Shown here: one piece after another, positions 1 through 36,555 of the stretch | Layout: each line of letters starts with the position of its first letter | How positions within the stretch are numbered: the first letter of the stretch is position 1 | NCBI GenBank assembly: GCA_026983515.1 | Contig: JALWHT010000161.1 | Coordinates: forward strand, 1-36,555 | DNA length: 36,555 nucleotides | From: Sulfurovum sp. | Lineage (GTDB): Bacteria; Campylobacterota; Campylobacteria; Campylobacterales; Sulfurovaceae | Direction: 5' to 3' | The notes under the pieces: model-generated | Database searches by the model: none | Told to the model about the DNA's origin: nothing | Seen by the model: only the letters and a program-made list of their open reading frames with translations | Translations under genes and position numbers: made by a program

Positions 1-535
1 TCAGTGCGTCAATGTGGCTCACATCAATGCGCTCGACACCCACTGCGGTAATGCCGTCAGCAATGACCATCACATCCGGACGCTCTTCTTTAACCGCCTT
101 GGCAATCTCTTCGACAGGGTGTCTGAGTCCGCCGGCAGATTCACTGATCTGAATGGCAATTGCATCGATGGCAGGGTTGGCTTTGAGCACTTCAAGCACC
201 TCTTCAACCGTTGCCGGTGTATCCCATTCATGTTTGATCTCGACATTGTTCAACCCCTGTGCTTTGGCGATCTTTCCGAAACGCTCACCGAACTTCCCGG
301 CATTGATATTGAGCAAAGTATTGTGACAGAGATTGATGACTGCTGCTTCCATGGCACCTGTTCCTGTGGAAGCAATCATGACAACCTCATCAGTTGCCAT
401 CAGTTCAAAAAGAAGTTCTCTGGTCTCCTTAAAAATCGCTTCGAACTCAGGTGTTCGGTGATGCAGTGTCGGCTCCGCCATTGCAAGGCGTACAGACTCT
501 GGTACAGGGGTTGGTCCCGGGGTAAAAAGCAGCAT
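1..535 (-). CDS. class V aminotransferase, N-terminal part (cut by window edge)
   Basis: The minus-strand frame opens with MLLFTPGPTPVPESV and runs off the left edge, so about 178 N-terminal residues are present of a usual length near 380. The TPGPTPVP start, the HHRTPEF segment (about residues 25-31) and the STGTGAMEAA cofactor-phosphate loop (about 56-65) are typical of the alanine/serine-glyoxylate aminotransferase branch of PLP fold type I. The SESAGG and ADGITAVG segments fit the substrate and PLP-ring contacts. The PLP lysine lies outside the window. The ATG at 535 is preceded by AAGGAT at good spacing. Amino donor and acceptor cannot be told from this part. Confidence 0.85.
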   Translation of the reverse strand, partial: MLLFTPGPTPVPESVRLAMAEPTLHHRTPEFEAIFKETRELLFELMATDEVVMIASTGTGAMEAAVINLCHNTLLNINAGKFGERFGKIAKAQGLNNVEIKHEWDTPATVEEVLEVLKANPAIDAIAIQISESAGGLRHPVEEIAKAVKEERPDVMVIADGITAVGVERIDVSHIDAL

Positions 536-612
536 TGATCATCCTTACAGTGACCGTTCTCATGACGGCATAATTGGGAGGATTATAGCAAAAAAGAGGT
601 TATAAAGCGATG

Positions 613-630
613 AGGGTGCCGAAGCACCCT
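613..630 (-). terminator. hairpin downstream of the CiaB-like gene
   Basis: On the minus strand AGGGTGC-TTCG-GCACCCT forms a 7-bp stem closed by a stable UUCG-type tetraloop, about 26 nt after the stop codon of the CiaB-like gene. The following T tract is short and interrupted, so intrinsic termination is likely but not certain. Confidence 0.55.
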
Positions 631-655
631 GTCTGTAGGAGATTGCTAACAGTTT

Positions 656-2494
656 CTAAGAGAGTGTAACTGTCTGCTGTCCAATCTCCTGATAGCGTTT
701 ATAGTAGTATTCGACAAATGCTCTTACTTCTGCAGTTATCGGTAAAAAAATACCATTTTCTTTAGTGGTATATCGGCTTAGGTAGTCATTGGCATCGGCT
801 TTGGCAAGATAGTGTTTCGCCAATACTTCATAGGCTGCTATATATGCCTCTTTCATTGCATCATATTTGCTGTAATCTATTGTTATTTGCCCATCATAAC
901 TGATAATACCCGATGCAAAGAGAATCTCCAGGTGAATGAGCCCCTCACAGTAATAAGGTAACACTTCACCCACTTCACGCCAAGCCATAAGCCCTACCGC
1001 ACGGCTGACCAGGTCATCGACAATGTGAGGTTTAAGCGCCTCCTCTTCATTGATAAAAAAGGCCATCAGCCCACCGGTGGTTGCCTTGAACTCTTCAATG
1101 TTCTTAAACTGTCCTGTAGCATTCATGGCCGTTTCAGTATCGCTGTCTATCCAGAGGATATGCCCATATTCGTGTCCAATGGTAGAAATGTCGTAGAGTT
1201 TGTGCCAGAGTTCGGGCTCCTCTTCGGCCAGCTTACGCTGTTTTCGGACAAAATCTTCTCCCATCGTTTCTACCGATAGTTTCATCACCGGTTTGGACTT
1301 TTTGCTTTCAAGCACAAAATCGGCATACGCAAAGATCTTCTTGCCAAGCTCACTGCTGACCTGTTCGTCGTTGGGTACGACCTGCGCAGAAAAGAGGCCG
1401 TTGAACTCTGCTGCGTAATAAAGCATCGGCTGTCCGATGTAAAGCTGCGTACCATCTACCTGCAGAAGATTCTTGGCAATGGTGTGCTGTGCGTTATCAC
1501 CGAAGCGCTGCGCCATCTCGTAGGCAAAATGTTTGATGTTCTCACGGGTGTGTGACCCTTCCTGCAGTTTCGGGTTAATGATACGCAGATCCCACTCCAG
1601 TGCGACAGCTTTTCGGTAGTGATCCTCATAGTACTCCAGCGGATGCCCCACCTGAATAGGGGTCGTCACCGCCATCCAGCGTCTGTCCACCTCTGCCCAC
1701 ATCTTGATGAGTTCATCGGTTTTCCTATGTCCAAATGCCTCTTTGAGCGCCGTAAAGTAGGCGATCCACTCCTGCTTCTGCCCAAAGACATCATCTTCGT
1801 GCTGTCCAAGCAGCGCAATGAGCTGTTCCAGTGCCGTCACGACAGCTGCCGCCTCCTTTTCGAACGCTTCGGCATATGCTTTGCTCCTGTACTGCTCTCC
1901 TTCTTTCACAAGTACAGAGTAGCAGCGGTCTCCCACACATCCTTCTTCACGCTCATCGAGCAGTGATTCTGCCTGAAGCATTTCAAAAACTTTGGCATCG
2001 TCACCGTTGAAAAGCTCAGAGAGTTCAGGGTTGACCGTATTGATAATGTGGTGCGTCCAGTGGCTTTGCCATTCCGAAAGGCGCAGTCCCACAAAATGCA
2101 CACCGAAGATCAGCCCGCGGTAAAACGCTGTCATAAGCTTCTGCTTTTCAATCCAGCCTATGAAACTCTCATGCCGCGTAATGTGCAGCATACTGACAAA
2201 CCCGTAGGCAAGCTCCTTTTTAATGCGTATCTCATCGTCGCCAAAACCCTCTTTTTCAAGCACCTGTTCGAGCGCATCCTCCCGTAGGTTGACAATACGT
2301 GTAAGAGCTGCCATTTCGCTCTCTTTGTTACGCGGCAGATCTACCAGCTGTAAAAAGGCACCCACCACCTCATCAGCCTTGGCATGCCCTTTTGTCTCAT
2401 CAAGCAGATCATAATAGCCGTTGAGCTCCGCCTGTCTGTCCTGCAGTTCCAGATAAACTGCCTGCAGGTCATTCATAAATTGTTGTTTTGTCAT
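656..2494 (-). CDS. CiaB-like protein with HExxH metallopeptidase motif
   Basis: A 612-residue protein starting MTKQQFMNDLQAVYLEL. The open frame extends upstream across rdgB in another frame, but the ATG at 2494 has AGGAAA before it and the upstream part reads as rdgB shadow. Length and N-terminal style match the 'Campylobacter invasion antigen B' family (about 610 residues), which is also widespread in free-living Campylobacterota. HEYGH lies at about residues 441-445, and IEEFKATTGGL at about 466-476 could give the third (glutamate) zinc ligand, as in gluzincins. No signal peptide or membrane segment is seen. It follows rdgB on the same strand with a 94-nt gap and ends at a hairpin. The family name is from memory of the family; the zinc motif is seen directly. 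Confidence 0.65.
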   Translation of the reverse strand: MTKQQFMNDLQAVYLELQDRQAELNGYYDLLDETKGHAKADEVVGAFLQLVDLPRNKESEMAALTRIVNLREDALEQVLEKEGFGDDEIRIKKELAYGFVSMLHITRHESFIGWIEKQKLMTAFYRGLIFGVHFVGLRLSEWQSHWTHHIINTVNPELSELFNGDDAKVFEMLQAESLLDEREEGCVGDRCYSVLVKEGEQYRSKAYAEAFEKEAAAVVTALEQLIALLGQHEDDVFGQKQEWIAYFTALKEAFGHRKTDELIKMWAEVDRRWMAVTTPIQVGHPLEYYEDHYRKAVALEWDLRIINPKLQEGSHTRENIKHFAYEMAQRFGDNAQHTIAKNLLQVDGTQLYIGQPMLYYAAEFNGLFSAQVVPNDEQVSSELGKKIFAYADFVLESKKSKPVMKLSVETMGEDFVRKQRKLAEEEPELWHKLYDISTIGHEYGHILWIDSDTETAMNATGQFKNIEEFKATTGGLMAFFINEEEALKPHIVDDLVSRAVGLMAWREVGEVLPYYCEGLIHLEILFASGIISYDGQITIDYSKYDAMKEAYIAAYEVLAKHYLAKADANDYLSRYTTKENGIFLPITAEVRAFVEYYYKRYQEIGQQTVTLS

Positions 2495-2512
2495 ATAGTA
2501 TTTCCTCATCAT

Positions 2513-2573
2513 ACTGTTGTTACTTAAAAACACTGTTTTAATCCAAACTTTGGTATTTTCTGGGAGCAACACC
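2513..2573. repeat. decayed copy of the GTAGGG-type palindromic element
   Basis: Between rdgB and the CiaB-like gene. Bases 2552-2573 match the right arm of the element (GGTGTTGTCAGGGGACAACACC) at 17 of 22 positions, and 2515-2533 match the left arm at 14 of 19. The GTAGGG/CCCTAC ends are lost. The match is by eye and weaker than the other copies. Confidence 0.4.
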
Positions 2574-2588
2574 AATATATATACAATA

Positions 2589-3179
2589 TTATTTATTTTG
2601 AAGCATCTCAATGATGGGCTTCGCCAGTACCAACGCTTTGCTACGGTGGGAAATGGTGCTCTTGACATCGTCATCGAGCTCTCCAAGCGTCTTGTCAAAT
2701 CCCGCAGGGATGAACATCGGGTCATACCCAAACCCTTTCTCTCCACGTACTTCATCAATGACTTTACCGTACATCCATCCATGTACCACATACTCCCCAT
2801 ATTTGCTCACAATGGCAATCGCAGCAGTATAGTATGCTGGGGTCTCTTTGAGCCCTTTGGCTTTTACGGCATCAACAAGTTTGAAAAGGTTTTCTTTGTC
2901 CGTTGCATCCTCACCTGCGTAACGTGCCGAGTAGATGCCCGGCTCACCACCGAGTACGGGCAGGGATATGCCACTGTCATCGGCAATGACTATGTAGTCA
3001 CTTCCCAGCTTTTCATAAATGGTATGCGCCTTGATCAGCGCATTCTGCGCAAAGGTCTCTCCATCTTCAACAATATCGAACGCTCCGAGCAGATCGGAGA
3101 AAGGCACCACTTCATTTTTACACATGTTGCGAAATTCACGAAGTTTGCCTTTATTACCTGTTGCAAGAACCATCTTCAT
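2589..3179 (-). CDS. rdgB: XTP/dITP pyrophosphatase (HAM1 family)
   Basis: 196 residues starting [16 protein letters not shown], the classic HAM1/RdgB opening. It hydrolyses non-canonical purine nucleoside triphosphates (dITP, XTP) to monophosphates, keeping them out of DNA. The [22 protein letters not shown] region and the FGYDPMFIP and SHRSKAL motifs fit the substrate pocket. A start five codons upstream (MKVNQ) is possible, but AAGG lies 8 nt before the ATG at 3179 and homologues begin at that Met. It is divergent from the MFS gene, with overlapping promoter sequence in a gap under 70 bp. Confidence 0.95.
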
Positions 3180-3209
3180 TTGGTTAACCTTCATTTTACT
3201 TAATAGGAA

Positions 3210-3215
3210 TATAAT
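3210..3215 (+). promoter_or_regulatory. -10 box (TATAAT) of the MFS gene
   Basis: TATAAT sits 33 nt before the MFS start, with CGGAG at 3236-3240 as ribosome binding site. On the other strand the same bases include TATATT, which could serve rdgB, so the two divergent promoters would overlap. Confidence 0.5.
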
Positions 3216-3248
3216 TGGGACAAATTTTACCCTATCGGAGATATCAAG

Positions 3249-4571
3249 ATGATTAAAAAGGTTTTACCCTTAAGCCTGATTGTCGCGTTACGCTTTTTTG
3301 GACTTTTCATTGTCCTTTCGGTTCTTTCCAGCTATGCCAAAGAGCTTCCCGGAGGAACAGCCTTCCTTGCCGGTATTGCCCTCGGTGGATATGCCCTGAC
3401 CCAGGCACTGCTACAAGTGCCGTTTGGTGTCATGAGTGACAAGTTCGGACGCAAAAAGACCCTCTTGTTCGGGCTGCTGCTCTTTGCTTTCGGTTCTGCT
3501 GTTGCTGCTATGGCAGACAATATTTATGTATTGCTCCTTGGACGTTTCCTTCAGGGGGCAGGTGCGATTGGAAGTGTCGTTACAGCGATGATTGCAGACC
3601 AGGTACGTGAAGATGAGCGTGCACACGCCATGGCTATCATGGGTATGGTCATTGCCATGAGTTTTGCCGCAGCCATGATTATCGGGCCGATTGTTGCAGG
3701 GTATTGGAGTGTAAGCGCCCTTTTCTGGCTGACTGCCGCACTGGCACTCACTGCCCTGCTCATTCTTTTTACCGCTGTTCCCGAACCGCCGCACATTGAG
3801 CACCACTACTCAGAAGAGGAAGCCAAAATCAAAGAGGTCTTTAAAGACAAAGACCTTGTACGTATGTACATCACCTTCCTTTTTCACAGTTCAACCATGG
3901 CAATCGCCTTCTTCCTCATCCCTATTCTGATGAAAAGCAAGTTCGATATGACACGTATGGATTACTGGAAAGTCTATCTGCCCGCAGTCATCTTCGGAAT
4001 CATCGCCATGGGACCGGCCGCCGTGCTGGGCGAAAAATACGGCAAAGGGAAAGAGGTTTTTGTCGCATCTGTCCTCTTTATCATTGCCGCCTTTGCCATG
4101 ATGGGCTTTAGCAGCAACTTCTGGATCTTTGCTGCGGGAGCGACCTTCTTCTTCATCGGATTCAACATGTTCGAACCACTGCTGCAGAGCTTTGTTGCCA
4201 AATTTGCAAAAGTACACCAGAAAGGTGCCGCACTCGGTGTTGCAAACACCTTCTCCTACGTAGGTATTTTCCTTGGCGGTGCCATCGGTGGTTGGATCTA
4301 TGGCCACTACCATGAACAGGGGGTGGCTACAGCAGTAATTGTTCTTTCACTCTTTTGGATTGCATGGATTGTCAGTATGAGAAACCCGGCATTAAGAAAG
4401 AACCTCTTTCTCTCTACCGATACATTCGACGAAAACAAACTTCTAACGTTGAAAAATGTAGAAGGTATTAACGACTTTTACACCAATAAAACCGAAAAAC
4501 TGATGGTTATCAAATATGAAGATGCCATTATCGATGAAGACACCATCCGGGGAATGCTGATCAAGGAATAG
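3249..4571 (+). CDS. MFS transporter (12-TM drug/proton antiporter type)
   Basis: 440 residues with repeated hydrophobic stretches fitting 12 membrane helices. The loop between helices 2 and 3 carries [12 protein letters not shown], the MFS signature (G-x-x-x-D-x-x-G-R-[RK]). [15 protein letters not shown] matches the helix-4 arginine motif of proton antiporters, and [11 protein letters not shown] resembles helix-5 motif C of exporters. The last 60 or so residues form a soluble tail ending [12 protein letters not shown] that looks like a small alpha/beta add-on. The substrate cannot be read from sequence. It stands alone on the plus strand and converges on a small minus-strand gene. Confidence 0.9.
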
Positions 4572-4584
4572 GGGATGCCCCTAT
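4568..4584. terminator. hairpin between convergent genes
   Basis: ATAGGGG-ATG-CCCCTAT is a perfect 7-bp inverted repeat with a 3-nt loop. It overlaps the TAG stop of the MFS gene and lies just before the end of the convergent small gene, so it may act on both transcripts. No strong T tract on either side. Confidence 0.45.
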
Positions 4585-4592
4585 ACTTGGTT

Positions 4593-4835
4593 TCACCCTC
4601 TTAAAGAAGCGATGATCTCCTCCGCTTCCGCCTCATCCATATCCCCAGACTCAATATCTATCAACATCTCCAGACACTCATCGTGCATTGCTTGAAACTC
4701 TTCGAGCTCTTCTCTGTCACCTATGGACATCATCCCCTCATGCCGTGCTTCCCTAAAACGCTGGTCGATCTCTTTTTCAAGATCAGGCACTACAACTGTT
4801 GTAAGAAACTGTTTGAGTTTTTCTATATTGTTCAT
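4593..4835 (-). CDS. conserved small acidic protein, unknown function
   Basis: 80 residues (MNNIEKLKQFLTTVVVPDLE...), highly charged, mostly helical by composition, with an acidic C-terminal half (DIESGDMDEAEAEEIIASL). The frame is open to an earlier ATG at 4859, but AAGGGAA stands about 9 nt before the ATG at 4835, so the shorter form is preferred. No family recognised. The final EAEEIIASLRG segment could be an amphipathic helix. Confidence 0.7.
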   Translation of the reverse strand: MNNIEKLKQFLTTVVVPDLEKEIDQRFREARHEGMMSIGDREELEEFQAMHDECLEMLIDIESGDMDEAEAEEIIASLRG

Positions 4836-4917
4836 ATGTATATTCCCTTGTTGTATCATCTATGGTATTGTAGCAAAATATATAGTCTAAAGTATGTAAA
4901 TACTTATAGTATCACAT

Positions 4918-5019
4918 GTAGGGTGTTGTGCACCACAGACACTTCCTTTGGTCGCCCTCGCAACACCACTAGTATCATTTTGCATACACAATTGGTGTTG
5001 TCAGGAAACAACACCCTAC
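4918..5019. repeat. palindromic element copy A, with an insertion in the left arm
   Basis: Begins GTAGGGTGTTGTG and ends ACAACACCCTAC. The right arm is intact (GGTGTTGT / ACAACACC stem). The left arm is interrupted by about 28 bp between GGTGTTGTG and CGCAACACC, making this copy 102 bp against 72-74 bp for copies E and F. It lies in the 263-bp gap between the small acidic protein and tRNA-Pro. The rest of that gap is AT-rich with no gene seen; a run of seven T on the minus strand after the tRNA may end its transcript. Confidence 0.85.
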
Positions 5020-5098
5020 AATAATGAGTAATTGATCTAATATAAGTGCTTATTTTCAATAAAAAAAGTGATTGTGTTTTACAAAAACAAATGTTACA

Positions 5099-5176
5099 TG
5101 GTCGGAGTGACAGGACTTGAACCTGCGACCTCTACCACCCCAAGGTAGCGCGCTAGCCAGACTGCGCCACACCCCG
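5099..5176 (-). tRNA. tRNA-Pro (anticodon GGG)
   Basis: On the minus strand: acceptor stem CGGGGTG/CACTCCG (one G-T pair), D stem GCGC/GCGC, anticodon stem CTACC/GGTAG around the loop TTGGGGT (anticodon GGG, reads CCC/CCU), T arm GCAGG-TTCAAGT-CCTGT, discriminator A and encoded CCA at the 3' end. 78 nt including CCA. A TATAAT box lies about 18 nt upstream. Confidence 0.95.
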
Positions 5177-5193
5177 ACATTTTGGAGAGTGTG

Positions 5194-5199
5194 ATTATA
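5194..5199 (-). promoter_or_regulatory. -10 box (TATAAT) of tRNA-Pro
   Basis: Minus-strand TATAAT, 18 nt from the mature 5' end, giving a short leader of about 10 nt. Confidence 0.6.
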
Positions 5200-5234
5200 G
5201 AGCAGAAGCTCTTAAACGGGGTTTAGGGAAAGAC

Positions 5235-7220
5235 TCAGTCTTTTCCCAGATCGATTTTTTTGTACTCTACCCCCATCAGCTCACATCCGCGTTTGGTAAT
5301 GTTCTGAATGGTAAAGCCGAATTTCTCGAAAAGTGCATCGGCAGGTGCGGAGGCACCGAAAGTGTCCATACCCAGCACGTCGTCTGCATAGCGGTAGTAC
5401 TCTGTCGCTCTGGCCGCTTCTACGGCAAGTACCTTGGTATCAGGATCGACTACCGCAGCTTTGTAGGCATCATCCTGCTCATTGAAGAGATCCAAACACG
5501 GTACGGAGACAACATTGGCTTTGATGCCCAGCACTTCAAGGTGGCATGCCGCCTGAAGACACGGCATCAGTTCACTACCGCTTGCCATCAGGGTCATTGT
5601 AGCACCCTCACGCTTCTTGACGATATAGGCTCCCTTGCTGACATCGCCGAAATCACGCTTTGGCTTGAGTGTTTTGAGCTTCTGACGGCTGAGCACAAAC
5701 CCGTGCGGCGCTTTCATAGTAAGTGCCGTTTTCCATGCTTCAACATTCTCTGTGGCATCTGCCGGTCTCCAGACATAGAAATCAGGCAGTGCTCTGAACT
5801 GGCTGAGATGCTCGATAGGTTCGTGCGTCGGGCCGTCTTCACCCACACCGATACTGTCGTGTGTCCAGACAAAGAAATTCTGAATACCTGTCAGTGCTGC
5901 AATACGTGCTGCAGGCTTGAGGTAGTCAGAGAAGACAAAGAAGGTCGCATTGAACGGAATGGTTGTACCGTAAAGCGCCATTGCATTGGTGATGGCTGCC
6001 ATAGCATGTTCACGGATACCAAAGTGCAGGTTTTTCCCTTTGGGGAAGTTCCCCATATCTTTGAGTTCCGTTTTATTGCTTGGGGCAAGGTCAGCCGAGC
6101 CGCCGAGGAAACTCGGTACCGCTTTGGCAATGGCATTGAGAATCTTTCCGTTTGAGTCACGGGTCGCCATTGCGTCAGTGTCACTGAAATCAGGATATTC
6201 GATGGAAGAGAAGTCCGGGTTGAGCAGTGCTTCGAGTGCCACATTCTGCTCTACAAGAGGTGCTTCTTTCTGACGGTGGATCCACTCTTTTTCAGCCATT
6301 TCACCCTTCTCTACCGCACATCTGAAACGCAGCAGTACATCCTCAGGGATCTGGAAGGTCTCATCCGGATCAAACCCCTCTTTGGCTTTTGAGGCTCTGA
6401 TGATCTCCTCTCCAAGCGGTGCACCGTGGGTATGGTGTGTCCCCTCAAGCTCTCCCGCGCCCTTTCCGATAATGGTGTTGGCAATGATAATGGTCGGTCT
6501 GTCCGCATTTTTTGCTTTTATCAACGCTTCATCGATTTTGTCATAACAGTGACCGTTGACAGTAAGTACATTCCATTTCTGTGCCTCAAAACGCTTGGCA
6601 ACATCTTCACTCCAGGCAATGTTGGTATCGCCCTCAATGGTGATTTCATTGGAATCATAAATAAGAATGAGGTCTTTGAGTTTCAAGTGTCCCGCAAGTG
6701 CACACGCTTCATAGCTGATACCTTCCATCAGGTCACCGTCACCGCATAGACAGTAAACCTTATGGTCAATCAGCTCACAGGTTTCAGAATTGACCTGCTC
6801 TTTAGTGAACGCTTCTGCCATGGCAAAGCCGACTGCATTGGCAATTCCCTGCCCCAGCGGTCCGGTGGTAATCTCTACACCCGGTGTATGTCCGTATTCC
6901 GGGTGACCTGGGGTTTTAGAGTCAAGCTGACGGAAATTCTTGAGGTCCTCCAAAGAGACATCGTACCCCCACAGGTGCAGCAGAGAATAGATAAGTCCTG
7001 TCGCATGCCCGCCGGAGAATACCAGTCTGTCGCGGTTAAGCCACTTCGGATTTTTGGGGTTGTGAGAGAGATGCTCGGAGAGCACTACTGCAATATCTGC
7101 CAGTCCCATCGGCGCACCCGGGTGTCCGGAGTTAGCTTTCTGTACCATATCTGCCGCCAGAAAACGGATCGTATTGGCCATCTTTTTTCGCATTTTATTC
7201 TCTTCGGTCATTGTTGCCAT
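5235..7220 (-). CDS. tkt: transketolase
   Basis: 661 residues, full length. It moves two-carbon units between sugar phosphates (pentose phosphate and Calvin-type interconversions) using thiamine diphosphate and a divalent metal. Visible marks: KANSGHPGAPMGLADI near residues 28-43, the ThDP motif GDGDLMEGISYE with downstream N near 160-195, GPLGQGIANAVG, the FGIREHAM segment of the pyrimidine domain, and THDSIGVGEDGPTHEP. AAAGGA precedes the ATG at 7220. ispA lies 12 nt upstream on the same strand, so the two are surely co-transcribed; this pairing is conserved in Campylobacterota. Confidence 0.97.
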   Translation of the reverse strand: MATMTEENKMRKKMANTIRFLAADMVQKANSGHPGAPMGLADIAVVLSEHLSHNPKNPKWLNRDRLVFSGGHATGLIYSLLHLWGYDVSLEDLKNFRQLDSKTPGHPEYGHTPGVEITTGPLGQGIANAVGFAMAEAFTKEQVNSETCELIDHKVYCLCGDGDLMEGISYEACALAGHLKLKDLILIYDSNEITIEGDTNIAWSEDVAKRFEAQKWNVLTVNGHCYDKIDEALIKAKNADRPTIIIANTIIGKGAGELEGTHHTHGAPLGEEIIRASKAKEGFDPDETFQIPEDVLLRFRCAVEKGEMAEKEWIHRQKEAPLVEQNVALEALLNPDFSSIEYPDFSDTDAMATRDSNGKILNAIAKAVPSFLGGSADLAPSNKTELKDMGNFPKGKNLHFGIREHAMAAITNAMALYGTTIPFNATFFVFSDYLKPAARIAALTGIQNFFVWTHDSIGVGEDGPTHEPIEHLSQFRALPDFYVWRPADATENVEAWKTALTMKAPHGFVLSRQKLKTLKPKRDFGDVSKGAYIVKKREGATMTLMASGSELMPCLQAACHLEVLGIKANVVSVPCLDLFNEQDDAYKAAVVDPDTKVLAVEAARATEYYRYADDVLGMDTFGASAPADALFEKFGFTIQNITKRGCELMGVEYKKIDLGKD

Positions 7221-7232
7221 AGGTCTTTTCCT

Positions 7233-8081
7233 TTATTGGTGTCTGTATAAATATTGTTCCATCAACGGACGGAGTGCGCTCTGCATCGTTTCATCGAACG
7301 ATTCAAACCGTCTTTGCAAATCTTTTGCCAGGGCATCAGCTTCGCTGACCGCTGCTTCCAGTCCCAAAAGATTGACAAAGCTGTTTTTGTCGCTGTCGTT
7401 TCCTGTCGTCTTGCCCGCCTGCTCTTCACTTTGGGTCTCATCTATAATGTCATCCTGTATCTGAAAGAGCAGTCCAAGGTCGATACCAAAGTCATAGAGT
7501 GCTTTTTGCACCCCGCTGTCAAGCCCGACGATCACCGCGCCCATCTGCAAACTGGCGGCAATAAGCTTGGCTGTTTTATTCGTGTGGAGTACCTTGACCT
7601 CATCGAGCGTAAGCGGCTTGTTCTCGAACCAGCAGTCTATCGCCTGTCCAAGTACCATCCCCTGCGAACCGCCGTTCTCTGCCAGCAGTGTAATGAGCTT
7701 GACTTTGACATCTTCACGCAGCGGCGCTTTGGCAATCAGCAAAAAAGCATCGGTATTGAGTGCATCTCCTGCCAAAATAGCCGTTACTTCGTCAAAACGT
7801 TTATGCAGTGTGGGGTGACCGCGACGCAGGTCGGCATTGTCCATTGCCGGAAGATCGTCATGAATGAGCGAATAGGTATGGAACATCTCCAGCGCAAGGG
7901 CTGCCGGCAGTGCAGAGTCATGCAGCATCGGCTCATACGCATCGACAATGCTCAGCAGCAGCATCGGCCGGAAGCGCTTTCCGCCCGCTTGCAGCATAGC
8001 GCCCAGCGCCTCTTCATAGAGAGGATGAAAACTGCGTACTTTTGGCAAATGACGGGAAAGATAGGTTTCAAACTGCTGCAT
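7233..8081 (-). CDS. ispA: polyprenyl (farnesyl/geranyl) diphosphate synthase
   Basis: 282 residues. A short-chain prenyltransferase condensing isopentenyl and allylic diphosphates. GGKRFRPML (about 34-42), the first Asp-rich motif HDDLPAMDNADLRRG with the two-residue insertion (DDxxxxD) of bacterial type II FPP synthases, and the second motif DDIID with QIQ before it are all present. First gene of the ispA-tkt pair; divergent from a small membrane protein. With dxr elsewhere in the window this marks the non-mevalonate isoprenoid route. Confidence 0.95.
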   Translation of the reverse strand: MQQFETYLSRHLPKVRSFHPLYEEALGAMLQAGGKRFRPMLLLSIVDAYEPMLHDSALPAALALEMFHTYSLIHDDLPAMDNADLRRGHPTLHKRFDEVTAILAGDALNTDAFLLIAKAPLREDVKVKLITLLAENGGSQGMVLGQAIDCWFENKPLTLDEVKVLHTNKTAKLIAASLQMGAVIVGLDSGVQKALYDFGIDLGLLFQIQDDIIDETQSEEQAGKTTGNDSDKNSFVNLLGLEAAVSEADALAKDLQRRFESFDETMQSALRPLMEQYLYRHQ

Positions 8082-8137
8082 CGATGCTCTTCATAGGAAA
8101 TTGTTGCAATTATATCTAATTACGATAAAATAAGTGT

Positions 8138-8371
8138 ATGGAAAAAGAACAGAAACTGACACTTATTGCATGGTTAAAAAGAATCAGCGCGGCTCTTACC
8201 GTCATCGTATGGCTGTATGTCCTTATTATTTTTATCAACGATCCAGCTCCGTTTTCCCAGCTCGTCCCCTACTGCATGGGAAGTACCATGCTCATTTTCG
8301 GTATTCTGACCGGTATTTTCAAAGGACTTGAATATTGGGAACGTACACTTGAAACTGAGGAAAAAAAATGA
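8138..8371 (+). CDS. small two-helix membrane protein, unknown function
   Basis: 77 residues (MEKEQKLTLIAWLKRI...) with hydrophobic stretches at about 16-32 and 43-62 and charged ends, suggesting a two-span inner-membrane protein with both ends in the cytoplasm. No clear Shine-Dalgarno; GATAAAAT about 14 nt upstream may be the -10 box, giving a very short leader. Its stop overlaps the start of a 20-codon frame (ATGA). No family recognised. Confidence 0.65.
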   Translation: MEKEQKLTLIAWLKRISAALTVIVWLYVLIIFINDPAPFSQLVPYCMGSTMLIFGILTGIFKGLEYWERTLETEEKK

Positions 8372-8430
8372 AAAAGAAAGTCTTTGTCATCCTTACCTTT
8401 GAGGGAAAAGAGACCGACAGGATGCTTTAA
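8368..8430 (+). CDS. possible 20-residue peptide or gene remnant
   Basis: ATG at 8368 overlaps the TGA of the preceding gene (ATGA, typical of translational coupling). It encodes MKKKVFVILTFEGKETDRML and then stops, overlapping the end of aroK on the other strand by 4 bp. It is either a tiny coupled peptide or the 5' stub of a gene lost when aroK was brought next to it. No homologue known to me. Confidence 0.3.
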   Translation: MKKKVFVILTFEGKETDRML

Positions 8431-8939
8431 ACTTTACACTTTTTGGCAATTTCTTTGAGTTGATCCTCCAACGGAAGTTTCTCAACATCGATGATGACAT
8501 CAGCTACTTTTTTATATGCCTTTTCTCTTTCAGCATAAAGTTTCTTCGCTTTTTTCGGGTCTTGAAACAGTGGGCGCTTTGCCAGTTTCTGCTTGCTGTT
8601 CTTGGCTGTTTTAAGACGGTTGTGTATCCATTCAAATGATGCATCAAGTAGCACTACCGTACCAAGTTTTTTAAGATTGTTCACCTTGTAAAACCCGCCG
8701 CCGCAGGAGACCAGCGTACCGGTTACACACTGCTCGATCCAGTCAGCTGTCTCCTGTTCACACTTGCGAAAGTAGGCTTCACCTTTCTTCTCAAAAATCT
8801 TCTTGACCTCTTTGTTCTCTTTGGACTCAATAAGATCATCTGTATCGATGTTGTACACACCGTACTTTTTGGCAAAAGCACGCGCAGTCGTACCCTTGCC
8901 TACTCCCATAAATCCGATCAGTATAATATTTTTTTTCAT
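8427..8939 (-). CDS. aroK: shikimate kinase
   Basis: 170 residues. It phosphorylates shikimate with ATP in aromatic amino acid synthesis. P-loop GFMGVGKGTT at about 8-17, DTDDLIE (shikimate-binding Asp) at about 32-38, SCGGGFY at about 79-85, and the lid arginine in KRPLF. The P-loop reads GKGT where most AroK have GKST, a form usual in nucleoside monophosphate kinases. Otherwise shikimate kinase features are kept. There is no Shine-Dalgarno; the ATG follows an AT-only 7-bp tandem repeat. Lysine-rich and AT-richer than its neighbours. Confidence 0.9.
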   Translation of the reverse strand: MKKNIILIGFMGVGKGTTARAFAKKYGVYNIDTDDLIESKENKEVKKIFEKKGEAYFRKCEQETADWIEQCVTGTLVSCGGGFYKVNNLKKLGTVVLLDASFEWIHNRLKTAKNSKQKLAKRPLFQDPKKAKKLYAEREKAYKKVADVIIDVEKLPLEDQLKEIAKKCKV

Positions 8940-8940
8940 T

Positions 8941-8968
8941 TTAATTTTTAACTTTTAATTTTTAATTT
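8941..8968. repeat. 7-bp tandem repeat, four copies, at the aroK start
   Basis: Four copies of TTAATTT (the second reads TTAACTT), exactly 28 bp, ending 1 nt before the aroK start codon on the minus strand. It replaces any ribosome binding site there. Confidence 0.85.
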
Positions 8969-8978
8969 GACGCAGTCA

Positions 8979-9218
8979 CTACACCATATTATAACGGTCA
9001 ATAATCTTCTTCAGACGCTTACGCAGGTTCTTCAGTGCCTCTTCTGCATCCTCGCCTTCAGCAACAAGTGACTGAAACTCATCAAACTGTACCTTAGCCA
9101 CCCAACCGATTTTGGTATGCAGCTTGATACCTACAAACCGTACCTCTCCAAAGTGCTCTTTTGCCATATTGTAGATGCGTTCGATCCGCTGTTCAAGTGT
9201 TTTTACCTCTTTACTCAT
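8979..9218 (-). CDS. conserved hypothetical protein, 79 residues
   Basis: MSKEVKTLEQRIERIYNMAKEHFGEVRFVG... Start chosen at 9218 because AAGGACAG precedes it; the frame is open further upstream without support. The N-terminal third looks like an amphipathic helix, and the C-terminal half (AEGEDAEEALKNLRKRLKKI) resembles the helix after the beta sheet in HicB-like folds. No HicA partner is adjacent, so an antitoxin role is not supported. Sits 39 nt upstream of aroK on the same strand, so they may share a transcript. Confidence 0.7.
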   Translation of the reverse strand: MSKEVKTLEQRIERIYNMAKEHFGEVRFVGIKLHTKIGWVAKVQFDEFQSLVAEGEDAEEALKNLRKRLKKIIDRYNMV

Positions 9219-9335
9219 ACTCTGTCCTTGTGGTTGTAATTGGGCATAATTATACCACACCGCGGGAACAAAACGGTTACAGGTAAGACAATGCAAAAAT
9301 TGGACTGCTTTCGCATAGCTGAATACGGATAATAT

Positions 9336-10664
9336 TTAAACCCGTATCTTCTGCCATGCACCTTTCTCAAAGACAATCCATAGCCATACAGCTTTGACAA
9401 AGGTGTCAGAAATCATTGCCAGATAGACCAGCAAAATATTGTGAAAATACCATGAGAGCAGAAATCCAGGAATAATGCGCACTGCCCAGAGAGAAACAAG
9501 ATTGATCTTTAGAGTACGTTTTGTATCACCTGCACCTCTGAGTGCCCCGGAGAGAACAAAGTTGAATGCCAAGGGGATCTGTGAGAATCCAACAACCCGA
9601 AGGTAAAGACTGGCCTCTTCTATGGTTCCCGGATCATTTGTAAAGAGCCAGACAATTTTTTCGGGCATGAAGATCATAAAGAATGAGAGCAAGAACATAA
9701 ACCCCGAGGCATACTTAAGCACCAGCAGCACATCTTCTTTGGACTGCTCCGGCCGTTTCGCACCGAGCCCCTGCCCCATCAGTGCCATTGCAGCAATGGT
9801 AAACCCGATACCGGGCATGAAAGCCAGCCCCTCCACACGCAAACCTACCTGATAGCCCGCCAGCGCTTCGGTACCGTAATGGGCAATAATGGCAGTAAAA
9901 AGCATAAAGCTGCCAAATGTCAGTGCACGCTCTACGGAAGCAGGGATGCCCACTTTCAATGCACGCTGTAAAAGATTTTTGGAATAGTACCAAACAGGCG
10001 TATAGGGGGTTTTCTCTTTTAGATAAAGCGCAACATAGATGGAAAATTCGATAATATTTACGATTACCGTACCCACTGCCGCCCCAAGTACTCCCAGTTC
10101 GGGAAAACCGTATTTGCCAAATATCAGTAAATAGTTCAGTACTACATTGAGTGCAATGGAAACCAGCTTTACTTTCATCGGTGTTTTGGTGTCACCCGCT
10201 GCGTTGAGGGCAGAGACAAAAACCAGTTTCATAAAGACAAAGGGCATCATCCAGGTAAGCATCTGTACATAGTCCGCTCCCAGTGTCGCGACTTCGGGTA
10301 CCGTACCAAACCAGCGGTAGATGGAAGAGGCAAAAAAATACCACAGCCCCATTGCTGGAAGACTGAGTACAAAGGCAAACCCCAGCAGTGTCGAAAGACC
10401 AATGGAAGCACGCTTGAAGTACCCGCCACCAACAAAACGCGAAAGCAGTGCGGAAGTACCGACATTGAGTACCGTTAAAATAGCAAAGATGAACATGAGT
10501 GACTGCAACCCAAGCCCTACCGCCGCCACAGCAAATGCGGAGAGTCGTCCGACCATGATCAAATCGGTGATCACCTGCAGCATATCCAGCAGTGAGTTGA
10601 GTGCCGCAGGCAGAGAAAGCCGGAGGATCTTTTGATGTTTTACAGGAAAATAGCGTAACAACAC
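9336..10664 (-). CDS. MATE family efflux transporter
   Basis: 442 residues with about 12 hydrophobic segments in two similar halves. It starts at GTG (10664) with AGGAAAC upstream, 6 nt after the previous stop. LSLPAALNSLLDMLQVITDLIMVGRL near the N terminus and GAxGDTKTPMKV/GALRGAGDTKRTLK in the two halves are hallmark MATE segments. It would export organic cations or drugs using Na+ or H+. Last gene of the run nnrDE-purN-membrane protein-MATE, all closely spaced. The 117-bp gap to the next gene holds no feature I can support. Confidence 0.92.
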   Translation of the reverse strand: MLLRYFPVKHQKILRLSLPAALNSLLDMLQVITDLIMVGRLSAFAVAAVGLGLQSLMFIFAILTVLNVGTSALLSRFVGGGYFKRASIGLSTLLGFAFVLSLPAMGLWYFFASSIYRWFGTVPEVATLGADYVQMLTWMMPFVFMKLVFVSALNAAGDTKTPMKVKLVSIALNVVLNYLLIFGKYGFPELGVLGAAVGTVIVNIIEFSIYVALYLKEKTPYTPVWYYSKNLLQRALKVGIPASVERALTFGSFMLFTAIIAHYGTEALAGYQVGLRVEGLAFMPGIGFTIAAMALMGQGLGAKRPEQSKEDVLLVLKYASGFMFLLSFFMIFMPEKIVWLFTNDPGTIEEASLYLRVVGFSQIPLAFNFVLSGALRGAGDTKRTLKINLVSLWAVRIIPGFLLSWYFHNILLVYLAMISDTFVKAVWLWIVFEKGAWQKIRV

Positions 10665-10670
10665 GACGGC

Positions 10671-11012
10671 TTAGTTTCCTACCAGCTGTACCACAAAGGC
10701 GTAAAGAAAGACGATGAACACCGCGGCCCAGCCAAGCATCCACCCCGTTGCACGCAGACGTTTGTCTCGGCGAAACATCAGACGGGTTTTGTAGAGTACC
10801 ACAGGATAGCCGAAGAGTACAAAAACCACCGGCAGATAAGCCATTGCAGTAAGATGATACTTTGCTATGGCCAGTTTGACCGCCACAAGCGAGGTGTACA
10901 CGAAAGCGTAAACCACCAGCAAGAGTATAATCTGAAGTCCTACAAAGAGAAAGTAGGCACCTTTGGTATTCTCGACATCGCTGTAGTAACGCAGTTTTTC
11001 ATCATTTTTCAT
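10671..11012 (-). CDS. small membrane protein, unknown function
   Basis: 113 residues, hydrophobic segments at about 19-41, 52-71 and 91-109, so three spans are likely. It starts MKNDEKLRYYSDVENTKG, a soluble cytoplasmic head. Lies 11 nt after purN and 6 nt before the MATE gene, surely in one transcript with them. No family recognised; the neighbour order hints at nothing beyond co-expression. Confidence 0.75.
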   Translation of the reverse strand: MKNDEKLRYYSDVENTKGAYFLFVGLQIILLLVVYAFVYTSLVAVKLAIAKYHLTAMAYLPVVFVLFGYPVVLYKTRLMFRRDKRLRATGWMLGWAAVFIVFLYAFVVQLVGN

Positions 11013-11023
11013 TTTCTGTTTCC

Positions 11024-11578
11024 TTATAATACCTGTAAAATTGCTTCACACAGTGCCTCTTTTTCTATCTGCCGGATACTTGTTTCATATGCATTAAAAT
11101 CCAACCCCTGCTTGGCAACTTTTTTTTGCACAATGATCTCTCCCCCGTCAAGTTCGGAAGTCACCCAGTGGACAGAGACCCCTCCCTCATCGAAGTTGTC
11201 ATGAAAACTCTTCTCGATCGCATGAAGCCCCTTGTGACGGGGCAGCAAAGAAGGGTGAAGGTTTATCGCACGAATGGTATCGGTAAAGGTTGGTGTGAGA
11301 ATACGCATGAAGCCTGCAAGTACGGTCAGGTCAGGTTGGTAGCGCTTTAGCCGCCGTACTACTTCTTCATCGAACGCTTCGCGGCTATCAAACTGCTTTG
11401 CATCGACAATCTCCAGCGGTATGCCGGCTGCCTTGGCAACATCTATTCCTTCTGCATTCGGATTGTTCGTCAACGCAACGGCAATATCGAGCTCATGCCC
11501 GTGCAGTGTTTTGGCTATGTGGGCGAAGTTACTGCCCTTTCCGCTAAACAGTACAGCGATACGCTTTCTTTCTGCCAC
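11024..11578 (-). CDS. purN: phosphoribosylglycinamide formyltransferase (folate-dependent)
   Basis: 184 residues, GTG start at 11578 with AAGG 8 nt before. It transfers a formyl group from 10-formyltetrahydrofolate to GAR in purine synthesis. LFSGKGSNFAHI near the N terminus binds the GAR phosphate; INLHPSLLPRHKGLHA carries the catalytic His, and VHWVTSELDGGEII has the catalytic Asp with VHWV in place of the commoner VHFV. The alternative formate-using enzyme, purT, lies 3.2 kb away. 30 nt downstream of nnrDE in the same run. Confidence 0.95.
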   Translation of the reverse strand: MAERKRIAVLFSGKGSNFAHIAKTLHGHELDIAVALTNNPNAEGIDVAKAAGIPLEIVDAKQFDSREAFDEEVVRRLKRYQPDLTVLAGFMRILTPTFTDTIRAINLHPSLLPRHKGLHAIEKSFHDNFDEGGVSVHWVTSELDGGEIIVQKKVAKQGLDFNAYETSIRQIEKEALCEAILQVL

Positions 11579-11608
11579 TGTAAAAGCCTTTTTTAACCGT
11601 ATTGTACT

Positions 11609-13054
11609 CTACTTTTGCTCTAAGCCTGCCAACGTATCTATCAAGTCTGTCGGCAGCAGCGCATAAGAAGCACCGCTATAGTCTGCAGCAGCGGCAGTCA
11701 GTGCCAGCGAGCCCTGAATGGCCGCATCAAGCCCTGTATTGCCCTGTGCCAGGAGGGAAACAATGAGCCCGGAGAGCACATCACCGCTTCCACCTTTGCT
11801 CAACACCGGACTTCCAAGCGGATTGATGTAAAGTTGATCCTTATGGGCAATAAGCATATTGGCACCTTTAAGCAGGAGGGTTACATGAGGGTACTTTGCG
11901 TTAAAGCGGCGTACTATTTCAAAGCGCTGTGCCTGCACCTGCTCCACGCTAAGCTTCTCACCTGTGAGTTTTTCCCACAGCACAGTAAACTCTTTGGGGT
12001 GCGGCGTAATGACCACTTCACGCGTTTTCTGCTCCAAAATTCCAAGCAGCGCTTCCGAGTAGAAGGCATCGGCATCGAGTATAACGGGTGTATGGCTGTC
12101 GATCACCTCTTTTTTCAAAAATGCCGCGTCAAAATGGTTGCCAAGCCCCATACCCACCGCCAGTGCAGAGGCACCTTTAGGTATTTCGGTAGCATGCATC
12201 AGAAAAGGCGGCGGTACAATTTTTTCGTGTACCACCAGTGTCGTCAGTCCCGCACCGAAGCGGCTGGCTGCCGTTGCCGCAATAATGCCTGCTCCCTCTT
12301 TCTCACCACAGAGTACTGCCGCATGCCCAAAACTGCCTTTATGTGTATTTTGAATGTAATCTCTGCTTGGCAATATAAGGTCTTCGTACTCCAAAAGTTT
12401 CGCACTATGTTTCGCACCTTGCCCATACACATGATAGTGCACCCCCAGATCAACCCGTATGATCCTGCCGACATACTCTTTGGCATAGTCACTAAAAAGA
12501 GCCTCTTTGTATGCACCCATAGTAATGGTTACATCTGCATAAAATGCTTGTGGAGAGGGGTTTCCATGCACATCCAGTCCCGTAGGAATATCGCATGCTA
12601 CGGCATAGGCATGTTGCATTTTCATCTCTACAAGCAATGTACGTGTCTTTTCGTTCAGCTCCCGACTCAGTCCTGCACCAAAAAGTGCATCGACGATCAC
12701 ATCGGCGGGTTCTACCTTCTCTACAATCTGAATATTGAGATTTTTTATACGCGCAAACTGCTTTTTCGCCATCTCAGACTTGACCCCAAACGGCATATAG
12801 AGTTTTACCTTGTAAAATCCAAACAGCAGACGTGCCAAAGCAATGCCGTCTGCCCCGTTATTACCCGGCCCGGCTACAATCAAAACAGTTTTTATAGATC
12901 CTTCGCTATCCCCTTCCTTATATTTTGGAAATGTTCGAAAGATATGTTCCGCCATACCGAGAGCTGCATGTTCCATAAGAATCTCTTCGGTAAGCAAAAG
13001 CTCCTCATAACATCGTTTATCCATGGCATAACACGATTGATAGACATACTGCAT
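11609..13054 (-). CDS. nnr: bifunctional NAD(P)H-hydrate epimerase/dehydratase
   Basis: 481 residues joining two repair domains. Residues about 1-210 are the YjeF_N epimerase (VLIVAGPGNNGADGIALARLL and DALFGAGLSRELN with the catalytic Asp). Residues about 220-480 are the ribokinase-like ADP-dependent dehydratase (GSFGHAAVLCGEKEGAG, DADAFYS, ITPHPKEF, KGGSGDVLSGLI). Together they restore damaged NAD(P)H hydrates. First gene of a four-gene minus-strand run; divergent from rpsU with about 125 bp between. Confidence 0.95.
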   Translation of the reverse strand: MQYVYQSCYAMDKRCYEELLLTEEILMEHAALGMAEHIFRTFPKYKEGDSEGSIKTVLIVAGPGNNGADGIALARLLFGFYKVKLYMPFGVKSEMAKKQFARIKNLNIQIVEKVEPADVIVDALFGAGLSRELNEKTRTLLVEMKMQHAYAVACDIPTGLDVHGNPSPQAFYADVTITMGAYKEALFSDYAKEYVGRIIRVDLGVHYHVYGQGAKHSAKLLEYEDLILPSRDYIQNTHKGSFGHAAVLCGEKEGAGIIAATAASRFGAGLTTLVVHEKIVPPPFLMHATEIPKGASALAVGMGLGNHFDAAFLKKEVIDSHTPVILDADAFYSEALLGILEQKTREVVITPHPKEFTVLWEKLTGEKLSVEQVQAQRFEIVRRFNAKYPHVTLLLKGANMLIAHKDQLYINPLGSPVLSKGGSGDVLSGLIVSLLAQGNTGLDAAIQGSLALTAAAADYSGASYALLPTDLIDTLAGLEQK

Positions 13055-13107
13055 GACATCTCCTCTGTTGACTTTTCTGTATTTATCTTACCATAAATTT
13101 ATTTCGA

Positions 13108-13113
13108 TATAAT
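13108..13113 (+). promoter_or_regulatory. -10 box (TATAAT) of rpsU
   Basis: TATAAT 67 nt before the rpsU start, with the AT-rich upstream tract usual in Campylobacterota promoters. It leaves a leader of about 60 nt that folds (next entry). Confidence 0.6.
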
Positions 13114-13123
13114 CCGCCTCAGA

Positions 13124-13173
13124 TTTATCACTTTCGGGATCGTACCCGAAAAATCTTGATAAGGAAGGGGGTG
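13124..13173 (+). promoter_or_regulatory. structured rpsU leader overlapping the ribosome binding site
   Basis: TTTCGGG (13132-13138) pairs with CCCGAAA (13145-13151). Around it TTATCA (13125-13130) pairs with TGATAA (13157-13162), whose last AA begins the purine-rich ribosome binding tract AAGGAAGGGGGTG (13161-13173). The nested stems could limit access to the start of S21. Pairing is seen in sequence; the regulatory role is inference. Confidence 0.45.
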
Positions 13174-13179
13174 AGCCCA

Positions 13180-13392
13180 ATGCCAGGAATCAAACTTACA
13201 CCACGTGACTCTTTTGACGATGCGTACAGAAAGTTCAAAAGACAGTGTGACAGAAACCTTATCGTCACTGAAGCCAGAGCGCGCCAGTACTACGAAAAGC
13301 CGACAGAGAGAAGAAAGAAAGAGAAGATCGCTACCCGCAAAAAGATCCTCAAGAAGCTCTTCATGCTCAGAAGATACGAGTCAAGACTGTAA
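13180..13392 (+). CDS. rpsU: 30S ribosomal protein S21
   Basis: 70 residues, [22 protein letters not shown]..., very basic C-terminal half ([22 protein letters not shown]), the full usual length. A small-subunit protein near the platform that aids base pairing of the Shine-Dalgarno region. The frame extends upstream, but the ATG at 13180 directly follows a strong purine-rich site and matches the family start. Monocistronic by its surroundings, with its own promoter and a downstream hairpin. Confidence 0.97.
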
Positions 13393-13403
13393 TTCAGTCC
13401 TTG

Positions 13404-13423
13404 GACAGGGCTTTCGCCCTGTC
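13404..13423 (+). terminator. hairpin after rpsU
   Basis: GACAGGGC-TTTC-GCCCTGTC, an 8-bp stem with a 4-nt loop, 12 nt after the rpsU stop. No T run follows, so it may stabilise the 3' end rather than terminate by itself. Confidence 0.5.
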
Positions 13424-13478
13424 ATCCACAACAACCCTCCCTAACATTATCCACCATAACTTCATAAAATTAAACTAT

Positions 13479-14675
13479 TCATTCCATCCGCGCATATACC
13501 ATTTTAATCAAAAGGGGCGGTATCATCGTGGTTAGCATAATCACCATAATAACTGCCGCATAGGTTTCCGTACTGAAGATGCCGCTTGTCCGACCGATCT
13601 CGGCAAATATCAAACCCACCTCTCCGCGCGGTACCATCGACAGCCCAACAATCAGACGCTTTTTAGAGGGCAGTGAGCTCAGAAAGTAGGGGATGAGCAT
13701 CTTGCCTATGATAGAGACAAGAAGAATTGTACCAGCAAAAAGCCAAATGTGCGAACTTGCCCAATCAATCTCACGTAAATTGACAGAGAGCCCGACAGCT
13801 ACAAAGAAGATGGGCGTAAAGAGAAAGATAATGGGGCGCATCTGATGCTCTATACGCTGGGAGAAGTTTGACTCTTCCCCTATCGCCGCACCAAACGGCA
13901 GAAAGAACCTGCGTGAGAGTGCCAGACCCGCAGCAAAGCCGCCAATAATTTCCGGTGCTCCCATAAGGTGTGCAAACCATGCGAAGAAGAGTACCAAAGA
14001 GATGATGGAGACAGGAATGAGCCCCGGATACCCACTCTCTTTGTCAAACTTCTGAATCAGCAGTGCAATCAGTTTTGCCGCTACAGGAGCTAGAACAAAG
14101 AAGGTGACAATGAAGAGAAAGACTTTTCCTGTATCGACCAGATTGATAGCACCGCTTTTTGAAAAGTCATACAGAAGCGCCAGCAGAATGACGCCGAAGA
14201 TATCGTCAAGCACTGCAGCACCAAGAACGATCTCCCCTTCGTGGCTCTGGTGTTTTTTCAGGTCTTTCAGTACCCTCACCGTGATACCAATGCTGGTTGC
14301 GGTTATCGTACCCCCTATAAATAGGGAGGTGATCAGATTCAGGTCAAAAAGATAGAAACCAACAGCCGTACCAAGCACAAGGGGCAGAAAAAAGCCGCTG
14401 GTTGCGACAATGACCGATACCGTTCCGCTGCGTGTGAGCTGCTTGATATTGGTATCCAGCCCCACATCAAACAGAAGCAGTATGATACCGATCTCAGCAA
14501 GTATCTTGATTGTATCGTTCAGCGCTACCCATCCCAAAAGGGAGGGACCAAGGAAGAGTCCGGCAGTCAACTCACCTAGAACGGGAGGAAGTCCGGCACG
14601 GGAGAATATCTCCCCAAAGAGCCGGCTTCCAATTAAAATAAACAAAAAGATGAGTAGAAATTCGTGTGCCTGCAT
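13479..14675 (-). CDS. CPA2-type cation:proton antiporter (KefB/Na+-H+ exchanger family)
   Basis: 398 residues, hydrophobic throughout, about 12-13 spans. RAGLPPVLGELTAGLFLGP near the N terminus, AEIGIILLLFDVGLDTN, the paired-acid ion site in VLGAAVLDDIFGVILLALLY, and SMVPRGEVGLIFAEIG near the C terminus are all standard for the family. No C-terminal TrkA-N domain is present, so it is the short form. The start is decided by family alignment; there is no Shine-Dalgarno and the -10 box is 8 nt away, suggesting a leaderless message. Ion preference unknown. Confidence 0.92.
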   Translation of the reverse strand: MQAHEFLLIFLFILIGSRLFGEIFSRAGLPPVLGELTAGLFLGPSLLGWVALNDTIKILAEIGIILLLFDVGLDTNIKQLTRSGTVSVIVATSGFFLPLVLGTAVGFYLFDLNLITSLFIGGTITATSIGITVRVLKDLKKHQSHEGEIVLGAAVLDDIFGVILLALLYDFSKSGAINLVDTGKVFLFIVTFFVLAPVAAKLIALLIQKFDKESGYPGLIPVSIISLVLFFAWFAHLMGAPEIIGGFAAGLALSRRFFLPFGAAIGEESNFSQRIEHQMRPIIFLFTPIFFVAVGLSVNLREIDWASSHIWLFAGTILLVSIIGKMLIPYFLSSLPSKKRLIVGLSMVPRGEVGLIFAEIGRTSGIFSTETYAAVIMVIMLTTMIPPLLIKMVYARME

Positions 14676-14682
14676 GGGAAAA

Positions 14683-14688
14683 ATTATA
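14683..14688 (-). promoter_or_regulatory. -10 box (TATAAT) next to the antiporter start codon
   Basis: TATAAT on the minus strand ends 7 nt before the ATG of the antiporter, so transcription would begin at or next to the start codon. Confidence 0.45.
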
Positions 14689-14822
14689 GCATAGTTTCAA
14701 GACCATATCCGGCAACGACAATGCTCTTTGTTGAAAAAGGCTTCTGAAATCTTCTTCTAACTCAATGCAAATTATCCTTCTTTTCGCTAAAATAATCTCA
14801 ACTATTTTTCAAAGGGTATCCC

Positions 14823-15989
14823 ATGACATTTACCGCACCCCTGCAACAGAACAGCATCAAGATCATGCTCCTTGGCTCCGGAGAGCTTGGCAAAGAGGTC
14901 GCCATCGAGGCGCAACGTCTTGGCATCGAGGTCGTTGCCGTAGACAAGTACAAGAACGCTCCTGCACACCTTGTAGCCAACCGCAGCTACGCCATCGATA
15001 TGCAGGATGAAGCTGCCGTACTTGAGCTCATCGAAAAAGAGAAACCAAGCTATATTCTTCCCGAAGTAGAGGCCATCTCCATTGCCGCACTCTTTGAAGC
15101 AGAGAAGCGTGGCTACCATGTCATCCCCAACGCCGAAGCAGTCAACAAAACGATGAACCGAAAGAACATCCGTGTCTTTGCCGCCGAAGAGCTTGGACTG
15201 AAAACCTCCAACTATGAGTTTGTCACCACACTGGAGGGACTCAAAACTGCAGCAGATCGTATGGGCTTTCCATGTGTCATCAAACCGGTCATGAGCTCCT
15301 CGGGTCACGGACAGAGCATTGCCAAAACACCTGATGATATCGAAAGATCGTGGGAGATCGCCAAGGAAGCACGCGGAGATGCAAGTGAGCTGATCGTCGA
15401 AGAGTTCGTACCGTTTGACTATGAGATCACCCTGCTGACAGTACGCAATGAAACCGGTACGGTCTTCTGCGACCCCATCGGTCATATACAGCAGGACGGT
15501 GACTTCATCCTCTCCTGGCAGCCGATGCCGATGAGCGAAGCAGCCCTGCAAAAAGCCAAAGAGATCGCCAAAGCGGTTACAGACGGACTTGGCGGTCGCG
15601 GGATATTTGGTGTGGAGTTCTTCGTCAAGGGTGAGGAGGTCTACTTCTCCGAACTGAGCCCGCGTCCACACGATACAGGGATGGTCACACTCATCACCCA
15701 GAGCCAGAGCGAGTTTGCACTGCATGTGCGTGCCGTGCTCGGTCTGCCGCTTGAATTTACCACCTACGGTGCGGGAGCATGCGGTGCCTACAAAGCCAAG
15801 CATGAAAGCCACAACCCCAAACTTGAGATCCCGGAAAGGGCCTTTAGCGATACCTCTTTTGTCCGTGTTTTCGGCAAACCCGAATCCCATATAGGCAGAC
15901 GTATGGCAGTCAGCCTTGTGCTCGATGAAGATATCGAGCATGCCAAAACAAGAGCCAGAGAGATCGTTTCACAGATCGATGACCACTAA
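14823..15989 (+). CDS. purT: phosphoribosylglycinamide formyltransferase 2 (formate-dependent)
   Basis: 388 residues of ATP-grasp fold. It makes formyl-GAR from formate, ATP and GAR. The N-terminal domain has [21 protein letters not shown]; the ATP-grasp part has [29 protein letters not shown] and [28 protein letters not shown] with the metal-binding Glu and Asn/Ser region. AAAGGG precedes the ATG, and TAAAAT about 30 nt upstream may be its -10 box. First gene of an overlapping trio with yjbQ and a dehydrogenase. It duplicates the step done by purN. Confidence 0.96.
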
Positions 15990-16395
15990 ACAGTTCACCC
16001 TCTCTCTTCCCCCTTTTTCACGGGGGATGCACCTTATCACCGACCGTATCAATACATTGATAGCAGGGCAGATAGAAACTGGTATTGCACACCTCTTTCT
16101 GCTGCACACCAGTGCCTCGCTCTGTCTCAGTGAGAATGTCGACCCTACGGTACGAAGCGATGCAGAGACATTTTTAAACGATCTTGTTCCTGAAACCTAC
16201 CCAAAATTCCGCCATACCTATGAGGGAAGTGACGATATGCCTGCACACCTTAAAAGTATGCTTCTTGGTACGTCATTGACAATTCCCGTAACACATGGTA
16301 AGCTTCATACAGGTACCTGGCAGGGTGTTTACCTCTATGAGCACAGAGACCATGCCCATAGCCGAAATATCGTCATTACCCTACAAGGAGAATAA
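15979..16395 (+). CDS. yjbQ: YjbQ family protein (UPF0047)
   Basis: 138 residues starting [21 protein letters not shown], overlapping the end of purT by 11 nt. [16 protein letters not shown] (about 36-51), [19 protein letters not shown] and [18 protein letters not shown] are the family signature. Members form trimers with conserved His and Asp residues at a likely metal site; E. coli YjbQ has weak thiamin phosphate synthase activity, but the true role is open. The frame is open farther upstream within purT; the ATG at 15979 matches the family start. Confidence 0.9.
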
Positions 16396-16396
16396 T

Positions 16397-17344
16397 ATGC
16401 GCAAACAGATCGTCATACTCGACACCGAAACGCTGGGCGAAGATCTTGACCTTACGCCACTTGAACAGTTTGGAGATGTCACCCGTTACAAAAACACCCT
16501 TCCTCAAGAGACATTTGATGTCATCAAGGATGCACACATTGTCATCAGCAACAAGGTGGTGCTGACCAGAGAGATGATGGAACGCTCACCCCGTCTGGAA
16601 CTGATCTGTATTGCCGCAACCGGTATGAACAATGTCGATCTAGACGCTGCAAAGGCACTCAATATTGTCGTCAAAAACGTTGCCGGCTACTCTACCCCCT
16701 CTGTGGTGCAGCACACCTTTGCCATGCTCTTTTACCTGATGGAGCATCTGCGCTACTACGATGGTGCGGTACAGACAGGACTGTGGCAGATGTCCGGTCT
16801 TTTTACAGACATCACCCATCCCTTCCATGAACTACAAGGCAAAAAGTGGGGTATCATAGGCATGGGTGCTATCGGTCAAGAGGTGGCAAAAGTCGCCAAG
16901 GCATTTGGTGCCGCAGTAAGCTACCACTCCACAAGCGGTCAGCATACTGATCATCCGGACTATCTGCATCAGCCTCTTGAAACACTGCTGAGCACCAGTG
17001 ATATCATCTCTATCCATGCACCGCTTACAGACAAAACCTATGCGCTCATCAATGAAACCAACCTTCCACTTCTCAAAGAGAGAGCCGTACTGCTCAACCT
17101 CGGACGCGGAGGCATCGTCAATGAAACCGACCTCGCCTACGAACTTGACCGCCGTGAGATATACGCAGGTCTTGATGTACTCAAAAAAGAGCCCATTGAC
17201 ACCGACAACCCCCTCATGCACATAGAGCACAAAGAGCGTCTGCTCATCACCCCACACATCGCATGGAGCAGCATCGAATCGAGAAAACGCCTCCTGCAGG
17301 GTATTGTCGAAAACATCAAAACCTACCTGGAGAACACAAAGTAA
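16397..17344 (+). CDS. D-2-hydroxyacid dehydrogenase (glycerate dehydrogenase/hydroxypyruvate reductase-like)
   Basis: 315 residues, start at 16397 right after AAGGAG which overlaps the yjbQ stop. It reduces a 2-keto acid with NAD(P)H. The dinucleotide site GIIGMGAIGQEVAKVAKAFGA is at about 147-167; the catalytic Arg is in LNLGRGGIVNETDL, the Glu in DVLKKEPIDTDNP, and the His in ITPHIAWSS. The NAD site Asp that follows beta-B is replaced by a Ser/Thr-rich stretch (SYHSTSGQ), which may allow NADPH. Last gene of the purT trio. Confidence 0.88.
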   Translation: MRKQIVILDTETLGEDLDLTPLEQFGDVTRYKNTLPQETFDVIKDAHIVISNKVVLTREMMERSPRLELICIAATGMNNVDLDAAKALNIVVKNVAGYSTPSVVQHTFAMLFYLMEHLRYYDGAVQTGLWQMSGLFTDITHPFHELQGKKWGIIGMGAIGQEVAKVAKAFGAAVSYHSTSGQHTDHPDYLHQPLETLLSTSDIISIHAPLTDKTYALINETNLPLLKERAVLLNLGRGGIVNETDLAYELDRREIYAGLDVLKKEPIDTDNPLMHIEHKERLLITPHIAWSSIESRKRLLQGIVENIKTYLENTK

Positions 17345-17366
17345 AATGAAAGCCCACAAAATAAAA

Positions 17367-17383
17367 GCGTTGCAAAGCAACGC
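17367..17383 (+). terminator. hairpin after the purT cluster
   Basis: GCGTTGC-AAA-GCAACGC, a perfect 7-bp stem with a 3-nt loop, 22 nt after the dehydrogenase stop and just before a 7-bp tandem repeat. No T tract, so termination is a guess. Confidence 0.4.
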
Positions 17384-17392
17384 ATACCAAAA

Positions 17393-17420
17393 CTATTCAC
17401 TATTCACTATTCACTATTCA
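17393..17420. repeat. 7-bp tandem repeat, four copies, before sdhA
   Basis: Four exact copies of CTATTCA, 28 bp, followed by CTCACAT. It ends 23 nt before the sdhA start, in the only space where its promoter or leader could lie. Confidence 0.9.
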
Positions 17421-17443
17421 CTCACATCTACCAAGGCAAAGCC

Positions 17444-19078
17444 ATGGTAGATGTGTTGGTTATCGGATCAGGCGGTGCAGGTCTCTCTGCCGCACTCGCC
17501 GCCAAGGAGGCAGGTGCTTCGGTACTTGTCGTAGGTAAAATGTATCCTACCAACTCCCAGACCTCAATGGCGCAAGGGGGCATGAACGCAGCGCTTGGTA
17601 ATGTCGAGGAAGATCACGTCTCACTGCATATCGCCGATACCATCAAGTCAGCTCACGGGCTCTGTGATGAAGATATGGTACGCCATATGTGTGCCGATGC
17701 ACCCAAGACCATCGATTGGCTGGAAACCCTCGGTATGCCCTTCTCACGAATAGAAGCATCGCACAGCGATGCAAACCACAACTCTTCACTCTTCACTCCT
17801 CACTCCTCACTAAAATCTGTCGCCCAGCGACAGCTCGGCGGTGCGAGCGCCAAACGCGCCTGCTATGCGCAGGACTATACCGGACTCAAGCTGCTGCATA
17901 CACTCTATGACAACTGTCTAAAAGAGGGGATCGCTTTTTTAGATGAACACTTTTTGCTTGAATTGATTGTCCCTGACGATACTATCAAGGGTGCCGTTGT
18001 ACTTGATATCCGAAGCGGTGAAGTCAAACAGATCGATGCCAAGTCTGTCATCATCGCTACAGGCGGATACGGGGACATCTACCACAGTTACACCACCAAT
18101 ATGTACGGTGCATCTGGAGACGGCATCGCGGCTGTACTGCGTGCAGGCGGTGCGGTAAGCGATATGGAGTTTGTGCAGTTTCACCCTACAGGGCTCAAAC
18201 ATTCAGCCATTTTAATGAGTGAGAGTGCACGGGGCGAAGGGGGATACCTTGTCAACAGCAAACAAGAACGCTTTGTTGATGAGCTAAAACCTCGTGATGA
18301 AGTGGCTCGTGCAATCTTTGAGCAGTTGCAAAAGAAAGAAGAGGTCTTTTTGGACCTACGTCATTTGGGGGAAGAGAAACTCGTGACACTGCTTCCGCAA
18401 GAGGTAGCACTTTGCAAACTTCACGAAGGTGTTGATCCTGTCTCGGAGCTTGTCCCCATCAAACCTGTCACACACTACACCATGGGCGGTATCGATGTGG
18501 ACTATGCACTGGAGGTAAACGGTATCAAGGGCTGTTTTGCCGTGGGTGAGTGTGCCAATGCCAAAGTCCATGGTGCCAACCGTCTTGGGGGCAATTCACT
18601 GCTGGAGATCACCGCCTTTGGGCGATTTGCAGGGGAAAATGCCTACAAACATGCCGTCTATGCCAGCAGCAAACCTGCCAATAGCAGCGTATTACACGCG
18701 TGCCAAAAGAAGATAGAGAGACTCTTTACTCAGGAAGCTCCGACCAGTTTCTATACCCACCGCAAAGCACTTGGCAAACGCTTTTATGAAAACGTGGGTA
18801 TCGTCCGCACTGAAGCGGGGCTGACTCAGGCACTCGAAGAGGTGGTCGCCACCCAAGTCGCACTCAAAAAGATGGGTATCCAGGACAGATCCAAAACCAA
18901 CAACCAAAATCTTATAGAGTTTCTGGAGTTCGAAAACGCTCTCATGCTTGCCCCTACCATCATCTCTGCCGCACTGGCAAGAAAAGAGAGCCGCGGGGCG
19001 CACTACCGAAGTGACTATCCGCAGAGTGATGATACCCATTTTAAAAAGCATATCATCTTACAGTGGAAGGATAAATAA
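17444..19078 (+). CDS. sdhA: succinate dehydrogenase/fumarate reductase-type flavoprotein subunit
   Basis: 544 residues. It carries FAD and interconverts succinate and fumarate. FAD motif VIGSGGAGLSAALAA at 6-20; ATGGYGDIY near 205; substrate residues QFHPTG, RDEVARAI (catalytic Arg), HYTMGG and HGANRLGGNSLLE are all kept. The residue that binds FAD covalently in classic SdhA/FrdA (His in SHTVxAQGG) is Gln39 here (SQTSMAQGG), so FAD should be non-covalent, as in L-aspartate oxidase. Between residues 113 and 123 a tandem 7-bp repeat is read as NSSLFTPHSSL. The iron-sulfur subunit lies 127 nt downstream. L-aspartate oxidase is the alternative; the adjacent SdhB argues against it. Confidence 0.85.
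   Translation: MVDVLVIGSGGAGLSAALAAKEAGASVLVVGKMYPTNSQTSMAQGGMNAALGNVEEDHVSLHIADTIKSAHGLCDEDMVRHMCADAPKTIDWLETLGMPFSRIEASHSDANHNSSLFTPHSSLKSVAQRQLGGASAKRACYAQDYTGLKLLHTLYDNCLKEGIAFLDEHFLLELIVPDDTIKGAVVLDIRSGEVKQIDAKSVIIATGGYGDIYHSYTTNMYGASGDGIAAVLRAGGAVSDMEFVQFHPTGLKHSAILMSESARGEGGYLVNSKQERFVDELKPRDEVARAIFEQLQKKEEVFLDLRHLGEEKLVTLLPQEVALCKLHEGVDPVSELVPIKPVTHYTMGGIDVDYALEVNGIKGCFAVGECANAKVHGANRLGGNSLLEITAFGRFAGENAYKHAVYASSKPANSSVLHACQKKIERLFTQEAPTSFYTHRKALGKRFYENVGIVRTEAGLTQALEEVVATQVALKKMGIQDRSKTNNQNLIEFLEFENALMLAPTIISAALARKESRGAHYRSDYPQSDDTHFKKHIILQWKDK
17782..17809. repeat. 7-bp tandem repeat, four copies, inside sdhA
   Basis: Two copies of CTCTTCA followed by two of CTCCTCA, 28 bp, read in frame within sdhA. 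It is related to the CTATTCA repeat 360 bp upstream and falls in a loop between SRIEASHSDAN and SVAQRQLGGAS. Confidence 0.9.
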
Positions 19079-19096
19079 TGATATTACACAATTTCC

Positions 19097-19188
19097 GTAG
19101 AATGTTGTACCCTTACAACACCGATATCATAAATAGTACAACGATCTCCTTCTCTGAGAAAAGGTGTTGTGGAGGCACAACACCCTAC
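19097..19188. repeat. palindromic element copy B, before sdhB
   Basis: Left arm GTAGAATGTTGTA-CCCT-TACAACACC keeps a 7-bp stem with an A-T pair at the loop. Right arm GGTGTTGTG-GAGG-CACAACACC ends in CTAC at 19188. sdhB starts 17 nt later with AAAGGA between. The element fills most of the 127 nt between sdhA and sdhB. Confidence 0.85.
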
Positions 19189-19205
19189 GCCAAGAAAGGA
19201 TTGTG

Positions 19206-19925
19206 ATGCAGATAACTATCAAACGAGACAAAGACTTTGAGGATTTTAAAATTTCCGAAGGACTTACCCTCCTTGCCGCACTCTACGAGATCAAAGAGCA
19301 GCACGATCCTACCCTCACCTTCTCAGCAGGGTGCCGTGCCTCAGTATGTGGTACCTGTGCTGTACGTGTCAACGGAAGAGAAGAACTCGCCTGTGCCTAC
19401 AAACCCAAAGAGGGTGACACCGTTGAGCCGCTGCAGTACCACCCCGTATTGAGAGATCTTAAAGTCGATAAACAACAGGCAAAAACAACGCTTCAAAAAA
19501 CACAAGCGTGGTTGCACAACTATACGGAAGCTGTATTAACCCCCAAAGATGCACATTTGACAGAAAGACAGACGGACTGCATCCTCTGCGACAGCTGCTA
19601 CTCAGCCTGCCCTGTCTTTGCAGTCAACCCCGACTTTCTGGGGCCTTTTGCACTCACACGCGCCTACCGCTACACGGTGGACAGACGTGAAGGTGAATCC
19701 AAAAGTATTGTCGATGCCGTACAGCAAAACGGTGTGTGGGACTGTACCCTCTGCGGCGAATGTACAGCCGTCTGCCCAAAAGGGATCGACCCAAAAATGG
19801 ACATTACCATGTTACGCGGGGAGTCTCTCAATCACGGATACAGCGATCCAAGCTTTGCAAACCAAAGCTTTGGCACGCCGGATTTTGGAGGAGGGTTTGG
19901 GTTTGACCCCAATGGCGGGTTTTAG
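19206..19925 (+). CDS. sdhB: succinate dehydrogenase/fumarate reductase-type iron-sulfur subunit
   Basis: 239 residues starting MQITIKRDKDFEDFKI. It passes electrons between the flavoprotein and a membrane or quinone partner. N-terminal [2Fe-2S] cysteines in CRASVCGTCAVRVNGREELAC (about 47-67); C-terminal clusters in CILCDSCYSACP (about 128-139) and CTLCGECTAVCPKGIDP (about 180-196). It ends in an unusual Gly/Phe-rich tail (FGGGFGFDPNGGF). No membrane anchor or CCG-domain subunit (SdhC/E type) follows; the next gene is convergent and overlaps by 4 bp. Confidence 0.93.
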   Translation: MQITIKRDKDFEDFKISEGLTLLAALYEIKEQHDPTLTFSAGCRASVCGTCAVRVNGREELACAYKPKEGDTVEPLQYHPVLRDLKVDKQQAKTTLQKTQAWLHNYTEAVLTPKDAHLTERQTDCILCDSCYSACPVFAVNPDFLGPFALTRAYRYTVDRREGESKSIVDAVQQNGVWDCTLCGECTAVCPKGIDPKMDITMLRGESLNHGYSDPSFANQSFGTPDFGGGFGFDPNGGF

Positions 19926-20335
19926 TTCTCAAAGGCACTTTGTATTTGGGAAGGGATCTTTAGAGGTCTCACTGTTTTGGCATCCACAAAGACCCACTCT
20001 GTTTTACCCTCACAAATAACCACACCATCTTTGATACGGCTGATCTCGTAACGACGGGTAGAGAGAATTTTACCAATATCCTCTATCCATGTTTTCATTT
20101 GCAACATATCATTTTCAAATGCAGGTTTTTTGTACTCGATATGGTGCGATTTTGCTACCCATATACCGCCATATGCCAGACAGACTTCATGCCCTGCACC
20201 TACCGACTCCGAGTGCTTTGTTGCCGCTTCGATCATCCATGAAAGGTAGGTAACATTGTGGACATGACCGTTAAAATCAATGTCCGACGGCTGTACAGAG
20301 AAACTGTACGTAAAGGAAGAAAGATTAGATGTCAC
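19922..20335 (-). CDS. acyl-CoA thioesterase (4HBT hotdog family)
   Basis: About 137 residues. FSVQPSDIDFNGHVHNVTYLSWMIEAA carries the 4HBT active-site Asp and the FNGHVHN segment; the rest fits one hotdog domain ending DAKTVRPLKIP. GTG at 20335, overlapping the end of leuC by 11 nt, is the best start: a longer frame only repeats leuC in another register. No good ribosome binding site, so coupling to leuC translation is likely. Substrate unknown. Its stop overlaps the sdhB stop. Confidence 0.8.
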   Translation of the reverse strand: MTSNLSSFTYSFSVQPSDIDFNGHVHNVTYLSWMIEAATKHSESVGAGHEVCLAYGGIWVAKSHHIEYKKPAFENDMLQMKTWIEDIGKILSTRRYEISRIKDGVVICEGKTEWVFVDAKTVRPLKIPSQIQSAFEN

Positions 20336-21605
20336 GCGGATCGACAATCTTCCCGGCGATCGCACTTGCTGCCGCCACAGCGGAGTTTGCAAGATATATC
20401 TCGGAGGTTCTTGCACCCATACGACCGACAAAGTTACGGTTGGTCGTCGCTACGCAGCGTTCTCCATCACCCAGTATTCCCATATAGCCACCCAGACAAG
20501 CACCACAGGTCGGGTTACTCACGACTGCACCCGCTTCGATGAGGGTATCGATGAGCCCTTCATGCTGTGCCTGCATCAAGATCTTCTGGGTTGCGGGAGT
20601 GACGATCATACGGGTATGTCTGGCGACACGCTTGCCTTTGACAATCTCAGCAGCGATGCGCAGGTCTTCAAGCCGTCCGTTGGTACAGCTGCCGATCATC
20701 ACCTGATCGATCTTAAGATCATCTGCTACCGCCTGCTCTACGGGCTTGCCGTTGCTTGGCAGGAATGGATAGGCAATGACCGGAGAGAGATTCGCCATAT
20801 CAATAGTGATCTCCTGTACATAGTTTGCATCCGCGTCAGAGTAGTGAAGCTTCGGTTCACTTCTCAGTCCGCCGTTTGCTTCAGCTCGTTCGTCGAGGTA
20901 CTTCTGTGACACCTCATCAATAGCGAAGATACCGCTCTTGGCACCTGCTTCGATCGCCATGTTACACATAGAGAAGCGGTCGCTCATGCCAAGATACTGC
21001 ACACCCTCTCCGGTAAACTCGATTGCTTTGTAGAGTGCGCCATCCACGCCGAGGATACGAATCAGCTCAAGGATAATGTCCTTGCCGTAGATGTGCTTAC
21101 CCGGTTTTCCTACCAGGTTGACCTTGATAGACTCCGGTACTTTGAACCAGTTGCCGCCCGTAATGATAGAAAAGGAGATATCGGTACTCCCCATCCCTGT
21201 CGAGAAGGCACCGAGTGCACCGTGTGTACAGGTGTGGCTGTCTGCTCCGATGATCACATCACCGGGGATCACCAGTCCTTTTTCAGGCAAAAGCGCATGC
21301 TCGATCCCCATATCTTTTTCATCGAAAAAATACTTGAGGTCATGCTTGTAGGCAAACTCACGGCTGATCTTCGCCTGGTTGGCAGAGGCGATATCTTTTG
21401 CCGGGATGTAGTGATCCATCACAATGGCAAAGCCGTCAGGATTGGCAAGTTTCTCTGCCCCGCTCTCTTCAAAGGCTTTGATGGAGATGGGGGTGGTAAT
21501 GTCGTTACCGATGGTCATATCGATCGGCACTCTGACGATCTCACCGGCATAGACATCACGCCCGGCATGCTCGGAGAAGATCTTTTCTGTTATCGTTTGT
21601 CCCAT
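20325..21605 (-). CDS. leuC: 3-isopropylmalate dehydratase large subunit
   Basis: 426 residues, the shorter (about 420) archaeal-like LeuC form. It isomerises 2- to 3-isopropylmalate with LeuD in leucine synthesis, using a [4Fe-4S] cluster. Visible: MGQTITEKIFSEHAGRDV, GADSHTCTHGALGAFSTGMGSTD (Asp-Ser-His and the first cluster Cys) and VIGSCTNGR, then NPTCGACLGGYMGIL (the remaining cluster Cys). AGGAAAATCCT precedes the ATG and a TATAAT box lies 38 nt upstream. leuD is not in the window, unlike most leuCD operons. The related homoaconitase is an alternative not excluded. Confidence 0.93.
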   Translation of the reverse strand: MGQTITEKIFSEHAGRDVYAGEIVRVPIDMTIGNDITTPISIKAFEESGAEKLANPDGFAIVMDHYIPAKDIASANQAKISREFAYKHDLKYFFDEKDMGIEHALLPEKGLVIPGDVIIGADSHTCTHGALGAFSTGMGSTDISFSIITGGNWFKVPESIKVNLVGKPGKHIYGKDIILELIRILGVDGALYKAIEFTGEGVQYLGMSDRFSMCNMAIEAGAKSGIFAIDEVSQKYLDERAEANGGLRSEPKLHYSDADANYVQEITIDMANLSPVIAYPFLPSNGKPVEQAVADDLKIDQVMIGSCTNGRLEDLRIAAEIVKGKRVARHTRMIVTPATQKILMQAQHEGLIDTLIEAGAVVSNPTCGACLGGYMGILGDGERCVATTNRNFVGRMGARTSEIYLANSAVAAASAIAGKIVDPRDI

Positions 21606-21642
21606 AGGAAAATCCTTAAAATTGTTATCATTAATTGCGCGA

Positions 21643-21648
21643 ATTATA
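21643..21648 (-). promoter_or_regulatory. -10 box (TATAAT) of leuC
   Basis: Minus-strand TATAAT 38 nt before the leuC start codon. The remaining gap towards the RqcH-like gene also holds TAGAAT at 21666-21671 on the plus strand, a candidate -10 box for that gene. Confidence 0.5.
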
Positions 21649-21741
21649 GCAAAATAAAGTTATGGTAGAATTTCATTAATTATTCAAGCCTCATTACCAA
21701 CCTGCTCGTTGGGAATGCATATCTGATATTTTATTCAATTT

Positions 21742-21763
21742 GGTGCCTGATTACGCACCCTAC
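21742..21763. repeat. half-copy C of the palindromic element, before the RqcH-like gene
   Basis: GGTGCCTGATTACGCACCCTAC, a single right arm in a variant form (GGTGC/GCACC stem with a larger loop) that keeps the CCCTAC end. It ends 9 nt before the start codon of the RqcH-like gene. Confidence 0.5.
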
Positions 21764-21772
21764 GGGAAAACT

Positions 21773-23155
21773 ATGAAACTCACCGAACTGCAAGCCATCG
21801 CCAAACGTCTGAGCAACTTCACTTTCATCTCTCGTGCAAGACGTGTCGAGGACAACACCATCGAGATCGTCTTTGACAAAAAGCAAAGCTACTTTTTCAA
21901 TATGACCCGCGGGCACAGTTTTGTCTACAAAGCCCCCAGCCAGCGTCCGCTTCAGGGCTACAACGCACCCTTTGACACACTGCTGCACAGCCTGCTTGCC
22001 GGCAGCAGGCTACTTGAGGTCACTGTGCCGGGAAATGACCGCATCCTGCGATTCAAAATTGCACCTAAGAGCGCCTACAAAAACCAGACGGTCTATCTCC
22101 AGCTGGAGTTTACCGGCAAAAACACCAATGCCATTCTGCTCGATGAGAATGAAACCGTGATCGAAGCACTGCGACACATCGACGGACAGCAGTCGTTTCG
22201 TGTGGTACGCCCCGGGGTGGAGCTTCTGCCCATTCCCCGTAGGGTGCTGTCCCCTGACAGCACCGATCACCACAACAAAGAAGAAGGTATTGTCGGGGGA
22301 CAGCACCCTTCAGATATCGATCTACTTTTAGAGAAACGCTATCAGACCATACAACAACAGCGCCTTTCCCAACTCAAGCAGCAAAAGCTTACCCAGACAG
22401 CCAAAAAGATAGCAAAGCTGCAAAAGGAGATAGACAAACTTCCCAGTCCCCAGAAACTCGAAGCGCAGGCAGACACCTACGGCACCTACGGCAACCTCAT
22501 CCTTGCCAACCTCTACCAGATTAAACCCTACGACACCAAGCTCAAAACATGGGATTTTGAAGGCAATGAAGTAACAATCCCCCTGCCCAAAGATATCAAG
22601 GTAAACCGTTTGAGCGACCACTACTTCAACCTTGCCAAACGCGCCAAGAACAAAGCCAAAAACATCCACATCGAAAAAGAGAATCTCCAGAGCAAAAAAA
22701 GCTTTTATGAAAATATCCACTACGCTATCACACAAGCCAAAGAGCCCTACGAGCTGGAGCTTCTGGTACCAAAACGGGGCAAATCCCAGCGCAAAAAAGA
22801 GAAGATGCGTGAAGGGGAACTCTTTTGGATAGAGGACTACAAAGTGCTTGTCGGACGCAACGCCAAAGAGAATCAGGCACTGCTCAAAGCTGCCAAGAGC
22901 AACGACATCTGGATGCACACCCGAGAGATCCCCGGATCGCATGTCATCATCCGCACCGACAAGCAAAACCTACCTGACTCCGTCCTACAGGCTGCTGCCA
23001 AACTCTGTGTGGACTTCTCCACAGACCAGCCGGGCAACTATCTTGTCGACTATACCAAACGCAAATTTGTCAAGATACAGGAGGGCTCCAACGTAGAGTA
23101 CGACAAATACCAGACCATCCCCGTGCTCAAAGAAGGGGTGGAAATACGCATTTAG
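21773..23155 (+). CDS. NFACT family protein (RqcH/FbpA-like)
   Basis: 460 residues starting MKLTELQAIAKRLSNF; members bind stalled large ribosomal subunits and tRNA and add alanine tails in ribosome rescue. NFACT-N part about 1-150 with the Asp-Arg motif in VPGNDRILRF (near 87); coiled coil about 185-225 and 285-320; NFACT-R part about 350-455 with DIWMHTREIPGSHVII. Shorter than B. subtilis RqcH (about 570). Residues about 156-179 (RRVLSPDSTDHH...GGQHP) are encoded by a palindromic repeat in frame, at the junction of the N domain and the coiled coil. Start chosen over an earlier ATG by family alignment. Confidence 0.85.
   Translation: MKLTELQAIAKRLSNFTFISRARRVEDNTIEIVFDKKQSYFFNMTRGHSFVYKAPSQRPLQGYNAPFDTLLHSLLAGSRLLEVTVPGNDRILRFKIAPKSAYKNQTVYLQLEFTGKNTNAILLDENETVIEALRHIDGQQSFRVVRPGVELLPIPRRVLSPDSTDHHNKEEGIVGGQHPSDIDLLLEKRYQTIQQQRLSQLKQQKLTQTAKKIAKLQKEIDKLPSPQKLEAQADTYGTYGNLILANLYQIKPYDTKLKTWDFEGNEVTIPLPKDIKVNRLSDHYFNLAKRAKNKAKNIHIEKENLQSKKSFYENIHYAITQAKEPYELELLVPKRGKSQRKKEKMREGELFWIEDYKVLVGRNAKENQALLKAAKSNDIWMHTREIPGSHVIIRTDKQNLPDSVLQAAAKLCVDFSTDQPGNYLVDYTKRKFVKIQEGSNVEYDKYQTIPVLKEGVEIRI
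22239..22309. repeat. palindromic element copy D, inside the RqcH-like gene
   Basis: Left arm GTAGGGTGCTGTC-CCCT-GACAGCACC is a perfect 9-bp stem; right arm GGTATTGTC-GGGG-GACAGCACC has one mismatch and lacks the final TAC. It is open in the host frame, adding about 24 residues. Confidence 0.9.
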
Positions 23156-23172
23156 CTGCTCCTATAATTATA

Positions 23173-23511
23173 TTGACTAAAATTGATGACAAAAAGCAAA
23201 ATAGTTTTACTAAAAATGCCCAAAAAGAGTACTTCACCTCAGTGCGCAAACTCCACACCCACTACAATGACTGGCATTTTGGTGCTGCCGCGTTCTTTGG
23301 CAGGCGCGCTTTTGCCGTAATGAATGACGGCTTCAAACTTCAGCACCACGCTATGGAGTTTGACAGAACCTATGCAGTGGGAGTAGGAAAAAATATCGGC
23401 AATGCCGTAGTCAGACTCCAATACATCTACCAACGCGCTACAGAGCTGCCTATACAAAATGCAAATGTCGAAGTGAGAAATATCAGACTGCTTTTGAATT
23501 ATAAATTTTAG
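23173..23511 (+). pseudogene. C-terminal remnant of an outer-membrane beta-barrel protein
   Basis: 112 codons ending VEVRNIRLLLNYKF, with alternating polar/hydrophobic strands and a terminal Phe as needed for BAM recognition. There is no signal peptide, the only possible start is TTG without a ribosome binding site, and the first 20 residues are not barrel-like. It is best read as the tail of a larger outer-membrane protein whose 5' part is gone, sitting just before the AT-richer carbonic anhydrase block. A short functional gene cannot be excluded. Confidence 0.5.
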
Positions 23512-23623
23512 AACCTTTCATCCGATAGACGCAACGAGATCGGCTTTACATCTTTTAAATCGCTATTTTGTTTTTTACCTTTTTTTGATAGAATAGTTTT
23601 ATATTTTTATAAAGGGTATGATT

Positions 23624-23905
23624 GTGGTAAAAAAAGCTTTACGTATTGTAAGTATACTTATGTATATCGCAATCGTAAACATAACTGTTTATCAAGCTCA
23701 ATCCTTTGATAAAGCAACTTGTGAATATATTTTAGAGTGTGAACAAGAAGCCCAAGAGGATAACAAGGATTCGATAGATCAGTTTGTCGATCTTTCACTC
23801 TTTTGTTTTGACTTGTTTTCAAACCAGGAAACCTTCTTTTCCTATCACTTAGAAAATTCCATCTCCTCCCCAGATATCCCCCACAAACCCCCTATCGCCT
23901 CTTAA
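23624..23905 (+). CDS. small exported protein, unknown function
   Basis: 93 residues. A GTG at 23624 is preferred over the ATG at 23618 because AAAGGG ends only 1 nt before the ATG but lies 7 nt before the GTG. Residues about 4-24 (KKALRIVSILMYIAIVNITVYQA) are a signal peptide or anchor; the rest is acidic with two Cys in CEYILEC and a Pro-rich end (SSPDIPHKPPIAS). TAGAAT at 23589-23594 may be the -10 box. AT-rich. It may share a transcript with the carbonic anhydrase 75 nt downstream. Not recognised. Confidence 0.6.
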   Translation: MVKKALRIVSILMYIAIVNITVYQAQSFDKATCEYILECEQEAQEDNKDSIDQFVDLSLFCFDLFSNQETFFSYHLENSISSPDIPHKPPIAS

Positions 23906-23980
23906 CATTTTTATTTAATCTAAAAATATTACTACAATGAAGTTAATATAACCGAACAATACATAATTAAGGGGTTTGCT

Positions 23981-24640
23981 ATGCTCAAAAACAGCGCACT
24001 GTTAAATGGAAATGAGGTTTTTAAAAATAGTTATTTTAAAAAGCATGAAGCCGAATTGCTTGATTTGGCTAAAAACGGACAACATCCAAAAGCACTCTTT
24101 ATTGGATGTGCCGACTCACGAGTTGTTCCAAATCTTATAACGCAAACCAAACCGGGAGATTTGTTTGTTTTGCGAAATGTCGGAAATTTTGTCGCTCCCT
24201 ACAAGCCGGATGAGGATTACCACGCTACGGCTGCCGGGATAGAGTATGCGGTAACGGCGCTGGAAGTCGAGGAGATCATCATATGCGGGCATACTCACTG
24301 TGGGGCTATCGCATCACTCTATAACGACATCGAGGAAAAAGCCTTCATCCATACGAAAAAATGGCTCTCTTTGGGAAAAAAGGCGAAAGATACGGCGATA
24401 CTGGCAAAACCTGAGGCCCCCAAAGAGGAGCTTTTAAGGCTGACAGAGAAGCTCTCTGTCGTATTTCAAATAGAAAATCTTTTGACCTATCCCTATGTGA
24501 AAAAGGCAGTCGCTAAGGGACGAGTGCACATACACGGTTGGATATATGATCTCGAAAGTGGAGAGATAGAGTACTACGATCCAGACGAAAATACTTTTAA
24601 ATTACTTTCTAAACTGCAATCACAAGGAGAAAAGCAATGA
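23981..24640 (+). CDS. beta-carbonic anhydrase
   Basis: 219 residues, no signal peptide, so cytoplasmic. It interconverts CO2 and bicarbonate. Zinc ligands Cys43, Asp45 (with Arg47 in CADSR), His104 and Cys107 (HTHCG) are all present, as is RNVGNFVAPY near 65-74. Its stop overlaps the SulP start (ATGA at 24637), so the two are translated together. AT-richer than the flanking genes (more AAA, TTT, TTG codons), suggesting acquisition. Coupling with SulP points to bicarbonate handling for carbon fixation or pH. Confidence 0.95.
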   Translation: MLKNSALLNGNEVFKNSYFKKHEAELLDLAKNGQHPKALFIGCADSRVVPNLITQTKPGDLFVLRNVGNFVAPYKPDEDYHATAAGIEYAVTALEVEEIIICGHTHCGAIASLYNDIEEKAFIHTKKWLSLGKKAKDTAILAKPEAPKEELLRLTEKLSVVFQIENLLTYPYVKKAVAKGRVHIHGWIYDLESGEIEYYDPDENTFKLLSKLQSQGEKQ

Positions 24641-26277
24641 CAAAGTTGTTTGACCCTAAAACACTTAAAGGGGATATATTCGGTGGTGTAACTGCCGCAG
24701 TGGTAGCTCTTCCTTTGGCTCTTGCCTTTGGTGTACAATCCGGTATGGGTGCGATATCCGGGCTTTACGGGGCGATCGCTCTTGGTTTTTTCGCTGCACT
24801 TTTTGGTGGGACAAGCACCCAAATTTCAGGACCTACAGGACCCATGACGGTAGTCTCTTCTGCTATTATCGCAGGTGAGATAGCGACATACGGTTCGGTC
24901 GAAGCCGCCATAGGGACAATTGTCGCTACATTTGTTCTTGCCGGAATCTTCTTGATTCTTATGGGGGTATTTCGTATAGGACAGTATATTCGCTATATGC
25001 CCTATCCCGTAGTTTCAGGATTTATGAGTGGAATTGGTTTCATTATCATTATTTTTCAGATTTTTCCATTTGTCGGAATGAAATCTCCGGGAACAATTAT
25101 AGATGTTTTTGCCAATATCGGCTCCATTGCAGAAGGGATGAATGTTCAAGCACTTCTTTTAGCAGCGGCTACATTGGCGATAATATACCTTTTTCCAAAA
25201 GTAACAAAGGCGATTCCATCCACGCTTGTGGCACTGATCATTCTTTCGATCGTTTCAACGATGATGGCTTTAAATGTTCCTATTATCGGTAGTATTCCAA
25301 AAGGTCTGCCCGATGTACATATAGACACTCTTTTAGGTATGGACTGGCACCATCCGATGGTTCTCATCATCCCTGCTCTTACACTTGCTGCTTTAGGAGC
25401 CATCGACTCGCTTCTAACTTCGGTTGTGGCGGACAACATGACAAAAACTCAACACGACTCGAACAAAGAGCTTATCGGTCAAGGCATAGGAAATGCCGCT
25501 GCAGGGCTAATCGGCGGCCTGCCCGGTGCAGGAGCTACAATGAGAACAGTTGTCAATATCCGTTCAGGTGGGAAAACAAGACTTTCGGGAATGATCCACT
25601 CCGTAGTGCTTCTTGCCGTTTTGCTTGGAGCAGGTGCATATGCAAAACTTATTCCATTACCGGTTTTGGCGGGGATTTTGGTTTCTGTAGGTATAGGAAT
25701 AATTGACTACAAAGGTTTAAAACATATCAGACATATACCTCGTGCCGATGCGGTAGTAATGATACTTGTGCTCATTCTTACCGTGTTTGTCGATCTGCTT
25801 CAAGCGGTGGGAGTCGGTTTGGTGCTTGCATCTTTGCTCTTTATGAAACAGATGGCAGACTTGGCAGAAGCAAAATCTGTAGGTGATACGTTATGTAGTG
25901 ATGCGATAGGGTTGATTGATGAGAAAGAGATTCCCAAAGAGCTGAAAAAGAAAGTTTATATCCAACATTTCGAAGGACCGATCTTCTTTGGTTTTGTTTC
26001 TCATTTTAAATCGATTATCCAAAATCTACCAGAGGTAAAATATGTGATCTTTAGAATGGAAAATGTACCTATGATAGATCAAAGTGGAATGTACGCTCTT
26101 GAAGATGCCGTTTTGGAGCTTGAGCAAAAAGGGATAGAGGTGATATTTACCGGTCTTCAGGAGCAGCCGAAAGATATGCTGGAAAATATCAGACTCATTC
26201 CAGACCTTGTCTCCCGTGAAACAATATATGAGCACTTCGAAGATGCGATAAATGCATTAAAAGAAGAAGTAACATGA
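24637..26277 (+). CDS. SulP family anion transporter with STAS domain (probable bicarbonate transporter)
   Basis: 546 residues. The membrane part (about 1-410) starts LKGDIFGGVTAAVVALPLALAFG, typical of SulP, with GGTSTQISGPTGPMT, GIGNAAAGLIGGLPGAGATMRT and about 11-14 spans. A C-terminal STAS domain spans about 430-546 (YVIFRMENVPMIDQSGMYAL, with the usual Asp-x-Ser-Gly). SulP proteins carry sulfate, bicarbonate or other anions; the 4-nt overlap with carbonic anhydrase favours bicarbonate, by inference. Same AT-rich codon style as its partner. Confidence 0.93.
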   Translation: MTKLFDPKTLKGDIFGGVTAAVVALPLALAFGVQSGMGAISGLYGAIALGFFAALFGGTSTQISGPTGPMTVVSSAIIAGEIATYGSVEAAIGTIVATFVLAGIFLILMGVFRIGQYIRYMPYPVVSGFMSGIGFIIIIFQIFPFVGMKSPGTIIDVFANIGSIAEGMNVQALLLAAATLAIIYLFPKVTKAIPSTLVALIILSIVSTMMALNVPIIGSIPKGLPDVHIDTLLGMDWHHPMVLIIPALTLAALGAIDSLLTSVVADNMTKTQHDSNKELIGQGIGNAAAGLIGGLPGAGATMRTVVNIRSGGKTRLSGMIHSVVLLAVLLGAGAYAKLIPLPVLAGILVSVGIGIIDYKGLKHIRHIPRADAVVMILVLILTVFVDLLQAVGVGLVLASLLFMKQMADLAEAKSVGDTLCSDAIGLIDEKEIPKELKKKVYIQHFEGPIFFGFVSHFKSIIQNLPEVKYVIFRMENVPMIDQSGMYALEDAVLELEQKGIEVIFTGLQEQPKDMLENIRLIPDLVSRETIYEHFEDAINALKEEVT

Positions 26278-26301
26278 CAAGATGAGTAACTTTTGCAGTT
26301 T

Positions 26302-26336
26302 GTGCAGTGTTCGTCCTTTTCGATTCGAACCTGCAC
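26302..26336 (+). terminator. hairpin after the SulP gene
   Basis: GTGCAG-T-GTTCG pairs with CGAAC-CTGCAC (11 bp, one bulged T, 12-nt loop), 24 nt after the SulP stop. No T run. It contains a GGTTCGAAT-like stretch on the other strand that mimics a tRNA T loop, but no tRNA is present. Confidence 0.5.
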
Positions 26337-26387
26337 TCACCGTTCACATGCATTATCTATTCACTAAAGTAACTCGATTTCTTTAGT

Positions 26388-26404
26388 TTGATAATTCTTA
26401 TCAA
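26388..26404. promoter_or_regulatory. Fur-box-like inverted repeat
   Basis: TTGATAA-TTC-TTATCAA, a perfect 7-3-7 palindrome close to the Fur consensus (GATAAT-based), followed by further AT-rich sequence. No iron gene follows: 42 nt downstream comes a 13-codon frame (26446-26487, MLTIKRLNGFSPS) with GAGGAG 1 nt before its ATG, then the cdsA promoter. It may be the relic of a lost iron-regulated gene. The 257-bp gap holds nothing else I can support. Confidence 0.5.
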
Positions 26405-26499
26405 TATTAATTATAGGTTTTTCAACCTTTCTTGCACTGAGGAGAATGCTTACAATAAAGAGACTTAACGGGTTTAGCCCCTCCTAACGCAAAAACTGC

Positions 26500-26505
26500 T
26501 ATAAT
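26500..26505 (+). promoter_or_regulatory. -10 box (TATAAT) of cdsA
   Basis: TATAAT 29 nt before the cdsA start, with AAGGA at 26523 as ribosome binding site. Confidence 0.55.
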
Positions 26506-26534
26506 CAATGCCTATAAGAAGCAAGGACAGGATC

Positions 26535-27293
26535 ATGATCAAAATATTTACAGACCATCAAGAGCGCTGGCTGACAGGCATCGGATTGTTGGCACTGGTA
26601 GGATTCATCGGATGGATGGACAGTTTTTTTGTCATGTGGGCTTTTTTGGGGGTCATCTACATCTTTGCGTTTTATGAAGCAATGAAGCTCTTCAGACTGG
26701 TAGGTCCTTCTGCCTATTTCTGGGCGGCATTTTTATGGATGGTTGCTTACTTCTACCCAAATCCTGACGATCTATTCTACTTTGTCGCAATCATTTTCGG
26801 TGCCTCCATCGCCTACTTTCACAACTTCGACAAACGGCTGATTCTGCCTTTTCTCTACCCGGCTGCCGGCATCTTCTTTTTCCTGATCCTCTATGACGAT
26901 TTTGGTATCGAAGCGATGTTCTGGCTGCTGGTCACCGTAGCACTGACCGATGTGATGGCATTTTTTACCGGCAAAGCGATCGGACGTACCAAGTTTTCGG
27001 ACACCAGCCCCAACAAGACACTCGAAGGGGTGATCGGCGGTATTGTCTTTGCTACTGCCGCAGGTACCTATGTGGGGCTTTATGTAGCGCCGGGGTGGAT
27101 CGCCTTTCTTGTCACCCTGCTTACCTCTATCGCTTCGGTATTTGGAGATCTGTTTGAAAGTTACCTCAAACGTGAGGCAGGGGTCAAAGACAGCGGCGAC
27201 CTGCTCCCGGGTCATGGCGGTATCCTTGACCGTATCGACGGCTATCTCTTTGGCGCGCCGATGATGGTGATCGTGCTTAGAGCGTTTTTATAA
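26535..27293 (+). CDS. cdsA: phosphatidate cytidylyltransferase
   Basis: 252 residues, start at 26535 (an upstream ATG lacks support). An integral membrane enzyme making CDP-diacylglycerol from CTP and phosphatidate, the branch point for phospholipids. About seven to eight spans. The C-terminal signature is clear: SDTSPNKTLEGVIGG, then SIASVFGDLFESYLKREAGVKDSGDLLPGHGGILDRIDGYLFGAP. Followed on the same strand by dxr after 99 nt, a pairing common in bacteria. Confidence 0.95.
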   Translation: MIKIFTDHQERWLTGIGLLALVGFIGWMDSFFVMWAFLGVIYIFAFYEAMKLFRLVGPSAYFWAAFLWMVAYFYPNPDDLFYFVAIIFGASIAYFHNFDKRLILPFLYPAAGIFFFLILYDDFGIEAMFWLLVTVALTDVMAFFTGKAIGRTKFSDTSPNKTLEGVIGGIVFATAAGTYVGLYVAPGWIAFLVTLLTSIASVFGDLFESYLKREAGVKDSGDLLPGHGGILDRIDGYLFGAPMMVIVLRAFL

Positions 27294-27361
27294 CAAAGAA
27301 CGCAAAATGAACAAAGTCCATTTTACTACGTTAACACTGAGTTTGCTTCAGCAGCAGGCTC

Positions 27362-27377
27362 ACGCGACTAGTCGCGT
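27362..27377 (+). promoter_or_regulatory. 16-bp perfect palindrome before the dxr ribosome binding site
   Basis: ACGCGACTAGTCGCGT is self-complementary over all 16 bases. It ends 15 nt before the dxr ATG, directly upstream of TGGAG. It could be a protein site or an RNA hairpin (CGCGA stem) by the start. Confidence 0.5.
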
Positions 27378-27392
27378 TCTGGAGTAAGTCCC

Positions 27393-28469
27393 ATGTCTAT
27401 TGTTCTTCTTGGTTCCACCGGCTCCATTGGGGTCAATACCCTCATCATTGCCAAACGCTACAACATTGAAGTGGAAGCTCTCGTTGCGGGGAACAACATC
27501 GACCTGCTCAACAAACAGATCACCACATTTGCTCCCAAAATGGTTGCCATCGCCCACGAAAAAGACAGGGCGCGTGTCAATCACTCCGATGTGCGTGTCG
27601 GCACAGAGGGTATCCTCTCCATTATAGAGGAGGCACAAAGCCCTACTGTGGTCAATGCACTGGTTGGCTACACAGGTCTTGCTCCTACCCTCAAAGCAAC
27701 CCAACTTGGCAAAAAGGTTGCCCTTGCCAACAAAGAGTCACTGGTAGTTGCCGGTGCGTTTATCGATATGGGTCTGATCACCCCCATCGACTCCGAGCAC
27801 TTCGGGCTCTGGTACCTCATGAACAACCGCCCCTTCTCCAAGCTCTACATCACCGCAAGCGGCGGAGCCTTCAGAGAGTGGGAATTGGAGAAGATGAAAG
27901 ATGCCATCTTCGCAGACGCCCTCAAACACCCCAACTGGTCGATGGGAGACAAGATCACCATCGACTCGGCGACCATGACCAACAAACTCTTTGAACTCCT
28001 CGAAGCCAAGTGGCTCTTTGGCACTGTCAACATCGATGCCGTCATAGAGAAAAAATCGATCATCCATGCACTGGTGGAATTCATCGACGGCTCCACCACC
28101 GCCCATTTCGCCGGTGTGGATATGAAGCTTCCCATCGCCTTTGCCCTCAGAGAAAAGGTGACAGAGCCCATCCTTCCAGCGGTAGATCTGCTTGGTATCG
28201 GAGATCTCTCCTTTGCACCTATTGAAGAGGCACGTTACCCTATCTGGAGCATCAAAGAGCACATTTTAAAATATCCTCACCTTGGTGTCGTCGTCAATGC
28301 CGCCAATGAAGTTGCCATTGAAGCATTCAAAAAAGAGCAGTGCAGTTTCTTTGGGATGAGCGATATTGTGCTGGATGCCTACAGACATTTTGAAGATGTG
28401 GTACCAAAAAATATCGAGGATATTATTGAGATTGATAGAGAGGTCAGAGCCTATGCAACAGCCCTATAG
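27393..28469 (+). CDS. dxr: 1-deoxy-D-xylulose 5-phosphate reductoisomerase
   Basis: 358 residues, the compact form usual in Campylobacterota (E. coli 398). First committed step to MEP in isoprenoid synthesis, using NADPH. LLGSTGSIGVNT (4-15) binds NADPH; LANKESLVVAG, PIDSEHFG (metal-binding Asp/Glu), TASGGAFREW, GDKITIDSATMTNK and VVVNAANEVAIEAF are all present. The TAG stop is supplied by the left end of repeat copy E. Works upstream of ispA in the same pathway. Confidence 0.97.
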   Translation: MSIVLLGSTGSIGVNTLIIAKRYNIEVEALVAGNNIDLLNKQITTFAPKMVAIAHEKDRARVNHSDVRVGTEGILSIIEEAQSPTVVNALVGYTGLAPTLKATQLGKKVALANKESLVVAGAFIDMGLITPIDSEHFGLWYLMNNRPFSKLYITASGGAFREWELEKMKDAIFADALKHPNWSMGDKITIDSATMTNKLFELLEAKWLFGTVNIDAVIEKKSIIHALVEFIDGSTTAHFAGVDMKLPIAFALREKVTEPILPAVDLLGIGDLSFAPIEEARYPIWSIKEHILKYPHLGVVVNAANEVAIEAFKKEQCSFFGMSDIVLDAYRHFEDVVPKNIEDIIEIDREVRAYATAL

Positions 28470-28539
28470 GGTGTTGTCCCCTGACAACACCACATATACA
28501 TTCATGTCTCATTGGTGCTGTGAGGGCACAGCACCCTAC
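28466..28539. repeat. palindromic element copy E, between dxr and the hydrolase
   Basis: 74 bp. Left arm GGTGTTGTC-CCCT-GACAACACC and right arm GGTGCTGTG-AGGG-CACAGCACC are each perfect 9-bp stems with different but compensated pairs; the loops CCCT and AGGG are complementary. The left end gives the dxr stop codon and the right end (CCCTAC) abuts GGAGG of the next gene. Confidence 0.95.
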
Positions 28540-28549
28540 GGAGGTAAGT

Positions 28550-29098
28550 ATGAGTCGCTATAACAAGACTCTCATATTGCACGGTTGGGGCGGCAGCGAC
28601 TACCCGCACTGGCAGGCACATCTTGCTATGGAAATAGCCAAAAACTACGGTACAGTCAGCTTTCCGCTAATACAGCACCCTCACTACCCCTCCAAAAACC
28701 GCTGGATCAAGCAGCTCAAAGCCATTTTGGAGGATTTTCGTCCCGATACAGTCGTCTGTCACTCATTAGCCAATACCCTTTGGTTTTGGCTCTGTGAAGA
28801 GGGCATCGCTCCGGTAGAGAGGCTCTTTATGGTTGCTCCGCCCAGTTTACAGACCGATGAACACATCATCAAAAGCTTCTTCCCCTGCCCTTTACCCCAA
28901 GAGCTGCACGCCAAAGAGGTACAGATGTTCGTCTCCGACAATGACCCTTGGATCAGTGTAGAAGAGGCACAAAAGATCGCTGCACACTATACTATTCCAC
29001 TGGAGATACTGCACAATGCCGGACATATCAATACCGACAGCGGGTTTGGGAAGTGGGAAACGATAGAAAAACTTGTTATAAGGGAAAAAGCATGTTAA
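28550..29098 (+). CDS. RBBP9/YdeN-type alpha/beta hydrolase
   Basis: 182 residues, ATG at 28550 with GGAGG 5 nt before. LILHGWGGSDYPHWQ (about 8-22) is the oxyanion segment of the RBBP9/YdeN family; the nucleophile Ser is in VVCHSLANTLW, Asp in SDNDPWI and His in NAGHIN. Small serine hydrolase of unknown substrate. Repeat copies E and F flank it on both sides within 15 bp, so gene and elements fill the whole dxr-tsaD interval. Confidence 0.85.
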   Translation: MSRYNKTLILHGWGGSDYPHWQAHLAMEIAKNYGTVSFPLIQHPHYPSKNRWIKQLKAILEDFRPDTVVCHSLANTLWFWLCEEGIAPVERLFMVAPPSLQTDEHIIKSFFPCPLPQELHAKEVQMFVSDNDPWISVEEAQKIAAHYTIPLEILHNAGHINTDSGFGKWETIEKLVIREKAC

Positions 29099-29104
29099 AT
29101 ACCC

Positions 29105-29176
29105 GTAGGGTGTTGTGCCCCCACAACACCGTGAATTTGGATAGTGTTTTGGTGTTGTCAGGGGACAACACCCTAC
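29105..29176. repeat. palindromic element copy F, before tsaD
   Basis: 72 bp. Left arm GGTGTTGTG-CCCC-CACAACACC, right arm GGTGTTGTC-AGGG-GACAACACC, both perfect 9-bp stems; ends GTAGGG and CCCTAC intact. The last base touches AGGAG, the ribosome binding site of tsaD, and the ATG is 10 nt away. Confidence 0.95.
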
Positions 29177-29186
29177 AGGAGCACAG

Positions 29187-30200
29187 ATGATTTTAAGTAT
29201 CGAAAGCTCCTGCGACGACAGCTCCATCGCTATCACCGAGATAGATACCCGCAAGGTGCTCTACCACAAAAAGATCTCCCAGGAAGCTGAGCATGCCTGC
29301 TATGGCGGTGTGGTACCCGAACTGGCATCACGTCTGCATGCGGTAGCACTGCCCAATATCCTTGAAGAGACCAAACCCTACTTTGACCGACTCAAAGCCG
29401 TTGCTGTCACCAACCAGCCCGGACTGGGTGTAACCCTGCTTGAGGGGATTGCTATGGCAAAGACACTGGCAACACTTCTGCATATTCCGCTCATCCCTGT
29501 GCACCATCTCAAAGGGCATATCTATTCACTCTTTATCGAAAAACCGACCCGTTTTCCCCTGCTGGTACTGCTGATCTCTGGCGGGCATACGATGGTGGTA
29601 CGTGTTGAAAGCTTTGAGAAGATGGAGATACTGGCAACCAGTATGGATGACAGCGTGGGAGAAAGCTTTGACAAGACTGCCAAAATGATGGGACTTGGAT
29701 ACCCCGGTGGTCCCATCATCGAACAGCTTGCAAAAGAGGGGGACGAGAATCGTTTTGACCTTCCTGTACCGCTTCGCAACTCCAAACTGATTGCCTTCTC
29801 CCTCTCTGGACTTAAAAATGCCGTCAGACTTGTCGTTGAGAAACTTGGTGGTGCAGAGGCAATGAGCCATCAGGACAAATGTGATCTTGCTGCCTCCTTC
29901 CAAAAAGCGGTCAAACTGCATCTGCTTCAAAAGAGTAAAAAAATCTTCAAGTCCGAGCCCATCAAAGACTTTGCCATCGTTGGCGGAGCCTCTGCCAACC
30001 TCTACCTTAGAGATGCCTATGAAAATCTCTGCCGCGAGTTTGGCAAAACCATGCACACCGCACCTTTAGAGTACTGCTCGGATAATGCTGCTATGATCGG
30101 GAGATATGCACTTGATGCCTATGAAAGAAAACTATTTATCGATCCGAATGAAATCAATATTGCAAGCAATAGAAAATTGGAAACAGGACAGATGCTGTAG
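29187..30200 (+). CDS. tsaD: tRNA N6-threonylcarbamoyladenosine transferase
   Basis: 337 residues. With TsaB/TsaE it moves the threonylcarbamoyl group onto A37 of ANN-decoding tRNAs. ASKHA fold with [30 protein letters not shown], the metal ligands His107 and His111 in [16 protein letters not shown] and [12 protein letters not shown] (third ligand Asp). AGGAG at 29177-29181 adjoins repeat copy F. Its TAG stop lies in repeat copy G. Confidence 0.96.
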
Positions 30201-30225
30201 GGTGTTGTCAGGGACAACACCCTAC
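30197..30225. repeat. palindromic element copy G, single perfect hairpin after tsaD
   Basis: GTAGGGTGTTGTC-AGG-GACAACACCCTAC: a 13-bp perfect stem with a 3-nt loop, so one arm carries both outer ends. The tsaD stop TAG is bases 2-4. It may serve as a terminator for tsaD though no T run follows. The gap of about 155 bp to gyrB otherwise holds only the gyrB promoter. Confidence 0.9.
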
Positions 30226-30349
30226 AAAACAACATATACATCACAGAAACAGGGATACTCCTTTCTATGCAGGAACTACCGGAAAAGAAATAAAGCCTGC
30301 AAATGCCCGTATTATCACGCTTCCTATAAGTTTATTTCGATAAAATATA

Positions 30350-30355
30350 TATAAT
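30350..30355 (+). promoter_or_regulatory. -10 box (TATAAT) of gyrB
   Basis: TATAAT 27 nt before the gyrB ATG with AT-rich upstream sequence; GGAG at 30372-30375 is the ribosome binding site. Confidence 0.6.
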
Positions 30356-30381
30356 CTATACCCCAAAAAACGGAGTTAAAA

Positions 30382-32697
30382 ATGGCAGAATACGGCGCTG
30401 GTAATATTAAAGTCCTCAAGGGACTTGAAGCAGTTCGAAAAAGACCGGGAATGTATATCGGTGACACTTCCACAAAGGGGCTTCACCACCTTGTGTATGA
30501 AGTAGTCGACAACTCCATCGATGAAGCGATGGCAGGATTTTGTGATACCATCAAAGTCACCCTTACCAAAGCCGGTTCGGCGATCATCGAAGATAACGGA
30601 CGGGGAATTCCTGTAGCGGAACACCCTACCGAGAAGATCTCTGCCGCGACTGTCGTTCTGACAGTACTGCATGCCGGAGGTAAGTTCGACAAAGATACGT
30701 ACAAAGTTTCAGGCGGTCTGCACGGGGTTGGGGTCTCCGTTGTCAACGCCCTTTCGAGCAAATTGCATTTGACAGTTTTCCGTGACGGAAAAATTTACGA
30801 GCAGGACTTTGAAAAAGGCATACCGCAGGGGCTTCTTGAAGTTACCGGCACAACACGCAAAACCGGTACCAAAATCGAATTTTGGCCGGATGAAAGCATT
30901 TTTACAGAAAGTATCGAGTTCCAAAAAGAGATCCTGATGAAGCGATTCAAGGAGCTCTGCTACCTCAATCCGCGTATCACCATCGAATTCAAAGATGAAC
31001 GAGACGGCACCAAAGAGAAGTACCACTTTGAAGGGGGTATCAAGCAATTCGTTGAAGACATGAATAGCAAAAACCCTATCTCGACTGCACAGTTTTTTCA
31101 GGGGAAAGCAGATGATATCGAAATCGATATCGCACTGATGTACAACGACTCCGACAGCGAAAAGACCCTCTCCTTTGTCAACAATATCAAAACCCCTGAA
31201 GGGGGAACCCATGAGGCAGGGTTTAGAGCCGGACTGACCCGCTCACTCTCCAGCTATATTGCCAAAAATGCCAATGCAAAAGAGAAAAACACTAAGATCA
31301 CCGGAGACGACTGTAAAGAGGGGCTTGTTGCCATTGTCTCCGTACGTGTACCTGAACCACAGTTCGAGGGTCAGACCAAAGGTAAACTGGGCTCTAGCTA
31401 TGTGCGTCCGCTGGTACAGAAGTTTTTCACTGAGAGATTCAACAAATATCTCGAAGAGAACCCCATCGAAGCCAAGGCGATCATGGCACAGGTATTGTTG
31501 GCTGCCAAAGGGCGTGATGCCGCCAAGCGTGCACGTGACCTTGTCAAACGCAAAGACTCCATGAGTGTCGGTACCCTGCCGGGCAAACTGGCAGACTGTC
31601 AAAGCAAAGATCCCGAAATTTCAGAAATCTACCTCGTCGAGGGTGACTCTGCGGGCGGTTCGGCAAAACAGGGACGTGACCGTGTCTTTCAGGCCATTCT
31701 GCCACTGAAAGGTAAAATCCTCAATGTAGAGAAGGCACGTCTTGAAAAGATCCTGAAATCTGATGAAATCAAAAACATGATCACAGCTATGGGGTGTGGC
31801 ATCGGCGATGAATTCGATGAAGAAAAACTACGTTATCACAAAATTATCATCATGACCGATGCCGACGTCGACGGGAGCCATATCCAGACACTACTGATGA
31901 CCTTCTTTTTCCGCTTTTTGCGCCCGATCATCGAAAAGGGGTACCTCTACCTTGCACAACCACCACTCTATCGCTACAAGAAAGGCAAGAACGAAACGTA
32001 TCTCAAGGATGACAAAGCACTCAACGACTTTCTTATCGAAAACGGTATCGATGTCATCGAAAGTGAGACGATGGGACGCAACGACCTGATTGACCTGTTC
32101 AAACTGGTCGCCTACTACCGCATGACCCTCAAAGAGATTGAAAAGCGTTTCGCACTGGTAGAAGTACTACGTTATATGATCGAAAACCCAGATGTGGTCG
32201 GTACAGACAACAAAACACTGGCAGCAACGATTGAAAAATACATTACTGACCTTGGATACAACATCCTCAACCGCTCGGTAACGGACGATCGTCTCCACTA
32301 CTATGTGCAGACCAACGACGGTCTTGAAGAACTTATCATTGATGATGTACTCTTTACCAACCCGCACTACAACGAAGCGATCCATATTCACCAAAAGATC
32401 CAGGAACACATTACCGATGAGTTTAAAGACAGAGACCTGCTTGAACTCTTCGCACAAGTTGAAGCCAATGCCAAAAAAGGTGCGTACATCCAACGCTACA
32501 AAGGTCTTGGTGAAATGAACCCTGAACAGCTCTGGGAAACAACGATGACACCGGAAAACCGAAGCCTGCTGCAAGTAAGAATCAACGATATGGAAGAAGC
32601 GAGCGAAACCTTCACCCTCTTTATGGGTGACGAAGTAGAACCACGTCGTAATTACATTGAACAGCATGCCAAAGATGTCAAACACCTGGATGTCTAA
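30382..32697 (+). CDS. gyrB: DNA gyrase subunit B
   Basis: 771 residues, full length. The ATPase subunit of gyrase. GHKL ATP site: VDNSIDEAMAG (Glu, Asn), DNGRGIPV, GGLHGVGVSVVNALS; TOPRIM domain: EGDSAGGSAKQGRDR and DADVDGSHI; C-terminal QRYKGLGEMNPEQLWETTM. dnaA and dnaN are not adjacent. The stop overlaps the start of the EAL protein (TAATG), so the two are translationally coupled. Confidence 0.98.
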   Translation: MAEYGAGNIKVLKGLEAVRKRPGMYIGDTSTKGLHHLVYEVVDNSIDEAMAGFCDTIKVTLTKAGSAIIEDNGRGIPVAEHPTEKISAATVVLTVLHAGGKFDKDTYKVSGGLHGVGVSVVNALSSKLHLTVFRDGKIYEQDFEKGIPQGLLEVTGTTRKTGTKIEFWPDESIFTESIEFQKEILMKRFKELCYLNPRITIEFKDERDGTKEKYHFEGGIKQFVEDMNSKNPISTAQFFQGKADDIEIDIALMYNDSDSEKTLSFVNNIKTPEGGTHEAGFRAGLTRSLSSYIAKNANAKEKNTKITGDDCKEGLVAIVSVRVPEPQFEGQTKGKLGSSYVRPLVQKFFTERFNKYLEENPIEAKAIMAQVLLAAKGRDAAKRARDLVKRKDSMSVGTLPGKLADCQSKDPEISEIYLVEGDSAGGSAKQGRDRVFQAILPLKGKILNVEKARLEKILKSDEIKNMITAMGCGIGDEFDEEKLRYHKIIIMTDADVDGSHIQTLLMTFFFRFLRPIIEKGYLYLAQPPLYRYKKGKNETYLKDDKALNDFLIENGIDVIESETMGRNDLIDLFKLVAYYRMTLKEIEKRFALVEVLRYMIENPDVVGTDNKTLAATIEKYITDLGYNILNRSVTDDRLHYYVQTNDGLEELIIDDVLFTNPHYNEAIHIHQKIQEHITDEFKDRDLLELFAQVEANAKKGAYIQRYKGLGEMNPEQLWETTMTPENRSLLQVRINDMEEASETFTLFMGDEVEPRRNYIEQHAKDVKHLDV

Positions 32698-34103
32698 TGC
32701 TCCTCTCCGAACTTGAAGAGCGCGAACGACGCTTTAAACTGGCACTGCGTGCCGGGATTCCTGTCGTTCTGCTCATTTCTCTTGTATTTTACAGCATCTT
32801 TTTCCGGGATCACAGAATCTCGTTTGACACTGAAAACGCTGTACTCTTTGGAAGCCTGCTGTTTGTAACAGTCTATTTTATCTACTTCCTAATGGAGCTC
32901 GGTGTCAAAGAGAGCCTTCTCGATCAAACCACCCAGGGCTTTAATGAACGTGCTTTTGTACAGAAAATCAAACACTACCATCCTAAAACCCTTGTACTGC
33001 TGATTGTAAACAACCTTGCTACCATCAATGAAAACTACAGTACCAAGAGTGTTGACAAACTCCTGTTCCATATTATTCATGCGCTGGATAGAGAACTAAC
33101 AGCCAACGGTATGAAAAGAGCACTTATTGCAAGGCGGTACGGTGCAGAGTTTCTGATCGCTATCAATACGGAAAACCAGGAAATTGAATCTGTACTCAAA
33201 GCATTTGTCGACAAGTACCGTACCATAGACAATATAGATATCGATTATGCCTTTGCAATCATTACCAATATTGGAAATGATCTTGAACAGGATATAGTAC
33301 GATTGAAGGATATTATCAATGTACAGCACAAAACCGATGTTGTACAAGACTCCAAAAAGCTTTCCGATACAGAGCAAGCCGTACTCGAAGCATTGCACAG
33401 CAAACAGTTCTCCCTGCTTTTCAGACCGTTACAAAGTACCCGTACAGGACGTATTGATATTTATGAAATTTCAGTCCGGCTTCGCTCAGACAGTATGGGT
33501 GAAATTCTTCCCAAAGTATTTCTTCCTATCATTAACCGCCTTGGTGAAGGACGAAACTACGACCTGGCACTCTTTGAATATATTTTGGGCTTGCTGCCAC
33601 TGATGGATCATCATGTCTGTTTTTCTTTCAACCTTTCTCCATTTTCTCTACGTGATCGCAATTTTCAAAAGGTTTTCTTTGCATTGCTCGAAGAGAGTAA
33701 ACTCGATCCATCCCGTATCATTATAGAGTTGTATGAACGTAAAACACACCATGATCTCAGCGGCTACCTGGAAACCCTCAAACGTTTCCGATCCAAAGGG
33801 GTACGCATCGCCATAGACAATTTCGGTTCCTCCAATGCCTCTATGGAATATATGAAGCATTTTCATTTTGATGTGGTACAGTTTGACAGAGACTATGTGA
33901 CCAAGCTTGATGACAGCAAAACCGAAGCCATGCTGCGCTCTCTTGTGCAGATGGCTGATGAACTCGGCATTATTACTGTAGCAAAATGGGTTGACAAACC
34001 GGAACAGAAAGAGAAACTCTCCAAGATGGGCATCCATTATCTACAGGGGTTCGGTATTGCCAAAGCACTTAAAGAAGATGTACTTATCAAAAAATACAAT
34101 TAA
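32697..34103 (+). CDS. membrane protein with degenerate GGDEF and EAL domains
   Basis: 468 residues. Two membrane spans at about 19-37 and 49-66, then a worn GGDEF-like domain (about 75-200; site reads RYGAEF) and an EAL-like domain (about 225-465). In the EAL part EALLR is EISVRLR, DDFG is DNFG, the KID lysine is Gln (VQFDRDY) and AEGVE is AKWVD; the Asn of FNLSP and the Gln of LQGFG remain. Loss of metal and base residues suggests a c-di-GMP receptor or scaffold rather than an enzyme. Start overlaps the gyrB stop. Confidence 0.85.
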   Translation: MLLSELEERERRFKLALRAGIPVVLLISLVFYSIFFRDHRISFDTENAVLFGSLLFVTVYFIYFLMELGVKESLLDQTTQGFNERAFVQKIKHYHPKTLVLLIVNNLATINENYSTKSVDKLLFHIIHALDRELTANGMKRALIARRYGAEFLIAINTENQEIESVLKAFVDKYRTIDNIDIDYAFAIITNIGNDLEQDIVRLKDIINVQHKTDVVQDSKKLSDTEQAVLEALHSKQFSLLFRPLQSTRTGRIDIYEISVRLRSDSMGEILPKVFLPIINRLGEGRNYDLALFEYILGLLPLMDHHVCFSFNLSPFSLRDRNFQKVFFALLEESKLDPSRIIIELYERKTHHDLSGYLETLKRFRSKGVRIAIDNFGSSNASMEYMKHFHFDVVQFDRDYVTKLDDSKTEAMLRSLVQMADELGIITVAKWVDKPEQKEKLSKMGIHYLQGFGIAKALKEDVLIKKYN

Positions 34104-34112
34104 AGGACTATG

Positions 34113-34490
34113 ATGAAATACGGAGAAAAAGAGATACGCGAATTTGACATTAACAATGAGACAAATTTTTGGCCAAATGAAAATGAAAAAAACTATACCA
34201 TTAACATTGAACTTCCGGAGTTCATGTGCCTCTGCCCCCGTTCAGGCTACCCGGATTTTGCAAAACTGACACTCACTTACGTCCCAGACAGTAAGGTTAT
34301 CGAACTCAAGGCTCTCAAGCTTTACATCAACTCCTTTATGTACCGCTACATTTCACACGAAAATTCCGCCAATGAGATTTTCGATACACTTTACAGCAAG
34401 CTCCAGCCAAAATCAATGAAACTCGTAGCAGACTTCAATCCCAGAGGCAATGTCCACACCGTCATCACCATCGACTCGGAGACAATGTAA
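34113..34490 (+). CDS. queF: NADPH-dependent 7-cyano-7-deazaguanine reductase
   Basis: About 125 residues, short (type I, YkvM) form. It reduces preQ0 to preQ1 in queuosine synthesis. The active Cys and Asp lie in CLCPRSGYPDFAKL (about 39-52), and ELKALKLYINSFMYRYISHENSANEI matches the Glu/Ser/His substrate segment. Two ATGs stand in a row; AAGGACT lies better spaced from the second (34113). 9 nt after the EAL gene, likely one transcript with gyrB. Confidence 0.94.
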   Translation: MKYGEKEIREFDINNETNFWPNENEKNYTINIELPEFMCLCPRSGYPDFAKLTLTYVPDSKVIELKALKLYINSFMYRYISHENSANEIFDTLYSKLQPKSMKLVADFNPRGNVHTVITIDSETM

Positions 34491-34494
34491 AATA

Positions 34495-34507
34495 TGTCAA
34501 TCTGACA
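34495..34507. promoter_or_regulatory. inverted repeat before the HTH gene
   Basis: TGTCA-ATC-TGACA, 4 nt after the queF stop and 62 nt before the CI-like gene. It could be an operator for that regulator or a weak 3' hairpin of queF. Confidence 0.3.
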
Positions 34508-34568
34508 TCAAAAAAACCTCTGCTCTGTGAACTTGCTATCATACACCATTCCATACCAAAGGAGTCGT

Positions 34569-34805
34569 ATGATTGCTTTTACAGATGTCATGGGACGGAT
34601 ACGAGAAGTGCTAATGATCCAAACAGGTCGTACTAAAATTAAAGACAGAGAGATCGCACTTGCACTCGGCCTTGACCCACAATACTTCGCTGTTATCAAA
34701 CGCCGCAACAAACTTCCCTATGAGGCACTGGCACACTTTTGCAAAATACACCGAATCAGCCTCAACTGGATCCTTTTTGCGCAAAATCCACGTCATTTGA
34801 CCTAA
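34569..34805 (+). CDS. CI-repressor-like helix-turn-helix protein
   Basis: 78 residues starting MIAFTDVMGRIREVL, GGAG 5 nt upstream; a longer frame lacks support. KDREIALALGLDPQYFAVIKRRNKLPYEALAHFC matches the phage CI-type N-terminal HTH (helix, turn at LGLDPQ, recognition helix), and SLNWILF is the usual end. There is no C-terminal cleavage or dimer domain. Such single-domain proteins are common in Campylobacterota and no phage genes surround it; targets unknown. Confidence 0.8.
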   Translation: MIAFTDVMGRIREVLMIQTGRTKIKDREIALALGLDPQYFAVIKRRNKLPYEALAHFCKIHRISLNWILFAQNPRHLT

Positions 34806-34819
34806 CAATAATTTATAGC

Positions 34820-34825
34820 TATAAT
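34820..34825 (+). promoter_or_regulatory. -10 box (TATAAT) of the DUF2853 gene
   Basis: TATAAT 29 nt before the start, with AAAGGAAG just ahead of the ATG. Confidence 0.55.
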
Positions 34826-34853
34826 AAAGTGTACATTAACCAAAGGAAGAAAA

Positions 34854-35192
34854 ATGAGCAAACTTGATGAGAAGATTGTGCTTTATACCAAAGCGGCACA
34901 AGACCTCAATCTTGGACTGGATGACGCATTTATCGCAGCAGTCACCAAAGGACTCGGACCATCCATCCACAATAAAGATGCCGAGACAGTCTCCTGTTCA
35001 GACAGCAGTGAACTCGAAACGGTTAAAAAGAACTTCCTCATCAAAAAACTTGGACTGGAAGATTCTGCTAAGCTCGATGATGCCATCAAATCTGTTTGTG
35101 AAAAGATGGGTACATCCAACCGAAACAAATACAGAGCGCTCTTTTATGCCCTGCTTACCAAAGAGTTCGGCAAAGAGTCTGTTTACGCATAG
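34854..35192 (+). CDS. DUF2853 family protein
   Basis: 112 residues (MSKLDEKIVLYTKAAQDL...), full family length. The core GLGPSIHNKDAETVSCSDSSELETVKKNFLIKKLGL and the end SNRNKYRALFYALLTKEFGKESVY are the conserved parts of this soluble all-helical family of unknown function. Own promoter and strong ribosome binding site. Ends 2 bp from the convergent next gene. Confidence 0.85.
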   Translation: MSKLDEKIVLYTKAAQDLNLGLDDAFIAAVTKGLGPSIHNKDAETVSCSDSSELETVKKNFLIKKLGLEDSAKLDDAIKSVCEKMGTSNRNKYRALFYALLTKEFGKESVYA

Positions 35193-35194
35193 AG

Positions 35195-35560
35195 CTATAT
35201 CTTGATGAAGAGCACATAACGCTGCGCTTCATCATTTTTGCCAAACCCTACCACTTCCATGCCACTGTATTGTGCATTGACGTTTACCCTCACCTCATAC
35301 ATCATCACATCTATATCGGCTATCAGAAGCGACGGAATGACCTCTCCTACCGTAATCTCATCTTTACTGTTCTCTATACCAAACTCCAGCACCCTTTTTG
35401 TCTCATCAAGCCCAAACGATGTCAGTTTTGCCTCTCCAGCATAGATAAGTCTGGAAGGATCGTCCGGATCCTCTTTTAACAGCCCTGCAGTAAAAATATA
35501 GCCTTCTGCATTGCTAATAGATTCACGAATATCTTCAATGAGATCAATCACCACTTTCAT
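35195..35560 (-). CDS. conserved hypothetical protein, 121 residues
   Basis: Starts MKVVIDLIEDIRESISNAEGYIF at 35560 with AAAGGAAA upstream. Mixed alpha/beta composition, no membrane segment, ends AQYSGMEVVGFGKNDEAQRYVLFIKI. The DLIEDIRESI... GYIFTAGLLKED pattern suggests a family spread in Campylobacterota but I cannot name it. Convergent with the DUF2853 gene. Confidence 0.7.
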   Translation of the reverse strand: MKVVIDLIEDIRESISNAEGYIFTAGLLKEDPDDPSRLIYAGEAKLTSFGLDETKRVLEFGIENSKDEITVGEVIPSLLIADIDVMMYEVRVNVNAQYSGMEVVGFGKNDEAQRYVLFIKI

Positions 35561-35602
35561 AACATCGTTTCCTTTAGTTTTTATAGTGGTATTGTACCAA
35601 AA

Positions 35603-35623
35603 TGAGCAGTGAGTAATGAGCAA
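35603..35623. repeat. 7-bp tandem repeat, three copies
   Basis: TGAGCAG, TGAGTAA, TGAGCAA in tandem; read on the other strand these are CTNNTCA-type units like those before and inside sdhA. It lies upstream of the 121-residue protein. Confidence 0.65.
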
Positions 35624-35661
35624 CTGAAGAATTAGAAATTTATTTTTAACAAATTGTACTT

Positions 35662-35848
35662 AGATTTGTGGGTTTTGGTAAAGGAGCTTGCTTATAGCAA
35701 GTGACTGCACCTATCCCGCAAAGATAGAAGTAAATTAAGAAAAATTTCGCTGTAGTTTGCTATAAATTTGAAGGTTGTAGTGAAGGAGCATACGCCCAGT
35801 ACATGACTGAGCCACTCCTTCAAAGATGCAGTGAAATACTGCGAAAGA
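35662..35848 (-). repeat. two diverged direct repeats in the fusA 3' region, with a hairpin
   Basis: Units at about 35662-35762 and 35763-35848 align from TTTG..GGTT..GGTAAAGGAGC to CAAAGAT.G..GTAAAT with scattered changes, a period of about 101 bp. The second unit folds on the minus strand as GAAGGAG/CTCCTTC around GCTCAGT/ACTGGGC; the inner stem has a G-T pair that is a C-A mismatch on the plus strand, so the structure fits fusA-sense RNA. The first unit has a different inner stem (CTTGC/GCAAG). No gene seen. Confidence 0.6.
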
Positions 35849-36555
35849 TTAGCTGTTACGCTTTTCGATGATTTCCTTCGCCACATTCTGAGGTACTTCC
35901 TCATAGTGGTCAAATTCCATCGCATACGTTGCACGTCCTTGTGTCATAGAACGCAGGTCTGTAGAGTAACCGAACATTTCTGAAAGCGGTACGAAAGCGT
36001 TCACAATTTTGTTACCCGCTCTGTCATCCATACCGGTAACGTTACCACGTCTTTTGGAAATATCTCCGATAACGTCACCCATGAAGTCTTCAGGTACTTC
36101 CACTTCGACTTTCATCATAGGCTCAAGGATTACTGGATTTGCCTCTTTCGCACCTTCACGGAATCCCATAGATCCGGCAAGTTTAAACGCCATTTCAGAG
36201 GAGTCGACATCGTGATAAGAACCGTCATAGAGGGTTACCTTGACATCTTCTACAGGATACCCTGCCTGGATACCTCTTTGCATTGCTTCCTGGATACCTT
36301 TATCAACCGGCCCGATAAATTCTTTTGGAATCACACCACCTTTGATCTCATCCACAAATTCATATCCTGAACCTGGCTCAAGCGGCTCAAGTTTAAGGTA
36401 AACGTGACCGAACTGACCACGACCACCGGACTGCTTGGCATACTTGTATTCTTTGTTAACCGCTTTACGGATTGTTTCACGGTATGCAACCTGAGGTGCA
36501 CCTACTTCCGCTTCAACTTTAAATTCACGTTTCATACGGTCAACAATAATCTCAA
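35849..36555 (-). CDS. fusA: elongation factor G, C-terminal third (cut by window edge)
   Basis: About 235 C-terminal residues out of roughly 690; the frame continues past the right edge (EIIVDRM before the first Met). It drives translocation on the ribosome. Domain IV is seen in [16 protein letters not shown] and [20 protein letters not shown], and domain V in [36 protein letters not shown] and [26 protein letters not shown]. The GTPase domain is outside the window. It ends KEIIEKRNS at a structured repeat. Confidence 0.97.

Follow-up and report, generated by a model that had tools for sequence, protein, structure and literature searches.

A REPIN read in frame as the interdomain linker of an NFACT/RqcH-like protein, and recurrent repeats in protein linkers of Sulfurovum

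Introduction

Palindromic repeats that stand in frame in housekeeping genes are known from Rickettsia (the Rickettsia palindromic elements, RPE, of Ogata and colleagues). The locus described here raises the question of what kind of repeat can be read through in the middle of a conserved protein, how it came to be there, and whether its peptide or its hairpin matters to the host. The window, by which we mean the whole stretch of 36,555 nucleotides that was analysed, is contig C161 of a Sulfurovum MAG (1.85 Mb in 207 contigs; G000 below). An original prediction made from its sequence had placed a palindromic repeat in frame inside an RqcH-like gene, between the NFACT-N domain and the coiled coil, had likened it to the Rickettsia elements, and had taken the insertion to be recent or structurally kept.

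Results

The host gene encodes a protein with the NFACT-N, coiled-coil/M and NFACT-R parts of the RqcH/NFACT proteins, which matches structures of B. subtilis RqcH (E = 1e-28) and has an aligned counterpart of the RqcH DR motif. Of 78 congeners, 70 have an orthologue. Comparison with the closest relatives gives a dN/dS of 0.045-0.054 for the sequence outside the linker, and the gene is therefore under strong constraint and, as had been supposed, intact. In the alignment to RqcH, no HhH domain was found between NFACT-N and the coiled coil: the alignment passes from RqcH residue 173 to residue 286 while the query advances from 161 to 197, so that the linker alone stands where the RqcH domain order puts the HhH domain (residues 174-285; PMC8373112). 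Short NFACT versions also occur in other families of the order. The AlphaFold model, predicted from four sequences, has a mean pLDDT of 39.7 and is too poor for use. The features of the locus are as follows.

21773..23155, + strand: NFACT/RqcH-like gene of 460 aa that carries the insertion (Pfam NFACT_N and NFACT-R; PDB RqcH 7aqc, E = 1e-28)
22238..22315, + strand: REPIN-derived linker, codons 156-181, replacing a native linker of ~13 residues (orthologue alignments)
22239..22264, + strand: left REP arm GTAGGGTGCTGTCCCCTGACAGCACC, GTAG plus a perfect 9-bp hairpin; reads RRVLSPDST
22265..22285, + strand: REPIN spacer, 21 nt; reads DHHNKEE; identical in G009
22286..22311, - strand: right REP arm GAAGGGTGCTGTCCCCCGACAATACC, inverted and degenerate, with GAAG for GTAG and one stem mismatch; reads GIVGGQHP

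The element at 22239-22311 is a REPIN, that is, two inverted GTAG-tagged REP hairpins, here lying in frame within the NFACT/RqcH-like gene. The left arm has the form of a GTAG REP, a hairpin with an unpaired GTAG at its 5' foot, and the perfect hairpin described for it in the original prediction is a 9-bp stem behind the tag. The right arm has two mismatches to the family pattern and is 88% complementary to the left one over 24 nt. With their tags outside, the two arms fold into a single long hairpin, with a z of -6.4 for DNA and -7.5 for RNA, and none of 200 shuffles folded as well. An Rfam search returned no family covering the element. The insert had been equated with residues 156-179 (RRVLSPDSTDHHNKEEGIVGGQHP), and it does lie in an open frame at the junction of NFACT-N and the coiled-coil part, but its limits were drawn too narrowly, since the right arm ends at 22311 and the replaced linker as a whole comprises residues 156-181. 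Five of the six reading frames of the arm sequence are free of stop codons, and the translated arms give the peptides RVLSxDNT and GVVxxQHPT.

The same repeat is dispersed through the genome. A search of G000 for the exact arm pattern gave 57 matches, whereas the reversed control pattern gave 0. A tolerant search yields ~70 arms, which make up 46 elements (24 pairs and 22 single arms) and in which the four positions of the GTAG tag are conserved in 67, 69, 70 and 70 of the 70 arms. Two stem subtypes are found among these source elements, 49 TA and 6 CG. Most copies are intergenic, with 4 of 46 elements inside genes in G000 and 4 of 40 in G073. The window itself holds five further copies.

4994..5019, - strand: REP copy outside genes
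19097..19188, no strand assigned: REPIN between genes (arm pair)
28466..28539, no strand assigned: REPIN that runs into the 3' end of dxr and supplies its stop codon (TAG, 28467-28469)
29105..29176, no strand assigned: REPIN between genes, before tsaD (arm pair)
30197..30225, no strand assigned: collapsed, fully palindromic REP, its TAG being the tsaD stop codon (30198-30200)

In G000, the TAG of eight REPs closes a candidate open frame of at least 120 codons. REPs also stand in frame in RHS/YD-repeat proteins with the peptide SRVLSPDNT, at 1448-1473 of L224, a Sulfurovum contig, and at 495-520 of L202, a contig labelled Micrarchaeota that is probably misbinned; one exact match to the pattern in an open reading frame of Paracoccus denitrificans (L197, 5395-5420) is probably due to chance. 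A different kind of repeat, tandem heptamers, is present in the window at 17781-17811 (ACTCTTC/ACTCCTC, in the gene at 17444-19078) and at 17392-17422 (ACTATTC). The heptamers at 17781-17811 are in frame in a FAD-binding flavoprotein, where they form part of SDANHNSSLFTPHSSLK, and congeners have this peptide again in linkers of MurD and of the permease.

Copies of the window family flank intact RAYT genes on both sides in four genomes (G015, G075, G024 and G031), while other RAYTs in the genus are flanked by other GTAG hairpins. The RAYTs flanked by the window family have the motif PDHIHM together with a conserved Tyr motif, and that of G015 matches E. coli TnpA-REP (PDB 4er8, E = 1.4e-19). 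Genomes with a cognate RAYT, the remnant of G000 included, have more arms (p = 5e-5 by a statistic that ignores relatedness). This remnant, detected by protein search at C54:45844-46209 (within the region C54:45717-46345; L399, 1374-2002), has three flanking REPs and is disrupted by an internal deletion and by a stop in IWQ. The cognate RAYT of G000 is thus dead, and the REPs of this genome have probably lost their mobility, except if the sequence absent from the assembly contains an intact gene. The only Y1 transposase of G000 detected by Pfam (L039) was considered as a mover and rejected, being of a different type and having no such REPs nearby. On this genomic association, we infer that the REPs are moved by RAYT.

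The NFACT linker could be read in 67 congeners, of which 42 have a native linker, 11 a full REPIN (the much degraded copies of G065 and G067 among them), four the left arm only (G095, G078, G086 and G087), two (G018 and G033) a different GTAG REP pair with its tags inside (GTAGGGGCAGATTCCATATCTGCCC) and eight some other repeat or an unclear linker. The native linker is of the type IPP[FHY]ERxEE..xDID and variants, with ~13 residues between IP and ID; since it is also found in deep branches of the genus, it is the ancestral type. Relatives that lack the element thus bear out an insertion. The borders are not the clean ones that a simple insertion had led one to expect: the REPIN linker has 26 residues where the native one has ~13, the native linker is absent wherever the REPIN is present, and none of these linkers offers an exact pre-insertion site with a duplication, the native sequence being replaced rather than interrupted. 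Nor does the insertion look recent. G009 has the same full REPIN with an identical spacer although its core dS is 0.91, and the closer relatives G095, G078, G086 and G087 retain the left arm only.

On a tree of NFACT built without the linker, the REPIN carriers are scattered, with at least 10 changes of state. A model with all carriers in one clade was rejected (AU p = 1.6e-49, for a group picked after the data had been seen), and the carrier G015 is sister to G024 and G073, which have native linkers (support 100). The inserts are confined to species that have the REP family elsewhere in the genome. Over residues ~161-195, G000 resembles G009 more than it does its three closest relatives, which are the more similar ones along nearly all the rest of the gene: in a mosaic scan of 387 windows outside the linker there were three exceptions, all adjoining it. 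In G015, the stretch after the linker has an identity to its sisters of 0.57-0.60, compared to 0.81-0.88 elsewhere. Position 185, directly behind the linker, is the column of the gene that best separates the two groups, with L, V or I in most carriers and mostly Y, F or C in native species. The mosaic identity of G000 and G015 argues for local replacement of linker alleles, probably at least in part by short-tract recombination, and each NFACT copy of the window family (family 1) may go back to its own insertion or to recombination. The 'NKEG'-like residues shared before the right arm were rejected as proof of a common descent of the NFACT copies, because a similar E-G occurs at PALP copies.

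G000 has three further in-frame copies, in MurD (L017), in an ArsP_1 permease (L076) and in a PALP enzyme resembling ACC deaminase/D-cysteine desulfhydrase (L079). In G073, the intragenic REPs lie in MurD, PriA, phosphomannomutase and a Cca-type nucleotidyltransferase; as this genome is a single contig, assembly error is not their cause. In NFACT, MurD, PriA and Cca the repeat lies in the stretch that joins two domains. The PALP site is a loop between ALFLQK and VYTxPCVGD, readable in 29 species: five loops are native (6 residues), four carry the window family, five carry GTAGGTCGGGGT.., another GTAG REP (family 3) that flanks a RAYT in G014, two carry GTAGGGGCAGTC.., a third REP family at this site, and 13 hold heptamers or other repeats. 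At least 12 changes of linker state are needed on the PALP tree, where the four family-1 carriers fail to form a clade (p = 6e-6) and the five family-3 carriers could be one (p = 0.45). Several REP families stop at the same codon there, their GTAG end (..CTAC) immediately preceding the conserved GTx-Tyr-Thr codons. Among 50 MurD linkers, 16 are native (4 residues) and nine carry the window REP or REPIN, some of them degraded; that of G021 carries GTAGGGTGGGCATTCCTGCCCACC, which is exactly the hairpin flanking a RAYT in G017, and others hold heptamers or a GCATCGCAAAGCGATGC hairpin. A second composite coding repeat is seen in MurD linkers (L390, L426 and L430-L433), in which a GCATCGCAAAGCGATGC or GTATCGCAAAGCGATAC hairpin adjoins heptamers and gives the peptide [AV]SQSD. 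The permease loop has the same multi-repeat pattern as NFACT, PALP and MurD.

Discussion

Our study suggests that the linkers of several Sulfurovum proteins have been filled repeatedly by mobile repeats, and we consider neutral colonisation of tolerant linkers by REPINs of the RAYT type, together with local allele replacement, to be the likely explanation. The element consists of two GTAG REPs joined head to head and belongs, as a non-autonomous DNA element, to the RAYT/TnpA-REP type; a copy of it would have entered the interdomain linker of the NFACT/RqcH-like protein in a Sulfurovum ancestor. Its arm peptides are short and could have been accepted by the linker as a spacer. The REPIN allele would then have been inherited, reduced to half copies by in-frame deletion and replaced locally, partly by short-tract recombination, while other REP families and heptamer repeats would have entered the same linkers independently. 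The inserted peptide would accordingly be neutral to its host, and the recurrence would come from the tolerance of the linkers rather than from a preference for the target.

The reading that competes best, although we think it improbable, attributes the recurrence to more than tolerance, namely to a preference of the transposition system for certain targets or to a selective advantage of the added spacer. The end codon shared by REP families in PALP, where the GTAG end precedes GTx-Tyr-Thr, would fit with this, as would the displacement of the same native NFACT residues by REPINs in separate lineages and the pyrimidine that precedes GTAG (position -1) in 61 of 70 arms. This bias could however belong to the element itself, the same linkers also hold heptamer tandem repeats, for which no link to RAYT is known, and the ~10% of elements that are intragenic in G000 and G073 are what would be expected if most coding insertions are purged. 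There is some small chance that the linkers between domains in a certain set of Sulfurovum proteins are a shared landing niche that different RAYT/REP systems prefer and overwrite, through target preference or selection of the spacer; if so, linkers would evolve as populations of mobile DNA.

It appears unlikely to us that the hairpin itself is maintained, whether in mRNA or in DNA, with the peptide as a by-product; a delay of the ribosome between two domains would be an example of such a role. The fold is strong (see above), 92.6% of the cells of the left-arm stem alignment are paired in NFACT among 12 distinct sequences, five cells are changed on both sides (one of 500 shuffles scored as high), and the close relatives G086 and G095 differ by a C/G versus a T/A stem pair. 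We did not accept this covariation as proof of selection on the hairpin, because the CG and TA subtypes are both common among source elements, so that paired changes may have been copied in, and because several copies are broken (stem pairs of G009, G020, G065 and G067). Moreover, the long hairpin is lost in the half copies, and sister species work without it.

It is very improbable that the element is an IS-derived MITE with a TA target duplication instead of a REP. The arm ends, TAGGG..CCCTA, would allow TA to be read as a duplicated target, but 67 of 70 arms keep the G in front of TAG, each arm is a hairpin by itself, the 22 single arms come close in number to the 24 pairs, and RAYT genes are flanked by the family. 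Finally, the idea of an ancestral linker whose palindrome is due to chance or codon bias, which the sharing of the sequence by 15 congeners might suggest, is refuted by the native linkers of 42 congeners, deep branches included, and by the presence of the same repeat at ~45 other places in the genome.

The likeness to the Rickettsia elements holds by analogy, in that a dispersed palindrome stands in frame in coding genes. The class appears to be another one: the REP-flanked RAYT genes point to a GTAG REP/REPIN of the RAYT type, and the GTAG tag and the association with RAYT set the Sulfurovum repeat apart from RPE. In the main text of Di Nocera, De Gregorio and Rocco (2013; PMC3733652), RPE-4 and RPE-6 are grouped with the CGTC repeats, a class that lacks a dedicated transposase. 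The same text describes GTAG REPs that are mostly intergenic, with copies flanking RAYTs, single or dimeric GTAG REPs in frame inside known proteins of several species, tags whose TAG serves as a stop codon, REPs that lie at nearly the same place in the recB genes of two Xanthomonas species, and GTAG repeats in a Sulfurovum strain; it names no Sulfurovum host genes. The window element is of the same kind, its tag, in-frame copies, TAG stops and RAYT flanking being alike. The difference lies in the linkers of several Sulfurovum proteins, which are filled across the genus by several REP families and heptamers, with the native linker replaced. REPINs were defined as two inverted REPs and a spacer that form one long hairpin and are associated with RAYT, singlets being likely remnants (Bertels and Rainey, 2011; PMC3116915); they are described there as extragenic, whereas the Sulfurovum REPIN appears to be read as coding sequence. 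In the text of the open-licence literature, figures and supplements aside, we found no description of a recurrent occupation of linkers by several repeat families across a genus with replacement of the native linker. Intragenic GTAG REPs are thus already known, and it is their recurrent, multi-family occupation of the same linkers throughout a genus that appears to be new.

Translated REPs had previously been scattered cases, and a genus with refilled protein joints offers replicate natural experiments that bear on which protein positions accept mobile DNA, on the origin of new linker sequence and on the target choice of RAYTs. With dozens of alleles each, NFACT, MurD and PALP make these questions directly testable.
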